Source: Acidithiobacillus sp. HP-2 (GTDB lineage Bacteria > Pseudomonadota > Gammaproteobacteria > Acidithiobacillales > Acidithiobacillaceae). Taken from it: a stretch of DNA of 64,000 nucleotides. A program made the translations under genes and the position numbers. The stretch lies in assembly GCF_015100155.1 (NCBI RefSeq), contig NZ_JACKZA010000006.1, forward strand, positions 1 to 64,000, given 5' to 3'. Of this stretch, positions 1 to 64,000 are shown one piece after another. Numbering within the stretch: the first letter of the stretch is position 1; each line of letters starts with the position of its first letter. The notes beneath the pieces were generated by a model that saw nothing but the letters and a program-made list of their open reading frames with translations, did not search any database and had not been told where the DNA came from.

Positions 1-484
1 AGACAGCCCAGAGGGCGTTCAATTTTTTTCGCAAGATCAGCAGCGCAGCCGCCTCGGCTAAGGCCTTGTCTTTGCGACGCAGTTCCCGCTCCAACTCACG
101 AATCCGTTTCTGGTCTGCACGACCTTGCGCACCCGCTGTCTGTTTCTGTTGGGTGGCGGTCTGCTGCCCAACGATACAGGCATGTTTCCACCCTTTTACC
201 TGGTCTGGATACAGCCCTTTCTCCCGGCAATATGCGCTCAACTCCACCTCGGACAGCAGTGCCGTTTCCACCACCGCTGCCAACTTGGACTCGGCAGACC
301 AACACTCTGCGGTCTTCTTGGTCACTGCACTCATCGTCCCACTCGCTATCGCCTGCTTACGCCAATGGTACAGCGTCACATCAGAAATCCCTTCCTGTTT
401 GGCCAGTTCTGGCACAGATAAACTGGTGGGCGGTAACATCTTCTGCAATACAGCGGCCTTACGTTCTGCTGAATAACTCTTCAT
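1..484 (-). CDS. IS3-type transposase OrfA (partial)
   Basis: The frame opens with ATG at 484-482 and stays open for 161 codons to the window edge. The N-terminus (MKSYSAERKAAVLQKM, then LSVPELAKQEGISDVTLYHW at about residues 22-41) is a helix-turn-helix like those of IS3-family OrfA proteins. A second similar unit follows (about residues 62-95), and a basic coiled segment (KRIRELERELRRKDKAL, about residues 124-140) resembles the leucine-zipper end of OrfA. Near the edge the codons CGA AAA AAA form an A7 run in the frame expected for programmed -1 frameshifting into OrfB. OrfB with the DDE catalytic domain would lie further left, outside the window. Confidence 0.75.
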   Translation of the reverse strand, partial: MKSYSAERKAAVLQKMLPPTSLSVPELAKQEGISDVTLYHWRKQAIASGTMSAVTKKTAECWSAESKLAAVVETALLSEVELSAYCREKGLYPDQVKGWKHACIVGQQTATQQKQTAGAQGRADQKRIRELERELRRKDKALAEAAALLILRKKLNALWAV

Positions 485-554
485 CTCGATAATCCACTTT
501 CCGCCCCCACCCTACACCTGACTCCATTTCAGAGAGGCGACAACTACCCTGACA
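1..554 (-). mobile_element. IS3-type insertion sequence, 5' part, cut by window edge
   Basis: The transposase reading frame runs leftward off the window. The right boundary is placed at about 554, where the + strand reads CCCTGACA; read from the element it would begin TGTCAGGG, which fits the TG...CA ends usual for this family. The hsdM-like sequence starts within ten bases of that point. The boundary is inferred, because the second terminal repeat and the target duplication lie outside the window. Confidence 0.6.
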
Positions 555-562
555 CCGGGGGC

Positions 563-1879
563 ATGGAGGCGGAGTTGGAAGGCCGTCCCTACACCTTCAT
601 TTTGGAGGATGCCTTCCGCTGGGAGCATTGGGCGGCGCCCAAAACGGCAGATGGCAGGATGGACCACCACAAGGCCTTGTCCGGGGACGACCTCCGGGAT
701 TTTGTGAATATCCGACTGTTTCCATATCTGTCAGGCTTCAAGCGCCGCGCTACTGGCTCCAACACCATCGAGTACAAGATCGGTGAAATCTTCAGTGAAA
801 TCAAAAATAAGATTCAAAGTGGCTACAACCTGCGGGAGATCGTGGAGATCATTGATGGTCTGCGTTTCCGGTCCCAGACGGAGAAGCATGAGCTCTCCCA
901 CCTGTATGAAGCCAAGATCAAGAACATGGGGAATGCCGGTCGTAACGGCGGCGAATATTACACGCCCCGCCCCCTGATTCGGGCGATTGTGCAGGTGGTG
1001 GCGCCCAAAGTCGGCGAGAAGATTTACGACGGCGCGGTGGGCTCGGCGGGCTTTCTCTGTGAGGCCTTCGACTATCTTAAGGCCCAGCCGGGACTGACCA
1101 CCGGCGACATGCAGACGCTGCAGGAGCGTACCTTCTACGGCAAAGAGAAAAAGAGTCTGGCCTACGTCATCGCCATCATGAACATGATTCTACATGGCAT
1201 CGATGCGCCGAACATCGTCCATACCAACACCCTGGCCGAGAATCTCATGGATATCCAGCCGAAAGACCGGGTAGATGTGGTGTTGGCCAATCCGCCCTTC
1301 GGCGGCAAGGAACGCAAGGAGGTTCAGCAGAACTTCCCCATCAAGACCGGCGAGACAGCCTTTTTATTCCTGCAGCACTTTATCCGCATGCTGAAAGCGG
1401 GTGGCCGGGGCGGCGTGGTCATTAAAAACACCTTCCTGAGCAATACGGATAACGCCTCGGTCAGTCTGCGCAAACTGCTACTGGAAGACTGTAACCTGCA
1501 TACCGTCTTGGATCTGCCGGGCGGGACTTTTCAGGGGGCGGGAGTAAAAACCGTGGTGCTGTTCTTTGACAAGGGCGCGCCGACCCGAAAGGTCTGGTAC
1601 TACCAGCTGAACCCCGGACGAAACATGGGGAAGACGAACCCCCTCAATGACAACGATCTGGCGGAGTTTATCGCACTGCAGAAGACCAAGGTCGACTCGC
1701 CGCAGTCATGGTCGGTAGATGTGTCCGGAATCGACACCCGTACCTATGACCTGTCGGTCAAAAATCCCAATGGCGGTGATGAAAAGGTGCTGCGTAGCCC
1801 GGAAGAAATACTGGATGAGATTGCCGCACTGGATGCCGAGAGTGCTGAGGTGCTGGCGGCTATTCGGGGGCTGTTGTGA
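563..1879 (+). CDS. hsdM: Type I restriction-modification methyltransferase HsdM, N-terminally truncated
   Basis: N6-adenine methyltransferase subunit of a type I restriction-modification complex; with HsdS it methylates the recognition sequence. The catalytic core is intact in 438 residues: the SAM-binding motif I variant DGAVGSAGF (about 156-164) and motif IV NPPF (243-246). Close relatives carry some 45-50 further residues before the EAELEG segment that is residue 2-7 here, and this start lies nine bases from the inferred end of an insertion sequence. The N-terminal helical domain is therefore clipped, and no ribosome site is seen before the ATG, so expression and activity are doubtful. 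The stop overlaps the hsdS start by four bases (GTGA). Confidence 0.85.
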   Translation: MEAELEGRPYTFILEDAFRWEHWAAPKTADGRMDHHKALSGDDLRDFVNIRLFPYLSGFKRRATGSNTIEYKIGEIFSEIKNKIQSGYNLREIVEIIDGLRFRSQTEKHELSHLYEAKIKNMGNAGRNGGEYYTPRPLIRAIVQVVAPKVGEKIYDGAVGSAGFLCEAFDYLKAQPGLTTGDMQTLQERTFYGKEKKSLAYVIAIMNMILHGIDAPNIVHTNTLAENLMDIQPKDRVDVVLANPPFGGKERKEVQQNFPIKTGETAFLFLQHFIRMLKAGGRGGVVIKNTFLSNTDNASVSLRKLLLEDCNLHTVLDLPGGTFQGAGVKTVVLFFDKGAPTRKVWYYQLNPGRNMGKTNPLNDNDLAEFIALQKTKVDSPQSWSVDVSGIDTRTYDLSVKNPNGGDEKVLRSPEEILDEIAALDAESAEVLAAIRGLL

Positions 1880-3078
1880 GGGATGGGTGGGACGTTAAGC
1901 CCCTTAAAGAGGTGTGCCTTATAAAACCACCGAAGTCAGAGGCTCGCAAGGGCCAGAATGCCGATTTTTTTGTATCGTTCGCACCTATGGAAACCTTAGG
2001 GATAGATCAGAAGTATCTGATCACTAACCAGACTAGAACCATGAGTGACGTGATAGGAAGCTATACCTATTTTACTAATGGCGATGTTTTACTAGCCAAA
2101 ATTACGCCTTGTTTTGAGAATGGAAAACTGGGTATCGCATCAGATTTAATTAATAATATCGGGTTTGGTTCCAGTGAATACATTGTGTTTCGAGCAAACG
2201 AACAGCTTGATGCCGAATGGCTATATTATTACCTGTCACGGCAATCGTTCCGAAACGAAGGTGCTAGCAGAATGGCCGGAGCTGTAGGCCATAAGCGAAT
2301 CACAAAGGACTTTATTGAAGATTATCCTATTCCGATTCCACCCCTCCCCGAACAGCGCCGCATCGTCGCCATCCTCGACGAAGCCTTTGAAGGCATAGCA
2401 ACCGCAAAAGCGAACGCCGAGAAGAATCTCCAGAATGCCCGTGAGATCTTTGAGAGCCATCTGAATGCGGTGTTTTCGCAGCGGGGTGAAGGGTGGGTGG
2501 AGAAGCGGCTGGATGAAGTCGGTAAGACTCAAACCGGTTCTACACCAAAGGCATCTGAGCCCGAAAACCTGGGTAAACATATTCCCTTCGTGAAACCAGG
2601 TGACTTTAAGCCTGATGGCTCTATTACCTACGATAACGAAGGGTTAAGTCAGAATGGAGCGGCAAAAGCACGATTGGTTATGGCACCATCAGCAATCATG
2701 GTATGCATTGGAGCAACCATTGGCAAATCCGCGTATGCAAACAGGATAATTGCAACTAATCAACAGATTAACTCATTAACTCCAGCGACTGGAATATCTG
2801 CTAAAATGGTCTACTACCAGATGATCACTGTAGACTTCCAGCGCCGCGTTCATGAAAATGCTGGACAAGCGACCCTTCCCATTATCAACAAGTCGAAGTG
2901 GAGTTCCCTTTCCATATTCATTCCCCCGACCGTTGAGGAGCAGAACCATATTGTTGCTCGTCTCGATAATTTACATGAAGAAACTCAACACCTCGAATCC
3001 CTCTACCAACACAAACTTGCCGCCCTCGACGAACTAAAACAATCCCTCCTACACCAAGCCTTCAACGGCGACCTATAG
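1876..3078 (+). CDS. hsdS: Type I restriction-modification specificity subunit HsdS
   Basis: DNA-recognition subunit that directs the HsdM/HsdR complex to a bipartite target. At 400 residues it shows the usual architecture: a first target recognition domain (about 1-150), a conserved helical spacer after IPIPPLPEQRRIVAILD (about 151-167), a second recognition domain (about 205-350) with the typical TGSTPK opening, then a second helical repeat containing EEQNHIVARLD and ending LLHQAFNGDL. Both domains look complete. The GTG start overlaps the hsdM stop, implying translational coupling. hsdR begins nine bases after the stop. The first recognition domain (about 1,880-2,330) is visibly more AT-rich than its flanks, as is common for exchanged HsdS domains. 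Confidence 0.93.
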   Translation: MRDGWDVKPLKEVCLIKPPKSEARKGQNADFFVSFAPMETLGIDQKYLITNQTRTMSDVIGSYTYFTNGDVLLAKITPCFENGKLGIASDLINNIGFGSSEYIVFRANEQLDAEWLYYYLSRQSFRNEGASRMAGAVGHKRITKDFIEDYPIPIPPLPEQRRIVAILDEAFEGIATAKANAEKNLQNAREIFESHLNAVFSQRGEGWVEKRLDEVGKTQTGSTPKASEPENLGKHIPFVKPGDFKPDGSITYDNEGLSQNGAAKARLVMAPSAIMVCIGATIGKSAYANRIIATNQQINSLTPATGISAKMVYYQMITVDFQRRVHENAGQATLPIINKSKWSSLSIFIPPTVEEQNHIVARLDNLHEETQHLESLYQHKLAALDELKQSLLHQAFNGDL

Positions 3079-3087
3079 GACTCCGCC

Positions 3088-5385
3088 ATGAATGAAGCCG
3101 ACACCCGCGCCCAACTGGTAGATCCCGCCCTCAAGGCCGCTGGCTGGGGTGTGGTGGAAGGCAGCCGGGTACTGCGGGAGTACCGGATCACACAGGGACG
3201 ACTGCAGGGCGCCGGGCAACGCGGCAAGCCGGAAATTGCCGACTACGTGCTGGAGTACCGCAACGAGAAGCTCGCCATCGTCGAAGCCAAGCGCCGCGAT
3301 CTGCCCCATACCGAAGGAGTGATGCAGGCTAAGCAATACGCCCTGAAGATGGCCATACGCTTCACCTATGCCACCAACGGAACATCCATCTATGGGATGG
3401 ATATGGAAACGGGTAGCGAGGGCGACATCACCCGCTATCCCACCCCCGAAGAACTCTGGAATCAAACCCATGCCGTAGAAAATGCCTGGCGGGATCGTTT
3501 TGCCGCCATTCCGTTTGAAAGTGTCGGCGGATCATTCCAACCCCGCTACTATCAGGAGACCGCCGTACAGCGCGTCCTGGAAGCCATTGCGCAGGGACAG
3601 GAGCGCATCCTCCTGACGTTGGCCACCGGCACCGGCAAAACCTTCATCGCCTTCCAGATCGCCTGGAAGCTTTTTCAGGCCCGCTGGAACCTCTCCCGCG
3701 AACCCAGCCGCAGGCCACGTATTCTTTTTCTTGCGGACAGGAATATCCTCGCCAATCAGGCTTTCAATGCCTTTAACGCTTTTCCCGAAGATGCCCTGGT
3801 GCGGATTGCTCCTGAGGATATCCGCAAGAAAGGCCGCGTCCCTACCAACGGCAGTATCTTTTTCAGCATCTTCCAGACCTTCATGAGTGGCCCCGGTGAG
3901 ACACCGTACTTCGGGGATTATCCGCCGGACTTTTTCGACTTCATCGTGGTGGATGAATGTCATCGGGGCGGCGCCAAGGACGAAAGCAGCTGGCGCGGCA
4001 TCCTCGAATACTTTGCGCCTGCGGTACAGTTGGGCCTCACCGCCACCCCCAAGCGCAACGACAACGTGGACACCTATGCGTACTTTGGCGCGCCGGTCTA
4101 TATCTACAGCCTCAAGGACGGCATCAATGACGGTTTCCTGACCCCTTTCAAGGTCAAGCAATTCGCCACCACCATCGACGAATACATATACACCCCCGAT
4201 GATGCTCTCCTCGAAGGCGAAATCCAGCGCGGCAAGACCTATCTGGAAAAAGACTTCAATCGCAAAATCGTCATCCTCGAGCGCGAACGCTATCGGGTAA
4301 AGCTCTTCATGAGCCACATCGATCAGCGTGAGAAGACCTTGGTGTTCTGCGCTAATCAGGAACACGCCGCCCTGGTGCGGGACATCATCAATCAGGAGAA
4401 GACCAGCACCGATCCCCTCTACTGTGTCCGCGTCACGGCCAATGACGGCAGCATGGGCGATCAGTATCTGAAAGACTTCCAGGACAACGAAAAGAATATC
4501 CCCACCATCCTGACTACCAGCCAAAAGCTGAGCACCGGCGTCGATGCCCGAAACATTCGCAATATTGTTCTGCTTCGCCAAATCAACAGCATGATCGAAT
4601 TCAAACAGATTATCGGTCGGGGCACCCGGCTGTATGAGGGGAAGGACTTTTTCACTGTCTATGACTTCGTGAAAGCGCATCATCATTTTGGTGATCCGGA
4701 ATGGGATGGCGAGCCGCTGGAGCCGGAACCTACAGGGGGAAGCGGCGAAGTGCGGGAACCCCGGCTACCCCTACCGCCGACCGAGCGGCCCGTCAAAATC
4801 CGGGTGAAGCTGCGGGACGGAAAGGAGCGCAGCATTCAAAGTATATCTTCCACCATCTATTTCGGACCCGATGGCAATCCCGTTACGGCAGCGCAGTTTC
4901 TGGAAGGGCTCTTTGGCACACTGCCAGAGTTCTTCAAGGATGAGGACGCGCTTCGCCAGATATGGAGCGATCCTGAGACGCGGAAGAGCTTTCTGCAGGG
5001 ACTGGCCGAGAAGGGCTACAACCGGGAACTGATCATGGAGATGCAGCAAATCATCGACGCGCAGAATAGTGATCTCTATGACGTGCTGGCCTATGTGGCT
5101 TTTGCCTTGCAACCGGTTCCCAGGACAGAGCGGGCTGAACACGCCAAGCAGAGTATGGGCCACCAGTTCACCGACAAACAGCGGGCCTTTCTGGACTTTG
5201 TTTTGGCGCAATACGTGAAAGTGGGAGATGCGGAACTGGATACCGAAAAGCTATCGCTCCTACTCCGGCTGAAGTACAACAACGCTATCGCCGATGCGTT
5301 TGCGGAACTGGGCACCCCAGTACAGGTAAGGGAAGTGTTCAGCGGGTTTCAGCGGTATTTGTATGATGCACGGCAAAGGGAATAA
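3088..5385 (+). CDS. hsdR: Type I restriction endonuclease subunit HsdR
   Basis: Motor and nuclease subunit that translocates and cuts unmodified DNA. The 765 residues carry a PD-(D/E)XK-like nuclease at the N-terminus (Asp52 and EAK at 66-68), a superfamily 2 helicase with Walker A ATGTGKT (179-185), DECH box (289-292) and the TATPKR motif (318-323), then helicase lobe 2 with IIGRGTR, and a C-terminal domain of the EcoEI type. Length and motif order suit that family and no frameshift is visible. It is the third gene of the hsdMSR operon, nine bases after hsdS. With hsdM truncated, an active endonuclease would be dangerous, so either the truncated methylase still works or the system is silent. 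Confidence 0.93.
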   Translation: MNEADTRAQLVDPALKAAGWGVVEGSRVLREYRITQGRLQGAGQRGKPEIADYVLEYRNEKLAIVEAKRRDLPHTEGVMQAKQYALKMAIRFTYATNGTSIYGMDMETGSEGDITRYPTPEELWNQTHAVENAWRDRFAAIPFESVGGSFQPRYYQETAVQRVLEAIAQGQERILLTLATGTGKTFIAFQIAWKLFQARWNLSREPSRRPRILFLADRNILANQAFNAFNAFPEDALVRIAPEDIRKKGRVPTNGSIFFSIFQTFMSGPGETPYFGDYPPDFFDFIVVDECHRGGAKDESSWRGILEYFAPAVQLGLTATPKRNDNVDTYAYFGAPVYIYSLKDGINDGFLTPFKVKQFATTIDEYIYTPDDALLEGEIQRGKTYLEKDFNRKIVILERERYRVKLFMSHIDQREKTLVFCANQEHAALVRDIINQEKTSTDPLYCVRVTANDGSMGDQYLKDFQDNEKNIPTILTTSQKLSTGVDARNIRNIVLLRQINSMIEFKQIIGRGTRLYEGKDFFTVYDFVKAHHHFGDPEWDGEPLEPEPTGGSGEVREPRLPLPPTERPVKIRVKLRDGKERSIQSISSTIYFGPDGNPVTAAQFLEGLFGTLPEFFKDEDALRQIWSDPETRKSFLQGLAEKGYNRELIMEMQQIIDAQNSDLYDVLAYVAFALQPVPRTERAEHAKQSMGHQFTDKQRAFLDFVLAQYVKVGDAELDTEKLSLLLRLKYNNAIADAFAELGTPVQVREVFSGFQRYLYDARQRE

Positions 5386-5387
5386 AG

Positions 5388-5661
5388 ATGAGCGTAACAG
5401 ACAAGAAATGGCGTGCTGCCATAGATGAGGTATTGGCGGAATCATCTATGCCGTTACACTACACTGGGCGCTACTCCAGCGGCTACTGTGAACGCTGTTT
5501 ACCACGAGACCGGTAGTATTGGGGTTATGCCAGCATCATATCCAGCGGAAAAGCTGATTCCTGCATTGGAAGCAATACTTATTGAGGCCCGGAACCATGG
5601 CAAAATCGAAAGCGGGGGGATGATCTCGCGGCGGTGGAATATAACCAGAAGACTGACCTAG
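5388..5661 (+). pseudogene. Broken HARE-HTH domain gene
   Basis: An ATG three bases after the hsdR stop opens a frame reading SVTDKKWRAAIDEVLAES then PLHYT, the start of a HARE-HTH domain. The frame then runs to a TAG at 5514-5516. The expected continuation (LGATPAATVNAVYHET) sits in the +1 frame from about 5461 and runs to 5661. About a dozen residues that normally separate PLHY from the GxTP..TVN segment are missing, so a deletion with frameshift is the simplest reading. HARE-HTH domains are known as winged-helix modules associated with restriction enzymes and DNA-directed systems. Placement right behind hsdR suggests a former accessory subunit of this operon. Confidence 0.6.
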
Positions 5662-5938
5662 ATATTGACAAGAGAAAGGCTAAAGCCCTCATCGATATGA
5701 TATAATACGAGCACAGGAGATCAGCAACATAACTTGTTAAGAAAGTGGACTGCTGTTCCAGATTATGATTATCAGACCACTGGGGTAGTATCATTCAGAG
5801 TGAATTTCAGGTTTAGACTGTAAGCAGTCGTTCGTATCACGAGGATTGCCAGCCACAACCATTTCTTCAACTGCCTACTGATATTTGCTCAGTAGCAGCG
5901 TAGTATTCATTACATAATACCGTATCAGGATCTGGGAG

Positions 5939-7165
5939 ATGCATTCAAACAAGTCATATTTTGCTTATGTAGATTCAATTGAACACACGCGGGAAGGCAT
6001 TTCTATACGTTTCGATGCGATACCCACAAAGAGCCTAGAACGACTTCACCAAGCCGACACCTTTGAAACCCGTGCTGAACAATTGGAGCCTGTGATTTTG
6101 GAGGCCCATGACTCCTCAAAAAATACGCGCAACCTTCGTGTGGATCATTGGTGCCGATTTAATATCGCTACTGTGTCTAGTCTTGGGAGCTTGGCGACAC
6201 AACGGTATCGCTCCCCAAGCGATGACGAAAACATAGAAGAGGTTTTCATTGAGAATATAGAGCCTCTGGATGGAAGAGGAAGGGTAAGCCGCAGTCTCAG
6301 GCAGATAGTATCACTCGATGGCTTGCAAGATGCCACGCAAGATACCATTGAAGAATTATTGAATCATCTAATCCCCAAACAAAAAGATAACTACCTAGCG
6401 GTTTATAATGTTGGCCAAGGGGCATGTTTGGCGGTTCTTACGAATAGCCTTCAGCCTGCCCTCTATTTCGATCTAGGCGGTGGATGTGGAACAAATGCTG
6501 GGACATATCCCGCCAACTTTCAGCCCTGCTTTACTCTCAATCCACCGGTTGTGCTTTCCCATTGGGATATGGACCATTGGATCTCAGGCGACAGGCACCA
6601 AAGTGCTCAACAGTTGCCGTGGATTGTTCCTCGGCAAGCGCTTGGACCGTCTCACATGAGATTTGCACAGAAACTCCAATCGCACGGGTCGTTGAATATC
6701 TGGCCGAACAACTTAACGTCAGTAATTACACCTTTTGGTGAAATTCACAAATTGCCTAACACCTTGGATCGGAACAACTCTGGACTTGTCTTTGTAGCGA
6801 AGGTAGGTCCCCATAATGATAAGGTCCATGTCCTTTGTCCAGGTGATGCGAAGTATGTGAAGCTTATTCCTCAAATATCATTGCCGCACAGCCTTGGCGG
6901 TCTGATTGCCACTCACCACGGAGGATTGTATCGAAGAGACATTCCTCCTCAGGCAAGTACAAATCCGCATTATATAGCCTACTCTTATGGTCAGGGCAAT
7001 TCCTACCGTCATCCTCACCATCAAACGGTAAACAAGCACCTAACCGCAGGTTGGACAACAAGGCGTGACTCGATAAGTGGGGATCAGACAATACCAATCC
7101 TTGGTACTCTTCCTGGAATGCCTTTATGTAGTGGGGGTAGATGCTCACTGACCATAGTTCAGTAG
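5939..7165 (+). CDS. Metallo-beta-lactamase-fold protein with ComEC-like catalytic domain
   Basis: The 408-residue protein has an unrecognised N-terminal part (1-150) and a metallo-beta-lactamase-fold domain like that of ComEC/Rec2. Visible motifs are YNVGQGACLAV (156-166), the metal-binding SHWDMDHW (207-214; His208, Asp210, Asp212, His213), GD (302-303), ATHHGG (324-329) and SYGQGNSYRHPH (349-360), in the order expected of that domain. No membrane segment is seen, so it is probably a cytoplasmic hydrolase acting on nucleic acid or a nucleotide, though no substrate can be read from the sequence. It lies between a restriction operon and a convergent TIR gene, which makes a defence role plausible but unproven. 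Confidence 0.7.
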   Translation: MHSNKSYFAYVDSIEHTREGISIRFDAIPTKSLERLHQADTFETRAEQLEPVILEAHDSSKNTRNLRVDHWCRFNIATVSSLGSLATQRYRSPSDDENIEEVFIENIEPLDGRGRVSRSLRQIVSLDGLQDATQDTIEELLNHLIPKQKDNYLAVYNVGQGACLAVLTNSLQPALYFDLGGGCGTNAGTYPANFQPCFTLNPPVVLSHWDMDHWISGDRHQSAQQLPWIVPRQALGPSHMRFAQKLQSHGSLNIWPNNLTSVITPFGEIHKLPNTLDRNNSGLVFVAKVGPHNDKVHVLCPGDAKYVKLIPQISLPHSLGGLIATHHGGLYRRDIPPQASTNPHYIAYSYGQGNSYRHPHHQTVNKHLTAGWTTRRDSISGDQTIPILGTLPGMPLCSGGRCSLTIVQ

Positions 7166-7325
7166 AAGGCGCAAGATATTTGTAAGTAGTTCGTTGTCGG
7201 ATTAGACTGGAATCATTCATTTATTACCGAGGATCAATTGACAGCTTCCGGCACTAAGGTTTGGTAATTCTAAAGCTTTTCTGTGCTCGAAGTCCTGTCT
7301 ATCAGAGTTTTAATTTCAACTCCAA

Positions 7326-8417
7326 CTAAAACGGTAACTCATTTTCGGCGGAAGGCATGATTTCAATTATTTCCCTATCTTTAAACTCTAGTTTCTTGCC
7401 GGTGGCACATTCAAGATACCTTTTAAACCAATTACCCCGATTATGAATACCGCCACAGGTGTAAAGCTGGTGATTGCTGGCGTAGCCTTCCTTGATCCGC
7501 TCGAATTCTTTGTCAGTTAGTCGATCAGCAGTATTAGTCAATCGCTCCAGTCGATCCATGGTTTCAATATAGTTGGGCGACGAAATAAAAGATTCAATCA
7601 GAATTTCCTTCAGGCGCCCTTCTTGTCCAATTTCATTTATCAACGCACGATGGATCTTCGGGGCCACGGTAACAACTTTATCATAAGGCACTTTCAACGC
7701 CTGTTTTGATCCAATAAAGCCACAAGGGTCAGTGGTCCCGACCTTTACGCAAATAATAGGAATTCCTTTTCCTAAGGCAAATCCGATCTCCTGATTTGTC
7801 CATTCGCTTTCGTGGAAGTCATCCGTCAGAAGTACCACCATAACCTCCATTGTGATCAAAGCATTCAGTATCTCCTTCTCCCATTCACGCATGGGTTTTA
7901 TTGCGTCGTGTGCGACGAACGAAGAAACGCCAAAAGGCGCAAGTGCTTCTGCGAGCTCATGCGCCACGCCTTTATGCTTATCACGATGACTTAAGAAGAT
8001 GCGAAGACTATTAGTTTTCCATAGGCCAGTTCGTTCAGGAACGATCTGCGGCTTCCCAGTTAAATTAATAGATGCCTGAAATTGCGGATCCAATTCGTCC
8101 GCACTCTTTACGTAAACGGCGCGGACATATTCGTTCTCTACTTCAGGTATCGCCTTGTTTAAATCGTCTCTCAGTCGCTCGAACACAGAGGCTTGTTTGT
8201 CTAAGTCTACGAGATCCATAATGTCTTCTGGGACAAACAAAAACACGTCATGGCCGATAGTTCCACCATTCCAGTTATCATACCCAGTGCATTGTTCTAC
8301 GTGCACCCGACCGAAATCAATAATACTTGCAAGCGCAGGATCTCCTTTAATCTGGTAAAGTCGGCGTAATCGCCTCAGCGCGGGCGGAATTTTAGGTATT
8401 AGCGCATTTTCGTTCAT
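7326..8417 (-). CDS. TIR-domain protein, probable defence effector
   Basis: From the ATG at 8417 the protein has 363 residues (MNENALIPKIPP...). An N-terminal domain of about 135 residues is unrecognised. A TIR domain follows at about 137-245: RIFLSHRD strand, a central VMVVLLTDDF strand and SEWTNQEIGFALGKG, where the Glu of WTNQE matches the catalytic glutamate of NAD-cleaving TIR enzymes. A C-terminal region of about 90 residues with CGG...RGNWF is unrecognised. The frame is open up to 8612, but that extension enters an IS66 end at 8592, so it cannot be the native start; 8531 is the other candidate. TIR proteins in bacteria are widely abortive-infection NADases or signal makers, and the neighbourhood supports this. 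Confidence 0.75.
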   Translation of the reverse strand: MNENALIPKIPPALRRLRRLYQIKGDPALASIIDFGRVHVEQCTGYDNWNGGTIGHDVFLFVPEDIMDLVDLDKQASVFERLRDDLNKAIPEVENEYVRAVYVKSADELDPQFQASINLTGKPQIVPERTGLWKTNSLRIFLSHRDKHKGVAHELAEALAPFGVSSFVAHDAIKPMREWEKEILNALITMEVMVVLLTDDFHESEWTNQEIGFALGKGIPIICVKVGTTDPCGFIGSKQALKVPYDKVVTVAPKIHRALINEIGQEGRLKEILIESFISSPNYIETMDRLERLTNTADRLTDKEFERIKEGYASNHQLYTCGGIHNRGNWFKRYLECATGKKLEFKDREIIEIMPSAENELPF

Positions 8418-8591
8418 AACTGTATTTACCACCTTAGCGGGCCGTGTATCCATTCCCTGTATGCATTCAAGATACGAAATCATGCGATCCGACAATCCGA
8501 CGGCTGCCTGCACTTGACCGATATTATTCATTCCCAAGCCGAACGGGAAGGGTCGCTTCCTCTGCCATGCCGCCGTTGAGCCCTGATGGTC

Positions 8592-8946
8592 GTAAGCGTT
8601 CAGCGAACCCAAGCTTGCGGATTGGCGCCAATCAGGCTAATGCAGATTTTTTCCAGTTCTACGGTAGGAGTTCGTGGAGTTTTTTATTGGGCAAGGTCGG
8701 GAGCTTGTCGAGGACATCACAGAGGTAGGCGAAGGGCTCAATACCGTTAAGCTTGCACGTTTCGATGATGCTGTAAAAGGTGGCGGCCCGTTCACCACCC
8801 GCGTCATTACCCACGAACAAGAAATTCTTGCGGCCAATGGCCACGCCCCGCAGCGCCCGCTCTACCGGATTATTGTCGATGCTGAGCTGACCTTCTTCGA
8901 GGTACAGCGTCAGGTCTTCCAACGCTTCAGCGCTTTATTAGAGGCC
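8592..8946 (-). mobile_element. IS66-family remnant (transposase 3' end plus terminal repeat)
   Basis: The sequence at 8592 (GTAAGCGTTC) matches the GTAAGC ends typical of IS66 elements. The leftward coding remnant ends near 8637. The fragment stops abruptly at about 8946, next to the end of the DUF262 gene, so the 5' part of the element has been lost. The remnant separates the TIR gene from the DUF262 pair. Confidence 0.75.
8637..8946 (-). pseudogene. IS66 transposase (TnpC) C-terminal fragment, frameshifted
   Basis: The fragment reads SNKALKRW in one frame (about 8944-8921), then continues as DLTLYLEEGQLSIDNNPVER, ALRGVAIGRKNFLFVGND and AGGERAATFYS in a shifted frame. These are the conserved last segments of the IS66 transposase catalytic domain. 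A single missing base in the run after CGTTGG explains the shift. The frame ends near 8637 after KLHELLP. No start or catalytic Asp residues remain, so it is inactive. Confidence 0.8.
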
Positions 8947-8947
8947 G

Positions 8948-9934
8948 CTACACCAGCATATATTTCTTAAATAAATCAGACCTATTAATCCTTGCTTTCC
9001 TGTCATTTGTTCCAGAATACATTGAATGATAGAAAAGCCCATGATCTGTTTCTTTCATGTTTTTACTTCTGAGAACGTTTTGATCAAATTCATTTAAACG
9101 ACTGATAAGATCTGAAGGGATAGCGCCTGCAAAACAAAGCTCTACCACAAGAGTAAAAAAGCATGATTTTCTAAACCAAATCGAATCTACCTCCAGGCCC
9201 AAATCCTGAATTATGGCTATCGCCTTAAGCACTTGTGATTTCACTTTATGAGACTCGGGAAATTCTTCATTATATTCCGCCACACACTTTTCCACTTCAT
9301 TGTCACGAGGAAAATAGCCTCCTCTTATCAAAGTCGACATGACCTGCAGGAAGAAGTGAACATCTGCCATTCGCGTAAATTCAGACTCATGAAACACACC
9401 AAACTGATCAAGTTCTACTTCATTCGCCAAATCTTTGGCAACCTGAATAAACTTTCCATCGTAGATGGCATTGTGTATTTCTATATCTTCAAGCTTGAAT
9501 TTTGTCAGATTTATTCGTCTAAATATCTCTCTGATTAGGCCTTCTTCAACCTTCCCTATATCACGTACAACAATCTGGTAAGAAAGAAAATCCTCGCGCT
9601 GCTCTTCGGTCAAACTTACGAAGCTGGGTACAATTCTAAGATCTTTTTTAAAGTCGTTCTCAATATAGTTTTTAATTGTAGTCAGGCGCTGCTGGCCATC
9701 GATTACCTTCTGGGTAGTTCTCAATTTTTTGGTATCCGTAATTCCTTGGCAAACATATATTTCAGGAAATGGAAAGCCATGAAGTATGGTGTCTAAAAAT
9801 TGCTCTTGATGCTCTTGTGTCCAGACAAACTTTCTTTGAAAATCTGGGCTTAGATCTAATCTATTAGTGTCAATTTTTTCATAAATATCTGCAATTGTGG
9901 GATTGGTAACAGAAGGCTTAATCTGCGTTGACAT
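8948..9934 (-). CDS. DUF262 (GmrS-like) domain protein
   Basis: The 328-residue protein has the DUF262 signature: LSPDFQRKFVW at 28-38 and the hallmark DGQQRLTTI at 79-87, followed by helical segments. DUF262 forms the N-terminal, nucleotide-handling half of GmrSD-type modification-dependent nucleases and the larger part of many stand-alone defence proteins. The DUF1524 HNH nuclease half is absent, so any nuclease would have to be elsewhere. The ATG overlaps the stop of the nucleotidyltransferase gene by one base (TAATG), a coupled two-gene operon. The stop lies at the junction with the IS66 remnant, so a few C-terminal residues could have been replaced. Base composition is clearly more AT-rich than the core genes. 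Confidence 0.8.
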   Translation of the reverse strand: MSTQIKPSVTNPTIADIYEKIDTNRLDLSPDFQRKFVWTQEHQEQFLDTILHGFPFPEIYVCQGITDTKKLRTTQKVIDGQQRLTTIKNYIENDFKKDLRIVPSFVSLTEEQREDFLSYQIVVRDIGKVEEGLIREIFRRINLTKFKLEDIEIHNAIYDGKFIQVAKDLANEVELDQFGVFHESEFTRMADVHFFLQVMSTLIRGGYFPRDNEVEKCVAEYNEEFPESHKVKSQVLKAIAIIQDLGLEVDSIWFRKSCFFTLVVELCFAGAIPSDLISRLNEFDQNVLRSKNMKETDHGLFYHSMYSGTNDRKARINRSDLFKKYMLV

Positions 9935-10545
9935 TAGTTTTTCCTCAGGTTTCTTGATCGCTTTAAATCTTTTATCCCAGAAAGGGTGTAATTTTCTAGA
10001 TGCTCATAGCTTTTAAAAACGCCCGCATTTACGTGATAATTACCGGCCTCTGATTTTCCATTGGATATGCCTCTAAAAAACTCAAACCAATCATTCTTGA
10101 TTGCCTTCATCTGAAAGGATACCGGAAGCTTGTCAGGACGAATCCAACCAAGTGCTACATACTCTAGGAATGAATGATAAATTTTTAGTTCTCTAGCACT
10201 GACTGAAGTTCTATTTTTTCTGATCATCATTTGATATTCGGCGATATTAGTCATCAACCTCTCAAACAGTCTTGGTGACACAATGGCAACATCAATATCA
10301 GAGTCATAATCAAAGCTTTTTTTCTTAAACGGACTAAATCCTAGCTTCGCCGATCCTGTAATAAATATTTCGTGGAAAGGGATGCCGAACTTTTTCGCAA
10401 TCCGTTTCCTAAAATCGTAGAACTCCTCATCCCGAGTATTGAATATATAGGGCGTGCCATGTAAAGCATGCTTTCGGCAAAATTCGAGGACATCTTCTTC
10501 ATTATTTTTGTTTTTAAGTTCAGCACTAAATTCATCTAAGTTCAT
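9934..10545 (-). CDS. Nucleotidyltransferase-fold protein paired with DUF262
   Basis: The 203-residue protein carries the polymerase-beta-type nucleotidyltransferase signature GSAKLGF (64-70) followed by DSDIDVAI (81-88), giving two acidic metal ligands. The N-terminal 60 residues contain an acidic helical stretch (DEFSAELKNKNNEEDVLEF), and the C-terminal half has a helical region with aromatic residues. It is the first gene of a leftward two-gene operon with the DUF262 gene, joined by a one-base overlap. Substrate and product are unknown; possibilities include modification of a protein, tRNA or nucleotide. The AT-rich composition and its neighbours suggest horizontal transfer. Confidence 0.7.
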   Translation of the reverse strand: MNLDEFSAELKNKNNEEDVLEFCRKHALHGTPYIFNTRDEEFYDFRKRIAKKFGIPFHEIFITGSAKLGFSPFKKKSFDYDSDIDVAIVSPRLFERLMTNIAEYQMMIRKNRTSVSARELKIYHSFLEYVALGWIRPDKLPVSFQMKAIKNDWFEFFRGISNGKSEAGNYHVNAGVFKSYEHLENYTLSGIKDLKRSRNLRKN

Positions 10546-10817
10546 TATTCATCCTAACACTGGACTCTATTGCTTCTAACGTAATTTAAACAGCATGATT
10601 CTGACTAATACGCACATTATAAAAATGCTCCATGAAAGTCAGTATCCTGTATTTCAAATTATTTACCATCAGATATAACTTTAGGAAAACCTAAAACATT
10701 CCAGAAGATAAATACAGCCATAATTCAGAACCAGATCCAAACTTCTGAGCTCGGTGCGTACTCACATATGGGCAATGCATCACCATTTTTCCGTAAAACC
10801 CAACAATCACCCCAACA
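10546..10817. other. AT-rich intergenic spacer
   Basis: The stretch separates the leftward nucleotidyltransferase gene from the leftward end of nrdB. It is strongly AT-rich on its left half and must hold the promoter of the nucleotidyltransferase operon. I see no convincing -35/-10 pair, terminator or small gene in it. It marks the border between the accessory region and the core chromosome. Confidence 0.5.
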
Positions 10818-11933
10818 TCAATCCCAACTCAGCGCCCCCCCAGTCTGATATTCCGTCACCCGAGTTTCAAAAAAGTTCTTTTCCTTTTTGAGATCCATCA
10901 TTTCGCTCATCCACGGGAAAGGGTTTTGTACGCCCGGATATTGCTGGGGCAGGCCCAGTTGTACCAGGCGCCGGTTTCCGATGAATTTGACGTAGTCCTT
11001 GAATATCGGGGCATTCAGACCCAGAACCCCACGGGGCATGGTGTCGTCGGCGTAGGCGCATTCCAGTTCCACGCCACGGCGGATCAGATCAATAATTTCC
11101 TGCTGGAAGCTTTCTGTCCAAAGCTGTGGGTTTTCGACCTTGATCTGATTGGCTAAATCAATGCCAAAATTACAGTGCATGGATTCATCGCGCAGAATGT
11201 ACTGGTATTGTTCGGCAGCGCCTACCATCTTGTTCTGTCGGCCCATGGCCAGAATCTGGCTGAACCCGACATAGAAAAAAGTCCCTTCCATAATAGCCGC
11301 AAAAACAATCAGGGAGCGCAGCAGTTTCTGGTCATTTTCTAGGGTGCCCGTCTTGAAGTTGGGGTCGGCCAGGATGTCGATGAAGGGCATCAGAAACTGG
11401 TCTTTATCCCGCACCGACGGTACTTCGTGGTACATGTTGAAGATTTCACCTTCATCCAGGCCAATGGATTCGACAATATACTGGTAGGCGTGGGTGTGAA
11501 TGGCTTCCTCAAAGGCTTGCCGTAACATGTATTGGCGGCATTCTGGCGCGGTGATGTGCCGATAGGTGCCTAGTACAATGTTATTGGCAGCGAGGCTGTC
11601 GGCGGTCACAAAAAAACCAAGATTACGCTTGACGATGCGGCGCTCATCTTCCGTGAGGCCTTTGGGGTCTTTCCAGAGGGCAATATCACGGGACATCTGG
11701 ATTTCCTGGGGCATCCAGTGGTTGGCGCAGGCAGCCAGATACTTGTCCCAGGCCCACTGATACTTGAAAGGAACCAGTTGATTGACATCCGCACGACCGT
11801 TGATGATGCGTTTGTCTTCGGCACGTACCCGGGCGAAACGTATGCTTTCCTCTTCCGGCACAGACTCCGGCAAATCATTCAGGCTGCTGCTGCGTAGTGG
11901 TTCGGGACGCAGGCTGTTTTCAAAATTCAACAT
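10818..11933 (-). CDS. nrdB: Ribonucleoside-diphosphate reductase beta subunit (class I)
   Basis: Radical-generating subunit of aerobic ribonucleotide reductase, which supplies deoxynucleotides. The di-metal ligands are visible: Asp112, Glu143, His146, Glu216, Glu250 and His253. Tyr150 sits four residues after His146, the place of the radical tyrosine, so this is a tyrosyl-radical type and not the Phe-containing class Ic. At 371 residues the length is normal. It is read leftward 20 bases after nrdA and should be co-transcribed with it under the NrdR-like boxes upstream of nrdA. The C-terminus (GALSWD), normally the tail that docks in NrdA, is intact. Confidence 0.95.
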
Positions 11934-11953
11934 AACGGCAATTTCTCCTCTGC

Positions 11954-14806
11954 TTATTGGCAGGCTTCACAGGTGGGATCATCAATGGCACAGGCCTTGG
12001 GCTGGTGGCCGGACACGGCATTGAGAGTGCCTGTTTGTACAGTAGATTTTTCCGCCGCTGTGGCTCCCAGCGAGCGCAGGTAATAGGTGGTTTTGAGCCC
12101 GCGCTTCCAGGCCAGACGGTAGGTTTCATCAATTTTCTTGCCGGACGGCTGGCCAAAATACAGATTCAGACTCTGCGCCTGATCCAGCCATTTCTGACGA
12201 CGGGCAGCGGCTTCGACCAGCCATTCCGGATCAGTTTCGAAGGCATTGGCGTAGAGCGGCTTGAGGGCGGCAGGAATGCGATCCACGGGCAAGACTGATC
12301 CGTCGAAGTATTTGAGGTCATTGACCATGACTTCGTCCCAGAGTCCCTGACGTTTGAGGTCATGCACCAGGTAGCTGTTTACCACCGTAAATTCGCCGGA
12401 CAGGTTGGATTTGACGTAAAGGTTTTGATAAATGGGCTCAATCCCCTGACTGACGCCAACAATGTTGGAAATGGTCGCCGTGGGGGCAATGGCCAGACAA
12501 TTGCTGTTACGGATGCCTTTGCGAACTTTGTCCCGCAGCCCGTTCCAGTCGAGGCGAATGCTGCGGTCTACATCAACGCCATGTTCACGGCTGGCGGCCA
12601 GCAGTTCGATGCTGTCGATGGGCAATGCCCCCTGACTCCAGAGTGAACCCTGGAAGCTCGGGTAACTGCCCCGTTCCTGCGCCAGATCGGCAGAAGCCTC
12701 AATGGCGTAGTAGGAAATCACTTCCTGACTGATGTCTGCAAAGGCGACGGCCGCTGGCGAAGCATAGGGTATCCGCATTTCCAGCAGGGCATCTGAAAAG
12801 CCCATCAGACCCAGACCCACAGGACGATGGCGCATATTGCTGTTGCGCGCTTTGGCCACGGCGTAGTAGTTCATGTCGATGACATTGTCGAGCATGCGCA
12901 TGGCGGTGCGGATGGTCCGGCTGAGCTTGTCGGTGTCCAGCAGTTCCAGCAGATCTTCGGGCGTGCTGTCGGTGCGCAGGGTGGATTGATCGGTGCTTGC
13001 GGTATTTTTCAGGTGCGCAATCAGGTTCACGGAGCCCAGATTACAAACGGCAATTTCCTTGTCGTTGGTGTTGAGGGTGATTTCCGTGCAGAGATTGGAA
13101 CTATGTACGACACCCACGTGCTGCTGCGGGCTGCGCAAATTGCAGGGGTCCTTGAAGGTAATCCAGGGATGGCCGGTTTCAAACAGCATGGTCAGCATTT
13201 TGCGCCACAGCTGCAGGGCGGGGATTTTTTTGTACAGTTCGATTTCACCCGCATCGGCCATACGCTCGTAATGTTCGTAGCGTTCCCGGAAAGCGGAGCC
13301 GGTCAGATCATGCAGATCTGCCGTTTCATTCGGGCTGAACAGCGTCCAGGCAGTACCACTTTCCACTCGCTCCATAAACAGGTCAGGAATCCAGTTGGCG
13401 GTGTTCATGTCATGGGTGCGGCGCCGGTCATCGCCGGTGTTTTTGCGCAGTTCCAGAAATTCCTCGATGTCCATGTGCCAGGTTTCGAGGTAGGCGCAGA
13501 CTGCACCCTTGCGCTTGCCGCCCTGGTTGACGGCAACAGCGGTGTCATTGACCACCTTGAGGAAGGGCACGACTCCCTGGGATTTACCATTGGTGCCCTT
13601 GATGAAAGAACCCAGAGCCCGTACGGGAGTCCAGTCATTACCCAGGCCGCCGCTGAATTTGGAGAGCAGGGCGTTTTCCTTGATGGCCTCGTAAATATCG
13701 TCCAGATCGTCGCCCACGGTGGTCAGGAAGCAGCTCGACAATTGCGGCCGCAAGGTTCCTGAGTTGAAAAGAGTGGGGGTCGAACTGACAAAATCGAAGC
13801 TGGACAGCACTTCATAAAAGGCGATGGCCTGTTCTTCACGGTCCACTTCATTGACAGCCAGACCCATGGCCACCCGCATCCAGAAAGACTGAGGCAGTTC
13901 AATGTGGCGTTCGCGGACATGCAGGAAGTAACGATCATAAAGAATCTGCAGGCCCAGATACTGGAAATTGAGATCGCGTTCGGGTTTGATGGCCGCCGTA
14001 ATACGGTCCAGATCATATTGACCAAGGCGCGGATCAATCAGTTCGTGGGCAATGCCGGTCTGCAGGTAATCCCGGAAGTATTCAGGATAGCGTGCGGCCA
14101 TTTCGGTCTGGGTGGCGGCTTCACCCAACACTTCCCAGCGTACCCGGTCCAGCAACAGGCGCGCAGAAACATAAGCATAGGCGGGGTCGCGCTCGATCAT
14201 GACCCGGCTGGCCAAAATGGGAGCCTGAAACAGTTCATCTTCGCTGATGCCATCGTACAGATTTTTGCTGGTGTTGTTCATCAGGGTATCAACGGAAACA
14301 GCCTCGCCAAGGCCGCTGCAGGCTTCCTCAATGACGGCCCGCAAACGCTTCAGATCCAGCGCCCGCTGCGTACCGTCTGGATATTTCACCTGAATTTGCG
14401 GTATGTCCGCCTGCGGGGCTGAAATGCTCTGTTGACGGCGTTCGCGGGCGCGCTCTTCGCGGTAAAGCACATAGGCACGTGCGACTTCGTGTTCGCCCGC
14501 CCGCATCAAGGCCAGCTCTACCTGATCCTGAATGTCTTCGATGTGAAAGGTGCCACCACCCGGCTGGCGTCTTTGCAGCGCCTCAATGACCTGCCCGGTC
14601 AGGCGCGTGACGAGGTCGCGCACCCGGGCGCTGGCGGCACCGCCGCCACCTTCCACGGCCAGAAAGGCTTTGGTCATGGCAATATGAATTTTGCTGGCAT
14701 CAAAGGTGACCATCGCATTGTTGCGGCGAATGACCTTGTAATGACTGGCTTCTGATGGATCGTATGCAGGATTGCTGACAACAGTTTGAGCGGCGGGATT
14801 GGGCAT
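11954..14806 (-). CDS. nrdA: Ribonucleoside-diphosphate reductase alpha subunit (class I)
   Basis: Catalytic subunit converting ribonucleoside diphosphates to deoxy forms. The 950-residue chain is long because the N-terminus holds a clear ATP-cone (about 22-115, starting [10 protein letters not shown]) and a second, more diverged cone-like segment (about 138-225). The catalytic core shows the STPTLFNSG and SSCFL region, NLCTE with the thiyl-radical Cys and Glu, and AVCNLGS with the redox partner Cys. The C-terminus ends CEACQ, the shuttle cysteine pair. GGAG seven bases before the ATG at 14806 is the ribosome site. It leads the nrdAB operon. Confidence 0.95.
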
Positions 14807-14900
14807 GTTGAGACTCCGAAGCTGGGCGTAAAGGGCCTGGAAAAAGCGTTTATGTCACGCAATGGGCACCCGGAAAACAATTGCCTGCCAGACGCCCCAC

Positions 14901-14947
14901 ACACCAAATATAGTCTTGCTGGTGCTGTTGTCAACTACATATTGTGG
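14901..14947 (-). promoter_or_regulatory. Tandem NrdR-like boxes upstream of nrdA
   Basis: Two 16-base sites resemble the NrdR consensus acaCwAtATaTwGtgt: ACACCAAATATAGTCT at 14901-14916 (13 of 16) and CAACTACATATTGTGG at 14932-14947 (12 of 16). Their starts are 31 bases apart, the roughly three-turn spacing known for NrdR pairs. They lie 95-141 bases before the nrdA start, where NrdR would repress the operon when dATP is high. Confidence 0.7.
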
Positions 14948-15119
14948 ATGAAAGGGTGGATAAATGGCTTGCAAGTTGTGGATAAGATAGCCAGTGCAAT
15001 CATTTTGCGAAGATTTTTGTGGAAGTTACAGAGCGCGTCTAAAGAAATTAAAATTTGGACTTGTTCTAACTGGTCTCTTGGGCGCATACTGACGGTATGG
15101 ACTCTCAAGGAAGGATGAT

Positions 15120-16565
15120 ATGACTGCTTCAACCCTCGATATAGCGCGTGCCACCTTGTTTACTCCCGGCGGTATCAGTGAAGGGGAGCTGGAAAAAGTG
15201 TTTGGCCGACTGTCTCATCGGGCGCTGGACGATGCCGACCTGTACTTTCAGTACAGTCGCAGCGAAGGCTTCAGTCTTGAAGAAGGGGTGGTGAAAAACG
15301 GGAGTCATGCCATTGAACAGGGGGTAGGGGTGCGCGCCATTCAGGGTGAGCGCCAGGGCTTGGCCTACTCCGATGAAATTGGTGTCGAAGCGCTGCTGAC
15401 GGCGGCCGATGCAGCGCGCGCCATTGTCCATCAGCCGGGTGAAAATCGGGGCCTGGTCTGGCAGCGGCGCAATGGGCTGTCCTTGTATCAGCCAACCGAT
15501 CCGTTGGCCTCTATCCCCAACGAAGAAAAAATCGCCCTGCTGGAGCGGGTGGAGCAAGTGGCGCGGTCGGTAGACCCCCGCATTGTTCAGGTGATGGCCA
15601 GTCTGAGCGCCAAATTTGAGGCGGTGCTGGTGGCGCGGCTGGATGGCACCATGGCGGCAGACGTCCGTCCTTTGGTACGTCTCCATGTTTCGGCCATTGC
15701 CGAGCAGGGTGGACGGCGCGAGCAAGGGAGCGCCGGTGGTGGTGGTCGTTATGATTACCAGACCTTCCTGAAGGGCCAGATGGCCGATGATTTTGCCCGC
15801 GAAGCCGCGCGTCAGGCGCTGATTAATCTGGAAGCTGAAGCGGCCCCGGCAGGGAGTATGGATGTGGTGCTGGGGCCGGGTTGGCCGGGCATTTTACTGC
15901 ATGAAGCCATCGGCCATGGCTTGGAAGGTGATTTCAATCGCAAGGGCACCAGTGCATTTAGTGGGCGGGTCGGTGAGCGGGTTGCGGCTCCTGGGGTGAC
16001 CGTGGTGGACGACGGTACCCTCGAAAATCGCCGGGGCAGCCTGAATGTCGATGACGAAGGCACGGAAACCCAGTGTACCACCCTCATCGAAGACGGCATC
16101 CTCAAGGGCTATTTACAGGACACACTCAACGCCCGCCTGACCGGCACCCGTTCTACCGGCAATGGTCGTCGCGAGTCCTACGCGCATCTCCCCATGCCCC
16201 GGATGACCAATACCTACATGCGTGCGGGGGATCGGGATCCTCAGGAAATTATTGCCAGTGTCCGGCGTGGTCTCTATGCAGTGAACTTTGGCGGGGGGCA
16301 GGTAGATATTACCAACGGTAAGTTTGTGTTTTCCGCTTCTGAAGCCTATCTCATTGAAAATGGTAAAATAACCCGGCCAATAAAAGGGGCGACACTGATT
16401 GGCAACGGTCCGGATGTACTGACCAGGGTTGAAATGATCGGTAATGACCTCCAGTTAGATACGGGTGTGGGTACTTGTGGCAAGGATGGCCAGAGTGTGC
16501 CGGTAGGCGTCGGTCAGCCTACTCTCAAAATACGCGATCTGACGGTGGGAGGAACACAGGGTTGA
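15120..16565 (+). CDS. tldD: Metalloprotease TldD
   Basis: Subunit of the TldD/TldE protease, which trims unfolded peptides and matures some modified peptides such as microcin B17. The zinc motif of the family, HEAIGH (HExxxH, residues 261-266), is intact in a 481-residue protein of normal length, and the C-terminal segment [17 protein letters not shown] is the conserved end. The ATG follows AAGGA at a good distance. It is divergent from nrdA, with a 313-base spacer holding the NrdR-like boxes and no second gene. No tldE/pmbA partner is in the window. ftsH follows after 96 bases. Confidence 0.93.
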
Positions 16566-16661
16566 ACAAAATCTTATTGTCAGTGGCTTTTCAGAGGGCT
16601 AACATCAAAGCGTCTGTCAGTCTTGAATCTGGATCAAATTCTCCCTTGCGGGGGGTAACTT

Positions 16662-18587
16662 ATGAATAATGTCTTAAAAAACGTTTTGTTATGGGTGGCC
16701 ATAGGGGTCATCCTGATGCTGGTGTTTCAGAACCTCAATACGAGTAGTTCGACGCCCGCTCAGGCTATGGACTTTTCGACGTTTGTGAATAGCATCAAGC
16801 AAGGGCAAGTGGCCGATGTGAATATTGATGCCAATCATGTAACGGGTAGTCTCAGTTCCGGGCAAAAGTTCAGCGTTTACACGCCGGCCAATGATACCCA
16901 GCTGGTGCCGCAGTTGCTTGCTGCAGGCGTAAAAATCAATGTGAAACCCCCGGCAGGGCAGTCTATTTTGCTGTCCATCCTGATTTCCTGGTTCCCCATG
17001 CTGCTGCTGATTGGTGTCTGGATTTTCTTCATGCGCCAGATGGGTGGCGGTGGTGCGGGTGGTCGAGGCGCCATGACATTCGGGCGCAGCAAGGCCCGGA
17101 TGCTGACTGAAGAAAACAACAAGGTCACCTTCGCTGATGTGGCGGGCGTTGAAGAGGCCAAGGAAGAGCTGGCGGAAATTGTCGACTTCCTGCGCGATCC
17201 CCAAAAATTCCAGCGTCTCGGTGGTCGGATTCCCAAGGGCGTGCTGTTGATGGGTTCACCGGGTGCCGGTAAAACCTTGTTGGCACGCGCCATTGCCGGT
17301 GAAGCCCGGGTACCGTTCTTCTCCATTTCCGGCTCTGATTTTGTGGAAATGTTCGTGGGTGTCGGCGCCTCGCGGGTTCGCGACATGTTCGAGCAGGCGA
17401 AAAAACATGCACCCTGCATCATTTTCATTGACGAAATTGATGCAGTTGGACGCCAGCGTGGCGCGGGTCTTGGCGGTGGTAATGATGAGCGCGAACAGAC
17501 CCTCAACCAGTTGCTGGTAGAGATGGATGGTTTTGAAGGTACGGAAGGGATTATTGTGGTGGCTGCCACCAACCGTCCGGATGTGCTGGATCCTGCCCTG
17601 TTGCGTCCTGGGCGTTTTGATCGTCAGGTCACTGTGCCTCTGCCCGATATTCGTGGTCGTGAACAGATTCTGCAGGTTCACATGCGCAAGGTGCCTATTA
17701 CACCCGACGTGGATCCCAAAGTCATTGCACGGGGTACGCCTGGTTTTTCCGGGGCTGATCTGGCCAATCTGGTCAACGAAGCAGCCTTGATGGCGGCGCG
17801 CAAGAGTAAGCGTCTGGTCGATATGCATGACTTTGAAAACGCCAAAGACAAGGTCATGATGGGTGCCGAACGCAAATCGGTAGTGATGAGTGACAAGCAG
17901 CGGGAAACTACGGCATATCATGAATCGGGTCATGCGGTGGTTGCCAAGTTGTTGCCCGGCACGGACCCGGTGCATAAGGTGACCATCATTCCTCGTGGCC
18001 GTGCATTGGGTGTAACCATGCAATTGCCCACTGAAGACCGCTTCAATTATGAGCGTGAGGAAATTCTCAGTAACATTTCCATCCTCATGGGTGGGCGTAT
18101 TGCCGAAGAAGTCTTTCTGAATCAGATGACCACGGGTGCGGGTAATGATATTGAACGCGCCACGGATCTGGCCCGGAAAATGGTGACCCAGTGGGGTATG
18201 TCCAGTATTGGCCCCATGGTGATCGGTGAGAAGGAAGAAGAAGTGTTCATCGGTCGGGAGATGACCAAGCATAGTAACATTTCCGAACAGACAGCCATGA
18301 CCGTGGACGGAGAAATCCGGGGCATCATTCGTGAACGTTATGATGTGGCGCGCAAGCTGATCGAGGGAAATCGCGACAAGGTCGAAGCTATGGCTCAGGC
18401 GTTGTTGAAGTACGAAACCCTGGATTCCAATCAGGTGAGCGACATCATGGCCGGGCGTGATCCCCGTCCGCCGGTAGATGACGCAGGCAGTTATCCGACC
18501 ATGCCCCCGGATGGTAATGCTGCCAGTTCGGATAAGACTGGCGGTCAGACGCTGCCGGGCCTTAATCCCGGAGAGCATCCCGTTTGA
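16662..18587 (+). CDS. ftsH: Membrane AAA+ zinc protease FtsH
   Basis: Inner-membrane ATP-dependent protease that degrades misassembled membrane proteins and short-lived regulators. The 641 residues show two membrane segments (about 5-24 and 103-124) around a small periplasmic domain, Walker A GSPGAGKT (198-205), Walker B with DEID (257-260), the second region of homology ([20 protein letters not shown]) and the zinc site HESGH (420-424). The ATG follows a GGGGGG-containing ribosome site. Its stop overlaps the folP start (TTGA), so ftsH-folP-glmM form one unit. Confidence 0.97.
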
Positions 18588-19453
18588 CCATAACGCTGGA
18601 TTGCAATGGGCGCCCGCTGTATTTGGGGCGCCCTTGTGTTATGGGGATTTTGAATGTCACCCCCGATTCTTTCTCCGATGGCGGAACTTATATCCGCCCG
18701 GAGTTGGCGGTTATGCGGGCACGCCAGATCTGGGAGAGTGGCGGCGACATCATTGATATTGGTGCGGAATCAACCCGTCCAGGTGCCCCCGCTGTTTCCG
18801 AGTCCGAAGAAATGGATCGCCTGCTTCCGGTGGTGGAAGCCGTTCTGGCGGCAGTACCTTTGCCGGTGTCCATAGATACCTACAAAGCCAACGTCATGCG
18901 CGAAGCCTGGTCCCTGGGGGCGGGATTGATGAATGATGTCACGGCACTGCAGGGCGATTCCCTATCGCTGGCCATGGTCGCAAAATTGGACATTCCGGTT
19001 TGCCTGATGCATATGCGGGGCACTCCAAGAAACATGCAGACCAATACCCACTATGACGATGTGCTTGGCGAGGTAACCCATTTTTTCAGGGAACGCATGG
19101 CTGTATGCGCAACAGCAGGAATCCGCCGTGAACAGTTATTGCTGGACCCCGGATTTGGTTTTGCCAAAGATCTACGGGGAAACTGCCGGCTTTTGCGGGA
19201 ACTGGACGTACTTCAAAGTCTGGGATTGCCGATTGTTGTCGGGGTTTCCCGAAAAAGCATGATTGGGGAGTTGTCTGGCGTCGCCCTTGCCGCTCAACGT
19301 CTGGCCGGTAGCCTTGCCGCCGCACTATGGGCTGTGGCCCATGGTGCGCAGGTGCTGCGCGTCCACGATGTGGCAGAAACGGTGCAGGCCATCAAAGTCT
19401 GGACAGGTATTCAGAAACAAGGGGCTGAAAAGCCGCTGAGGGAAACACAATGA
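18584..19453 (+). CDS. folP: Dihydropteroate synthase
   Basis: Joins p-aminobenzoate to dihydropterin pyrophosphate in folate synthesis and is the sulfonamide target. The 289-residue protein has the signature GILNVTPDSFSDGG (21-34), the DIGAESTRPG segment and later LDPGFGFAKD and GVSRKSMIG, in the expected order. The start is TTG at 18584, overlapping the ftsH stop by four bases, and the downstream glmM ATG overlaps the folP stop by four bases, so translation of all three is coupled. Confidence 0.95.
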   Translation: MTITLDCNGRPLYLGRPCVMGILNVTPDSFSDGGTYIRPELAVMRARQIWESGGDIIDIGAESTRPGAPAVSESEEMDRLLPVVEAVLAAVPLPVSIDTYKANVMREAWSLGAGLMNDVTALQGDSLSLAMVAKLDIPVCLMHMRGTPRNMQTNTHYDDVLGEVTHFFRERMAVCATAGIRREQLLLDPGFGFAKDLRGNCRLLRELDVLQSLGLPIVVGVSRKSMIGELSGVALAAQRLAGSLAAALWAVAHGAQVLRVHDVAETVQAIKVWTGIQKQGAEKPLRETQ

Positions 19454-20790
19454 GCAGAAAGTGGTTTGGCACTGATGGTGTCAGGGGGCGGGTCGGAGAT
19501 TCCGTCATTCACCCTGAATGGGTGTTGAAGTTGGGATGGGCGGCAGGTCATGTGCTGACTGCTGGTGTTACGGGGCGACCCCGGGTGGTGATTGGCAAGG
19601 ATACACGGCTTTCCGGTTATTTGCTGGAATCAGCACTGGAATCCGGTCTGGCCAGTGCTGGTGTGGATGTGTTGCTGGTCGGTCCCCTGCCGACACCAGC
19701 CATTGCCTATTTGACGCGTACCCTGCGTGCGGACGCCGGAATTGTCATCAGCGCTTCGCATAATCCCTATCAGGATAACGGTATCAAGTTTTTCTCAGGC
19801 GACGGCTATAAATTGCCCGATGCCCAGGAGGAAGCCATTGAAGCCTGGATGGATCGGCCAATGCTGGTTTGTGATTCCGAACAGCTTGGTAAGGCGCGCC
19901 GCGTAGAGGATGCAGCAGGTCGTTATGTAGAGTTTTGCAAAACCACCTTTCCCGCCAACCTGGACTTGCGTGGCCTGCATCTGGTTGTGGATTGTGCTCA
20001 CGGTGCCAATTATAAGGTGGGCCCCATGGTATTCCGGGAGTTGGGCGCACAATTGACTTTGCTCGGTGTGGAACCCAATGGCATCAATATCAATGCCGGA
20101 GTCGGTTCGACCTGTCCGGAAAGCCTGCAGGAGCAGGTGCGCAGCAGTCGGGCTGACCTTGGTATTGCTTTTGATGGTGATGGTGATCGACTGATTTTGG
20201 TGGATGGGCAGGGCGCGCTGCTGGATGGCGACGAACTCATCTGGCTTTTGGCCCGCGACATGCAGCAGCAGGGTATTTTGTCTGGCGTGGTCGGTACGGT
20301 CATGAGTAATCTGGCCCTTGAGCAGGGCCTTGCTGAATTGGGAGTGCCCTTTGTGCGTAGCGCCGTCGGCGATCGCTATGTTCTTGAAGCCATGCAGCAG
20401 CACGCCTTCCCTCTGGGTGGCGAATCATCGGGGCATATTATTACGCCGGCCAATACCACGGGGGATGCGATTCTGGCTGCCTTGCGTGTGCTGGCCATTA
20501 TGCGTAAATCCGGCAAAAGCCTGAAGGCATTACGGGAAGGCTATCAGCCCTATCCGCAGGTCCTGATTGGCGTACGTCTGGCAGATGCACGACGTTTGCT
20601 GGATCATCCCGCAGCCCAAGAACGGGTTGCGGCCGCAGAACAAGAACTGGCGGATCAAGGGCGGCTACTGGTGCGGCCATCAGGTACAGAGCCATTGTTG
20701 CGGGTCATGGTCGAGGCCGTGTCAGTAGACCTGGCTGCGCGGGTTGCCGAGAAGCTTGCCAAAGAACTCAGTGATCTGGCGCCCGGATAA
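19450..20790 (+). CDS. glmM: Phosphoglucosamine mutase
   Basis: Interconverts glucosamine-6-phosphate and glucosamine-1-phosphate for peptidoglycan and LPS precursors. The active-site serine lies in SASHNPYQDN (Ser103 by count), the magnesium loop is DGDGDR (242-247), and the C-terminal phosphate-binding loop is RPSGTEPLLRVM. At 446 residues the length is standard. It is the last gene of the ftsH-folP-glmM unit. Confidence 0.96.
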   Translation: MSRKWFGTDGVRGRVGDSVIHPEWVLKLGWAAGHVLTAGVTGRPRVVIGKDTRLSGYLLESALESGLASAGVDVLLVGPLPTPAIAYLTRTLRADAGIVISASHNPYQDNGIKFFSGDGYKLPDAQEEAIEAWMDRPMLVCDSEQLGKARRVEDAAGRYVEFCKTTFPANLDLRGLHLVVDCAHGANYKVGPMVFRELGAQLTLLGVEPNGININAGVGSTCPESLQEQVRSSRADLGIAFDGDGDRLILVDGQGALLDGDELIWLLARDMQQQGILSGVVGTVMSNLALEQGLAELGVPFVRSAVGDRYVLEAMQQHAFPLGGESSGHIITPANTTGDAILAALRVLAIMRKSGKSLKALREGYQPYPQVLIGVRLADARRLLDHPAAQERVAAAEQELADQGRLLVRPSGTEPLLRVMVEAVSVDLAARVAEKLAKELSDLAPG

Positions 20791-20807
20791 AATCAGAAAA
20801 TGCAAAA

Positions 20808-20836
20808 TTGACCGCTTCGAGTGGAGTCTTTACACT
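20808..20836 (+). promoter_or_regulatory. Sigma70-type promoter for tpiA-secG
   Basis: TTGACC at 20808-20813 and TACACT at 20831-20836 are separated by 17 bases, in the 97-base gap between glmM and tpiA. The predicted start would leave a leader of about 45 bases before tpiA. The -10 box is only a four-of-six match. Confidence 0.5.
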
Positions 20837-20887
20837 CGGTCGCACATTAGACGATCATGACATATAGCTGAACAAGGAAGATTTGAT

Positions 20888-21661
20888 TTGCGTCCCATCA
20901 TGGTTGCAGGAAACTGGAAGATGAATGGCCTCAGTGCCGATGCCGTGCATCTTACCCAAGCCATTCTCAGCGCCGATCTGGAGCAGATGCGTCCTGAAGT
21001 GGTGCTGTTCCCGCCGTATACCCTTTTGCACGCGGTGACTCAGGAAGCAAAGGGAACCGCTTTGCGTTGGGGGGGGCAGAACTTGTTCTGGGAACCCAAT
21101 GGGGCCTATACCGGAGAAATTTCGGGTGCAATGCTCCGCGACATGGGTTGTCGCTATGTTTTGGTAGGACATTCGGAAAGACGACAGATTTTTGCGGAAA
21201 CGGACGAACTGGTGGCCCGCAAGGTGAAAGCGGCGCTGTCATCGGGCCTGATACCCGTGGTCTGTGTGGGTGAGAGCGAAGCTGAGCGCGCCCAGGGCGC
21301 TACCGAACAGGTTCTGCAGCGTCAGGTAGAGGCGATATTGCCTTTGCTGAATCTGGAGTCCAACCAGCCTAACCTCATCATTGCCTACGAACCCATCTGG
21401 GCCATTGGCACCGGGCAAAGTGCCAGTCCGGAACAGGCCCAGGCCGTACATGCTTTTATTCGTAAGCTGGTGGCAGGGCATTCCAGCCAGTTGGCCAAGC
21501 GCCTGATTCTGTTGTACGGAGGCAGCGTCAAGGGCAACAACGCAACGGCGCTGTTTGAGCAGGAAGATATTGATGGGGCTCTGGTTGGCGGAGCATCCCT
21601 GAGCGCGGGAGAGTTTATTCAAATTTGTCGTGCTGCCGAATTGGCAGGACGAGGAGGTTGA
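20888..21661 (+). CDS. tpiA: Triosephosphate isomerase
   Basis: Interconverts dihydroxyacetone phosphate and glyceraldehyde-3-phosphate. Catalytic residues are visible: Lys11 in NWKMN, His95 in GHSERR and Glu168 in AYEPIWAIGTG, with the phosphate loop YGGSVKGNN near the end. The 257-residue length is normal. The start is TTG at 20888, chosen because RPIMVAGNWK begins the fold and AGGAAG lies just upstream. secG follows with its ribosome site inside the end of tpiA. Confidence 0.96.
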   Translation: MRPIMVAGNWKMNGLSADAVHLTQAILSADLEQMRPEVVLFPPYTLLHAVTQEAKGTALRWGGQNLFWEPNGAYTGEISGAMLRDMGCRYVLVGHSERRQIFAETDELVARKVKAALSSGLIPVVCVGESEAERAQGATEQVLQRQVEAILPLLNLESNQPNLIIAYEPIWAIGTGQSASPEQAQAVHAFIRKLVAGHSSQLAKRLILLYGGSVKGNNATALFEQEDIDGALVGGASLSAGEFIQICRAAELAGRGG

Positions 21662-21665
21662 TTTG

Positions 21666-22103
21666 ATGTACACCTTGTTATTGGTGTTTCAGGTGATTAT
21701 TTGTGTCGTCCTGGTAGGGCTCGTCCTGATTCAGAAAGGTCAGGGGGCGGATATGGGCGCAGCATTTGGCGGCGGTGGATCGCAAACCGTATTTGGCGCC
21801 CAGGGAGCGGGAAACTTCCTCAGCCATACCACTGCGGTTATTGGTGCCATATTTTTTCTGAACAGTCTTGGTCTGGCGTATCTTTCCGATCATGCTGCAA
21901 GCAGTGCGGTTTCCGGGATTGCCTTGCCAAGCAAGGCACCGGTTACCAGCACGCTACCGGTGAAACCCGCTACTGCAACGCCCACGGTCGTTCATCCTGC
22001 GGCAGCGGCTACGGGTTCTGCGGCAGCGGCCGTAAGCACATCCGCAGCAGGCAGTGTGCCAGCAGCGCCAGTTTCTACAGCAAAAACACCTGTGAAGCCT
22101 TGA
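21666..22103 (+). CDS. secG: Protein translocase subunit SecG
   Basis: Small SecYEG component that helps SecA-driven export. The ATG at 21666 (MYTLLLVFQVII) follows GAGGAGG; the frame is open further upstream but that lacks support. Two membrane segments (about 3-22 and 52-72) flank the conserved loop KGQGADMGAAFGGGGSQTVF. A low-complexity Ala/Thr/Pro tail of about 70 residues, unusual against E. coli SecG, fills the C-terminus; such tails occur in many proteobacterial SecG proteins. A tRNA-Leu gene follows after 37 bases. Confidence 0.93.
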   Translation: MYTLLLVFQVIICVVLVGLVLIQKGQGADMGAAFGGGGSQTVFGAQGAGNFLSHTTAVIGAIFFLNSLGLAYLSDHAASSAVSGIALPSKAPVTSTLPVKPATATPTVVHPAAAATGSAAAAVSTSAAGSVPAAPVSTAKTPVKP

Positions 22104-22140
22104 CGTAGCAAGCGGGTCATGAGAAAGTTTTAGAACTTCG

Positions 22141-22225
22141 GCCGAAGTGGTGAAATTGGTAGACACACCGTCTTGAGGGGGCGGCGGCGCAAGCTGTGCC
22201 GGTTCGAATCCGGTCTTCGGCACCA
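22141..22225 (+). tRNA. tRNA-Leu (GAG)
   Basis: An 85-base cloverleaf with encoded CCA. The acceptor GCCGAAG pairs with CTTCGGC, the anticodon stem CCGTC/GGCGG encloses the loop TTGAGGG with anticodon GAG, a long variable arm is present as expected of tRNA-Leu, and the T-loop GGTTCGAATCC is canonical. Confidence 0.97.
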
Positions 22226-22230
22226 AATTG

Positions 22231-22252
22231 CAGCCTATAGGGCTGTTTTTTT
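22231..22252 (+). terminator. Rho-independent terminator after tRNA-Leu
   Basis: The stem CAGCC/GGCTG with a five-base loop is followed by seven T residues, starting six bases after the tRNA. It would separate tpiA-secG-tRNA-Leu transcription from the nuo operon. The next 100 bases up to nuoA are AT-rich and probably contain the nuo promoter, but I cannot fix it. Confidence 0.75.
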
Positions 22253-22359
22253 GTCTCTGGAGTATACCAGAGCATTGATTTATATATAAGAAAATTAATT
22301 TATAGCGGACTCTGGAGATGGTGTTTTCAGGTCCATATTTGGGTGGAGGAGTGTTGGGG

Positions 22360-22716
22360 ATGTTGAACCACTATTTACCCGTGCTCATCTTTATTGTGGT
22401 GGCACTGGTGGTCGGTGTGGTCCCATTGCTGATGGGCGCCTCGCTGGGACCGCACAAACCGGATAGCGAAAAGCTCTCGCCCTATGAATGTGGCTTTGAG
22501 GCTTTTGAAGATGCGCGCGTCAAATTTGATGTGCGCTATTATCTGGTGGCCATTCTGTTCATTCTCTTTGATCTGGAAATTGCCTTCCTGTTCCCCTGGG
22601 CCGTGGTCTTTGATCAGATCGGCATGATGGGTTTTCTGGCCATGATGATTTTTCTCGCCATTCTCGTGGTGGGTTTCATTTATGAGTGGAAAAAAGGAGC
22701 CTTGGAATGGGAATAG
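22360..22716 (+). CDS. nuoA: NADH-quinone oxidoreductase subunit A
   Basis: Membrane-arm subunit of respiratory complex I at the quinone-site junction. From the ATG at 22360 the protein has 118 residues ([11 protein letters not shown]), the usual length, preceded by GGAGGAG at a suitable distance; an in-frame ATG at 22318 would add 14 residues and has its ribosome site too close. Three membrane segments and the conserved loop [20 protein letters not shown] are present. The stop overlaps nuoB by ten bases. Confidence 0.95.
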
Positions 22717-23183
22717 AAGGCATCCTCGAAAAAGGTTTTGTGACCACCAGCATCGATACCGTGGTCAACTGGAGTCGGACCGGCTCCTTGTGGCCCATGA
22801 CTTTTGGGCTGGCATGCTGTGCCGTAGAGATGATGCATGCCGGAGCAGCCCGTTATGATCTGGATCGCTTTGGTATCGTGTTTCGTCCCAGTCCGCGTCA
22901 GTCAGATGTGATGATTGTGGCGGGAACTCTGGTCAATAAAATGGCCCCAGCCTTACGTAAGGTCTATGACCAGATGCCGGAACCGCGATGGGTGGTTTCC
23001 ATGGGTTCCTGCGCTAATGGTGGTGGCTATTATCACTACTCGTACAGCATAGTGCGTGGTTGTGATCGCATCGTACCGGTGGACATTTATGTTCCCGGTT
23101 GCCCGCCCACTGCCGAGGCGCTACTTTACGGTCTGATTCAGTTGCAGAAAAAAATTCGCCGCACCAACACGATAGCCAGGTAA
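22707..23183 (+). CDS. nuoB: NADH-quinone oxidoreductase subunit B
   Basis: Carries iron-sulfur cluster N2, the last electron donor to quinone. Cluster cysteines are Cys37, Cys38, Cys102 and Cys132 in [16 protein letters not shown] and [10 protein letters not shown]. The ATG at 22707 lies inside the end of nuoA behind AGGAG; the protein is 158 residues, normal for the family. Confidence 0.97.
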
Positions 23184-23186
23184 GCC

Positions 23187-23795
23187 ATGACTGACGCACT
23201 TGAAAACCTGCGCCAGACACTGAGCGCAAAGCTGGGAGATAATCTGCGCGATGCCCGTGTTGATCGTGAAGAATTGACGGTGGAAATAGCGCTGGAAGAG
23301 TTCCACGCAGCTTGTCTCTGGTTGCGCGACGATCCTGCCTGCCGCTTCGACATGCTGATAGATGTATGCGGAGTCGATTACTCCGAATATGGCGACGGTA
23401 CCTGGGAAGGTCCGCGTTTTGCGGTGGTCTATCATTTGCTTTCCCTGCCACACCGGCAGCGCATCCGTTTGCGGATATTTGCGGACACGGAGTTGCCGAT
23501 TGTTCCCTCCGTAGTGGATGTCTGGGCGGCCGCCAACTGGTTTGAGCGGGAGACTTTTGATCTGTACGGGATTTTGTTTGATGGTCATCCCGACCTGCGC
23601 CGTATTCTTACCGATTATGGTTTTGTGGGTTATCCATTCCGTAAGGATTTTCCGCTGGTGGGAACCGTAGAAATGCGTTATGACGCCGATCAGGGGCGCG
23701 TCATTTACGAACCCACGCGCACCGAAGAACGGGTGGTTGTCCCGCGCATCATCCGGTCCGGGGAGGAGGGGCGTTACAATGCCAGAAATCAATAA
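23187..23795 (+). CDS. nuoC: NADH-quinone oxidoreductase subunit C
   Basis: Peripheral-arm 30 kDa subunit, separate here and not fused to NuoD as in E. coli. It contains the family signature [20 protein letters not shown] followed by [17 protein letters not shown] (about residues 115-155). The length is 202 residues. It starts four bases after nuoB, and its end overlaps the nuoD start by 17 bases. Confidence 0.96.
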
Positions 23796-25032
23796 TTTCA
23801 CCATGAACTTCGGGCCGCAGCATCCTTCGGCACACGGGGTGTTGCGTCTGGTGCTGGAGCTGGACGGGGAAGTCATCGAGCGTGCTGATCCACATATTGG
23901 TTTGCTCCATCGTGCTACGGAAAAGCTGGCCGAAAATAAAACCTATCTGCAGAATTTGCCCTATATGGACCGCCTCGACTACGTGTCGATGATGTGTAAC
24001 GAGCATGCGTACTGCCTGGCTGTGGAAAAGCTGCTGGGTCTGGAAGTGCCAAGGCGTGCCCAGTATATTCGTACGCTTTTCGACGAAATTACCCGGGTTC
24101 TCAACCATCTGCTCTGGCTGGGTGCCTATGCGCTGGATGTGGGTGCCATGAGTGTCTTCCTGTACTGCTTTCGTGAGCGGGAAGATCTTATGGACGTGTA
24201 TGAGGCGGTTTCCGGTGCGCGGATGCACGCAGCTTATTATCGGCCTGGTGGGGTGTATCGTGATCTCCCGGCACAGATGCCCCAATATGTGGCCTCGCCT
24301 TACCGGGATGCCAGGCGCCTGGATGAACTCAATGCCAATCGTCAGGGAACGGTGCTCGATTTCATTGAAGATTTTACCCGGCGTTTTCCCGGTTATGTCG
24401 ACGAATATGAAACATTGCTGACCGATAACCGCATCTGGAAACAAAGAACAGTGGGGATTGGTGTGGTAGGTTCCGAGCGGGCGGTGCAGCTGGGCTTTAC
24501 CGGTCCCATGTTGCGGGCTTCCGGGGTAGCCTGGGATTTACGGCGGACCCAGCCTTACGCAGCTTATGCTGATCTGGATTTTGAGATTCCTGTCGGTAGT
24601 ACCGGGGATTGTTATGACCGCTATCTGGTACGGGTGGCGGAAATGCGGCAAAGCAACCACATCATTGCCCAATGCGTGAATTGGCTGCGCCAGAATCCGG
24701 GGCCGGTCATTACGGATGACTTCAAGGTGGCCGCGCCGCCCCGTGAAGAAATGAAGGGCAGCATGGAAGCCCTCATCCATCACTTCAAGCTGTTTTCGGA
24801 AGGCATGTCCGTTCCGGCAGGAGAAGTGTACACAGCCGTTGAGGCTCCCAAGGGCGAATTCGGTATCTACATGATTTCTGATGGTGCCAACAAACCCTAC
24901 CGGATGAAAATTCGTGCCCCCGGTTTTTCTCATCTGGCAGCGATGGATGAAATGGCCAAGGGACACATGATTGCAGATGTGGTGGCGATACTGTCCACCA
25001 TGGATATTGTTTTCGGCGAGATTGACAGGTAG
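23779..25032 (+). CDS. nuoD: NADH-quinone oxidoreductase subunit D
   Basis: 49 kDa subunit that forms the quinone pocket with NuoB. The ATG at 23779 ([20 protein letters not shown]) is behind GGAGGAGGGG inside nuoC; upstream in-frame codons are nuoC sequence in another frame. The conserved [14 protein letters not shown] and the C-terminal [20 protein letters not shown] and DIVFGEIDR are intact in 417 residues. Confidence 0.96.
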
Positions 25033-25035
25033 AGC

Positions 25036-25527
25036 ATGTTATCGGAAAAGTCCCTGAAAGCTATTGCCTTTGAGCGCAGCAAGTATCCGCAGGAAGAGTC
25101 GCGTTCTGCGTTGTTGGCGGCACTGCGTATTGCCCAGGAAGAACAGGGTTATCTGCGTGATGAACTGATTGAATATGTGGCAGAAATTCTGGGTTTGCCA
25201 GCCATTCAGGCTTTTGAGGTGGCGACTTTTTACACCATGTATGACCTCAAGCCCGTGGGTCGCCACAAGCTCTGCGTCTGTGGCAGCGTGTCCTGCTTTC
25301 TGAACGGATCAGACAGAATCATTGGTCATCTGAGTAGAACCTTGGGAATCGGTCTGGGTGAAACGACGGCTGATGGCTTGTTCACCCTGCAGGAAGTGGA
25401 ATGCCTGGGTGCCTGTAAAGATGCGCCGATGATGCAGCTGGGAGATCGGTACTACGAAAACCTGACTCCAGAAAGTCTGGATGCCCTGATTGCCCAATTG
25501 CGGGGAGGATCTGAAGATGTACGTTAA
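25036..25527 (+). CDS. nuoE: NADH-quinone oxidoreductase subunit E
   Basis: 24 kDa subunit of the NADH module with a [2Fe-2S] cluster. Ligands Cys82 and Cys87 lie in VCGSVSC and Cys123 and Cys127 in CLGAC. 163 residues. It begins three bases after nuoD and overlaps nuoF by 11 bases. Confidence 0.96.
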
Positions 25528-26800
25528 TGGCGTTACGCTGCAGAATCGTGGTATTCCCGACTCCCATCGTCTGTCCGTGTATGCCGGAACCGGTGGTTAT
25601 GAAGCTTTGCGCAAGGTCCTCCAGGAACCGATGGCGCCCGAGCAGATTATTGCCGAAATGAAAAAATCCGCTCTGCGTGGACGCGGTGGTGCCGGCTTTC
25701 CGACCGGACTGAAGTGGAGTTTCATGCCCAAAGGGGTCAGTGGCACGAAATATCTGCTCTGCAATGCCGATGAGGGCGAGCCCGGCACCTGCAAGGATCG
25801 GGATATTATGCGCTATGAACCGCATCGCCTGATTGAGGGGATGATTATTGGTGCCTATGCCATGGGTGCCACGGCGGGCTACATTTTTATTCGTGGCGAG
25901 TTTATTGAACCCATCCATATTGTCGAGGATGCGCTGGCTGAAGCCTATGCAGCGGGGTATCTCGGCCAGAATATTCTGGGTACCGGTTTTTCCTTCGATT
26001 TGTATGTATATCGGGGTGCCGGGGCCTACATTTGCGGGGAAGAAACCGCGCTTATGGAAGCCCTGGAAGGCAAAAAGGGCCAGCCGCGCTTCAAGCCACC
26101 TTTTCCCGCCAGCTACGGACTTTATGGGCGACCCACCACCATCAACAACGTCGAAACGTTCGCCTCGGTGCCGGACATTATCACCAGGGGCGGCGAGTGG
26201 TTTTTGAATCTGGGTAAACCCAATAATGGGGGCACCAAGATTTTCTCCGTCACTGGTCAGGTCCAGAAACCCGGAAATTACGAAGTCCCCATGGGGCTTC
26301 CGTTCCGGGAATTGCTGGAGATGGCCGGGGGCTTGCGTCCTGGTCGCCGGCTGAAAGCGGTGATTCCCGGTGGAACCAGCACGGCGATGGTGGCTGGGGA
26401 GGTGATGATGGATGTCACCATGGATTACGACTCCATTTCCAAGGCGGGTTCGGCTTTGGGTGCGGGTTCCGTGATTGTCATGGATGACAGTGTGTGCATG
26501 GTCCGCACGGTGGAGCGCATTGCCCGTTTTTATATGCATGAGTCTTGTGGTCAATGTACACCCTGCCGCGAAGGCATGGGTTGGTTGTGGCGGGTCATGC
26601 ATCGCCTCGAAAACGGTCAGGGTCGGGAAGAAGACCTGCAACTGCTTCTGGATGTGGGTTCGCGGATTGAGGGGCGGACCATCTGCGCCCTGGCAGATGG
26701 TGGTGTGGCCCCAGTGGTGAGTTCCATCAAGTTATTTCGTGAGGAATATGAATACCATATTGAACACAAAAGCTGCATGATCAGTATGGGAGAACACTGA
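25517..26800 (+). CDS. nuoF: NADH-quinone oxidoreductase subunit F
   Basis: 51 kDa subunit that binds NADH and FMN and holds cluster N3. The nucleotide loop is [10 protein letters not shown] (55-64); [16 protein letters not shown] (170-185) is the conserved NADH/FMN segment; cluster ligands are Cys344, Cys347, Cys350 and Cys390. The ATG at 25517 follows GGGGAGGA inside the end of nuoE, giving 427 residues. The nuoG ATG overlaps the stop by one base. Confidence 0.97.
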
Positions 26801-29148
26801 TGCTGCATATTGAAATAGACGGACAGCAAGTCGAAGTGGCAGCCGGGACCACGATCATGGAGGCCGCTGAGTCTCTAGGGATTTATATCCCGTTTTTCTG
26901 CTATCACCCCAAACTTTCTGTTGCCGCCAATTGCCGGATGTGTCTGGTGGATGTGGAAAAAGCGCCAAAACCCTTGCCCGCCTGTGCCACCCCGGTGTCC
27001 GACGGAATGAAAATAGCCACGGCTTCGCGCAAGGCAAAAATGGCCCAGCAGGGTGTTCTGGAATTTTTGCTGATCAACCATCCCCTGGATTGTCCGATTT
27101 GTGATCAGGGCGGCGAATGTCCATTGCAGGACATCACCATGGGCTTTGCCAATCCGCACAGTCATTACAATGAGGAGAAGCGGGTTGTCGAAGACAAGGA
27201 TATCGGTCCGCTGATCACTACGGAAATGACCCGCTGCATTCAGTGTACCCGCTGTGTGCGTTTCGGGCAGGAAATCGGTGGCATCAAGGAGCTTGGGGCT
27301 ACCGGACGCGGTGAACACATGGCCATTGGCACTTATGTCGCCAAGGCTGTGAAATCGGAATTATCCGGAAACATGATTGATTTATGTCCGGTGGGCGCGC
27401 TGACCAGCAAACCCTTCCGCTACAAGGCCCGCTCCTGGGAACTGAAGCACACCCCCGGCATTTGTCCGCATTGTTCCACGGGCTGCAATACCGATGTCCA
27501 AAGTCTGGGCAAGGAAGTGCTGCGGGTTTTGCCGCGCAATAATGAAGCTGTCAATGAACAGTGGATTTGTGACAAGGGGCGCTATGCCTACACCGGACTA
27601 AATGCGCCTGATCGGGTGACCAAGCCGTTGTTGCGCGATTCGCAGGGTAAGTGGACGGAAGTCTCCTGGGCCGAAGCCCTGGAAGCGACGCTCGCCGGAC
27701 TGGAAAAAGTGCTGGCCCGTCACGGTGCAGACAAGCTGGCCGGACTGATTTCCGGACAGTCCAGTAACGAAGAACTGTTTTTGTTCCAGGCCTTGTTGCG
27801 CGGACTGGGTAGCCCGCATGTGGATCATCGTCTGCATCAGCAGGATTTCCGTGCGGATGCGGCCATGCCTCTTTATCCGGCGCTGAATATGAGTCTGGAA
27901 GAACTGGAAAGAGAGCCACTGATTGTGCTCTGTCATGGCTTCACCCGACACCAGCAGCCGCTGACCAACCATCGCCTGCATAAGGCGGTACTGAACGGCG
28001 GCAAGGTAGTGAGCATTGACAGCATGCGTCAGGATTTCAATTTTCCGGTCACCCAGATGGTTGCCGGGGCGGGTGAAGATCTGGCCTTGTACCAGCAACT
28101 GGCGGGGCATTTTGCCCATGTTCATGAAGAAAAACAGAGCGATGGTCTGGTAGATTTGGCCCGGGAAATGGCGGCAGCAGATAATCCGCTCATTTTGATT
28201 GGCAGTGCCTTGCTGCATCATCCCCAGGCTGCTGATCTGCTGGCGCAGGTGGAAAGCATTGCCGAACTGGCGGGTGGGCGGATTGGCTGGCTGGCGGATG
28301 AAAGCAATAGTGCCGGAGCCTGGTTGAGTGGCTGTGTCCCCCAGCGCGCTCCTGGCGGCCACCTGCTTGCAGAGCCCGGTTTGCCTGCAGGTGCCTGCTG
28401 GAATGCCGAAATGCAGGGCTTTATTCTTTTCGGCGTAGAGCCGGGTGTGGATAGTCTTGCAGGAGCACAAGCCGTCCAGCGCCTGCGCGATGCCGAGTTT
28501 GTTTTAAGCATCAGTCATTTTGGGAATGAAGCCCGGCAGTATGCGGATGTGATACTACCCATGGCCGCGTTTGCCGAGGGTTCAGGTTCTTATGTGAATA
28601 ATGAAGGACGCTGCCAGTCCTTCCGCGCGGCAGTGAAATTACCCGGTGAAGCCCGGCCCGGCTGGAAAATATTGCGGGTATTGGGTGATAGTCTGAAGCT
28701 GCCGGACTTTCAGTACAATGAACTGAGCGAAGTGAGCGCCGCCTGGCATCATGCTGTGGGCGACTATGGTATGGATATTCCGCCTTTCCACGCCTTCCCA
28801 GCACTGGAAGCAGTGCAACCCATACCAGCAGGCGCGTTGTTGCGCCTTGGCGACTGGCCCATATATCAGGGGGATCCTCTGGTACGCCGGGCCAAGCCGC
28901 TGAGTACGCCCCTGGTTGCCAGAATGCATCCCGATCAGGCCCGTCAGTCGGGAATTCAGGGTGAGGCCGTGGAAGTCAGTTCCGCATCAGGAAAAGTCAC
29001 TCTGGCGCTGGATCTGGATACGCATATTCCTCTGGGTTGCATCTGGATTCCTCTGGGCTACCCGGAAACTTCAGGACTTGCTGCGCCTTATCTGCCCTGT
29101 TCCGTAGCGATGGCAGCATTACTGCCGGAAACCCAGAGGGCATCATAA
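26800..29148 (+). CDS. nuoG: NADH-quinone oxidoreductase subunit G
   Basis: 75 kDa subunit carrying several iron-sulfur clusters. Ligands visible are Cys34, 45, 48 and 62 ([2Fe-2S]); His94, Cys98, 101 and 107; Cys146, 149, 152 and 196; and Cys222, 225, 229 and 257. The last set corresponds to the extra N7 cluster found in only some bacterial complexes. A molybdopterin-oxidoreductase-like domain (about 217-690) follows. 782 residues; the stop overlaps the nuoH start (TAATG). Confidence 0.96.
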
Positions 29149-30173
29149 TGCACGATTTTTATCAAACCGGCTGGTGGGCAGTCATCTGGTCGATTATCAA
29201 AATTGTCATTGTGGTGGTGCCGTTATTGCTGGGTGTGGCTTACCTGACCCTGGCAGAACGCAAGGTCATTGGTTACATGCAGGTCCGTCTGGGACCCAAC
29301 CGGGTGGGTTTCAGAGGTTCGCTGCAGCCTATTGCCGATGCGCTGAAGCTGATGTTCAAGGAAGTCATCATTCCCACCAGTGCCAATCGCTTCCTGTTTC
29401 TGGCAGCACCGGTGCTGGCGTTTGTCCCCGCGCTGCTGGTCTGGGCGGCAGTGCCTTTCGGGCCGGATGTGGCTATCTCCAACATGAACGCCGGTTTGCT
29501 GTACGTGCTGGCGATTGCCGGGTTGGGCGTGTACGGCATTATCGTGGCGGGCTGGGCTTCCAATTCCAAGTATGCGTTTCTGGGTGCCATGCGCGCCGCC
29601 GCACAGCTGGTTGCTTACGAAATCGCCATGGGTTTTGCCCTGGTCGGGGTGTTGATGTTGGCCCAGACCCTGAATCTGAGCAAAATTGTCGAGGCCCAGG
29701 CCGGTGGCGGATTCTGGTCCTGGTACTGGTTGCCCCTTTTTCCGTTTTTTCTGGTGTATTTTATTTCCGGTGTGGCGGAAACCAACCGCGCACCTTTTGA
29801 CGTAGCGGAAGGCGAGTCGGAAATTGTCGCCGGTTTCCATGTGGAATATTCTGGAATGGCTTTCGCCCTGTTTTTCCTGGCGGAATATGCCAACATGATT
29901 TTTGTGTCGTTGTTGACGACGGTCCTGTTTCTGGGCGGTTGGTATGCACCCATCAACACACCATTATTGACCTGGATACCCGGCCTGGTCTGGTTGCTGC
30001 TCAAAACCGCTTTTCTGCTATATGTGTTTTTGTGGATTCGTGCAACATTCCCACGCTATCGCTATGACCAGATCATGCGCCTGGGCTGGAAAGTGTTCAT
30101 TCCGGTAACCATTGCCTGGATTGTGGTAGTGGGTATTGCCCTGGAAACACCCATGCGTGCCATTCTGCGCTGA
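29148..30173 (+). CDS. nuoH: NADH-quinone oxidoreductase subunit H
   Basis: Membrane subunit that links the quinone channel to the proton path. The ATG at 29148 overlaps the nuoG stop; the frame upstream belongs to nuoG. The 341 residues contain the multiple membrane segments of the family and the signatures [20 protein letters not shown] and [20 protein letters not shown]. Confidence 0.96.
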
Positions 30174-30183
30174 GGAGAACAAT

Positions 30184-30675
30184 ATGCAAATTCGCCCAAA
30201 GCAGTGGTTCAAGACTTTTTTCCTGACGGAAATGCTGCGCGGTATGCAGCTGACCGGCCGGTATTTTTTTGCCCGCAAAATTACCGTGCAGTATCCCGAA
30301 GAACAAACGCCCCAGTCTCCGCGTTTTCGGGGGCTGCATGCCCTGCGCCGTTATGAAAACGGTGAAGAACGCTGTATCGCCTGTAAATTATGTGAAGCCG
30401 TCTGTCCGGCATTGGCGATCACCATTGAAAGTGAGCAACGCAATGATGGAACCCGCCGCACCACCCGTTATGACATTGATCTGAGCAAGTGCATTTTTTG
30501 TGGTCTTTGTGAAGAATCCTGTCCGGTGGATTCCATTGTCGAAAGTAGGGTGTTGTCCTATCACGGCGAAATTCGTGGTGATCTGATTTATACCAAGGAT
30601 ATGCTCCTCGCCAATGGTGATCGTCTGGAAGCAGAATTGGCAGCGGATCGCGAAGCAGACCGCGCATATCGTTGA
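30184..30675 (+). CDS. nuoI: NADH-quinone oxidoreductase subunit I
   Basis: Ferredoxin-like subunit with clusters N6a and N6b. Two CxxCxxCxxxCP motifs are seen: Cys64, 67, 70, 74 and Cys103, 106, 109, 113. The ATG at 30184 follows GAGGAGAA, giving 163 residues. It lies ten bases after nuoH. Confidence 0.97.
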
Positions 30676-30691
30676 CAGGAAAATAATCATT

Positions 30692-31288
30692 ATGATCATA
30701 ACCACTATTCTTTTTTACCTTTTTTCGGCGATATTGCTGGGTTCTGCGACAGCGGTAATCACGGCAAGAAATCCGGTATATGCGTCGCTTTTTCTGGTGC
30801 TGGCGTTTTTTAATGCCGCCGCCCTGTTCATTTTGCTGGGCGCAGAATTTTTGGGTCTGATCCTGATTCTGGTTTATGTGGGCGCGGTCATGGTGCTTTT
30901 CCTGTTTGTGGTGATGATGCTGGATATTAATTTGACCCGTCTCAAGGAAGGGTTTTTGAGTTACCTGCCGCTGGGGCTGGCCATTGCCATTCTGGGCGTG
31001 CTGGAACTGGCCGTGGTTTTCTGGACTTCGCCGTTGGGCCATATTCCTGCTCCCGGCCCTATTCCTGCCAATGCAGATAATACCCGCGCCCTGGGCGTAT
31101 TGCTTTACACTCATTATTTATATCCCTTTGAGATTGCGGCGGTGATTTTGCTGGTTGCGATTATTGCGGCTATTGCCCTGACCTTGCGGCGTCGCCAGGG
31201 CACTAAAACCCAGAGTATTGATGCGCAAATGGCAGTGCGTGCCAAAGACCGCATCAGCCTGGTGAATTTGCGGAGGCCAGAACAATGA
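30692..31288 (+). CDS. nuoJ: NADH-quinone oxidoreductase subunit J
   Basis: Antiporter-chain membrane subunit. The ATG at 30692 begins [19 protein letters not shown]; an AGGA lies about 12 bases upstream. Five membrane segments with the conserved [20 protein letters not shown] and LFLFVVMML. 198 residues. The stop overlaps nuoK by four bases (ATGA). Confidence 0.95.
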
Positions 31289-31605
31289 TGATGGGTGGAC
31301 AACCAACGCTCGCCGCTTATCTGATACTCGGGGCTATCCTGTTTTCCATCGGTGTGGTGGGGATTTTCCTGAACCGCAAAAACGTGATTATTTTGCTGAT
31401 GGCCATTGAATTACTGCTGCTGGCAGTGAATATCAATCTGGTGGCCTTTTCCCGCTATCAGGGTAATCTCGAAGGGCAGGTTTTTGTTTTTTTCATCCTG
31501 ACGGTAGCTGCTGCTGAAGCAGCCATTGGTCTGGCCATTCTGGTGGTTTACTTCCGAAACCGCCGGAGTATCAACGTAGAAGATATTGACGAGTTGAGAG
31601 GCTGA
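31285..31605 (+). CDS. nuoK: NADH-quinone oxidoreductase subunit K
   Basis: Small membrane subunit with buried glutamates of the proton path ([13 protein letters not shown] and [14 protein letters not shown]). 106 residues with three membrane segments. Three successive ATG codons open the frame at 31285; the exact one used is uncertain by one or two residues. Confidence 0.96.
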
Positions 31606-31606
31606 T

Positions 31607-33589
31607 ATGTGGGTTTTTGACTGGTTGAATGCCTTTCCGCCTCTTCTTGTGTACCTGATTATTCCGTTGGCACCGCTGGCCGGTTCTCTGGTGGCTGGTT
31701 TTGGCGGCTGGAAGCTGCAGGAACAAGCGCACTGGGCGCCCTTGACGGGGGTTGCCGTCTCTTTTTATCTGGCCCTCGCGGTACTGTTTCAGACCCTGCA
31801 TGGGGTCGATTTTTACGGCAATATCTATATATGGGCTGTGCTCGGCCATCTGCAAGTACCCATCGGGTTTGATGTGGACAGCCTGACCGCGCTGATGCTG
31901 GTGGTGGTTACTTTTGTGTCGCTTTGCGTGCATTTGTACACCATAGGCTACATGCATGGTGATCCTGGTTATGCCCGCTTTTTCAGTTATATTTCCCTGT
32001 TCACTTTCAGCATGATCATGCTGGTGATGAGCAACAATTTTCTTCAGTTGTTTTTTGGCTGGGAAGCGGTGGGTCTGGTTTCCTATCTGCTCATCGGTTT
32101 CTGGTTCCAGCGCGAAAGCGCCAATGTCGCAGCCCTGAAGGCATTTATTGTCAATCGGGTCGGTGATTTCGGTTTCCTGATTGGTATTGCGGCTATTTAT
32201 CATTACTGCGGCAGTCTCGATTACCGGACGGTATTTGCCATGGTGCCCCATCTGGTCGGCCAGACCGTAGAAATTATTCCCGGACATCCCTGGAATGTAC
32301 TGACCTGGATTGCCTTGCTGCTGTTTATCGGTGCCATGGGCAAATCAGCCCAGGTGCCGCTGCATGTCTGGCTCCCGGAATCCATGGAAGGCCCAACCCC
32401 CATTTCGGCGCTGATTCACGCCGCGACCATGGTTACCGCCGGGATTTTCATGGTGGCCCGGATGTCGCCCATTTATGAACAATCGGCCACAGCGTTGACC
32501 GTCATTTTGTTGATTGGCTCTATTACCGCCTTGTTCATGGGGCTGATCGGACTGGTGCAAAATGACATCAAGCGCATTATTGCCTACTCAACCCTTTCCC
32601 AGTTGGGATACATGACGGCTGCACTGGGGGCTTCGGCCTTTTCAGCGGCTATTTTTCACCTCATGACCCATGCTTTTTTCAAAGCGTTGCTGTTCCTGGC
32701 GGCGGGTTCGGTGATTCACGCCATGGCCAATGAGCAGGACATCCGTAAAATGGGCGGCTTGCGCAAGGCTATGCCCATTACTTACATCACCTTTCTGATC
32801 GGCGGTCTCGCACTGTCGGGTATTCCGCCCTTTGCCGGTTTTTTCAGCAAGGATCTGATTATTGAAGCTGTGGGTATTTCCACCTTGCCGGGAGCTGGCT
32901 GGGCCGAGTTCATTCTGGTGGCGGGAGCCTTTGTCACGGCCCTCTATACTTTCCGGATGTTTTTCATGGTGTTCCACGGTAAACCCCGCATGGACCCCTA
33001 CATCCGGGATCATCTGCATGAGTCACCCTGGGTGATTACGGTGCCACTCATTGCATTGGCTATTCCTGCGGTATATGCCGGTTGGGCGTACATCGGTCCG
33101 GTAGGTTTGGGGCATTTTCTCGATTCTTCGCTGGTTATTGCTCCGCAGTTCAACACCATCGGTGAAATTGCCGCACATTGGCAGGGCGCTGGCGTCTTCC
33201 TCGTGCATGGTCTGGAAGCCTGGCCCTTTTGGTTGGCCGTGGCGGGTATTGTTTGTGCTGCCTACTTTTATGCCTGGAATACGGGTTTACCCGAATGGCT
33301 CAGCCGCATCCTCAGTCCGGCAGCCTGGCTGCTGGAGAGTAAATACGGTTTTGACACTTTTAATAATACGGTTCTGGTACGCGGTGTTATTCAGTTTGGA
33401 CGGTTGTTCTGGCATGTTGGTGACGAAAAACTGATTGACGGCCTGATGGTCAATGGCACCGCTTTCGGCATCGGCAAGTTGGCATTGTCCTGGCGTAAAG
33501 TGCAAACGGGATACATTTATCATTATGCTTTCGCCATGATTATCGGGTTGATTTTATTCATGACATATTTTGTGATCTGGAAGGGGTAG
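31607..33589 (+). CDS. nuoL: NADH-quinone oxidoreductase subunit L
   Basis: Largest antiporter-like proton-pumping subunit, with the long lateral helix at its C-terminus. Signatures include FFGWEAVGLVSYLLIGFW, AMGKSAQVPLHVWLPESMEG, PTPISALIHAATMVTAG and the discontinuous-helix region around NDIKRIIAYSTLSQLGYM. 660 residues, normal. It starts one base after the nuoK stop. Confidence 0.97.
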   Translation: MWVFDWLNAFPPLLVYLIIPLAPLAGSLVAGFGGWKLQEQAHWAPLTGVAVSFYLALAVLFQTLHGVDFYGNIYIWAVLGHLQVPIGFDVDSLTALMLVVVTFVSLCVHLYTIGYMHGDPGYARFFSYISLFTFSMIMLVMSNNFLQLFFGWEAVGLVSYLLIGFWFQRESANVAALKAFIVNRVGDFGFLIGIAAIYHYCGSLDYRTVFAMVPHLVGQTVEIIPGHPWNVLTWIALLLFIGAMGKSAQVPLHVWLPESMEGPTPISALIHAATMVTAGIFMVARMSPIYEQSATALTVILLIGSITALFMGLIGLVQNDIKRIIAYSTLSQLGYMTAALGASAFSAAIFHLMTHAFFKALLFLAAGSVIHAMANEQDIRKMGGLRKAMPITYITFLIGGLALSGIPPFAGFFSKDLIIEAVGISTLPGAGWAEFILVAGAFVTALYTFRMFFMVFHGKPRMDPYIRDHLHESPWVITVPLIALAIPAVYAGWAYIGPVGLGHFLDSSLVIAPQFNTIGEIAAHWQGAGVFLVHGLEAWPFWLAVAGIVCAAYFYAWNTGLPEWLSRILSPAAWLLESKYGFDTFNNTVLVRGVIQFGRLFWHVGDEKLIDGLMVNGTAFGIGKLALSWRKVQTGYIYHYAFAMIIGLILFMTYFVIWKG

Positions 33590-33595
33590 GCACTG

Positions 33596-35077
33596 ATGAA
33601 CGCTTCGCTCCTCAGCTATTCTATCTGGATACCCATCGTCGGCGGCCTGCTGGTTCTGGCCGTTGGAGATCGCCGTGCGGCGCTGGCGCGTTGGTTGGCC
33701 CTGATTGTGTCCTTGCTGGCCTTTGCCGTTACCATTCCCCTCTATACGGGTTTTGATACGCACACTGCGGCCATGCAATTCAGTGAGCGGGTTTCGTGGA
33801 TTCCTTCCCTGAATATTTATTATCACCTCGGTGTGGATGGTATATCCCTGTGGTTTATATTGCTGACCAGCTTTTTGACCGTACTGGTGGTCATCAGCTC
33901 CTGGCGTAATGTCCAGACCCGGGTTGCCCAATTCATGGCGGCTTTCCTGATTATGGAAGGCATGATGATCGGCGTGTTCTGCGCCCTCGATGCCATTCTT
34001 TTTTATGTATTCTGGGAAGCCATGCTGATTCCGATGTTCCTGATTATCGGCGTCTGGGGTGGACGACGACGGGTGTATGCCACCATCAAGTTTTTTCTGT
34101 ATACCTTCCTGGGTTCCGTGTTGATGCTGGTGGCTTTGTTGTACCTGTATTTTCACAGCGGCAACAGTTTCGACTTGCTGGTTTATCAGCACACCCCCCT
34201 GGGAATGACGGCGCAGATTCTCATATTTATTGCGTTTTTTGTGGCGTTTGCGGTAAAAATTCCCATGTGGCCAGTACATACCTGGTTACCGGATGCCCAC
34301 GTGGAGGCGCCTACCGCCGGATCGGTGGTACTGGCCGCTATCATGCTGAAGATGGGTGCATACGGTTTTCTGCGCCTGAGTCTGCCCATTGTTCCGGATG
34401 CCAGCCACAAACTCGCCTGGCTGATGATTCTGCTTTCCCTGATCGCCATTATTTATGTGGCGCTGGTGGCCATTGTTCAGGAAGACATGAAAAAACTGGT
34501 GGCTTACTCCTCCATTGCCCACATGGGCTTTGTGACGCTGGGCTTTTTCGTGTTTGATAGTGTCGCCATTGAAGGCAGTATTATTCAGATGCTCTCTCAC
34601 GGCTTTATCAGTGCCGCCATGTTCCTCTGCATCGGCGTGCTCTATGACCGTATGCACACCCGGAATATCAAGGCCTATGGAGGGGTCGCCAACGTCATGC
34701 CGATATTTGCGGCGTTGATGATGTTATTCGCCATGGGTAATGTGGGGTTGCCGGGGACTTCCGGTTTTGTGGGTGAGTTCATGGTGGTGCTCGGCACTTA
34801 TCAGGTTAATCCGTGGTATGCGATTCTTGCCGCTACTGGTCTGATTACCGGAGCCAGCTACACCCTGTGGCTGTTCAAACGCGCTATTTTTGGTGGAATT
34901 GTGCACCCCGAGGTGGCAGCCCTGAAAGATCTCGATGCCCGCGAAATGCTGGTGCTTGGGACCCTGGCGGCGTTCACGTTGCTCTTGGGCGTATGGCCCG
35001 CACCTTTCCTTGATATCGTACATACTTCGGTACAGCATCTGGTGGCGCAGATAGCTGTTTCGAAAATTCCGGCGTAG
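33596..35077 (+). CDS. nuoM: NADH-quinone oxidoreductase subunit M
   Basis: Second antiporter-like proton-pumping subunit. It shows VFWEAMLIPMFLIIGVWGG, KIPMWPVHTWLPDAHVEAPT and EDMKKLVAYSSIAHMGFV, the family's conserved lysine and glutamate segments. 493 residues. It begins six bases after nuoL. Confidence 0.97.
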   Translation: MNASLLSYSIWIPIVGGLLVLAVGDRRAALARWLALIVSLLAFAVTIPLYTGFDTHTAAMQFSERVSWIPSLNIYYHLGVDGISLWFILLTSFLTVLVVISSWRNVQTRVAQFMAAFLIMEGMMIGVFCALDAILFYVFWEAMLIPMFLIIGVWGGRRRVYATIKFFLYTFLGSVLMLVALLYLYFHSGNSFDLLVYQHTPLGMTAQILIFIAFFVAFAVKIPMWPVHTWLPDAHVEAPTAGSVVLAAIMLKMGAYGFLRLSLPIVPDASHKLAWLMILLSLIAIIYVALVAIVQEDMKKLVAYSSIAHMGFVTLGFFVFDSVAIEGSIIQMLSHGFISAAMFLCIGVLYDRMHTRNIKAYGGVANVMPIFAALMMLFAMGNVGLPGTSGFVGEFMVVLGTYQVNPWYAILAATGLITGASYTLWLFKRAIFGGIVHPEVAALKDLDAREMLVLGTLAAFTLLLGVWPAPFLDIVHTSVQHLVAQIAVSKIPA

Positions 35078-35090
35078 AAGGACACTGCCT

Positions 35091-36536
35091 ATGAATGCTT
35101 TTCTGCTGCATTGGACTTTTGCGATACCGGAAATCTGGGTGTTGATCATGGCCTGCGTGGTGTTGCTGGCGGATTTATACCTGGGTGAACGACTGCGGGA
35201 CGTGGCTCCGGTGTTGACGGTCCTGACGCTGCTGGGTGCAGCAGTGCTGACCTTTTTTGAATTGGGACAAAGTGGTACGACTTTCGCCGGTTTGCTGGTG
35301 CTGGATCCGTTTACCAATGTGGCCGAATTGTTCAGCTATCTGGCCGTATTGATGGTGGTGCTCTATTCGCGACGCTATCTGATGGATCGCGGCATATACC
35401 GGGGCGAAATCTACGTATTGTTGCTTTTTGCCCTGCTGGGGGTCATGGTGATGGTCTCGGGCGCCAACCTGTTGAGCATCTATCTGGGGCTGGAGCTTTT
35501 GGCGCTGAGTCAATATGCGCTGGTTGCCTTCAATCGCGACAGCCTGGTCGCAACCGAAGCAGGGCTGAAATATTTTGTTCTGGGTGCCCTGGCTTCGGGT
35601 TTGCTGCTTTACGGTATGTCGCTGCTCTACGGACTGACAGGAACCCTGGAGGTTCGCCATATTGCTGCAGCACTGGTGAATGTTACCAGCAGTAATCTGA
35701 TTCTGGTATTTGCCCTGGTCTTTATCGTGGCGGGTATTGCTTTCAAGCTCGGCGCAGCCCCCTTTCACATGTGGTTGCCGGATGTCTATCAGGGCGCACC
35801 CACGGTGGTAACGACCTTTCTGGCCTCGGCACCTAAAATCGGTGCCTTTGCCCTGATTATTCGCCTGCTGGTAGATGGTGGGTACGGCATGCTGGAATCC
35901 TGGCAGCAGATATTTATTGCCCTGACATTGGTATCTCTGGTTGTAGGCAACCTGATTGCCATTGCCCAACAGAATCTGAAACGGATGCTGGCCTACTCAA
36001 CCGTAGGGCATGTGGGTTTTCTTTCCCTGGGCATTGTTGCGGGGACAGAAGCTGGCTTTGCCAGCGCATTTTTCTACACCATTGTTTATGTGCTGATGTC
36101 TCTGGCCGGTTTCGGGATGATTCTGCTCCTCACCCGGGCGGGTTTTGAGGCGGATCGCATTGATGATTTCAAGGGATTATCGCAGCGCAAACCCTGGTAT
36201 GCCTTTTTGATGCTCATCATCATGTTTTCCATGGCGGGTGTTCCGCCGACGGTGGGTTTTTATGCCAAGCTGGCGGTGTTCCAGGCCGTCATTGCAGCGG
36301 GTTATGTGTGGTTGGCGGTGATCGGCGTATTGCTGGCAGTAATTGGGGCTTTCTATTATTTGCGGGTCGTTAAAGTCATGTATTTTGATGCCCCTGAACC
36401 GGAAAGCGGGCCGATCGTGCGCGATGATCTTGCCAGTGCTACCCTCAGTATCAACAGTCTGGCCTTGCTGGTTCTGGGGATTGTCCCCGGACCGCTGATG
36501 GCCTTCTGTTTTTATGCCATGCAGGGAGTGATTTGA
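35091..36536 (+). CDS. nuoN: NADH-quinone oxidoreductase subunit N
   Basis: Third antiporter-like proton-pumping subunit and the last of fourteen complex I genes here. Conserved stretches include YLGLELLALSQYALVAF, KLGAAPFHMWLPDVYQGAPT and QQNLKRMLAYSTVGHVGFL. 481 residues. The stop overlaps the following DUF2818 gene by four bases. Confidence 0.97.
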   Translation: MNAFLLHWTFAIPEIWVLIMACVVLLADLYLGERLRDVAPVLTVLTLLGAAVLTFFELGQSGTTFAGLLVLDPFTNVAELFSYLAVLMVVLYSRRYLMDRGIYRGEIYVLLLFALLGVMVMVSGANLLSIYLGLELLALSQYALVAFNRDSLVATEAGLKYFVLGALASGLLLYGMSLLYGLTGTLEVRHIAAALVNVTSSNLILVFALVFIVAGIAFKLGAAPFHMWLPDVYQGAPTVVTTFLASAPKIGAFALIIRLLVDGGYGMLESWQQIFIALTLVSLVVGNLIAIAQQNLKRMLAYSTVGHVGFLSLGIVAGTEAGFASAFFYTIVYVLMSLAGFGMILLLTRAGFEADRIDDFKGLSQRKPWYAFLMLIIMFSMAGVPPTVGFYAKLAVFQAVIAAGYVWLAVIGVLLAVIGAFYYLRVVKVMYFDAPEPESGPIVRDDLASATLSINSLALLVLGIVPGPLMAFCFYAMQGVI

Positions 36537-36850
36537 TGGATATGCATAATTGGGTACTACTTTATATATTACTGGCTTTTGTGGCAGCCAATTTGCCCTG
36601 GCTGAGCAATCGCCTGTTTTTTATACGCCCGGTTGCGGGAGGCAAGGCTCTGCAGTGGTATCTGCTGGAGTGGTTGGTGATGTACTTGATTGTGGGGCTG
36701 ATCGGCATGGCTGTTGAAAACAGTCTGGATGGTAGCCTTCATGCCCAGGGGTGGGAATTTTATGTGATTGCCCTGTGCATGTTTGCCGTTTTTGCCATAC
36801 CGGGTTTCATCTGGCGCTTTAACGTGCTGCCCATGTTGCGTAGATCTTGA
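36533..36850 (+). CDS. DUF2818 membrane protein at the end of the nuo operon
   Basis: A 105-residue protein with three likely membrane segments (about 7-22, 43-62 and 76-94) and the opening VAANLPWLSNR typical of DUF2818. This family is known to sit directly after nuoN in many beta- and related proteobacteria, but its role is unknown; assembly or stability of complex I is the obvious guess. The four-base overlap with nuoN (ATGA) implies coupled translation. Confidence 0.85.
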   Translation: MMDMHNWVLLYILLAFVAANLPWLSNRLFFIRPVAGGKALQWYLLEWLVMYLIVGLIGMAVENSLDGSLHAQGWEFYVIALCMFAVFAIPGFIWRFNVLPMLRRS

Positions 36851-36854
36851 CCGG

Positions 36855-36883
36855 AGCCCGCGTAATGGGTACATTTGCGGGCT
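36855..36883 (+). terminator. Hairpin after the nuo operon (no T-run)
   Basis: AGCCCGC and GCGGGCT pair across a 15-base loop between the DUF2818 gene and tRNA-Val. There is no T-run, so it may be a 3' stabilising or processing hairpin and not a true terminator. Confidence 0.35.
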
Positions 36884-36885
36884 GC

Positions 36886-36960
36886 AGGCGCGTAGCTCAG
36901 GGGGAGAGCGCTACCTTGACACGGTAGAGGTCGGCGGTTCGAAACCGCCCGTGCCTACCA
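36886..36960 (+). tRNA. tRNA-Val (GAC)
   Basis: A 75-base cloverleaf with encoded CCA. Acceptor AGGCGCG pairs with CGTGCCT, anticodon stem CTACC/GGTAG holds loop TTGACAC with anticodon GAC, and the T-arm GGCGGTTCGAAACCGCC is perfect. Confidence 0.97.
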
Positions 36961-36966
36961 AATCCC

Positions 36967-36999
36967 GCACCAGAGGGAGGAATCTCTCTGGTGCTTTTT
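36967..36999 (+). terminator. Perfect hairpin with T-run between tRNA-Val and thrS
   Basis: GCACCAGAG and CTCTGGTGC form a nine-base-pair stem with a ten-base loop followed by five T residues. It lies seven bases after tRNA-Val and only 15 bases before the thrS start. It would terminate tRNA-Val transcription; because it is so close to thrS it could equally act as an attenuator or leader element of thrS. Confidence 0.75.
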
Positions 37000-37014
37000 C
37001 TTTGGAGGGGGCAT

Positions 37015-38949
37015 ATGCCAGACATTCAGTTGCCAGACGGTAGTCATCGACAGTTCCCTGAACCTCTCACCGGGCTGGAACTGGCGCGCACTATCGGCAG
37101 CGGACTCGCCAAGGCAGCAGTAGTCATGCGCGTCGATGGTACCCTCAAGGATCTTTCCACGGTGCTGGATGAGAATGTGGCTGTAGCCATTATCACCAAG
37201 GACAGTCCCGAAGGTCTGGAAGTGATTCGCCACTCGACTGCGCATTTGCTGGCGCAGGCGGTTCAATCGCTGTTTCCGGGTGTTCAGGTGACTATCGGCC
37301 CGGTGATTGAAAACGGCTTTTATTATGATTTTGCCAGTGCGCGCAGCTTTACGGTGGAAGATCTTGCCGCCATTGAAAACCGGATGCGCGAACTGGTGAA
37401 GCAGAATCTTGCCGTCCAGCGCGAAGTATTGTCTCGTGATGCCGCCATTGATCTCTTCGAGAGCATGGGTGAAGACTACAAGGTCCAGATTATCCGTGAT
37501 ATTCCGGCCAGTGAAGCATTAAGTTTGTACCGCCAGGGTGATTTCGTAGATCTCTGCCGGGGTCCTCATGTGCCTTTTACCGGATCACTGGGTGCCTTCA
37601 AGTTGCAGCGGGTGGCCGGAGCCTACTGGCGTGGAGACTCCCGCAATCCCATGTTGCAGCGGATTTATGGAACGGCCTGGGCGAGCCAGAAAGATCTGGA
37701 CGCCTATTTGCAGCAACTGGCTGAAGCTGAAAAGCGCGATCATCGCCGTATTGGCACCGAACTGGATTTGTTCTCCATCCAGGAAGATGCTGGGGGCGGA
37801 TTGGTTTTCTGGCATCCTATGGGTGCCCGGATCCGGCGAGTCATTGAGGACTTCTGGCGCAGTGCCCACGTGGATGGGGGCTATGAATTACTGTTTACTC
37901 CGCATATTGCCCATGAGCAGCTGTGGCATACCTCTGGGCACAAGGACTTCTACGCGGAATCCATGTTTGATCCCATGCAGGACGAAGGCCAGCCGTATCA
38001 GCTCAAGCCCATGAACTGTCCTTTTCACATTCTGATTTACAAAGACAGGTTGCGTTCCTATCGGGATTTGCCCCTGCGTTGGGCGGAACTGGGGACGGTA
38101 TACCGTCATGAAATGTCTGGCGCACTGCATGGTTTGATGCGGGTGCGCGGCTTTACCCAGGATGACGCCCATGTATTCTGTCGCCCTGATCAGATTGCGG
38201 TGGAAATTGGCGAAGTGCTGACGCTGGTTCAAAAAATTCTCGGCACCTTTGGTTTTGACCGCTACGAAATCAACCTTTCCACCCGGCCAGAGCACTCCGT
38301 GGGCAGTGATGCCATCTGGGAAACAGCTACCCAGGCTTTGCAGACGGCCTTGGAACGTGCAGGCCTTGAATATCGGGTGGATGAAGGGGGCGGAGCTTTT
38401 TACGGGCCGAAAATCGATCTGAAAATTCAGGATGCCATTGGCCGTAAATGGCAGTGCAGCACCATCCAGCTCGATTTTAATTTGCCCGAGCGTTTCGGGA
38501 TGGAGTATGTGGCCGAAGATGGTTCGCGGCAGGTGCCTATCATGGTGCATCGCGCCATATTTGGTTCCGTGGAGCGCTTTTTCGGGGTGCTCATCGAACA
38601 TTACGAAGGAAAATTCCCGTTGTGGCTGTCACCCGTGGAGGTTGCGGTGCTTCCGATCAGTGAGCATTTTGTCGAATATGCGGAATCTGTCACTGCAGCA
38701 TTGAGCAAACTCGGCCTCCGTGTCGAAACGGACTTGAGAAACGAGAAGATAGGTTATAAGATACGCGCCCACACCCTGCGCCGGGTGCCCTATATGCTGG
38801 TCGTCGGAGAACGCGAACAGGAAGCGGGAACCGTGGCGCTCAGGGATCGGAACGGTCAGGACTTGGGTTCCCATGGCATTGCTGCGCTGGGCACCGCTCT
38901 GCAGAAAATGCATCAGGAGCGGCAGAATACCCTGGAGTGGCAAGGCTAG
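37015..38949 (+). CDS. thrS: Threonyl-tRNA synthetase
   Basis: Charges tRNA-Thr. The ATG at 37015 (MPDIQLPDG) follows GGAGGGGG; the frame is open upstream but that is leader. Domains in order: TGS (about 1-60), editing domain with HSTAH (73-77), class II catalytic core with MNCPFHI and the motif 2 arginine in [10 protein letters not shown], and a C-terminal anticodon-binding domain. 644 residues, full length. It heads the thrS-infC-rpmI-rplT-pheS-pheT-ihfA cluster. Confidence 0.97.
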
Positions 38950-38965
38950 CGAGGAGGATAAGGCG

Positions 38966-39484
38966 ATCGCGACGGAGAAAGAAGTCAATATCAACCGGGA
39001 AATTACCGCAGCGCGGGTCCGGCTGATAGGGGTGGAAGGTGAACAAATGGGTGTGGTTTCCGTTATGGAAGCCTTGTCGGCCGCAGAAGAAGCCGAGCTG
39101 GATCTGGTGGAAATTGCTCCACAGGCGGAACCACCTGTTTGCAGGATCATGGATTACGGCAAGTTTCGCTTTCAGGAAAGCAAGCGTCAGCATGAAGCGA
39201 AGCGTCGGCAAAAGCAGACCCAGGTAAAGGAAATCAAATTCCGTCCGCGTACGGATGATGCCGATTACCAGATCAAGCTCCGTAATATCATGCGTTTTAT
39301 TGATGATGGAGACCGGGCCAAAATTACCCTGCGCTTTCGCGGTCGTGAGATGTCTCACCCGGAACTGGGCATGGAACTGCTCAACCGGGTAGAAAAGGAT
39401 TTAGCAGAAGTCGGGGTGGTTGAACAACGGCCACGCATGGAGGGACGGCAAATGGTGATGATTGTCGCCCCACGGAAAAAATAG
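38966..39484 (+). CDS. infC: Translation initiation factor IF-3, non-canonical ATC start
   Basis: IF-3 binds the 30S subunit and checks the start codon. The recognisable N-terminus [20 protein letters not shown] starts right after an ATC at 38966, which stands eight bases after GAGGAGG; no ATG, GTG or TTG lies at that spot, and the nearest upstream in-frame start is inside thrS. infC is known to use rare starts (AUU in E. coli) so that IF-3 limits its own synthesis, and ATC would serve that purpose. 172 residues with both IF-3 domains. A start inside thrS at 38873 would add an unrelated 31-residue extension. Confidence 0.92.
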
Positions 39485-39493
39485 GAGAGCATC

Positions 39494-39691
39494 GTGCCAA
39501 AAATGAAGAGCAATCGCGGAGCGGCCAAGCGTTTCAAGCGCACCGGATCCGGCAAATTTAAGCATCGTCAGGCGTTTTTGAACCACATCCTGACCAAAAA
39601 AACGACCAAGCGGAAGCGTCATCTGCGCCACACCTTGGTGACTTCGGGAAGCGATCAGGCTGCCTTGCGGCGCATGCTTCCCTACGCTTGA
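39494..39691 (+). CDS. rpmI: Ribosomal protein bL35
   Basis: A 65-residue basic protein starting at GTG ([20 protein letters not shown]), the standard L35 N-terminus, and ending LRRMLPYA. It sits nine bases after infC, as in most bacteria, behind AGGAGAG. Confidence 0.97.
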
Positions 39692-39709
39692 TGACAGAGG
39701 AATCGTACC

Positions 39710-41112
<1,403 letters not shown>

Positions 41113-41124
41113 GGAGCGAAGGCT

Positions 41125-43518
41125 ATGCGTATCAGTATTCAGTGGCTTCGTGATTGGTTGGATTTTTCCTGGAATACGGAAGAAATCGCGCGTCGGCTGA
41201 CTATGGGTGGAATTGAGGTAGAGGCTATCGAGCCTGCTGCTCCGCCTTTTCATTCTGTGGTCGTTGCGGCGGTACAAAGCGTGGCAGCGCATCCGGAAGC
41301 CGACAAGCTACGAATCGCTCAGGTAGACGCTGGTGACGGTACCCTGCGGACGATTGTCTGTGGGGCTGCAAATCTGGCTGAAGGGCAGCGGGTACCCCTG
41401 GCCTTGCCGGGTGCGGAGTTGCCGGGTAATAAAAAAATAGGCATTTCGGAACTGCGCGGGGTGCGTTCGGAGGGCATGCTTTGTGCGGCCGGTGAGCTGG
41501 GTCTGGAAGATGGCAGTAGCGGATTGTTGATTCTGGATGCAGAGGCTCCCGTAGGTGCAGATCTGCGGACCTACCTGCATTTGGATGATGAAATTCTGAC
41601 TTTGGGCATTACCCCTAATCGTGGTGATGCCCTGTCCATAAAGGGCGTGGCACGTGATCTGTATGCCCTCGGGGCGCAGCAACTGCATGATCCCCAGGCT
41701 GTCACGCAAGGCCCCGAGTGGTCTCAGCAGGACTCCACCCAACACCCCGTGCAGGGTGATTATTCTGTATCCATAGATGCTGAAGCCAGAACAGCCTGCC
41801 CCAGTTATACCGCATTGTGGATTGACGGCGTACCAAATCGCTTGCCGGATTTTTTGCGTGAGCGTTTGCGCCGTGCCGGTCAGCGCAGTATCCACCCGAT
41901 GGTGGACTTGCTGAACCTCTGGATGTTTGATACCGGTCAGCCTTTGCACGCTTTTGATGCTGATACGATTCAGGGTGGCCTGTGTGTACGCTGGGCCAGG
42001 ACCGGAGAAGTCCTTGATGCGCTGGATGGCCGCGATCTGAACCTGGAGCCTGATATGCTGGTCATTGCCGACGCGCAGGGACCATTGGCACTCGCGGGTA
42101 TTATCGGCGGACGCCGTAGCAGTGTGACCGCGCAAACCGGTTCCATTATTCTGGAAGCGGCGTTTTTCCAACCCAAGGTCATTCAGGGCCGCGCACGTCG
42201 ACTGGGTTTGCAAACCGATGCCGCCATGCGCTACGAGCGGGGCGTGGATTTTAATCTGGCTCCGCAGGTGGCCAGAGGCGTGCTCGCGCAAATGATGGAG
42301 CTGGCCGCCGCGCAATTGCGTGCCTCCCGTTCATTTACCCTGAAGGGCCAGTTGCCAGCTTCCGCCGAAATTTCATTGCGGCAAAAACGTCTTGAGCGGG
42401 TGATGGGAATGCCCTACGCGGCGACCGACGTTGAGCAGTTGCTGACGCGTTTGGGTCTGCAGATCCATCCGGCGCAGGATGGTTGGCAGGCCACTGCCCC
42501 CAGCCATCGTTTTGATCTGCGGATTGAGGCAGATCTCATTGAAGAGGTGGGAAGAATTTACGGTTATGACCGTCTTCCAGCCCATCGCCCGCGTGGCATC
42601 TTGCGGGCGGTTCCCGATAAGCCGTCATCATCTCAGAGATTGCGCCATATTTTGCAGGCCCGCGATTATCACGAAGTCATTACCTACAGTTTTATCAGCC
42701 AGGAATCTCAGGATGATTTCCAGCCGAATGCGGATGCACCCGCCTTGCTGAACCCCTTGTCAGCAGACCTGGCGGTGATGCGTGCCAGCCTCTGGCCGGG
42801 TTTGTTGCAGACCTTGCAATTTAATGCGAAGCGTCAGCAGGATCGTATTCGTTTTTTTGAAATGGGGCGAGTCTATTCGGCAGATCGACAGAGCATGATC
42901 CTGGCGGGTTGTATCTGGGGCGCTGCAGATCGTGAAAACTGGGCGCAACCCACCCGGGATGTGGATTTTTTTGATCTTAAAGGGGATGTAGCCGCCATTC
43001 TGGCGTTATGGCCACAAACCCATTTTGAGTTCCAGACCCTGTCCACTGAGCATGCGCTGCATCCCGGACAGGCCGCAGAAATTCTGGTTGAAGGCCGCCG
43101 AATCGGGATGCTCGGGGCTCTGCATCCGACCCTCGCAGCGCGCTATGACCTGGACAAATCGGCCTTTTTCTTCTATCTGGACATAGAGATGCTGGAACAT
43201 TTGCAGAAAGGGCGGCATTTTACGGCGTTGTCACCCTATCCTGCCTTGCGCCGGGATATGGCGTTGGTCATACCCGAAAACATTGAGGCAGGAGCAGTTC
43301 TGGCGGCAATGCAGCAGGCTGCCAGTGCGGTGCTGCAGGAAATTCGTATTTTTGATCGCTATCAGGGGGAATCCCTGCCGGCAGGGACCTACAGTTTGGC
43401 ATTTGCGCTCATTTTGCAGGATCGTGAGCGTACGCTGACTGAGGCTGATGTACAAATGGAACTGGAGCGAATGCTCACAGCAGTGAAGCAAATCGGCTCC
43501 ATAGAACTCAGGGCATAG
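41125..43518 (+). CDS. pheT: Phenylalanyl-tRNA synthetase beta subunit
   Basis: Editing and tRNA-binding subunit. The N-terminal tRNA-binding domain (about 40-150) contains HPEADKLRIAQVD; then B3/B4 editing, B5 and a C-terminal ferredoxin-like anticodon domain ending LERMLTAVKQIGSIELRA. 797 residues, full length, with GAGGAGCGAAGG before the ATG. Confidence 0.96.
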   Translation: MRISIQWLRDWLDFSWNTEEIARRLTMGGIEVEAIEPAAPPFHSVVVAAVQSVAAHPEADKLRIAQVDAGDGTLRTIVCGAANLAEGQRVPLALPGAELPGNKKIGISELRGVRSEGMLCAAGELGLEDGSSGLLILDAEAPVGADLRTYLHLDDEILTLGITPNRGDALSIKGVARDLYALGAQQLHDPQAVTQGPEWSQQDSTQHPVQGDYSVSIDAEARTACPSYTALWIDGVPNRLPDFLRERLRRAGQRSIHPMVDLLNLWMFDTGQPLHAFDADTIQGGLCVRWARTGEVLDALDGRDLNLEPDMLVIADAQGPLALAGIIGGRRSSVTAQTGSIILEAAFFQPKVIQGRARRLGLQTDAAMRYERGVDFNLAPQVARGVLAQMMELAAAQLRASRSFTLKGQLPASAEISLRQKRLERVMGMPYAATDVEQLLTRLGLQIHPAQDGWQATAPSHRFDLRIEADLIEEVGRIYGYDRLPAHRPRGILRAVPDKPSSSQRLRHILQARDYHEVITYSFISQESQDDFQPNADAPALLNPLSADLAVMRASLWPGLLQTLQFNAKRQQDRIRFFEMGRVYSADRQSMILAGCIWGAADRENWAQPTRDVDFFDLKGDVAAILALWPQTHFEFQTLSTEHALHPGQAAEILVEGRRIGMLGALHPTLAARYDLDKSAFFFYLDIEMLEHLQKGRHFTALSPYPALRRDMALVIPENIEAGAVLAAMQQAASAVLQEIRIFDRYQGESLPAGTYSLAFALILQDRERTLTEADVQMELERMLTAVKQIGSIELRA

Positions 43519-43530
43519 GGAGAAAAGAAA

Positions 43531-43830
43531 GTGGCCGTCACGAAAGCAGAAATTGTTGATATGTTGTTTGAAACCATGGGCTTGAACAAGCGTGAAGCCA
43601 AAGGTGTTGTGGAAGCCATGTTTGATCATATTCGCGAAAACCTGGCCCAGGGCGAAGAAGTGAAACTCTCCGGCTTTGGTAATTTCACCCTGCGCGATAA
43701 AAACCCCCGCCCAGGACGTAATCCCAAAACCGGCGTGGAAATTACCATCACCGCACGGCGGGTGGTGACTTTCCATCCGAGCCAGAAGCTCAAAGCCTAC
43801 GTCAATGGTAGCGAACCAGATAACGGCTAA
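43531..43830 (+). CDS. ihfA: Integration host factor alpha subunit
   Basis: DNA-bending protein of the HU/IHF family, 99 residues from a GTG start ([20 protein letters not shown]). The DNA-intercalating arm region [14 protein letters not shown] is intact. pheT-ihfA-merR adjacency is common in proteobacteria. The stop lies inside the following gene. Confidence 0.96.
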
Positions 43831-44257
43831 GGGTAAAGCTGGCAAAGAGCTCGCCGCGCTACCAGAAATTCCTGAAAAACGGTATTTCTCCATTAGCGAG
43901 GCGTCTCTGCTTTGTGGGGTAAAGGCCCATGTACTGCGCTATTGGGAGCAGGAATTTCCGCTACTCAGTCCGCTGAAAAGAAAAGGTAATCGCCGTTATT
44001 ACCAGCGCCACGACTTACTATTGGTGCGACAGATTCGTGAGCTTCTATATGGAGAAGGTTACACCATCCACGGCGCTCGTGAACGACTTCAGGGGCTGCG
44101 CAACGAATCCAGTCACGGGCATCCGGTCTCAGCGGCACAACTGGAATTCGAAATGGAGGATAATGCCTCCGGCCTGCATTCCAGCACGGGCAACCGCCTG
44201 ACCTACCTGCGGACTGAATTGTCCGAATTGATAAAAATATGTGCCGGCAAGCATTGA
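43805..44257 (+). CDS. MerR-type transcriptional regulator beside ihfA
   Basis: A 150-residue protein with the MerR winged helix-turn-helix (about 26-92): [20 protein letters not shown] and [20 protein letters not shown]. No metal-binding cysteine cluster is seen in the C-terminal half, so it is not a MerR/CueR-type metal sensor. The start overlaps the end of ihfA by 26 bases. This regulator is regularly found after ihfA in proteobacteria; its targets are unknown. Confidence 0.85.
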
Positions 44258-44293
44258 CCCGACGCCAGCGAAGCATTAGAGTAGCGGCTCTTG

Positions 44294-44371
<78 letters not shown>

Positions 44372-44383
44372 TAAATCAAAGGG

Positions 44384-45415
44384 TTAGGATGCATCTTCCT
44401 GATTTCTTTTTCTACAATCACCGCCTTTTTCTACAATCCTGCTCAGTGGGGTGATCCGCTCCGCTTCTCTGGCTCTGATATATGCCTCAGTCATATCGCC
44501 GCTGGCATGGCCGGCCAGGGCTTGCGCGTAGTCTCTTCCAGCGACCCGCTTGGCGTCAGTAAGCGCCTTGGCTCGTATGTCATGAAAGTGAATATCCTCC
44601 ACGCCAGATTTGGCCACAATACGTCGCCAGGCACTGTTCCAACCGCTCACACTATAGGGTTGCCCATCTCGTGTGCAGAAGAAGTAGAGCGACCCTACCC
44701 TGCGGCGCAAACTCCTGGAACGTGCAACCACCTCGTCCAATGCATTGGTAATGATGAAGTCCATCTTTTTCCCGGTCTTGCCCTGACTGATAAGTAAAGA
44801 GTCACCGTTGATATCCGAAAATCGAAGCCTCATGATATCGCCACGTCGCATGGCGGTGAGGTAGGCGATATCAATGATGCACTGCCACTGGCTATCTGCA
44901 TGTGACCTGATAAGGTCGAGCTCCTGGTCAGTGATGTAGCGGTCCCGTGGTTTTTCCTTGTTTCGCCTGACACCTTTGGTTGGATTGTGTTCACACCAGC
45001 CCCATCGAATGGCAAAGGAGAAGACCGTTGAAAGAAGGGCCATCTCGCGATTGGCTGCAACAGGTGATGGATGCTGGTCCAGATAAGCGGCGATATCCAT
45101 ACCTCTCACCTCGACGATCTGCATGTGCCCAAACACGGAGCGCAGCCGCGCGGATTGACGGATGTATTCCTTTCTGGTGGACTCTGCGAGCTTGGATAGC
45201 TCCGTACCGATATAGCGATCTATGGCCTGTCCCATCGTGGAGCCGGAGGCATTATGTCCTTCCATCTCGGCCCACTTGGCAACGGCCTCAGGATAATTAT
45301 CTGCGAGCCTGGTCCACTGGCGCTTTCCGGCGACGAGCGTGACGTAATAGTATACCTTGCCTTTCTGGTGCATCCTTGGCGGTAGGTTATGGTGTGACGA
45401 TCTATGCCGTCCCAT
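44384..45415 (-). CDS. Tyrosine recombinase (integrase)
   Basis: Site-specific recombinase of 343 residues, read toward the tRNA. The catalytic set is visible: Arg190 (TAMRRGDIMRL), Lys near 213 (QGKTGKK), His278 and Arg281 (HFHDIR), His303 (LAGHASG) and the nucleophile Tyr312 (TEAYIR). An N-terminal arm-binding segment and a core-binding domain (about 60-145) precede it. The start overlaps the end of the DUF4224 gene by 14 bases, so both are translated from one message. Confidence 0.95.
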   Translation of the reverse strand: MGRHRSSHHNLPPRMHQKGKVYYYVTLVAGKRQWTRLADNYPEAVAKWAEMEGHNASGSTMGQAIDRYIGTELSKLAESTRKEYIRQSARLRSVFGHMQIVEVRGMDIAAYLDQHPSPVAANREMALLSTVFSFAIRWGWCEHNPTKGVRRNKEKPRDRYITDQELDLIRSHADSQWQCIIDIAYLTAMRRGDIMRLRFSDINGDSLLISQGKTGKKMDFIITNALDEVVARSRSLRRRVGSLYFFCTRDGQPYSVSGWNSAWRRIVAKSGVEDIHFHDIRAKALTDAKRVAGRDYAQALAGHASGDMTEAYIRAREAERITPLSRIVEKGGDCRKRNQEDAS

Positions 45416-45641
45416 GTTGTCGTGTCTCCTGCTTCAGAACATCCAGTCTCGGCCCATTACGTCTGGGCATTGCCCCTGATCCAACGAGATGACGTTCGAC
45501 CTCTGCCCAAAGTACCACTGGTCGCCCGGTTGCCGCCACTTCATGCCTGTAACCATGGTCACATAGCCATCTGACCTGCCCAGGCTTGGTCTTCAGTCCT
45601 GTGAGGCTATATAGATCTTCCGGCGTTAGAAAAGTAGCCAT
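45402..45641 (-). CDS. DUF4224 protein next to the integrase
   Basis: A 79-residue protein opening FLTPEDLYSLTGLKTKPGQV then RWLCDHG, the DUF4224 pattern (LTPEEL..LTG....QIRWL). These small proteins resemble MerR/excisionase-type helix-turn-helix domains and often stand just before phage-type integrase genes. A role as recombination directionality factor is likely from position alone. Confidence 0.7.
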   Translation of the reverse strand: MATFLTPEDLYSLTGLKTKPGQVRWLCDHGYRHEVAATGRPVVLWAEVERHLVGSGAMPRRNGPRLDVLKQETRQHGTA

Positions 45642-45733
45642 GATTCCAAAATCCAGTCTGCCACGCGGAAGCTCCCGCCGTTATTGCGCGTGATTCGGCG
45701 AGAGGGCTCTTTTAGGGGTAGGGCGCTCATGGA

Positions 45734-45994
45734 TCAGCTCCCAAAATGGACTGCCAGCGGGGCCTGTGCCTGATACCTTCCCGCAGCGTTTTCCCAAACT
45801 TCGGAAGGTGTTGGCGTAGAATCTTCCGGAGAGTATCCGAAAGCAATGATGGCACCAATGGCCGTCTCGAACCCCAAGTAAATACCTGTTACTGAAGTTG
45901 TCCCTTCGGATTGAAGCCCTGTTATGGGTAGCCGGGTGCCGTTGGGCCGGATGAGTATGCCAAGACGTGAGGCGTCCTTTGCGATCTGGATCAT
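45734..45994 (-). CDS. Small hypothetical protein C of a coupled trio
   Basis: From the ATG at 45994 (MIQIAKDASRLGILIRPNG) the product is 86 residues, with a glycine/isoleucine-rich centre (YLGFETAIGAIIAFG) that could be one weak membrane segment. GAGGTGG lies just upstream, and the ATG overlaps the stop of the preceding small gene by four bases. No family recognised. The position between the integrase module and the lysogeny control region suggests an early, repressor-controlled gene. Confidence 0.5.
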   Translation of the reverse strand: MIQIAKDASRLGILIRPNGTRLPITGLQSEGTTSVTGIYLGFETAIGAIIAFGYSPEDSTPTPSEVWENAAGRYQAQAPLAVHFGS

Positions 45995-46194
45995 GATGCC
46001 ACCTCGTTCCAGAGTACAACAGAGCACCACCGTGAGGGGGTGTCACCACGCGCGTCTCTCCCGATGCGGCCTGGCACCCGAAACAGAAAGGACCCTCTCG
46101 GTGCACACAGGAGTATCCGGCTAAGCAGCAACTCCAAACGGCTCCGTTGCTTTGGGCCCTTCCTTGTGACTATGAACAGGCGGGTGCGCTGCAT
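45991..46194 (-). CDS. Small hypothetical protein B of a coupled trio
   Basis: A 67-residue, arginine-rich product (MQRTRLFIVTRKGPKQRSRL). The ATG at 46194 overlaps the stop of the preceding gene (TGATG), and its stop overlaps the next start, so the case for translation rests on the overlap chain more than on the sequence. No family recognised. Confidence 0.4.
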   Translation of the reverse strand: MQRTRLFIVTRKGPKQRSRLELLLSRILLCAPRGSFLFRVPGRIGRDARGDTPSRWCSVVLWNEVAS

Positions 46195-46427
46195 CAGAGC
46201 ACCACCTTCTGCACCGTGCCGGCGCGTGAGATCATGGCCATGAGGTCGACAATGGGTGTGGAGCGATCGAAGAGGAAAGTCAGTACAGCGCCGTCGCGGT
46301 AGGCGACGGAAACCGGTGCGTGTTTCTGAGTAAATCTGAGAGGGATTAGGTGCAGTGGGACAACCCCGTCCGCATTGGGGTGAAACCCCTGCCTGATTGG
46401 TTCATCATCAAGCGTGGTTCTTTGCAT
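46194..46427 (-). CDS. Small hypothetical protein A of a coupled trio
   Basis: A 77-residue product (MQRTTLDDEPIRQGFHPNAD) that is first behind a near-perfect leftward promoter at 46478-46505. GGAGA stands ten bases before the ATG. No family recognised. As the first gene under an operator-covered promoter it would be an early gene released when the repressor is lost, in the place where phages keep excision or anti-repressor functions. Confidence 0.55.
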   Translation of the reverse strand: MQRTTLDDEPIRQGFHPNADGVVPLHLIPLRFTQKHAPVSVAYRDGAVLTFLFDRSTPIVDLMAMISRAGTVQKVVL

Positions 46428-46477
46428 GGCTGCTGGTCTCCATGATGCCGCGAGGGAAGGGCGGCTTCGATGAAGAA

Positions 46478-46516
46478 ATTATAACCGCAAAGGTTACAAT
46501 GTCAACATAATGGTTA
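46478..46516 (-). promoter_or_regulatory. Leftward promoter P1 with two operators
   Basis: On the minus strand TTGACA (46505-46500) and TATAAT (46483-46478) are 16 bases apart, a full consensus match. A palindrome TAACC-N5-GGTTA (46482-46496) fills the spacer and touches the -10 box. A second copy, TCAAC-N5-GGTTA (46502-46516), covers the -35 box with centres 20 bases apart, two helical turns. This is a typical repressor-controlled early promoter; the S24 repressor encoded just upstream is the natural ligand. Confidence 0.75.
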
Positions 46517-46540
46517 TAACAACGATAGGTACCTAATCCA

Positions 46541-47305
46541 TCACCTCATCGGTCTGCCGCCACTACGCTCCAAGTAGCCTCCCCAGATCTCCACGGAATC
46601 TAAGCGGTTCTCAGGGACTGAAAAAGGAGCGTATACCGGGTCCTGGTTGATGGAGCTAACCCGCAATGATCCGTCCGGGAGCCGGTGAACCATTTTAACC
46701 ATTACTTCAGCGTCTACGCGCAGGACAAAAGTACACAATCGTGGATCTGTCACGCCCGGTCCGGGCGGAACGCGCCGGCGGGTGTCTACAACAATCCAGT
46801 CATTGTCAAAAATGAAGGGGCTCATGCTTTCCCCTCGCACCCGGTACGCCTTGCACGCGTTCAGCACACAACGTCTAGTCACAAAGAAATCAGCGTCGTA
46901 TAGTCTCAACTTCTTTTCTGGTGCATCAGTGACAACTAGCCGATTACCCGCTCCAACTTCCAGTAATACGGCCTCTATGGCGGCATAACCATCCGGCACT
47001 GGTTCCTCGCCTGGATACCACGCACTGACATCCACACTTTCAGTCACACCAGACTTTTCCAACTGGCTGTGAATGCCCTGTCCTCCAAGTGCATCAAGGG
47101 TCTCAGCAGGAACTCCCAGTATATTGGATAACCTGACCAGCTCCTTTCTGGGAACCCCGCGTTCCTCCCAGTGTTGATAGTTCTGTGCATCTTTGAGCTG
47201 GAGAACATCTAGCGCATAGCGGCGCTTGGATAAGCCGCGTTTCTGCCTGTCCGATTCCAGCATGGCAATAGCAATTGTAGATCCTGTAGGTTTTCGGTTT
47301 TTCAT
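46541..47305 (-). CDS. S24-type (CI/LexA-like) phage repressor
   Basis: A 254-residue protein with an N-terminal helix-turn-helix region (about 25-75) and a C-terminal S24 peptidase domain: catalytic Ser160 in RVRGESMSP and Lys204 in EVMVKMVHR, 44 residues apart as expected. Ala119-Gly120 (GAGN) is a candidate self-cleavage site. Such repressors keep the element quiet and cut themselves on RecA activation after DNA damage. It lies between two promoters that share one operator motif. AAGGGGA precedes the ATG. Confidence 0.88.
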   Translation of the reverse strand: MKNRKPTGSTIAIAMLESDRQKRGLSKRRYALDVLQLKDAQNYQHWEERGVPRKELVRLSNILGVPAETLDALGGQGIHSQLEKSGVTESVDVSAWYPGEEPVPDGYAAIEAVLLEVGAGNRLVVTDAPEKKLRLYDADFFVTRRCVLNACKAYRVRGESMSPFIFDNDWIVVDTRRRVPPGPGVTDPRLCTFVLRVDAEVMVKMVHRLPDGSLRVSSINQDPVYAPFSVPENRLDSVEIWGGYLERSGGRPMR

Positions 47306-47340
47306 GCGTTGATTGTTCCCCTTAGCTCACAAGCAGGGAA

Positions 47341-47379
47341 GCACCGCTGTGTTGACAGTGTCACCATTGTGGTTATACT
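47341..47379 (+). promoter_or_regulatory. Rightward promoter P2 with operator, leaderless start
   Basis: TTGACA (47352-47357) and TATACT (47374-47379) are 16 bases apart. The palindrome TCACC-N5-GGTTA (47361-47375) sits in the spacer exactly as in P1, and a weaker copy GCACC-N5-GTTGA (47341-47355) is centred 20 bases upstream. The expected transcription start falls at 47386-47387, on the ATG of the Cro-like gene. Confidence 0.75.
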
Positions 47380-47386
47380 TTGCCTC

Positions 47387-47611
47387 ATGAATGGACTTGA
47401 CCGTGCAGTGTCACATTTTGGCTCCCAGTCATCGCTCGCGCGCACGCTAGGAGTTTGCCCTATGGCAGTTAGCCACTGGCGGCGTCGAGGAGTTCCCCTC
47501 GCCCGCGCCATCGCCATCGAGCGCGCCACCGCCGGCGTTGTCACCCGTGCCGAACTCCGGCCCGACATTTTCGGCCCCTTGGATGAGATCAGAGACCGGG
47601 GAGCCACATGA
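47387..47611 (+). CDS. Cro-like small regulator (YdaS type)
   Basis: A 74-residue protein (MNGLDRAVSHFGSQSSLART) with a helix-turn-helix that fits the YdaS/Cro group: LARTLGVCPMAVSHWRRRGV at about 17-36, followed by RAIAIERATAGVVTRAELRP. It is divergent from the S24 repressor, the classic two-repressor switch arrangement. The ATG falls seven bases after the -10 box of P2, so its message should be leaderless. The frame is open upstream to 47309, but that crosses the promoter. Confidence 0.8.
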   Translation: MNGLDRAVSHFGSQSSLARTLGVCPMAVSHWRRRGVPLARAIAIERATAGVVTRAELRPDIFGPLDEIRDRGAT

Positions 47612-47745
47612 GACACCAATCGACTACTACGACTTCTATGCCAGGCAACGGGGGCACCCGGATTGCGTTTTCAGCCGCGCGATCATTCCTGGCGCCCATT
47701 CGCAGGGCTGAGAAGGCTGGAAGAGACCATGCCAATTCCAAATGA
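47608..47745 (+). CDS. Possible small protein between cro-like gene and replication gene
   Basis: A 45-codon frame begins with ATG overlapping the stop of the Cro-like gene by four bases (ATGA), behind GGGGAG, and ends within the start of the DUF1376-type gene. The product (MRHQSTTTTSMPGNGG, then a basic segment) matches nothing I know. The coupling is the only argument for it. Confidence 0.35.
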   Translation: MRHQSTTTTSMPGNGGTRIAFSAARSFLAPIRRAEKAGRDHANSK

Positions 47746-48730
47746 CGCACAAGAACTGGATTGTTCAGCGCTTCCGCCCCCACCTGTATCAGCCGACATT
47801 GATCTGCGTTCCTATTGTTGGATGAAGCTGGACCTGAGCCGACTCCATTCCAGCGACTTCATCCACCTGGCCAGCAATGAGGAGTTCGGCGCAGCGGTAA
47901 AGCTGTGGACCGAATCCATGCGGCAGGTACCGGCTGGCAGTCTTCCCAACGATGACAGGATCCTGGCTTGCCTCGCTGGATATCGGGGTTCTCTCCGACG
48001 GTGGATGAAAGTCAAAACGATTGCATTGCATGGCTTCTCCCTTTGCTCCGATGGCCGCCTGTACCATCCCGTGCTTGCGGAAATGGTACTCGATGCCTGG
48101 GGTAACAAGACTCAACAGCCGACATCAAGCCCTTCGGACCCGCGCGCCAAGGATCGTGAGCGCCTTCGTCGCTGGCGGGCGGCACAAAGGGCCAAACAGG
48201 AAAGCGCTCAGTCTATCAGAACTGAGGAAGCACACTCTACCCAAGCCGATGAAACGATTGAAACGTCTCAAGGCCGTTTCACGGAAACGTTTCCAGAAAC
48301 GGCTGAAACGTTTCATAGAAAAGAAGGAGAGGGAGAAAAGAGAGAGAGAAGAAACGTTGATAACGTTTCCGAAACGGCGGGTGAAACGTTTCAGGAAACG
48401 CCACCCACAGAGTCCTCTCCACCGCCGACCGCAACCCGCGAAGGCACATTATGCAAGAAACTACGGGCACTTGGTGTTCGTGCAGCCCCTCACATGGTCG
48501 TTGTGCAGGAGATGTGTGCACGCCATTCCGATGAGCACATTCTGGCTGCGGCGGAGATCGCCTTGGAGAAAAAAGGCGGCGGCATCCATGTCGGCTACAT
48601 CTCTGCAATGCTGAAAGATCCTGGGAAATCTTCAGGGAAAGGAGGAAAGAGCCAGCCGGCAGCGGGGCCGCCCAACCGCTCTCTGCTGCCGCCCATCGCC
48701 GTTGCCAAATCTCATTATGTCAGACTGTAG
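47729..48730 (+). CDS. DUF1376-type replication protein with embedded repeats
   Basis: From the ATG at 47729 the protein is 333 residues. The N-terminal part (about 22-125) has the DUF1376/YdaU pattern (SLPNDDRILACLAGY, LHGFSLCSDGRLYHPVL). A charged linker (about 150-235) is built from repeated ETF-type peptides encoded by GAAACG-rich DNA, and a C-terminal helical domain follows. The arrangement resembles lambda O: an initiator carrying its own origin in the middle of its gene, followed by a DnaC/P-type loader. The repeated peptide is probably a by-product of the DNA signal. Confidence 0.7.
   Translation: MPIPNDAQELDCSALPPPPVSADIDLRSYCWMKLDLSRLHSSDFIHLASNEEFGAAVKLWTESMRQVPAGSLPNDDRILACLAGYRGSLRRWMKVKTIALHGFSLCSDGRLYHPVLAEMVLDAWGNKTQQPTSSPSDPRAKDRERLRRWRAAQRAKQESAQSIRTEEAHSTQADETIETSQGRFTETFPETAETFHRKEGEGEKRERRNVDNVSETAGETFQETPPTESSPPPTATREGTLCKKLRALGVRAAPHMVVVQEMCARHSDEHILAAAEIALEKKGGGIHVGYISAMLKDPGKSSGKGGKSQPAAGPPNRSLLPPIAVAKSHYVRL
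48251..48400 (+). repeat. Cluster of GAAACG/CGTTTC repeats, candidate replication origin
   Basis: Within 150 bases GAAACG or its complement starts at 48251, 48260, 48275, 48284, 48288, 48296, 48305, 48309, 48351, 48364, 48371, 48383, 48387 and 48395. Three are palindromic GAAACGTTTC (48284, 48305, 48383). A nearly pure purine tract (about 48315-48355) divides the array. Iterons plus a strand-biased tract inside the initiator gene is the lambda ori layout. Confidence 0.65.
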
Positions 48731-48740
48731 GAGAGCCGCC

Positions 48741-49595
48741 ATGGAAAAGAAGTCCGATATCCACCATCAGCCATCCGTCCCTGCGGGCGATGCTGCCAGG
48801 GATCTCCTTGCCAAATGGGGATTCGACTCTACCAATGAGGCGATCCTGCCCGACCGTCATCCCCAGTACCGCGAGTGCGCGCGCCATGGCCGCTATCCGA
48901 TCTCCATGGTGGATGAGCGGGACGTCATCCGCTACCTGTCACCGGTCTGTCCGGTGTGCGCGGCGGAGCATGCCTCCCGCCGGCTCATGGAGAGCGCGGC
49001 CATCCCAAAGCGCTACCTTGACTGCGGCTTCGACAACTACGTGGTCGAGGTCCCGGGTCAGCAGACGGCCCTCGACGTCTGCCGGGACTACGCAGATCAT
49101 TTCGAAGAGCGCGCCCAAAAGGGATCCTGCCTCATCCTCTGCGGGAATCCTGGCACGGGCAAGAACCACCTGGCGTCTGCCATCGCCCACGTGGTGCTGT
49201 CCAAAGGGTACAGCGTGCTCCAGGTCACGGCCTACGACATCATTGCCCGGATCCGCCAGACCTGGCAGCGGGGAATCGGCAACAGTACGGAGCTGGAGGT
49301 TATCCGTGGGTTTGCGGAAGTGGGTCTGCTCATTATCGACGAGATCGGGAAAACCTTCGGCAGCGATGGTGAGCGGGTGCATCTCTTCGAGGTGATCGAT
49401 CACCGGTACCGCGACCTGAAGCCGACCCTTATCCTGTCCAACGAGAATATGGAGGGCGTGGAGAAATATCTGGGTCCGGCCGCCTTCGATCGGCTGTGTC
49501 AAAATGGCGGCCTGCTGCTCTTTGACTGGCAGAGCCATCGCCGGGGGAGGGGGTGCAAATCCGATACGGCTATCTGTCTGCGGGGTGAATCATGA
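48741..49595 (+). CDS. DnaC-like helicase loader
   Basis: From the ATG at 48741 (AGGAGAG upstream) the product is 284 residues. It has a zinc-finger-like part (YRECARHGRY and CPVCAAEHA, about 40-80) and an AAA+ domain with the DnaC-type Walker A GNPGTGKNHLA, Walker B LLIIDEIG and sensor-like ILSNEN. It would load the host DnaB helicase at the element's origin. The zinc motif plus AAA+ layout matches phage-borne DnaC proteins. The next gene overlaps by four bases. Confidence 0.85.
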   Translation: MEKKSDIHHQPSVPAGDAARDLLAKWGFDSTNEAILPDRHPQYRECARHGRYPISMVDERDVIRYLSPVCPVCAAEHASRRLMESAAIPKRYLDCGFDNYVVEVPGQQTALDVCRDYADHFEERAQKGSCLILCGNPGTGKNHLASAIAHVVLSKGYSVLQVTAYDIIARIRQTWQRGIGNSTELEVIRGFAEVGLLIIDEIGKTFGSDGERVHLFEVIDHRYRDLKPTLILSNENMEGVEKYLGPAAFDRLCQNGGLLLFDWQSHRRGRGCKSDTAICLRGES

Positions 49596-50170
49596 ACAGA
49601 AATCATGAGCAGCACCTGCTGATGGATCACTTCTCAGAAGGTCACCCCAAGCTGAACCCGCATCCCGTCCGCTCCGCTTGCGCCCGAAGCGCGACCAGAG
49701 ACCTGGCATCCTACCTGATCGACCTTGGCCCATTCTTTTCAGAGCCAAAGCGATTTCTGGAAGACCTGCGCGGGAGTGACTTTGCGCCGAAGGGATACGA
49801 CTGCAGCGCACAGGTGGCCATCCGCCTTATGCGCTGGTCGCAAAGCATCCAGTTGACCCCCCGACAAAATCACACGATGAACCAGATCATCTCTGAGGCC
49901 ATTCGGCGTGGAGCCGCGATCATCGAATCCAAAATCAGGATGGCTGAATGGTCTATACCAGATCATCGCGACGATCATCACGATCTTGCCGTCACGGCGG
50001 CCACCAAGGCATTGCAGCACTTTACGGAGAAGCACGACCTGACAACGATGCCGCACCCCAATATGGCGATATTCGTTGACGTGCACACCCGGTTTGCTTC
50101 CCGTGATGCCATGGAAGATTTCATTTATCGAAAACGGCTCAATGCGGAATTCGTGTTGCCCCACTGTTAA
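49592..50170 (+). CDS. Hypothetical protein coupled to the DnaC-like gene
   Basis: A 192-residue soluble protein (MNRNHEQHLLMDHFSEGHPK), rich in histidine, aspartate and arginine in the middle (IPDHRDDHHDLAV, about 117-129). The ATG overlaps the DnaC-like stop (ATGA). No motif recognised; the central His/Asp cluster could bind metal. Its position suggests a role with replication of the element. Confidence 0.6.
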   Translation: MNRNHEQHLLMDHFSEGHPKLNPHPVRSACARSATRDLASYLIDLGPFFSEPKRFLEDLRGSDFAPKGYDCSAQVAIRLMRWSQSIQLTPRQNHTMNQIISEAIRRGAAIIESKIRMAEWSIPDHRDDHHDLAVTAATKALQHFTEKHDLTTMPHPNMAIFVDVHTRFASRDAMEDFIYRKRLNAEFVLPHC

Positions 50171-50366
50171 TCAGCGTCATCTTTTGCCATATGTCAGCAT
50201 CATGCATTTACCATGCGACTTTGTTAAAAATGAATATTTAACCACTTGGATAGATTGACATATTTTGTGGAATACATGTCAGGTCAAGGGCAAAGCATTT
50301 TGACGCTGTTTTCTGCTAAAAACTGATAAATCTCAAGCGCTGTTTAACACCAAGGACGACCAGGAT

Positions 50367-50987
50367 TTGGTTCCAGGCAAGTGCTTGGCTACACTAAGGC
50401 GAATATTGTTTTGGAAATTCCCATTGCGCCTACCCGCATTTGTCAGCCTTCCCACCCGTAAGGAAATCCTCAAAAAACGTCCCCTCGGACGTTTTACCCA
50501 TTATCTGGCACGCCCGATGCTCTGGCACCCGCATCGCCATAGCGTCGCTCGTGCTGCCGCCATTGGGACTTTTATTGGAAGCCTGCCTTTTTTTGGGCAA
50601 GTGTTCAGCATCCTGTTGCTCAGTCTCTGGCGGCGGGCCTACATTCCGGTAGGGGTAGCAATGCCTTTCGTGGTCACGGGCCCTCTGACCATCATACCGT
50701 TTTTTTTCGCTTGTTATGAACTCGGTTTCTGGCTACTCACCCAGTTGGGCATCGCTCCTGCCATCACCATTCATTATCGTGATATTCATCAAATATTTCA
50801 TGGTGATATTGGCATTCTGGCGATGGGTGACCGGCTCTGGCATGCCTATCTGGTTACCTGGATAGGCAGCCTGATACTGGGCACCGCCCTCGCTCTGCTC
50901 GCTTATTTTGGCATCATGCAGGGCTGGCGCATCTGGGTTATCTGGCGCATGTGCCGCAGACGGCTGCGTCAGACCAGAGCGCGGTAA
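50367..50987 (+). CDS. DUF2062 membrane protein
   Basis: A 206-residue protein with two or three membrane segments (about 75-90, 95-120 and 160-185) and the DUF2062 pattern around PHRHSVARAAAIGTFIGSLP. A basic C-terminus ends RRRLRQTRAR. The start is unclear: TTG at 50367 gives the longest frame. The family has no known function. It does not look like a conjugation or replication gene and may be a passenger. Confidence 0.7.
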   Translation: MVPGKCLATLRRILFWKFPLRLPAFVSLPTRKEILKKRPLGRFTHYLARPMLWHPHRHSVARAAAIGTFIGSLPFFGQVFSILLLSLWRRAYIPVGVAMPFVVTGPLTIIPFFFACYELGFWLLTQLGIAPAITIHYRDIHQIFHGDIGILAMGDRLWHAYLVTWIGSLILGTALALLAYFGIMQGWRIWVIWRMCRRRLRQTRAR

Positions 50988-51056
50988 AAACGAATGTTAA
51001 CAATTTATTGTCTATTCAATTTTAAGTCTATTAATGTATTTCGTTACTTATATGGA

Positions 51057-51131
51057 GTTGGGTAGGGACAGGCCATTGTTGGACCATCCCCCCCTAAGAA
51101 CCGTGCTTGAGACTTTCCCCTCACACGGCTC
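51057..51131 (-). ncRNA. Group II intron 3' end (domains V and VI), remnant
   Basis: The minus strand at 51131-51098 is a perfect 34-base domain V: GAGCCGTG at the foot with the AGC triad, a GGAAAG apex holding the GAAA tetraloop, a two-base bulge on the returning strand and CACGGTTC closing. Domain VI follows at once (51097 to about 51057) as a GC-rich hairpin with an unpaired A near CTACCC, and the intron would end CCCAAC. No reverse transcriptase gene is found upstream on that strand within the window, so this is a fragment or an ORF-less relic. Confidence 0.75.
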
Positions 51132-51522
51132 AAGCCTCTACTAAGACCCCTTTCAGAATCCGGTTGTTACCACTTCCAATTTCTGGCGATGAAGATGCCA
51201 CCCGGTTTCCCGTGGGATTTTCTCCCCACATATCGCGCAATTGCCGTTCTGCTCTTTCCAATGACGCAGCAGCTTGTTCCTGCCCTTGAATTGTGTTCTT
51301 TGTTAGATGAGACTTTTGCACCAGAAGGGTGAATTTCTTGTCAAATCCAATCTGCCGCACGGTCCTTCCTCCCTTTGTCCTTAGCGTGTATTTATCTTGG
51401 TCGGCTCTTTGACCCTGACTCGTTTGCACGAATACCAGGTCATATAACCAAGAAACAGATTTTTCCGTTGTACGAAGGAGAAGCAACCATGCGCTGGAAA
51501 TAATCTCTTGCGGCCGTACCAA
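51132..51522 (-). other. Unassigned sequence upstream of the intron fragment
   Basis: A leftward frame is open across 51522-51130 (130 codons, MVRPQEIISSAWLLLLRTTE), running right up to domain V. It has no reverse-transcriptase, maturase or endonuclease motif and matches nothing I know. It may be part of a degraded intron body, or coding sequence the intron once interrupted. I do not claim it as a gene. Confidence 0.3.
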
Positions 51523-51535
51523 GGCCGCAAGAGAT
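51503..51535. repeat. Perfect 13-bp inverted repeat
   Basis: ATCTCTTGCGGCC (51503-51515) and GGCCGCAAGAGAT (51523-51535) flank a seven-base loop. No T-run follows on either strand, so it is not a standard terminator. It lies at the far end of the uncertain intron-related stretch. Between it and the BrnT gene at 51793 I see no gene. Confidence 0.6.
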
Positions 51536-51792
51536 AGGGACTCCCTTGGCTAATGTGGTGCCAAATTATTACTCAAAGCTTCGGGATGGCCCGGCCGATT
51601 TGCCTGATGCCTGATATTGGCAAATATTAACCCGTTCCCAATCTGGGCGCGAATGACCGCTTCCGCTGCGTTGCTGTCACTCCTGGCTGCAGGGCGAATG
51701 GCGGCAACGGAGCGGAAACCGCCCATTGGTGGTCAGATACCTGGGCAAATGGATGAGTTGCGTTTGTGTAGACGCACGCCTACACTTCTCTC

Positions 51793-52074
51793 ATGGAGAT
51801 AGTGGGCTTCGATTGGGATAGCGGCAACTGGCCGAAGTGCGGAAAGCATGGCGTTTCCCGCCAAGTGATAGAGCGATTGTTTCTCGAAGGAAGGGTGATG
51901 GTTGCTCCCGACCCGAAGCACTCCCTCCCGACAGAAAGTCGGCATATTGCGGTGGGCCGGGTCGATGGCAGGCCAATGTTCGTGGCGTTTGCCATCAGGG
52001 ATGACCTCATTCGCCCGATCAGTGCCCGTTACATGCACGAGAAGGAGATTGCGAATTATGAAGCAGGTACCTAA
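51793..52074 (+). CDS. brnT: BrnT-family toxin
   Basis: A 93-residue ribonuclease toxin of the RelE-like fold: FDWDSGNWPKCGKHGVSRQV at the start is the BrnT pattern (F.WD..K...N..KHGVSF), followed by ESRHIAVGRVDGRPMFVAFA and a C-terminal ISARYMHEKEI. BrnT blocks translation until bound by BrnA. The antitoxin gene begins 17 bases before this stop, so the two are co-translated. Confidence 0.88.
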   Translation: MEIVGFDWDSGNWPKCGKHGVSRQVIERLFLEGRVMVAPDPKHSLPTESRHIAVGRVDGRPMFVAFAIRDDLIRPISARYMHEKEIANYEAGT

Positions 52075-52315
52075 GTTCAAGACTGATGCAGAGGCCGAAG
52101 CGTTCCTAGAGCAGGACCTGTCCGACCTCGACTTCCGGCAGTTCCAGCCAATGCGCTTCGAAATCGCGCCGAAAGACGCCGCCCTGAACATGCGGTTACC
52201 CGAAGCATTGCTGGAAGCCGTGAAGGCCAAAGCCAAAGCCAAGGGCGTGCCCTACACCCGCTACGTGCGCATGCTTCTGGAAGCCGATGTAGCTCGACCA
52301 CGTCATCAGCAGTAG
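52058..52315 (+). CDS. brnA: BrnA-family antitoxin
   Basis: From the ATG at 52058 the product is 85 residues (MKQVPKFKTDAEAEAFLEQD). The N-terminus binds the toxin and the C-terminal part (LNMRLPEALLEAVKAKAKAK) is a ribbon-helix-helix DNA-binding region that would repress the pair. The frame is open upstream to 51902, but that is antiparallel coding of the toxin in another frame. The pair may stabilise the element. Confidence 0.88.
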   Translation: MKQVPKFKTDAEAEAFLEQDLSDLDFRQFQPMRFEIAPKDAALNMRLPEALLEAVKAKAKAKGVPYTRYVRMLLEADVARPRHQQ

Positions 52316-52491
52316 CCGAGTATTGTACCCACTCTCCAACGTAAGCAATGGACAGCTTCCGCTGCCCAGCCGTCGTTGAACCTTGATAGTCGCCAGTAGA
52401 TGGATTGCTCTCATCCAGCAGAGGAAATCATTTGTAGGCTGGCATAAGGCGACGCCGCCTCCTGCCGGTTATCCCCCTAGCCCTCGATCTA

Positions 52492-52524
52492 TACCCTCTC
52501 AGGAACCATCTGAGAGGGTATTTT
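52492..52524 (+). promoter_or_regulatory. Perfect hairpin covering the trbF ribosome site
   Basis: TACCCTCTCAG (52492-52502) and CTGAGAGGGTA (52510-52520) form an 11-base-pair stem with a seven-base loop, then TTTT and the trbF ATG at 52526. The only good Shine-Dalgarno (GAGAGGG) lies within the 3' arm. It could be a terminator, an attenuator or a translation switch for the conjugation operon. Confidence 0.7.
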
Positions 52525-52525
52525 C

Positions 52526-53194
52526 ATGTCGAGCAATCCCGATTATCTGGCTGCCCGCCAGGAATGGCTTGAGCGCTACGGCTCCTACATCGCGCAGGCG
52601 AGAAACTGGCGCATCGCTGCCCTGTCGGCTATCGGCATTGCCGCCCTGTTTGGGGCGGGCATGGTGTTTGAGGCAGACCGTGTCCATGTGGTGCCCTATG
52701 TCGTCGAGGTGGACAAACTGGGAAAGGCTGTGGAACTGGCGCAGGCCGTGCGGGCTGGCTCTTTTGCCCAGCCGGTAGTGCAGCACATCGTTTCCCGCTT
52801 CACCTGGCTCGCTTTCACGCGCAGCCCGGACAAGTTTGTGCAGAAGCACTTCATCGATGAATCCTATCATTACATCGCATCGAGCGCGGAATCCTCGCTG
52901 GACGCCTTCTATGCGCAGCACAATCCCTACGCGGCCTATTCCAACAAGACGCAAGGCAACACGGTCACGATCCAGAGCGCCGTTCCCGTTGGGCAGGTAA
53001 CGGGCAAGGGTGGCTCGTACATCGTCGATTTCCTGGTAAAGCGCTATGGCCCGCATGGCGGGGAGGATGGCGAGCAGAACTGGCAAGGCACGGTCACTTA
53101 CGCGACGGTCCCGCCATCGAACAACCCCAATGTCCTGAAAGGCAATCCATTCGGCATCTACATCACGCACTTTGCATTCAGTCCCCAGGTGTAA
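52526..53194 (+). CDS. trbF: Conjugal transfer protein TrbF (VirB8-like)
   Basis: Inner-membrane scaffold of a type IV secretion system. The 222 residues have a short cytoplasmic N-terminus, one membrane segment (about 29-47) and a periplasmic VirB8 fold with VHVVPYVVEVDKLGKAVE after the membrane and FTWLAFTRSPD in the middle. It is the first gene of the conjugation cluster and its ribosome site lies in a hairpin. trbG follows after 12 bases. Confidence 0.82.
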   Translation: MSSNPDYLAARQEWLERYGSYIAQARNWRIAALSAIGIAALFGAGMVFEADRVHVVPYVVEVDKLGKAVELAQAVRAGSFAQPVVQHIVSRFTWLAFTRSPDKFVQKHFIDESYHYIASSAESSLDAFYAQHNPYAAYSNKTQGNTVTIQSAVPVGQVTGKGGSYIVDFLVKRYGPHGGEDGEQNWQGTVTYATVPPSNNPNVLKGNPFGIYITHFAFSPQV

Positions 53195-53206
53195 GGAGAA
53201 GATGAG

Positions 53207-54337
53207 ATGATAAATCGAACATGGCTTTCTTTGGGGCTCGCCGTCCTTCCTGGATTGGCGCTGGCCGGCGTGAATACTGGGCTCCCTGCGGTGAACCCGT
53301 TCAGTTCGCAGCAGGGAAGACCGCCAATACAGCCTGCAGGGGCGAAAACCGGTTCCGCCCATCCGTCCACGACATCATCCGCATCTGGCGGCACCACATC
53401 TGCGGGCCAGAAGGTCCCGGCCATCTCCCCGGAGGCCGCCGAGCGGATAGCGGCGGTGCAGGTGTGGCAACAGTCCATCGCCACGCCGCCCGAGGGCCCA
53501 GAAAGTGCTGCAACCAGAGCGCTGGCACGTCAGTCGCTTACGGCGTCCCAGGCAATGGATGACACTCTTCCGGTAATCAGTGGCGCGAACGGAACCGTCG
53601 ACAGCCTGGCCGGTCGGCCCGTGCTGGTTTGCTCGCCGCTGCACACATGCATCATCGAGCTGCCCGACGGGATCAGGCCCGTGACGACCGTTGGCATCAG
53701 CAAGTCGGAATGGAATGTGCAGCAGGCGCTGGTTGGGAAACAGCCGGAAATCTTCCTGAGCCCGAAATTTACGGGTCTCCACCAAAACATCGTGGTAGCC
53801 GCAACCGACCAGGGCAGGCCCATCAACTATGAAATCCGTCTGGTCAGTGACGCAGTGCACTACATCCCCGCCCTAAAGATCGAGGATAGCGGGGGCGAGG
53901 TCCGTTCCTGGAAAACAGACTTGCCGTCAGCAGGCTCGCAGGCGGCTGCCTTGCAGACGGCAGACAACGCGCCAACGGATCCGTCGACTGCCGACCCTAA
54001 AGGCAATGTACTGCCTTTGCCCAATATCCGTCTCAATCACGTCAATCTTCGCTGGTCCATTCATTGCGGTGGCGGCGGATGGTTCCGTTCCAGCGACTGC
54101 AAGCCGATCCGTCCATTGCGCGTGTATGACGATGGGACCCATACCTTCATCGACATGCCCCAGGGGCTGGCGAGCCACGGAGGCTTTCCCATCCTGCAAG
54201 CCCGCAATGCCAGCGGACACCTGATCGGAGTCAATACCCAGATCCGGGGCAACACCTATGTTGTCGATTCAGTTCCTGCCGAGATCCTGTTACGGCTGGG
54301 TTCTGAGGTGGTCACCATCCAGCAGGAGGAGAGGTAA
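53207..54337 (+). CDS. trbG: Conjugal transfer protein TrbG (VirB9-like), copy 1
   Basis: Outer-membrane-core subunit. A signal peptide (1-20) is followed by a Pro/Ser/Thr linker and a VirB9/CagX-type beta domain: WNVQQALVGKQPEIFLSPKF and GLHQNIVVAATDQGRPINYE in the N-lobe, and RPLRVYDDGTHTFIDMPQGL in the C-lobe. 376 residues. A Cys pair in the C-lobe (HCGGGGWFRSSDC) could form a disulfide and is also seen in the next gene. Confidence 0.8.
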   Translation: MINRTWLSLGLAVLPGLALAGVNTGLPAVNPFSSQQGRPPIQPAGAKTGSAHPSTTSSASGGTTSAGQKVPAISPEAAERIAAVQVWQQSIATPPEGPESAATRALARQSLTASQAMDDTLPVISGANGTVDSLAGRPVLVCSPLHTCIIELPDGIRPVTTVGISKSEWNVQQALVGKQPEIFLSPKFTGLHQNIVVAATDQGRPINYEIRLVSDAVHYIPALKIEDSGGEVRSWKTDLPSAGSQAAALQTADNAPTDPSTADPKGNVLPLPNIRLNHVNLRWSIHCGGGGWFRSSDCKPIRPLRVYDDGTHTFIDMPQGLASHGGFPILQARNASGHLIGVNTQIRGNTYVVDSVPAEILLRLGSEVVTIQQEER

Positions 54338-54338
54338 C

Positions 54339-55322
54339 ATGCGCTACGGGGCAAAAACGATGAAAAAACGGTCTGTATTGGTGATGGCCACGATTGCCAT
54401 GGCAGCAAGTGTGCCCGCTTCTATGGCATCCACGGTGAAGGTGCCAGGAGTTGCCGGACAGTCCGCGCCAATTGCCGAGACGGTGAACACCGCCCAGATT
54501 TTTCGGCACAGTCTGAATATCCACTATGGCGAACCCATCCGGGCGGTGGAGCAACAATCGGTGCGGGCCTTTGCCCTGGGCACGCTCTCGCAGCTCCCCG
54601 TATTCACGCGCCCGGGCGGAGAGGTCATCGTGCCACTGGGGCAAGTCCTGCCGGTGCTTCAGACCGCCCCTGGCAATTTCTCCGTGGTCATTCTGGGGAA
54701 GGGCGTCAAGCCGGTCTCCCTGGTCGGCGCCCCACGCGCCGAGTGGGTCGTGAAGGAGACCGCAGCCGGCAGGCATCCCATTCTGGAAATCATGCCCCGC
54801 TTTGCCGGACTCAAAGGCAGTATCCAGATCGTCGCGACCAGCCCTCATGGCTATCCGTTGACGTACACCGTGGGCCTGGTCAGCGGTACCTCCCGGTTCA
54901 CGCCGGTTCTGTCCTTCTATCGCGTCCCTCACGATCTCCCCCAATCCAGGGATGCGGGTACACGCAACCAGTACAGGCAGGCCACGGTCATCGCCCATGC
55001 TGCGCATGCCAATGCTCCACATGTAAATGCCACACATGCCGATCTCGACTGGAAAATGCAGTGTTTCACGGGCGACTGCAAGCCTGTCCAGCCGATCAGC
55101 GTGGTCAGCGACATCAAGGACAGGATGACCTATATCCGCCTGCCCACAGGGAAACCCCCGATGGTTCTGGTGCGCAACCAGGCTGGCAAATCCTTGCTGG
55201 TGGGCTACCGCATGGAAGGACACACGCTGGCCGTGGGGGCCGTCCCCTACCGTATCGATCTGCTCACGGGCAACTGGAATCACCTGGCCGAAATTCGCCT
55301 CACGAACGAGGCAGGAGCGTAG
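54339..55322 (+). CDS. Second TrbG/VirB9-like protein
   Basis: A 327-residue exported protein (signal peptide about 1-31, cleavage near ASMAS) with the same layout as its neighbour: EWVVKETAAGRHPILEIMPR, FAGLKGSIQIVATSPHGYPL, then MQCFTGDCKPVQPI and RMTYIRLPTG. The shared order and the common Cys pair show that both belong to one family, but similarity is low. The ATG follows GGAGGAGAGG one base after the trbG stop. Two VirB9-type subunits in tandem are unusual. Confidence 0.75.
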   Translation: MRYGAKTMKKRSVLVMATIAMAASVPASMASTVKVPGVAGQSAPIAETVNTAQIFRHSLNIHYGEPIRAVEQQSVRAFALGTLSQLPVFTRPGGEVIVPLGQVLPVLQTAPGNFSVVILGKGVKPVSLVGAPRAEWVVKETAAGRHPILEIMPRFAGLKGSIQIVATSPHGYPLTYTVGLVSGTSRFTPVLSFYRVPHDLPQSRDAGTRNQYRQATVIAHAAHANAPHVNATHADLDWKMQCFTGDCKPVQPISVVSDIKDRMTYIRLPTGKPPMVLVRNQAGKSLLVGYRMEGHTLAVGAVPYRIDLLTGNWNHLAEIRLTNEAGA

Positions 55323-55324
55323 CC

Positions 55325-56683
55325 ATGAAAAGCGGCAAAGAATTTTTCTCCGATTTGCTCCAGAAAAAGAAAGGGCTGCTCCCGGCGGGACAACAGCCCG
55401 CCGTGGATAGCCGCAAAGGCCCTGGCAGGCAACCAGGCCCACAAGCCAGTCAGCCCGGGATCGAGGTCAAGCCGGACAGGGACCGGATGGCGACGCGCAT
55501 CAAACGGACGCCACTCTATATCGCAGCTGCGGTGGTCGGACTGGGCGCCTATGGCGGCTATGAGTATCTGCAAAATCACCCGATATTCGGGCACACCAGG
55601 CCGCAGGTGCAGGCCAAAACCATCCAGCCAGCGAGCGGGACTGGCGCACCGGTCGCCCCTGCGCACCGGAAGCAGGTCCACCAGCCCACTACGCCTGGAG
55701 GGGCGTCGGACGCGTCGGCAACTGCGGCCACGAACAGTGATGCTGAGCAGTCTCATCCAGCGAAGGCTCCAGCGTCCACAGCGCCCACAAAGAATCCCTA
55801 CGCAACGCAGGACGCCGCCTTCGCGTCCGCCCTGGGTACGGGAAGCGTGGGGAGCGGAGCCGGTGAGGGCCTTGCTTGGAAAACGCCGGAATCAACGCCG
55901 TCTGCGAAGGCTCCGACAGTGCTCCCTACGGCCCTGCCGGACGCGGAGCAGATGGCGGCGAAGAAAACAAAGAAAAAGACCCCGCCGCCCCTGGTGACCC
56001 GGGAGATGAGCCCCTACGAGATTCTTTCCGGATCGGTCATTCCCGCCGTTTTGCAGACGGGCATCAAGAGCTATCTGCCGGGAGAGATCACGGCGGTGGT
56101 CAGCCAGAACGTCTATTCGTCCGTGAATGGGGCAACGCTCCTGATCCCTGCCGGCGCCAAATTGGTGGGCACCTATGACACACAGACGGCCCTGGGCATC
56201 AACCGGCTGGCCGTTGCCTGGACGCGCATCGAGTTTCCGAACGGTACCACCATGAACCTGCCGGGATACGAAGGGGCAGGCGGTGCTGGATACGCGGGCT
56301 TCGCCGGGGAGGTCAATGACCACACCTGGCTGATCTTCAGGAATGCGTTATTGATGTCGATCGTGGATGCCGGGATGGCGATTGCCTCTCCGTCCACGTC
56401 GACCAGTGTGACAGGCCAGATGTCCGGGAATGTGGCACTTCAGGACAGCGAGCAAGCACTGGCACAGACCTTTGGGGAAGCCGAATCCCAGCTGCTGGAA
56501 AAGTACATCGATATCGCACCCACGATTACCATTCCCACCGGCTATCTGTTCTCGGTGGTGGTGGCGCATGACATGATCTTCCCCGGCCCCTACGACCCGG
56601 CCATGCAGACGGGGTCGGCCATGATCGACCCGGCGCTTGGACCAAATCTCAATCCCTATGGGTTGCACCCTGCCAAGGGGTAA
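55325..56683 (+). CDS. trbI: Conjugal transfer protein TrbI (VirB10-like)
   Basis: Energy-sensing channel subunit spanning both membranes. From the ATG at 55325 (behind AGGAG) it is 452 residues: cytoplasmic N-terminus, membrane segment at about 64-82 (LYIAAAVVGLGAYGGY), a Pro/Ala/Thr-rich periplasmic linker, and the C-terminal beta-barrel domain starting MSPYEILSGSVIPAVLQTGI with INRLAVAWTRIEFPNG and GEVNDHTWLIFRNALLM. The frame is open far upstream, but those codons belong to the second trbG gene. Confidence 0.9.
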   Translation: MKSGKEFFSDLLQKKKGLLPAGQQPAVDSRKGPGRQPGPQASQPGIEVKPDRDRMATRIKRTPLYIAAAVVGLGAYGGYEYLQNHPIFGHTRPQVQAKTIQPASGTGAPVAPAHRKQVHQPTTPGGASDASATAATNSDAEQSHPAKAPASTAPTKNPYATQDAAFASALGTGSVGSGAGEGLAWKTPESTPSAKAPTVLPTALPDAEQMAAKKTKKKTPPPLVTREMSPYEILSGSVIPAVLQTGIKSYLPGEITAVVSQNVYSSVNGATLLIPAGAKLVGTYDTQTALGINRLAVAWTRIEFPNGTTMNLPGYEGAGGAGYAGFAGEVNDHTWLIFRNALLMSIVDAGMAIASPSTSTSVTGQMSGNVALQDSEQALAQTFGEAESQLLEKYIDIAPTITIPTGYLFSVVVAHDMIFPGPYDPAMQTGSAMIDPALGPNLNPYGLHPAKG

Positions 56684-56693
56684 GGAGCGAAAA

Positions 56694-56996
56694 ATGCGCG
56701 GAAGCATCATCATCCGGACAGAGCACGATTGCGCAGGGCTTTCGCCGGCAAGGCGAACAGCGATTGTGACACAGAAAGTGCGTTCCCTGTCCGATGAGGG
56801 CCTGCAGGATCTGGCCCGGCGGCGGGAGAAACAGCACCCGGGGCGCCACCTTCGCCCCATGTCGATCACCCTGCCTGCCGACGTGCTGGAGCGACTGCAA
56901 GGCTTTCAGGGAAGCAGATGGAGCGTCTCCGCGATGATCGATCGGATTCTGGAATCGGAAGATATCCGCCCAGCATCGTCACGGAGTGCGCGATGA
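56694..56996 (+). CDS. Small RHH-like protein within the conjugation cluster
   Basis: From the ATG at 56694 (AAGGAG upstream) it has 100 residues. The C-terminal part (RPMSITLPADVLERLQGFQG then WSVSAMIDRILESE) fits a ribbon-helix-helix domain: strand, helix, turn, helix. The basic middle (ARRREKQHPGRHLRPMS) would aid DNA binding. It could be an operon regulator or relaxosome helper. The next gene overlaps by four bases. Confidence 0.6.
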   Translation: MRGSIIIRTEHDCAGLSPARRTAIVTQKVRSLSDEGLQDLARRREKQHPGRHLRPMSITLPADVLERLQGFQGSRWSVSAMIDRILESEDIRPASSRSAR

Positions 56997-57610
56997 TTTT
57001 AGTCTCCCAGATCAGTGCGGAATGCGCCCCCATGGTCGCACCCTCGACGATGGCCGCCATTGTGCGGGTGGAGTCCGGGGGCAACCCGTTGGCGATGTGG
57101 AACAACAGTACGCGGAGCATGGTCATTCCCGGCAGTCGGGCTCAGGCCATCCGGTATTTGCGGCACGCCATGGCCGCAGGCCAGCGGGTCGACGTGGGGC
57201 TGGCCCAGGTGGATACCGGGAACTTCGCCGCCTTCGGGCTCACTCCCAGGACAGCCTTCAATGCCTGCGGTAACCTTCGGGCAGGCAGCGAGATCCTGCA
57301 CATGGATTGGCAACAGGCGCTGGCCAGCGGCTACCGGGGCCAACAAGCGCTCTACCACGCCTTTGAAGCGTACAACTCTGGGCGGCTCTGGGGGGATGCC
57401 CAATACGCCAACCGGATACTGGGTGCCGCTGGAGCATTCGCGTCTGCCGGCCGCAAGCCTGCCGACTACGGCGGACTGCGCACCGTCTCCCAAGTCAACA
57501 AGGCACTACCGACCAATCCCTTTCCTCAATTCCGGTGGCTGGCAAAGCCTGCTCAGGCGGTAACGCCTGCACCCTCAGGTGACTCCCACTCCTGGCCGGT
57601 TCTCCCATAA
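56993..57610 (+). CDS. VirB1/TrbN-type lytic transglycosylase
   Basis: A 205-residue peptidoglycan-cutting enzyme that opens the wall for the secretion channel. MAAIVRVESGGNPLAMWNN carries the catalytic Glu27 in the usual V..ESG..P context; VGLAQVDTGNFAAFGL and YHAFEAYNSGR are the conserved later parts of the SLT fold. No signal peptide is evident in the 17 residues before it. The ATG overlaps the RHH gene stop. Confidence 0.85.
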   Translation: MILVSQISAECAPMVAPSTMAAIVRVESGGNPLAMWNNSTRSMVIPGSRAQAIRYLRHAMAAGQRVDVGLAQVDTGNFAAFGLTPRTAFNACGNLRAGSEILHMDWQQALASGYRGQQALYHAFEAYNSGRLWGDAQYANRILGAAGAFASAGRKPADYGGLRTVSQVNKALPTNPFPQFRWLAKPAQAVTPAPSGDSHSWPVLP

Positions 57611-57620
57611 GGACTTCGAG

Positions 57621-60035
57621 ATGGTAAACAAGATTCATGCTCCCAACTCCACCGTCTCCGACTACAAGGTCCAGCGCCTCGCCCGGGGCGGCAGGCTCAA
57701 GACGACGCTCGTCGGCGTTGCGGCGGGCGTTCTCGGTTACACGCTAGGCATATCCTATGTGGCCAGGGACGTGTTTCCCGGCTACCGGTGGACCGACGAT
57801 TTCATCCAGAAGACGCATGCCTACATCGCATTGCCCTACGGCTGGCGTCTGTATGACCCCCTGCCGTTCCTGCGGCCGATGATCCTGAACATCCACTATC
57901 CAGTGATTCATCAGGCGTTCTATGACGCAGGTCTGCCGGCCATGGTGCTGGGCATGCTCACTGCGGGGATACTCGGGAAAAAGCACAAGGACGCGCAAAA
58001 AGCCGTCCTGGACAATCCTGTGCATGGTTCAGCGCATTGGGCGGGTAAAAGTGACGCGATCCGCGCGGCGCTCCTGCCTTCTCCCCCGCCAAGGACGGGG
58101 ATGGATCGTCTACATACCTGGCTTGGGCTCAAGGGAGATTCCGACTTGGCCCGATGGAAAGACCGGCAGGAAAAGCGGAAAAAGGAGGCCGCAGAGTGGC
58201 GGAAGAAGAGGGCGGAGAGCGAGAAGAAACGCCTGTCAGAGATCCCGAAGCCGTCAATTTTTGACAGGTTTGACTCTCCGCATGTCTGTTATGTTGGGGC
58301 CTTTGTCGAGAACGGGGTGGCCACTCCACTCCAGCACACCGGGGCAGAGCACATCCTGGTCTTTGCCCCGACCCGATCCGGCAAGGGTGTGGGCCTGGTC
58401 CTGCCCACACTGCTGGACGGCTGGATGGACTCGGTTGTCGTGCATGACATCAAGGGGGAAAACTTCAACCTGACGGCGGGATACCGCAAGGCCATGGGCC
58501 ACCATATCCTGAAGTTTTCACCAGGCTCGGTATCCGAAGAGGGTTGCCACTTCAACCCACTGGATGCGGTGCGTGTCGGAACCCAGTATGAAGTCAAGGA
58601 CGTGATGAACATTGCCACGATGATTGTGGATCCGGATGGCAAGGGTCTGAACGATCACTGGCAGAAAACCGGTTTTGCCCTGCTCACGTCCATCATTCTG
58701 CATGTACTCTACGCCATGCCGGACAAGACCCTGCGGGGCGTTGCCGCCTATCTCAACGATCCCACGCTGGAAAGCGTGGACGTAGCCTTTGAGCGCATGA
58801 TGCAGACGGAGCATGACCCGGATGAGCAATATGGCTGGCGGGACGGCAACGGCCAGTTCACCAAAGTGCATCCAGTCATCGCGCAATCCGCGCGGGAGAT
58901 GCTGAACAAGGCCGATAATGAAAAATCGGGCGTCATTTCGACCATGATGAGCTTCCTGTCCCTTTACCGGGATCCCATCGTCGCGAAGTGGACCGAGTAT
59001 TCGGACTTTCGCATTGCCGACCTTCAGGACGCCGAACAACCCGTCTCTCTGTACCTGGTCACCAGTCCGGAAGACAAGAACCGGCTCAAGCCCCTCATTC
59101 GCCTGGTGCTCAACCAGATCGCCTCCCAGTTCACCGCAGAAGAACGCCTGGAAGCGAAAGACGGGCGAATCGTTGCCAGGGGAAAGCATCGGCTGCTCCT
59201 GCTGCTCGACGAATTCCCGAGCCTGGGCAAACTCGATGTGTTCCTGGACAGCATCGCCTTCCTCGCAGGCTACAACGTCAAGCTGTATCTCATCACCCAG
59301 GACATCGCCCAGCTGGAAGATGAAGGCCATGGCTACGGCAAGGCCGGGGCCAGGACCGTCATCGGCAATTGCCACATCCGGGCGGCCTACGCGCCCAACC
59401 AGGTCGAGACGGCCAGGTGGATCTCCGACATGCTGGGTACCCGTACCGTGACCATGGAAAACGACAACCAGAGTTTTGACGGCTCGCTGTTCGGTCAGAA
59501 CAAGGGCTATTCGACGAGCCTCAGCTACCAGTCCCGCCCCCTGCTGACGGCGGATGAGGTCATGACCTTGCGGGGACCGGAAAAGGAAGGTGCCAATATC
59601 CAGACCCCGGGCGATATGCTGGTATTCGCGGCGGGCTTTCATCCCATCTATGGACAGCAGCTGCTCTATTTCAAGAACCCGGAATGGCTTGATCGGGCAT
59701 CCATTCGGTGGCCGGAGAAGAGCGATTCCATCCCCGGAGCCAGGAAAGACTACAAGGCTATTCTGGGCGAGTCGGGTGGAACGCTACCCATCCCCCATAT
59801 TGAGAAAAAACCGGAAGAGCAGGAGTCTGTCGAGGAAGTAAGCGAGGCTGAAAGGGCGGCATTGGCTGCGGCGGCTGGCGATCTGGACGCCGTGGCAGGA
59901 GAGTGCAAGCCCTTCGCTGGGTGCAAGCCCCTCGCGGGTCGCAAACCCACGGGGGAGGGAAAATATGACACGTCCGCGCGGGACGCGGAGAGAAGCGTTA
60001 TAGGGGGGTTGATGGGGGATGACGGCGACGGATGA
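57621..60035 (+). CDS. traG: TraG/VirD4-type coupling ATPase
   Basis: Delivers the relaxase-DNA complex to the secretion channel. From the ATG at 57621 (AAGGA upstream) it is 804 residues: membrane segments near 27-46 and about 104-119, Walker A variant APTRSGKGVGLVLPTLL (249-265) and Walker B LLLLLDEFPSLGKL with the family's ITQDIAQLE afterwards. The last 45 residues are unusual, with repeats CKPFAG-CKPLAG-RKPTGEG encoded by near-repeated DNA. It closes the visible conjugation cluster. Confidence 0.92.
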   Translation: MVNKIHAPNSTVSDYKVQRLARGGRLKTTLVGVAAGVLGYTLGISYVARDVFPGYRWTDDFIQKTHAYIALPYGWRLYDPLPFLRPMILNIHYPVIHQAFYDAGLPAMVLGMLTAGILGKKHKDAQKAVLDNPVHGSAHWAGKSDAIRAALLPSPPPRTGMDRLHTWLGLKGDSDLARWKDRQEKRKKEAAEWRKKRAESEKKRLSEIPKPSIFDRFDSPHVCYVGAFVENGVATPLQHTGAEHILVFAPTRSGKGVGLVLPTLLDGWMDSVVVHDIKGENFNLTAGYRKAMGHHILKFSPGSVSEEGCHFNPLDAVRVGTQYEVKDVMNIATMIVDPDGKGLNDHWQKTGFALLTSIILHVLYAMPDKTLRGVAAYLNDPTLESVDVAFERMMQTEHDPDEQYGWRDGNGQFTKVHPVIAQSAREMLNKADNEKSGVISTMMSFLSLYRDPIVAKWTEYSDFRIADLQDAEQPVSLYLVTSPEDKNRLKPLIRLVLNQIASQFTAEERLEAKDGRIVARGKHRLLLLLDEFPSLGKLDVFLDSIAFLAGYNVKLYLITQDIAQLEDEGHGYGKAGARTVIGNCHIRAAYAPNQVETARWISDMLGTRTVTMENDNQSFDGSLFGQNKGYSTSLSYQSRPLLTADEVMTLRGPEKEGANIQTPGDMLVFAAGFHPIYGQQLLYFKNPEWLDRASIRWPEKSDSIPGARKDYKAILGESGGTLPIPHIEKKPEEQESVEEVSEAERAALAAAAGDLDAVAGECKPFAGCKPLAGRKPTGEGKYDTSARDAERSVIGGLMGDDGDG

Positions 60036-60423
60036 TTGTAGCACCGTCACCGCTGTTAGCACCTGGCCTGCCAATGTTCAATCCCGATCAAATTCCCAGC
60101 CCACCGATCCCAAGCACTTTTGGAATAATCCTTTGTGGGTGGATTCCCGTAAGATCACCACCTGCGCTTGGGTTTGTATACAATGATACCATCCCCAGAG
60201 TATTCACAGCTTCAAAGGTCGCATAAATAATTCATCTCATTGAAAAGAAAATGGAAGAATTCCAACTGCCATCGGAATATGCTATCACGAGTGGGAGTAC
60301 TTCTGATGCCTTCTGTTTGTTAGAGATGCCAGACTATGGCCGAGGTCCAGCCCGGAATGCTAGTTGATAAATTCCGCATGACGCCCCATATTCATGGATG
60401 GTAAAAACACGGGAGGATAAGCT
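60036..60423. other. Intergenic stretch after traG
   Basis: No gene, terminator or clear promoter is seen. GGGAGGATAAGCT just before 60424 is the ribosome site of the next gene. The middle is AT-rich and may hold the promoter of the lipoprotein gene. Codon and base style change from the GC-rich conjugation genes to a mixed composition. Confidence 0.4.
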
Positions 60424-60636
60424 ATGCCTATTTCAACTAGAAAAATCGCTGCAGTTACCTTGGGTATTTTGGCGCTCTCAGGCTGTGCTTATGGCCCCTA
60501 CGGCCGGTATGGACATCAAGGGTATAACCAGCCACCTCCACCCGGTCGGTACAACAACGGCTACGGTCATCCGCCGCCGCCACCGCCTCCTCCCGGCCAA
60601 GGACCTGGTCAGTACAACAATGGTTACGGCAGGTAA
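60424..60636 (+). CDS. Small Pro/Tyr/Gly-rich lipoprotein A
   Basis: A 70-residue precursor with a lipoprotein signal: basic start MPISTRK, hydrophobic AAVTLGILA and lipobox LSGC with Cys21. The mature part is low-complexity (GPYGRYGHQGYNQ, runs of P and repeated YNNGYG). GGGAGGA precedes the ATG. The family is unknown; similar low-complexity envelope lipoproteins exist in acidophiles. It stands 80 bases before another exported low-complexity gene. Confidence 0.75.
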   Translation: MPISTRKIAAVTLGILALSGCAYGPYGRYGHQGYNQPPPPGRYNNGYGHPPPPPPPPGQGPGQYNNGYGR

Positions 60637-60716
60637 TCCACTTCCTTCCCTTCCATAAGCAAAATTCTGGGAACAAGTTCGGCTTCATCCAGTAAACCAA
60701 CAAAAGAGGATTTGCT

Positions 60717-61553
60717 ATGCCGCGTAAACCCATTGTACTCAGTATCGCCATAGGCCTTGCCGGATTAGGGGTTTTATCCCTCTCTACACCGGCGTCTGCT
60801 GGGCCGTTTGATCTCAGTGTCATGCTGGGCGACCTCGGGATCAATCTCGGTAACACGGGCTTGCCCCAGCAATATGGCTATTTTGAGCCGCCCTCAGCGT
60901 ATACCGGCTATTACAGTCAGCCACTCTATGCGCAGTACATGATGTGGTACTACTACCCGCAGACATACTACCAGTATTATCCGGCACCGCCCCCGCCTCT
61001 GCCGGCAGGAGCGCCTCCGCCTCCGCCTCCACCGGCAGGAGCGCCACCGCCACCACCACCTGGCACTTATTTTAATTATCTGGGGGTGCAACCACCGCCA
61101 CCGGCTCCGCCTGGCGCACCACAACCGCCTCCGCCTGGGCCTCCTCCCGGTGGACCGGGCTTTGGGCCTCCGGGGAGGCCGCAACCAGGTGGGCCGGGGT
61201 TCGGTCCACCACCAGGTCCACCACCCGGAAGACCAGGCCCTGGAGGACCTCAATTTGGTCCGAGAGGGGGGCCACCACAGGGTGGACCTGGAGGGCCTGG
61301 ACCTCACCAAAGACCTATGGGTGGGCCAGGTTTCGGCCCACAACCAGGTCCTGACCATGGAGGGCCTCGGTTCCAGCCAGGGCCAGCAGGAGGACCCCCG
61401 CAAGGGCCTCAATCTGGCCCGAGAGGAGGGCCGCCACAAGGGGGGCCTGGAGGACCTGGATCTCAACAGCCACCCCACCAAGGACCTACGGGTGGACCGC
61501 CTCCACCGGGTGGGCCAGGCGGACCGCCCCCTGGAGGGCCTGGCGCACCTTAA
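60717..61553 (+). CDS. Exported Pro/Gly-rich low-complexity protein A
   Basis: A 278-residue precursor with a signal peptide (cleavage expected after TPASA at about 28). Residues 29-95 are Tyr/Gln-rich (YYSQPLYAQYMMWYYYP), and the rest is a collagen-like run of PPPPPAGAPPP, GGPGFGPPG and GGPQFGP units. No cysteine or membrane anchor. Length of the repeat tract could vary between strains. AGAGGA lies before the ATG. Function unknown; an extended periplasmic or surface polymer is a guess. Confidence 0.7.
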   Translation: MPRKPIVLSIAIGLAGLGVLSLSTPASAGPFDLSVMLGDLGINLGNTGLPQQYGYFEPPSAYTGYYSQPLYAQYMMWYYYPQTYYQYYPAPPPPLPAGAPPPPPPPAGAPPPPPPGTYFNYLGVQPPPPAPPGAPQPPPPGPPPGGPGFGPPGRPQPGGPGFGPPPGPPPGRPGPGGPQFGPRGGPPQGGPGGPGPHQRPMGGPGFGPQPGPDHGGPRFQPGPAGGPPQGPQSGPRGGPPQGGPGGPGSQQPPHQGPTGGPPPPGGPGGPPPGGPGAP

Positions 61554-61565
61554 CGGCCAAAACAA

Positions 61566-61596
61566 AACGAGCCGCTTGTCATGGGGCTCGTTGTTT
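61566..61596 (+). terminator. Terminator after exported protein A
   Basis: AACGAGCC (61566-61573) and GGCTCGTT (61585-61592) form an eight-base-pair stem, followed by GTTTA. It lies 13 bases after the stop of the Pro/Gly-rich gene. The T-run is weak. Confidence 0.55.
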
Positions 61597-61716
61597 ATGG
61601 TTCCTTATGTCCTGCAGGACAACCTCACGAATAACGGCGGCTGATGATCACATGCCTGCCCCCTGGTGGATTCCCAGAGAGGGACAAGGCTATGATAGGG
61701 GTAATCAGGCAGAAGC

Positions 61717-61834
61717 GCCGCCTGCCATCCTCTAGGCGGCAAAGGCCAAAGTCCTTGCCCGGAAGGACCCTGCTGAATAGTCCGGGCGGATGTTTTGACG
61801 TCTCCGTTGGCCCACTGAAGTGTGGGCCTTTTTT
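61717..61834 (+). ncRNA. Candidate structured RNA, copy 1
   Basis: A hairpin GCCGCCT/AGGCGGC (61717-61740) precedes the core. The core (61751-61768) is the 18-base hairpin GTCCTT-GCCCGG-AAGGAC. Its loop can pair with CCGGGC at 61782-61787, which would make a pseudoknot. A terminator GGCCCAC/GTGGGCC (61809-61828) with six T residues ends it. The same 18-base core and the following TGCYGANNAGYCCGGG pattern recur 1.9 kb to the right. No reading frame with a ribosome site fits here. Family unknown. Confidence 0.55.
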
Positions 61835-61895
61835 GCCCCCTTTCGCCCTACATATATATTAGCCTGTGAACCATCCATTGGCGTGACCAGACTCA

Positions 61896-62168
61896 TCAGA
61901 GCCATCCATTCCCTTTCCTCTTTAAGTACCAGATCAAAGCAAGAAAACCTCCCGTTATTGTTAGTAACGCGACATTTTCCCCCGGGCTCATATCCTTATA
62001 TTCCTTTTCTGTATTCCCCAATTCATGCTCAAGCACCAACACATCTATAACCCGTTTCCTAGATACAGGCATCTCCACCACTATACGTCCATCGCTCTTC
62101 TTCTCTAGATAACGAACAGGCACTTGAGTTTCTTTAATTATTAAAGGTTGTTCTAAATCTACAGACAT
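61896..62168 (-). CDS. Small hypothetical membrane-anchored protein
   Basis: A 90-residue protein (MSVDLEQPLIIKETQVPVRY) behind a strong AGGAGGT ribosome site. A hydrophilic N-terminal domain of about 65 residues precedes one C-terminal membrane segment (VALLTITGGFLALIWYLK, about 66-83) and a short basic tail. That is a tail-anchored layout with the soluble part inside the cell. No family recognised. It is AT-richer than its neighbours and stands alone on its strand. Confidence 0.65.
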   Translation of the reverse strand: MSVDLEQPLIIKETQVPVRYLEKKSDGRIVVEMPVSRKRVIDVLVLEHELGNTEKEYKDMSPGENVALLTITGGFLALIWYLKRKGNGWL

Positions 62169-62487
62169 AACTACTACCTCCTATCCTTCTTCATGTTACA
62201 GCTAGTCGGAATGGTTTCCCTGATGAATAAGGGGTTTGAATAAGGTTACCATAAGATGCTGACTTTCTCTGTCGGTGTAATCTGAAATTCGATTTTTGTG
62301 GAGTTTCCGTTCTCGAAAATCCCTCTTGATGCAGATTCACGATTGCATCCCTGTATGGCAGGTTTTGAGAGGACGTGACCTGTCACGTTGTTTTGTTAAT
62401 GTAGCGTCCCTCATTGAGACCTCGGATTGGTAATACGCAGGTCTGGGTCCAAACAACACGAGCAAAAGTGGCAATTAAGTATCCGGG
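62169..62487. other. Intergenic stretch
   Basis: This lies between the start of the small membrane protein gene and the 3' end of a leftward exported-protein gene. It should hold the promoter of the former. I see no convincing gene, repeat or RNA in it. Confidence 0.4.
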
Positions 62488-63279
62488 TCAATGGTCATGT
62501 TGCCCGCCTGGACCTCTCCGCCCTCTATTTCTTTGAACCGGGTGCATGGCACGATGTACCGGCGGATGGCGGAATCTTGGATGGAACCGTTGTGGTTGAC
62601 CGGGGTGATAGATTGGGTGCGGACGCGCTATAGGTCCGTGCACCGGCGGGTGAAAAACGGGACGTGCGCCCTGTCGAAATCCTGGTCTGAATATCGGATG
62701 AACCTCAGGATGAATCACTCTGCCCCGCATCACCGGACCGGCAATCCGACGAACAGGATATGGGTGGTGAAATACCGGGTGCATGGGTCCGCGATAAAAA
62801 GGCCTACCCCGGTATAAAGGGATCACGCGGGACCGCCATATCCGGTAATGCGCCATGTCCGCATGGTGCCGAAACCACCAATGGGGATGGTGCACCTGAT
62901 ACCAGGGCGCCACTCTGGATCGCCACCAGAAGAAATAGGGTTGGTAGGGATAAGTCGGTGGTGGCGGCCCATATTCGAGCGGGAGTGGCAAGAAGCTGGT
63001 TGCCGGTAATAGATACCAAGGACCATAGTAATCCGTGCTGTACAGCCAGCCATTGCCCGTCCAGTCGTAGTAGTAATTATCGTATGCGTACACAAAGTTT
63101 GACACGTTAGGCAGGTAATACGCATTGACCCCGTCTCCGACGGAGAACGCGAAATTTATCTGTGCGGCGGCCATTGGGCTCGAAGCCGCCCATGTTGCGA
63201 ACAGCAGTAACCCCCAAAACGTGACTGACAGGAAACTGGATATGAAGTAGTCACGATACTTTTTCCTATGAGCATCCAT
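62488..63279 (-). CDS. Exported His/Pro/Arg-rich low-complexity protein B
   Basis: From the ATG at 63279 it is 263 residues. Residues 10-40 hold a long signal peptide (FISSFLSVTFWGLLLFATWA, cleavage near MAAAQ). A Tyr/Asn/Trp-rich part (YDNYYYDWTGNGWLYSTDYY) is followed by a C-terminal half of repeated HP, FH and R units (PVFHHPYPVRR, HPRFRHPP). The frame is open to 63351, overlapping the preceding lipoprotein gene. Histidine richness could bind metal, which is a guess. It is read leftward behind the lipoprotein gene as a likely two-gene unit. Confidence 0.65.
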   Translation of the reverse strand: MDAHRKKYRDYFISSFLSVTFWGLLLFATWAASSPMAAAQINFAFSVGDGVNAYYLPNVSNFVYAYDNYYYDWTGNGWLYSTDYYGPWYLLPATSFLPLPLEYGPPPPTYPYQPYFFWWRSRVAPWYQVHHPHWWFRHHADMAHYRIWRSRVIPLYRGRPFYRGPMHPVFHHPYPVRRIAGPVMRGRVIHPEVHPIFRPGFRQGARPVFHPPVHGPIARPHPIYHPGQPQRFHPRFRHPPVHRAMHPVQRNRGRRGPGGQHDH

Positions 63280-63283
63280 GGCA

Positions 63284-63466
63284 TCACCGCCACTGCCCGT
63301 GGTGCCACCATTCGTAGTGAATGGGGGGATGACCACGGTAGCCGTACCCATATCCGCCAGGAGCGATGATGCATCCTGAAAGAATAGCTACCGCAACCAG
63401 AGCGGTGATCAGCCGCAGAACCCGAAAACTTCTGCGTTGAATTTCTGTGTATTGATCCATGCGCAT
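63284..63466 (-). CDS. Small lipoprotein B
   Basis: A 60-residue precursor with hydrophobic LITALVAVAI and lipobox LSGC (Cys32), then IIAPGGYGYGYRGHPPIHYE and WWHHGQWR. AGGAAAGG precedes the ATG. It mirrors lipoprotein A at 60424: a small, Gly/Tyr/Pro-rich lipoprotein directly upstream of an exported low-complexity protein. Confidence 0.7.
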   Translation of the reverse strand: MRMDQYTEIQRRSFRVLRLITALVAVAILSGCIIAPGGYGYGYRGHPPIHYEWWHHGQWR

Positions 63467-63636
63467 AGCAATGATCCTTTCCTGAATTGTTTACCCTCAG
63501 CCTAGCACAAATCCGTCCATCCACGGATGGTCAATGTGTTAAAAAATGTGATGATTTTGGCTTGCGCCAGGCGATGTACAGCGGTACGGTAGAAAGCAAT
63601 GAGGCATAGCGAATCTGTGCGGGTTTGTTTCGTCAG

Positions 63637-63727
63637 GTCCTTGCCCGGAAGGACAATGCCGAGCAGCCCGGGAATGGCATCATGCTTCGTTCCTCTGACT
63701 AGCCCACATCGATGTGGGCTTTTTTTG
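63637..63727 (+). ncRNA. Candidate structured RNA, copy 2
   Basis: The 18-base hairpin core GTCCTT-GCCCGG-AAGGAC (63637-63654) is identical to copy 1. A second hairpin ATGCC/GGCAT (63656-63680) exposes CCCGGG (63667-63672) that can pair with the loop of the first. A terminator AGCCCACATC/GATGTGGGCT (63701-63720) with seven T residues follows. The next gene starts 18 bases after it, so this copy has the layout of an attenuating leader. Confidence 0.55.
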
Positions 63728-63744
63728 TTTGGTAAAGGATGTCC

Positions 63745-63981
63745 ATGGATAGACTGACTCTCCAAGATCGGGACCGCGTTATCGCCTGCCTGCGCGCAGG
63801 TCCCATGACTGTGGCTGAAATCAGTAAACAGCTGCATCTCAGCGCCAGTCGCATCAACAGCATCATCCTGGACATGGAACGTCATGGACAGGTACACGTG
63901 CTACGCTGCATCAAAAGCATCAAAGGACACCCTGTCAATCTCTGGGCACTGAAAACCATCTCATTGGAACACACGCAATGA
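63745..63981 (+). CDS. Small winged-helix regulator
   Basis: From the ATG at 63745, with AAAGG in front, it has 78 residues (MDRLTLQDRDRVIACLRAGP). The stretch MTVAEISKQLHLSASRINSI and ILDMERHGQVHVLR fits a winged helix of the MarR/ArsR-like fold: recognition helix then a beta wing. No sensory domain is present. An ATG two codons earlier is possible. It lies directly downstream of the copy 2 RNA and its terminator. Confidence 0.65.
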   Translation: MDRLTLQDRDRVIACLRAGPMTVAEISKQLHLSASRINSIILDMERHGQVHVLRCIKSIKGHPVNLWALKTISLEHTQ

Positions 63982-64000
63982 AGGGTGTTTGATTTTTCGG

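Follow-up and report, generated by a model that had tools for sequence, protein, structure and literature searches.

A candidate iteron-type replication origin within the DUF1376-family initiator gene of an apparent Acidithiobacillus ICE

The window, a 64,000-nucleotide stretch of DNA from Acidithiobacillus sp. HP-2, carries an initiator gene of the DUF1376 family at 47729..48730 on the plus strand, with a likely ATG start at 47729 as read from the sequence. Residue numbers of its protein, P0001, are counted from an in-frame TTG at 47717; with this numbering, the protein is divided into an N-terminal domain (~17-133), a helical arm extending to ~168, a repeat region (~179-228) and a C-terminal domain (~241-300). 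The match to DUF1376 (PF07120) is borderline, scoring 30.2 bits where the cut-off is 30.1, and the protein also matches phrog_22470, annotated 'replication protein' (6.3e-34), and phrog_3992, annotated 'primosomal protein' (2e-11). A Pfam scan of the initiator at E<=0.1 returned DUF1376 only, and because there is no Pfam match to lambda O, the protein is not filed as a lambda O protein. A PF07120 search across the genome of the window found nothing. In the 20 phage records listed of 36 matched, identity to the initiator is 46.9-53.2% over about one third of the protein. The next gene, at 48741..49595 (+), encodes a DnaC-like helicase loader (phrog_50, 6.5e-64), so that the placement of the repeat array, in the original prediction, inside a DUF1376-type gene just before a DnaC-type loader holds. 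The loader carries an AAA+ domain according to IstB_IS21 (PF01695; 2.7e-15, 56.9 bits, cut-off 24.1), and its match to the NCBIfam model PRK07952 DnaC (1.5e-43) scores 149 bits, below the model cut-off of 357. A search of plasmid DNA matched a single record, at an ATP-binding protein gene in Ideonella.

The model predicted for the N-terminal domain of the initiator has a pLDDT of 92.9 (41 sequences), and the succession of helices and strands in it is compatible with a winged helix. In VIA-align comparisons, the top rows are initiators, with 4pql_A at a Z of 4.9 (rmsd 4.3, 86 aligned) and all Z values below 5; the match to 4xgc_B is likewise weak (Z 4.3, rmsd 4.1, 80 aligned). The likeness of the modelled domain to the N-terminal domains of plasmid RepA-type initiators and to ORC2 is thus suggestive, no more. 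Foldseek returned 0 matches to the N-domain model at E<=0.001. The full-length model of the initiator is poor (pLDDT 56), and fold searches with it gave nothing useful. No convincing relative was found among solved structures, the 12 matches all having E>=0.12 and being taken as chance.

Upstream of the initiator gene, a tRNA-Pro(ggg) gene at 44294..44370 (+) is the likely integration site. It is followed by a tyrosine integrase gene at 44384..45415 (-; PF00589, 1.5e-20), an excisionase (DUF4224) gene at 45402..45641 (-; PF13986, 7.9e-14; phrog_4764, 8e-12), a CI/S24-type repressor gene at 46541..47305 (-; PF00717, 5.6e-11; phrog_4, 1.9e-19) and a Cro/YdaS-type regulator gene, with an uncertain ORF start, at 47309..47611 (+; PF15943, 2.8e-19; P22_Cro, 7.5e-15). 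Downstream, the conjugation genes at 52526..60035 (+) encode VirB8, two CagX/TrbG-type ORFs, TrbI, an SLT transglycosylase and a TraG/D-type coupling protein. Two of the features by which an ICE is recognized were found, namely an integrase adjoining its tRNA target and conjugation machinery with a coupling protein. The array and the initiator are therefore carried on an apparent tRNA-Pro-integrated conjugative element of iron-oxidising Acidithiobacillus, and since CI, Cro and the integrase lie upstream and the conjugation genes downstream, this apparent ICE bears a phage-type regulation and replication module. The relaxase search, made with the TraI_2 family, gave a 27-bit partial match at C48:167958, far off on the contig. 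No second att copy was found on contig C48; 45- and 47-bp copies of the tRNA-Pro 3' end sit on other contigs, C15 and C30, and the relative G004 has a 47-bp copy of the tRNA 3' end at a distance of 101 kb from the tRNA gene. It is noted that a BrnT-type toxin gene is present at window positions 51793-52074, between the replication and conjugation modules, and that tandem GC-rich repeats of 24-30 bp occupy 60985-61138, downstream of the coupling-protein gene.

Fourteen hexamers, nine GAAACG and five CGTTTC, lie at 48251-48400, in the middle of the initiator gene. The left block (48251..48314, +) holds GAAACG at 48251, 48260, 48284, 48296 and 48305 and CGTTTC at 48275, 48288 and 48309; the right block (48351..48400, +) holds GAAACG at 48351, 48371, 48383 and 48395 and CGTTTC at 48364 and 48387. 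Three overlapping hexamer pairs, at 48284, 48305 and 48383, form the palindrome GAAACGTTTC. Two of these palindromes, 48284-48293 and 48305-48314, are in the left block at a distance of 21 bp, and the third, 48383-48392, is in the right block. Between the blocks is a purine tract of 38 nt at 48317..48354 (+), a candidate unwinding element. The recount thus agrees with the 14 units, three of them palindromic, that had been described in 150 bases around a purine tract. Elsewhere in the window, the densest hexamer cluster has 6 per 150 bases. The 10-mer palindrome occurs four times in the genome of 3,200,419 bases, with three of these copies in the array, compared to 11 genome occurrences of the same pattern reversed. 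The sole copy outside the array is at G000:C45:168777-168786. In seven relatives 48260-48269 is also a palindrome, which is broken in the window gene (GAAACGTCTC).

Apart from the purine tract, the window has no pure purine or pyrimidine run of >=25, and none of 40 order-1 Markov simulations of a 64-kb sequence produced a run of 38. The least stable 60-mer of the DUF1376 gene starts at 48303. The stability of the candidate unwinding element is not extreme, as 2.3% of the 60-mers of the window are less stable than this one, including one at 46477 in the same module.

The hexamers lie in all three reading frames, nine in frame 0, four in frame 1 and one in frame 2, and the nine in frame 0 encode ET (8) or RF (1). 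The description of the encoded peptide as a repeated ETF pattern therefore applies to most of the sites and fails for the remainder. When the same 50 residues were recoded in 100,000 trials with random synonymous codons drawn from the rest of the gene and dnaC, none of the recodings reached 14 sites (mean 1.44, maximum 7). The pS and pN values were compared over all pairs of seven genes (window, L012, L013, L014, L010, L020 and L005). The 23 codons wholly within hexamers have a pS of 0.020 and a pN of 0.026, whereas the 27 other codons of the repeat region have a pS of 0.301 and a pN of 0.215; the pS/pN values are 0.283/0.042 for the N-domain and 0.295/0.049 for the C-domain. Between the sites, variation is as unconstrained as at synonymous positions in the rest of the gene; within the hexamers it is not.

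A count of 14-15 sites is kept in the window and seven relatives (L012, L013, L014, L010, L020, L005 and L006), and the order and orientation of the sites are kept in the window and six of these seven, the right block of L006 being partly rearranged. The first site of the right block is in frame 1 in the window, L012, L013 and L014, and in frame 0 in L010, L020 and L005; this shift is caused by indels in the purine tract, which alter the peptide and spare the site. In eight genes, 67 of 69 ET dipeptides in the repeat region are spelled GAAACG, compared to 0 of 6 outside the region. It is well supported that selection acts on the DNA of 48251-48400 and that a DNA function dictates the peptide there, as originally predicted: synonymous sites in the repeats are conserved among relatives, as the check proposed at that time asked, and relatives that retain the ETF peptide but not the GAAACG bases, named as the refuting case, were not seen. 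Repetition driven by the peptide is rejected on the basis of the synonymous conservation, the recoding trials and the ET codon usage.

The layout is kept with another motif, GTAACG, in the more distant L007, L008, L009b and L022, and two of these genes are chimeric. The DNA of L007 is 42-65% identical to that of L010 over the first seven 100-bp windows and then 84-100% identical through dnaC and beyond, the matching part past the switch being 3.6 kb at 91%. Similarly, L008 and L006 are 42-67% identical and then 96-99% to the end of the L008 contig, early in dnaC. Because the upstream stretches of L008 and L006 also match, at 86-95%, the exchanged piece in this pair is bounded on both sides. 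At the protein level, L007 and L013 have 51% identity in the N-domain and 96% in the C-domain, and L008 and L006 have 47% and 96%; the N-domains of L007 and L008 are 74% identical to each other and come with the same motif. The switch point is just behind the repeats, and the N half that moved carries GTAACG in place of GAAACG repeats. From the contrast in identity between the two domains and the change of motif in both chimeras, the N-domain and the motif have therefore been exchanged as one block. Such an exchange against a conserved C half would be expected were the repeats recognized by the N-domain and the loader contacted by the C-domain.

The regulators behave differently from the N-domain. 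The GAAACG array is kept in L010, although the window CI matches there at 34%, and in L006, although the window CI finds no match at E<=1e-3; the window Cro matches L010 at 57% and L006 at 36%, over parts. As judged from these matches, CI and Cro do not travel with the motif. Motif does not simply follow N-domain identity, either. The N-domain of L022 is 63% identical to that of the window gene, yet its repeats are GTAACG, and L019b, with an N-domain 48% identical, has 13 GAAACG/CGTTTC in 200 bases, without palindromes. In L022 (G004:C1 near 1640306), the GTAACG-type N half and repeats are fused to a different and much longer C-terminal part, and the open frame is 677 residues in the stretch examined. 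A second, shortened DUF1376 copy without repeats is located just upstream of the repeat-bearing gene in L009 (2555-3019) and L019 (1792-2151, minus strand).

The DUF1376 domain, which has received little study, was found in at least 590 IMG/VR stretches. A family set of 99 genes, chosen and not random, was assembled from the best 80 of these at least 590 relatives by N-domain similarity and 19 others from phages, plasmids and Acidithiobacillus, and was cut to 49 at <=90% N-domain identity. Left out of the set were BgManors32 L069 (cut by the record end), Achromobacter L070, Shewanella L071, Paracoccus L072, Acidovorax L078, the PF07120 class loci L054-L062, the shortened copies L009a, L019a and L026, and the near-duplicates L005, L010, L013, L014 and L020. 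In the repeat-pair test, which covered 47 of the 49 genes after L134 and L153 (<850 nt) were dropped, the strongest purine tract, and not the repeats, fixed the position, and 190 flanking bases were scored. An excess of repeats in the flanks at p<=0.01 was found in 32 of 47 genes, the other 15 having no significant flank repeats; some flanks may include parts of tandem purine units. The in-gene controls reached the same level in 1 of 47 genes for the N-coding part and 1 of 47 for the C-coding part. The purine tract itself was significant at p<=0.01 in 27 of 47, and tract and flank together in 19 of 47. The first tract-centred test, based on the maximum count alone, was significant at p<=0.01 in 21 of 49 genes. 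A cruder whole-gene test, comparing the largest hexamer cluster with codon shuffles, was passed by all 7 correctly placed Acidithiobacillus genes, by 4 of 16 phage or plasmid genes and by none of the 5 distant PF07120 loci that were correctly placed; L056, L057, L058, L061 and L019b, set on the wrong strand or frame, were not counted.

The motifs seen by eye in different lineages are GTGACA/CGTCAC, GGGAC-GTCCC, TTCCGCCGGAA, GTAACG and GAAACG. N-domain identity correlates poorly with the similarity of the repeats (Spearman 0.23, Mantel p 0.001, 37 of 49 representatives), and less than it does with ordinary coding k-mers (0.35). A family-wide code is not claimed because of this result and because many genes failed the cruder test; for the first of these reasons, the claim of co-inheritance rests on the two chimeras. 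A tandem (GGGACA)n of ~4 to 9 units, encoding GQGQ or GTGT peptides and likely variable in length, is found mid-gene in the DUF1376 genes L063, L065, L067, L075 and L139.

The Rac prophage of E. coli K-12 has the gene order racR-ydaS-ydaT-ydaU-ydaV, in which ydaU is annotated as DUF1376 and ydaV, a putative ATP-binding protein by annotation, occupies the place of the loader. It shares with the Acidithiobacillus module both this gene order and the presence of mid-gene repeats in the DUF1376 gene, but the motif differs, being TGTTCAAACA in place of GAAACG. In ydaU (NC_000913.3 1421119-1421976; L168 220-1077), three exact TGTTCAAACA sites, on either strand, start at 1421511, 1421544 and 1421567, within 66 bp in the middle of the gene, and the stretch that follows them is GATACAGATAAAGATC. 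No exact TGTTCAAACA was found elsewhere in the two loci read. Repeat-pair windows over the mid-gene part gave p=0.003, and another window (601-790), outside the putative origin, gave p=0.007; the synonymous-recoding test of ydaU with two mismatches allowed was not significant (546/5000). Rac carries an active origin, oriJ, according to the accessible part of PMC3945230. No placement of oriJ in ydaU was found in the accessible parts of PMC11014345, PMC3945230 and PMC5700373, and the accessible text on YdaU and replication in open-licence PMC articles, outside of which many journals lie, contains nothing about an origin. We predict that oriJ is located inside ydaU, with the ydaU repeats as the candidate site. 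Because the layout of ydaU is similar, a laboratory test would be possible in E. coli K-12 with ydaU and ydaV.

As described in the accessible parts of PMC7466680 and PMC6022878, lambda O/ori-lambda and the origins of Stx phages are organized with iterons and an unwinding tract midway through the initiator gene, the gene for a helicase-loading protein comes next, and transcription is from pR. Other open-licence PMC articles retrieved on origins within initiator genes concern SPP1, a phage satellite, plasmids and unrelated subjects. The Acidithiobacillus module is like lambda in having repeated sites between the N- and C-coding parts of the initiator gene and a loader gene directly downstream, so that the earlier comparison with lambda ori, as sharing the layout but not the motif, was correct. 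The layout is that known from lambda, from which the present module departs in sequence family, in motif, in having sites on two sides, in its purine tract and in its ICE setting. The initiator is of a different family, DUF1376, with no Pfam match to lambda O; the sites are 14 hexamers, with palindromes to the left and right of the tract, compared to 4 or 6 iterons beside the tract in lambda and Stx phages; a purine tract takes the place of the plain AT-rich tract of lambda; and the loader is of the DnaC type on an apparent ICE. Origin specificity was reportedly exchanged together with the N-terminal part of O among lambdoid phages (work attributed to Furth and Yates, 1978).

From the layout, the initiator family, the modular exchange and the parallel with lambda, we infer an origin function for the array. 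It is very probable, in our assessment of the whole account, that 48251-48400 is an iteron-type origin that is recognized by the N-domain of the initiator and has the purine tract as its unwinding element. An integrated, probably conjugative element would thereby have its origin inside the very gene that encodes its initiator. With a predicted winged-helix-like fold, the DUF1376 N-domain would bind GAAACG singly and, as dimers, the GAAACGTTTC palindromes; the two left-block palindromes, spaced by 21 bp or two turns, may serve as such dimer sites. Binding on both sides would strain the purine tract so that the duplex opens there, and the C-domain of the initiator would bring the adjacent DnaC-type loader and host DnaB to the exposed strand. 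Theta replication would then begin after excision, under the control of the CI/Cro switch.

Selection on the sites would be equally expected if they served transcriptional autoregulation or partition, being read by the DUF1376 protein, CI/Cro or ParB, and were not an origin. Palindromic sites within a gene beside a CI/Cro pair are compatible with this possibility, and the contig encodes a ParB-domain protein farther on (L027:899-2152). However, in many relatives the sites flank a purine tract at the junction of the N- and C-domains, and in the two chimeras the motif changes with the initiator N-domain. For CI and Cro as the readers, it is also unfavorable that L010 and L006 keep the GAAACG array with diverged or unmatched regulators. 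We consider autoregulation or partition in place of an origin unlikely; autoregulation by the DUF1376 protein itself may coexist with an origin.

If the repeats had no role in replication and arose by neutral expansion, or marked a recombination hot spot in the short linking sequence at the domain junction, this could account for mosaic breakpoints just after the repeats and for tandem purine units such as (GGGACA)n in some relatives. A process of this kind would not be expected to conserve the hexamers base for base while the intervening bases change freely, nor to keep the order and orientation of the sites in the window and, among the seven close relatives, in six, and is regarded as very improbable. 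The probability is lower still, close to nil, for a selected ET/ETF linker whose coding is repetitive by chance: nine of the 14 sites do read ET or RF in the main frame, but the synonymous conservation of the hexamers, the 0/100,000 recodings and the persistence of sites in three frames through frame changes argue against it, and the adjoining residues evolve fast (pN 0.215).

Beyond the window, the origin reading can be extended to the family in a single joint proposal, which we hold with moderate confidence. DUF1376 would be a large family of initiators with their own built-in origins, each with lineage-specific, often palindromic iterons and a purine tract at the domain junction; the N-domain and iterons would form a cassette that swaps specificity among phages, prophages and conjugative elements; and oriJ of Rac would lie inside ydaU, with a group of Acidithiobacillus ICEs replicating by a phage-type system. 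If true, DUF1376, a domain of unknown function, would gain a function as an initiator with a built-in origin. A rule for spotting these origins by visual inspection would follow, as would a collection of natural initiator/iteron pairs from which the recognition code could be deduced, and it is suggested that some ICEs have borrowed a phage replication module. In the accessible text of open-licence PMC articles on DUF1376, including PMC5795418, nothing about replication was found, many journals being outside this collection.

The replication of some ICEs outside the chromosome is described, in the accessible parts of PMC4489591, PMC3542172 and PMC4595007, for SXT/R391 and ICEBs1. Genome G014 carries the same replication module as the window, with a DNA identity of 93.5% across 2.65 kb; a coupling-protein gene is 120 kb away from it. 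To our knowledge, SXT/R391 and ICEBs1 use other replication systems, not the lambda-like initiator/loader kind. We take G014 to be A. ferrooxidans ATCC 23270 and its element to be ICEAfe2; on this assumption, ICEAfe2 differs from the element of the window in having a distant integrase (27% over part) and mostly different neighbours. ICEAfe2 is described in the accessible part of PMC4226512 as a 176-kb putative ICE of A. ferrooxidans ATCC 23270. An integrase-like remnant with three stops is also seen in G014 (G014:C1:2314699-2314947), beside an intact tRNA-Pro, and is perhaps the trace of a lost element.
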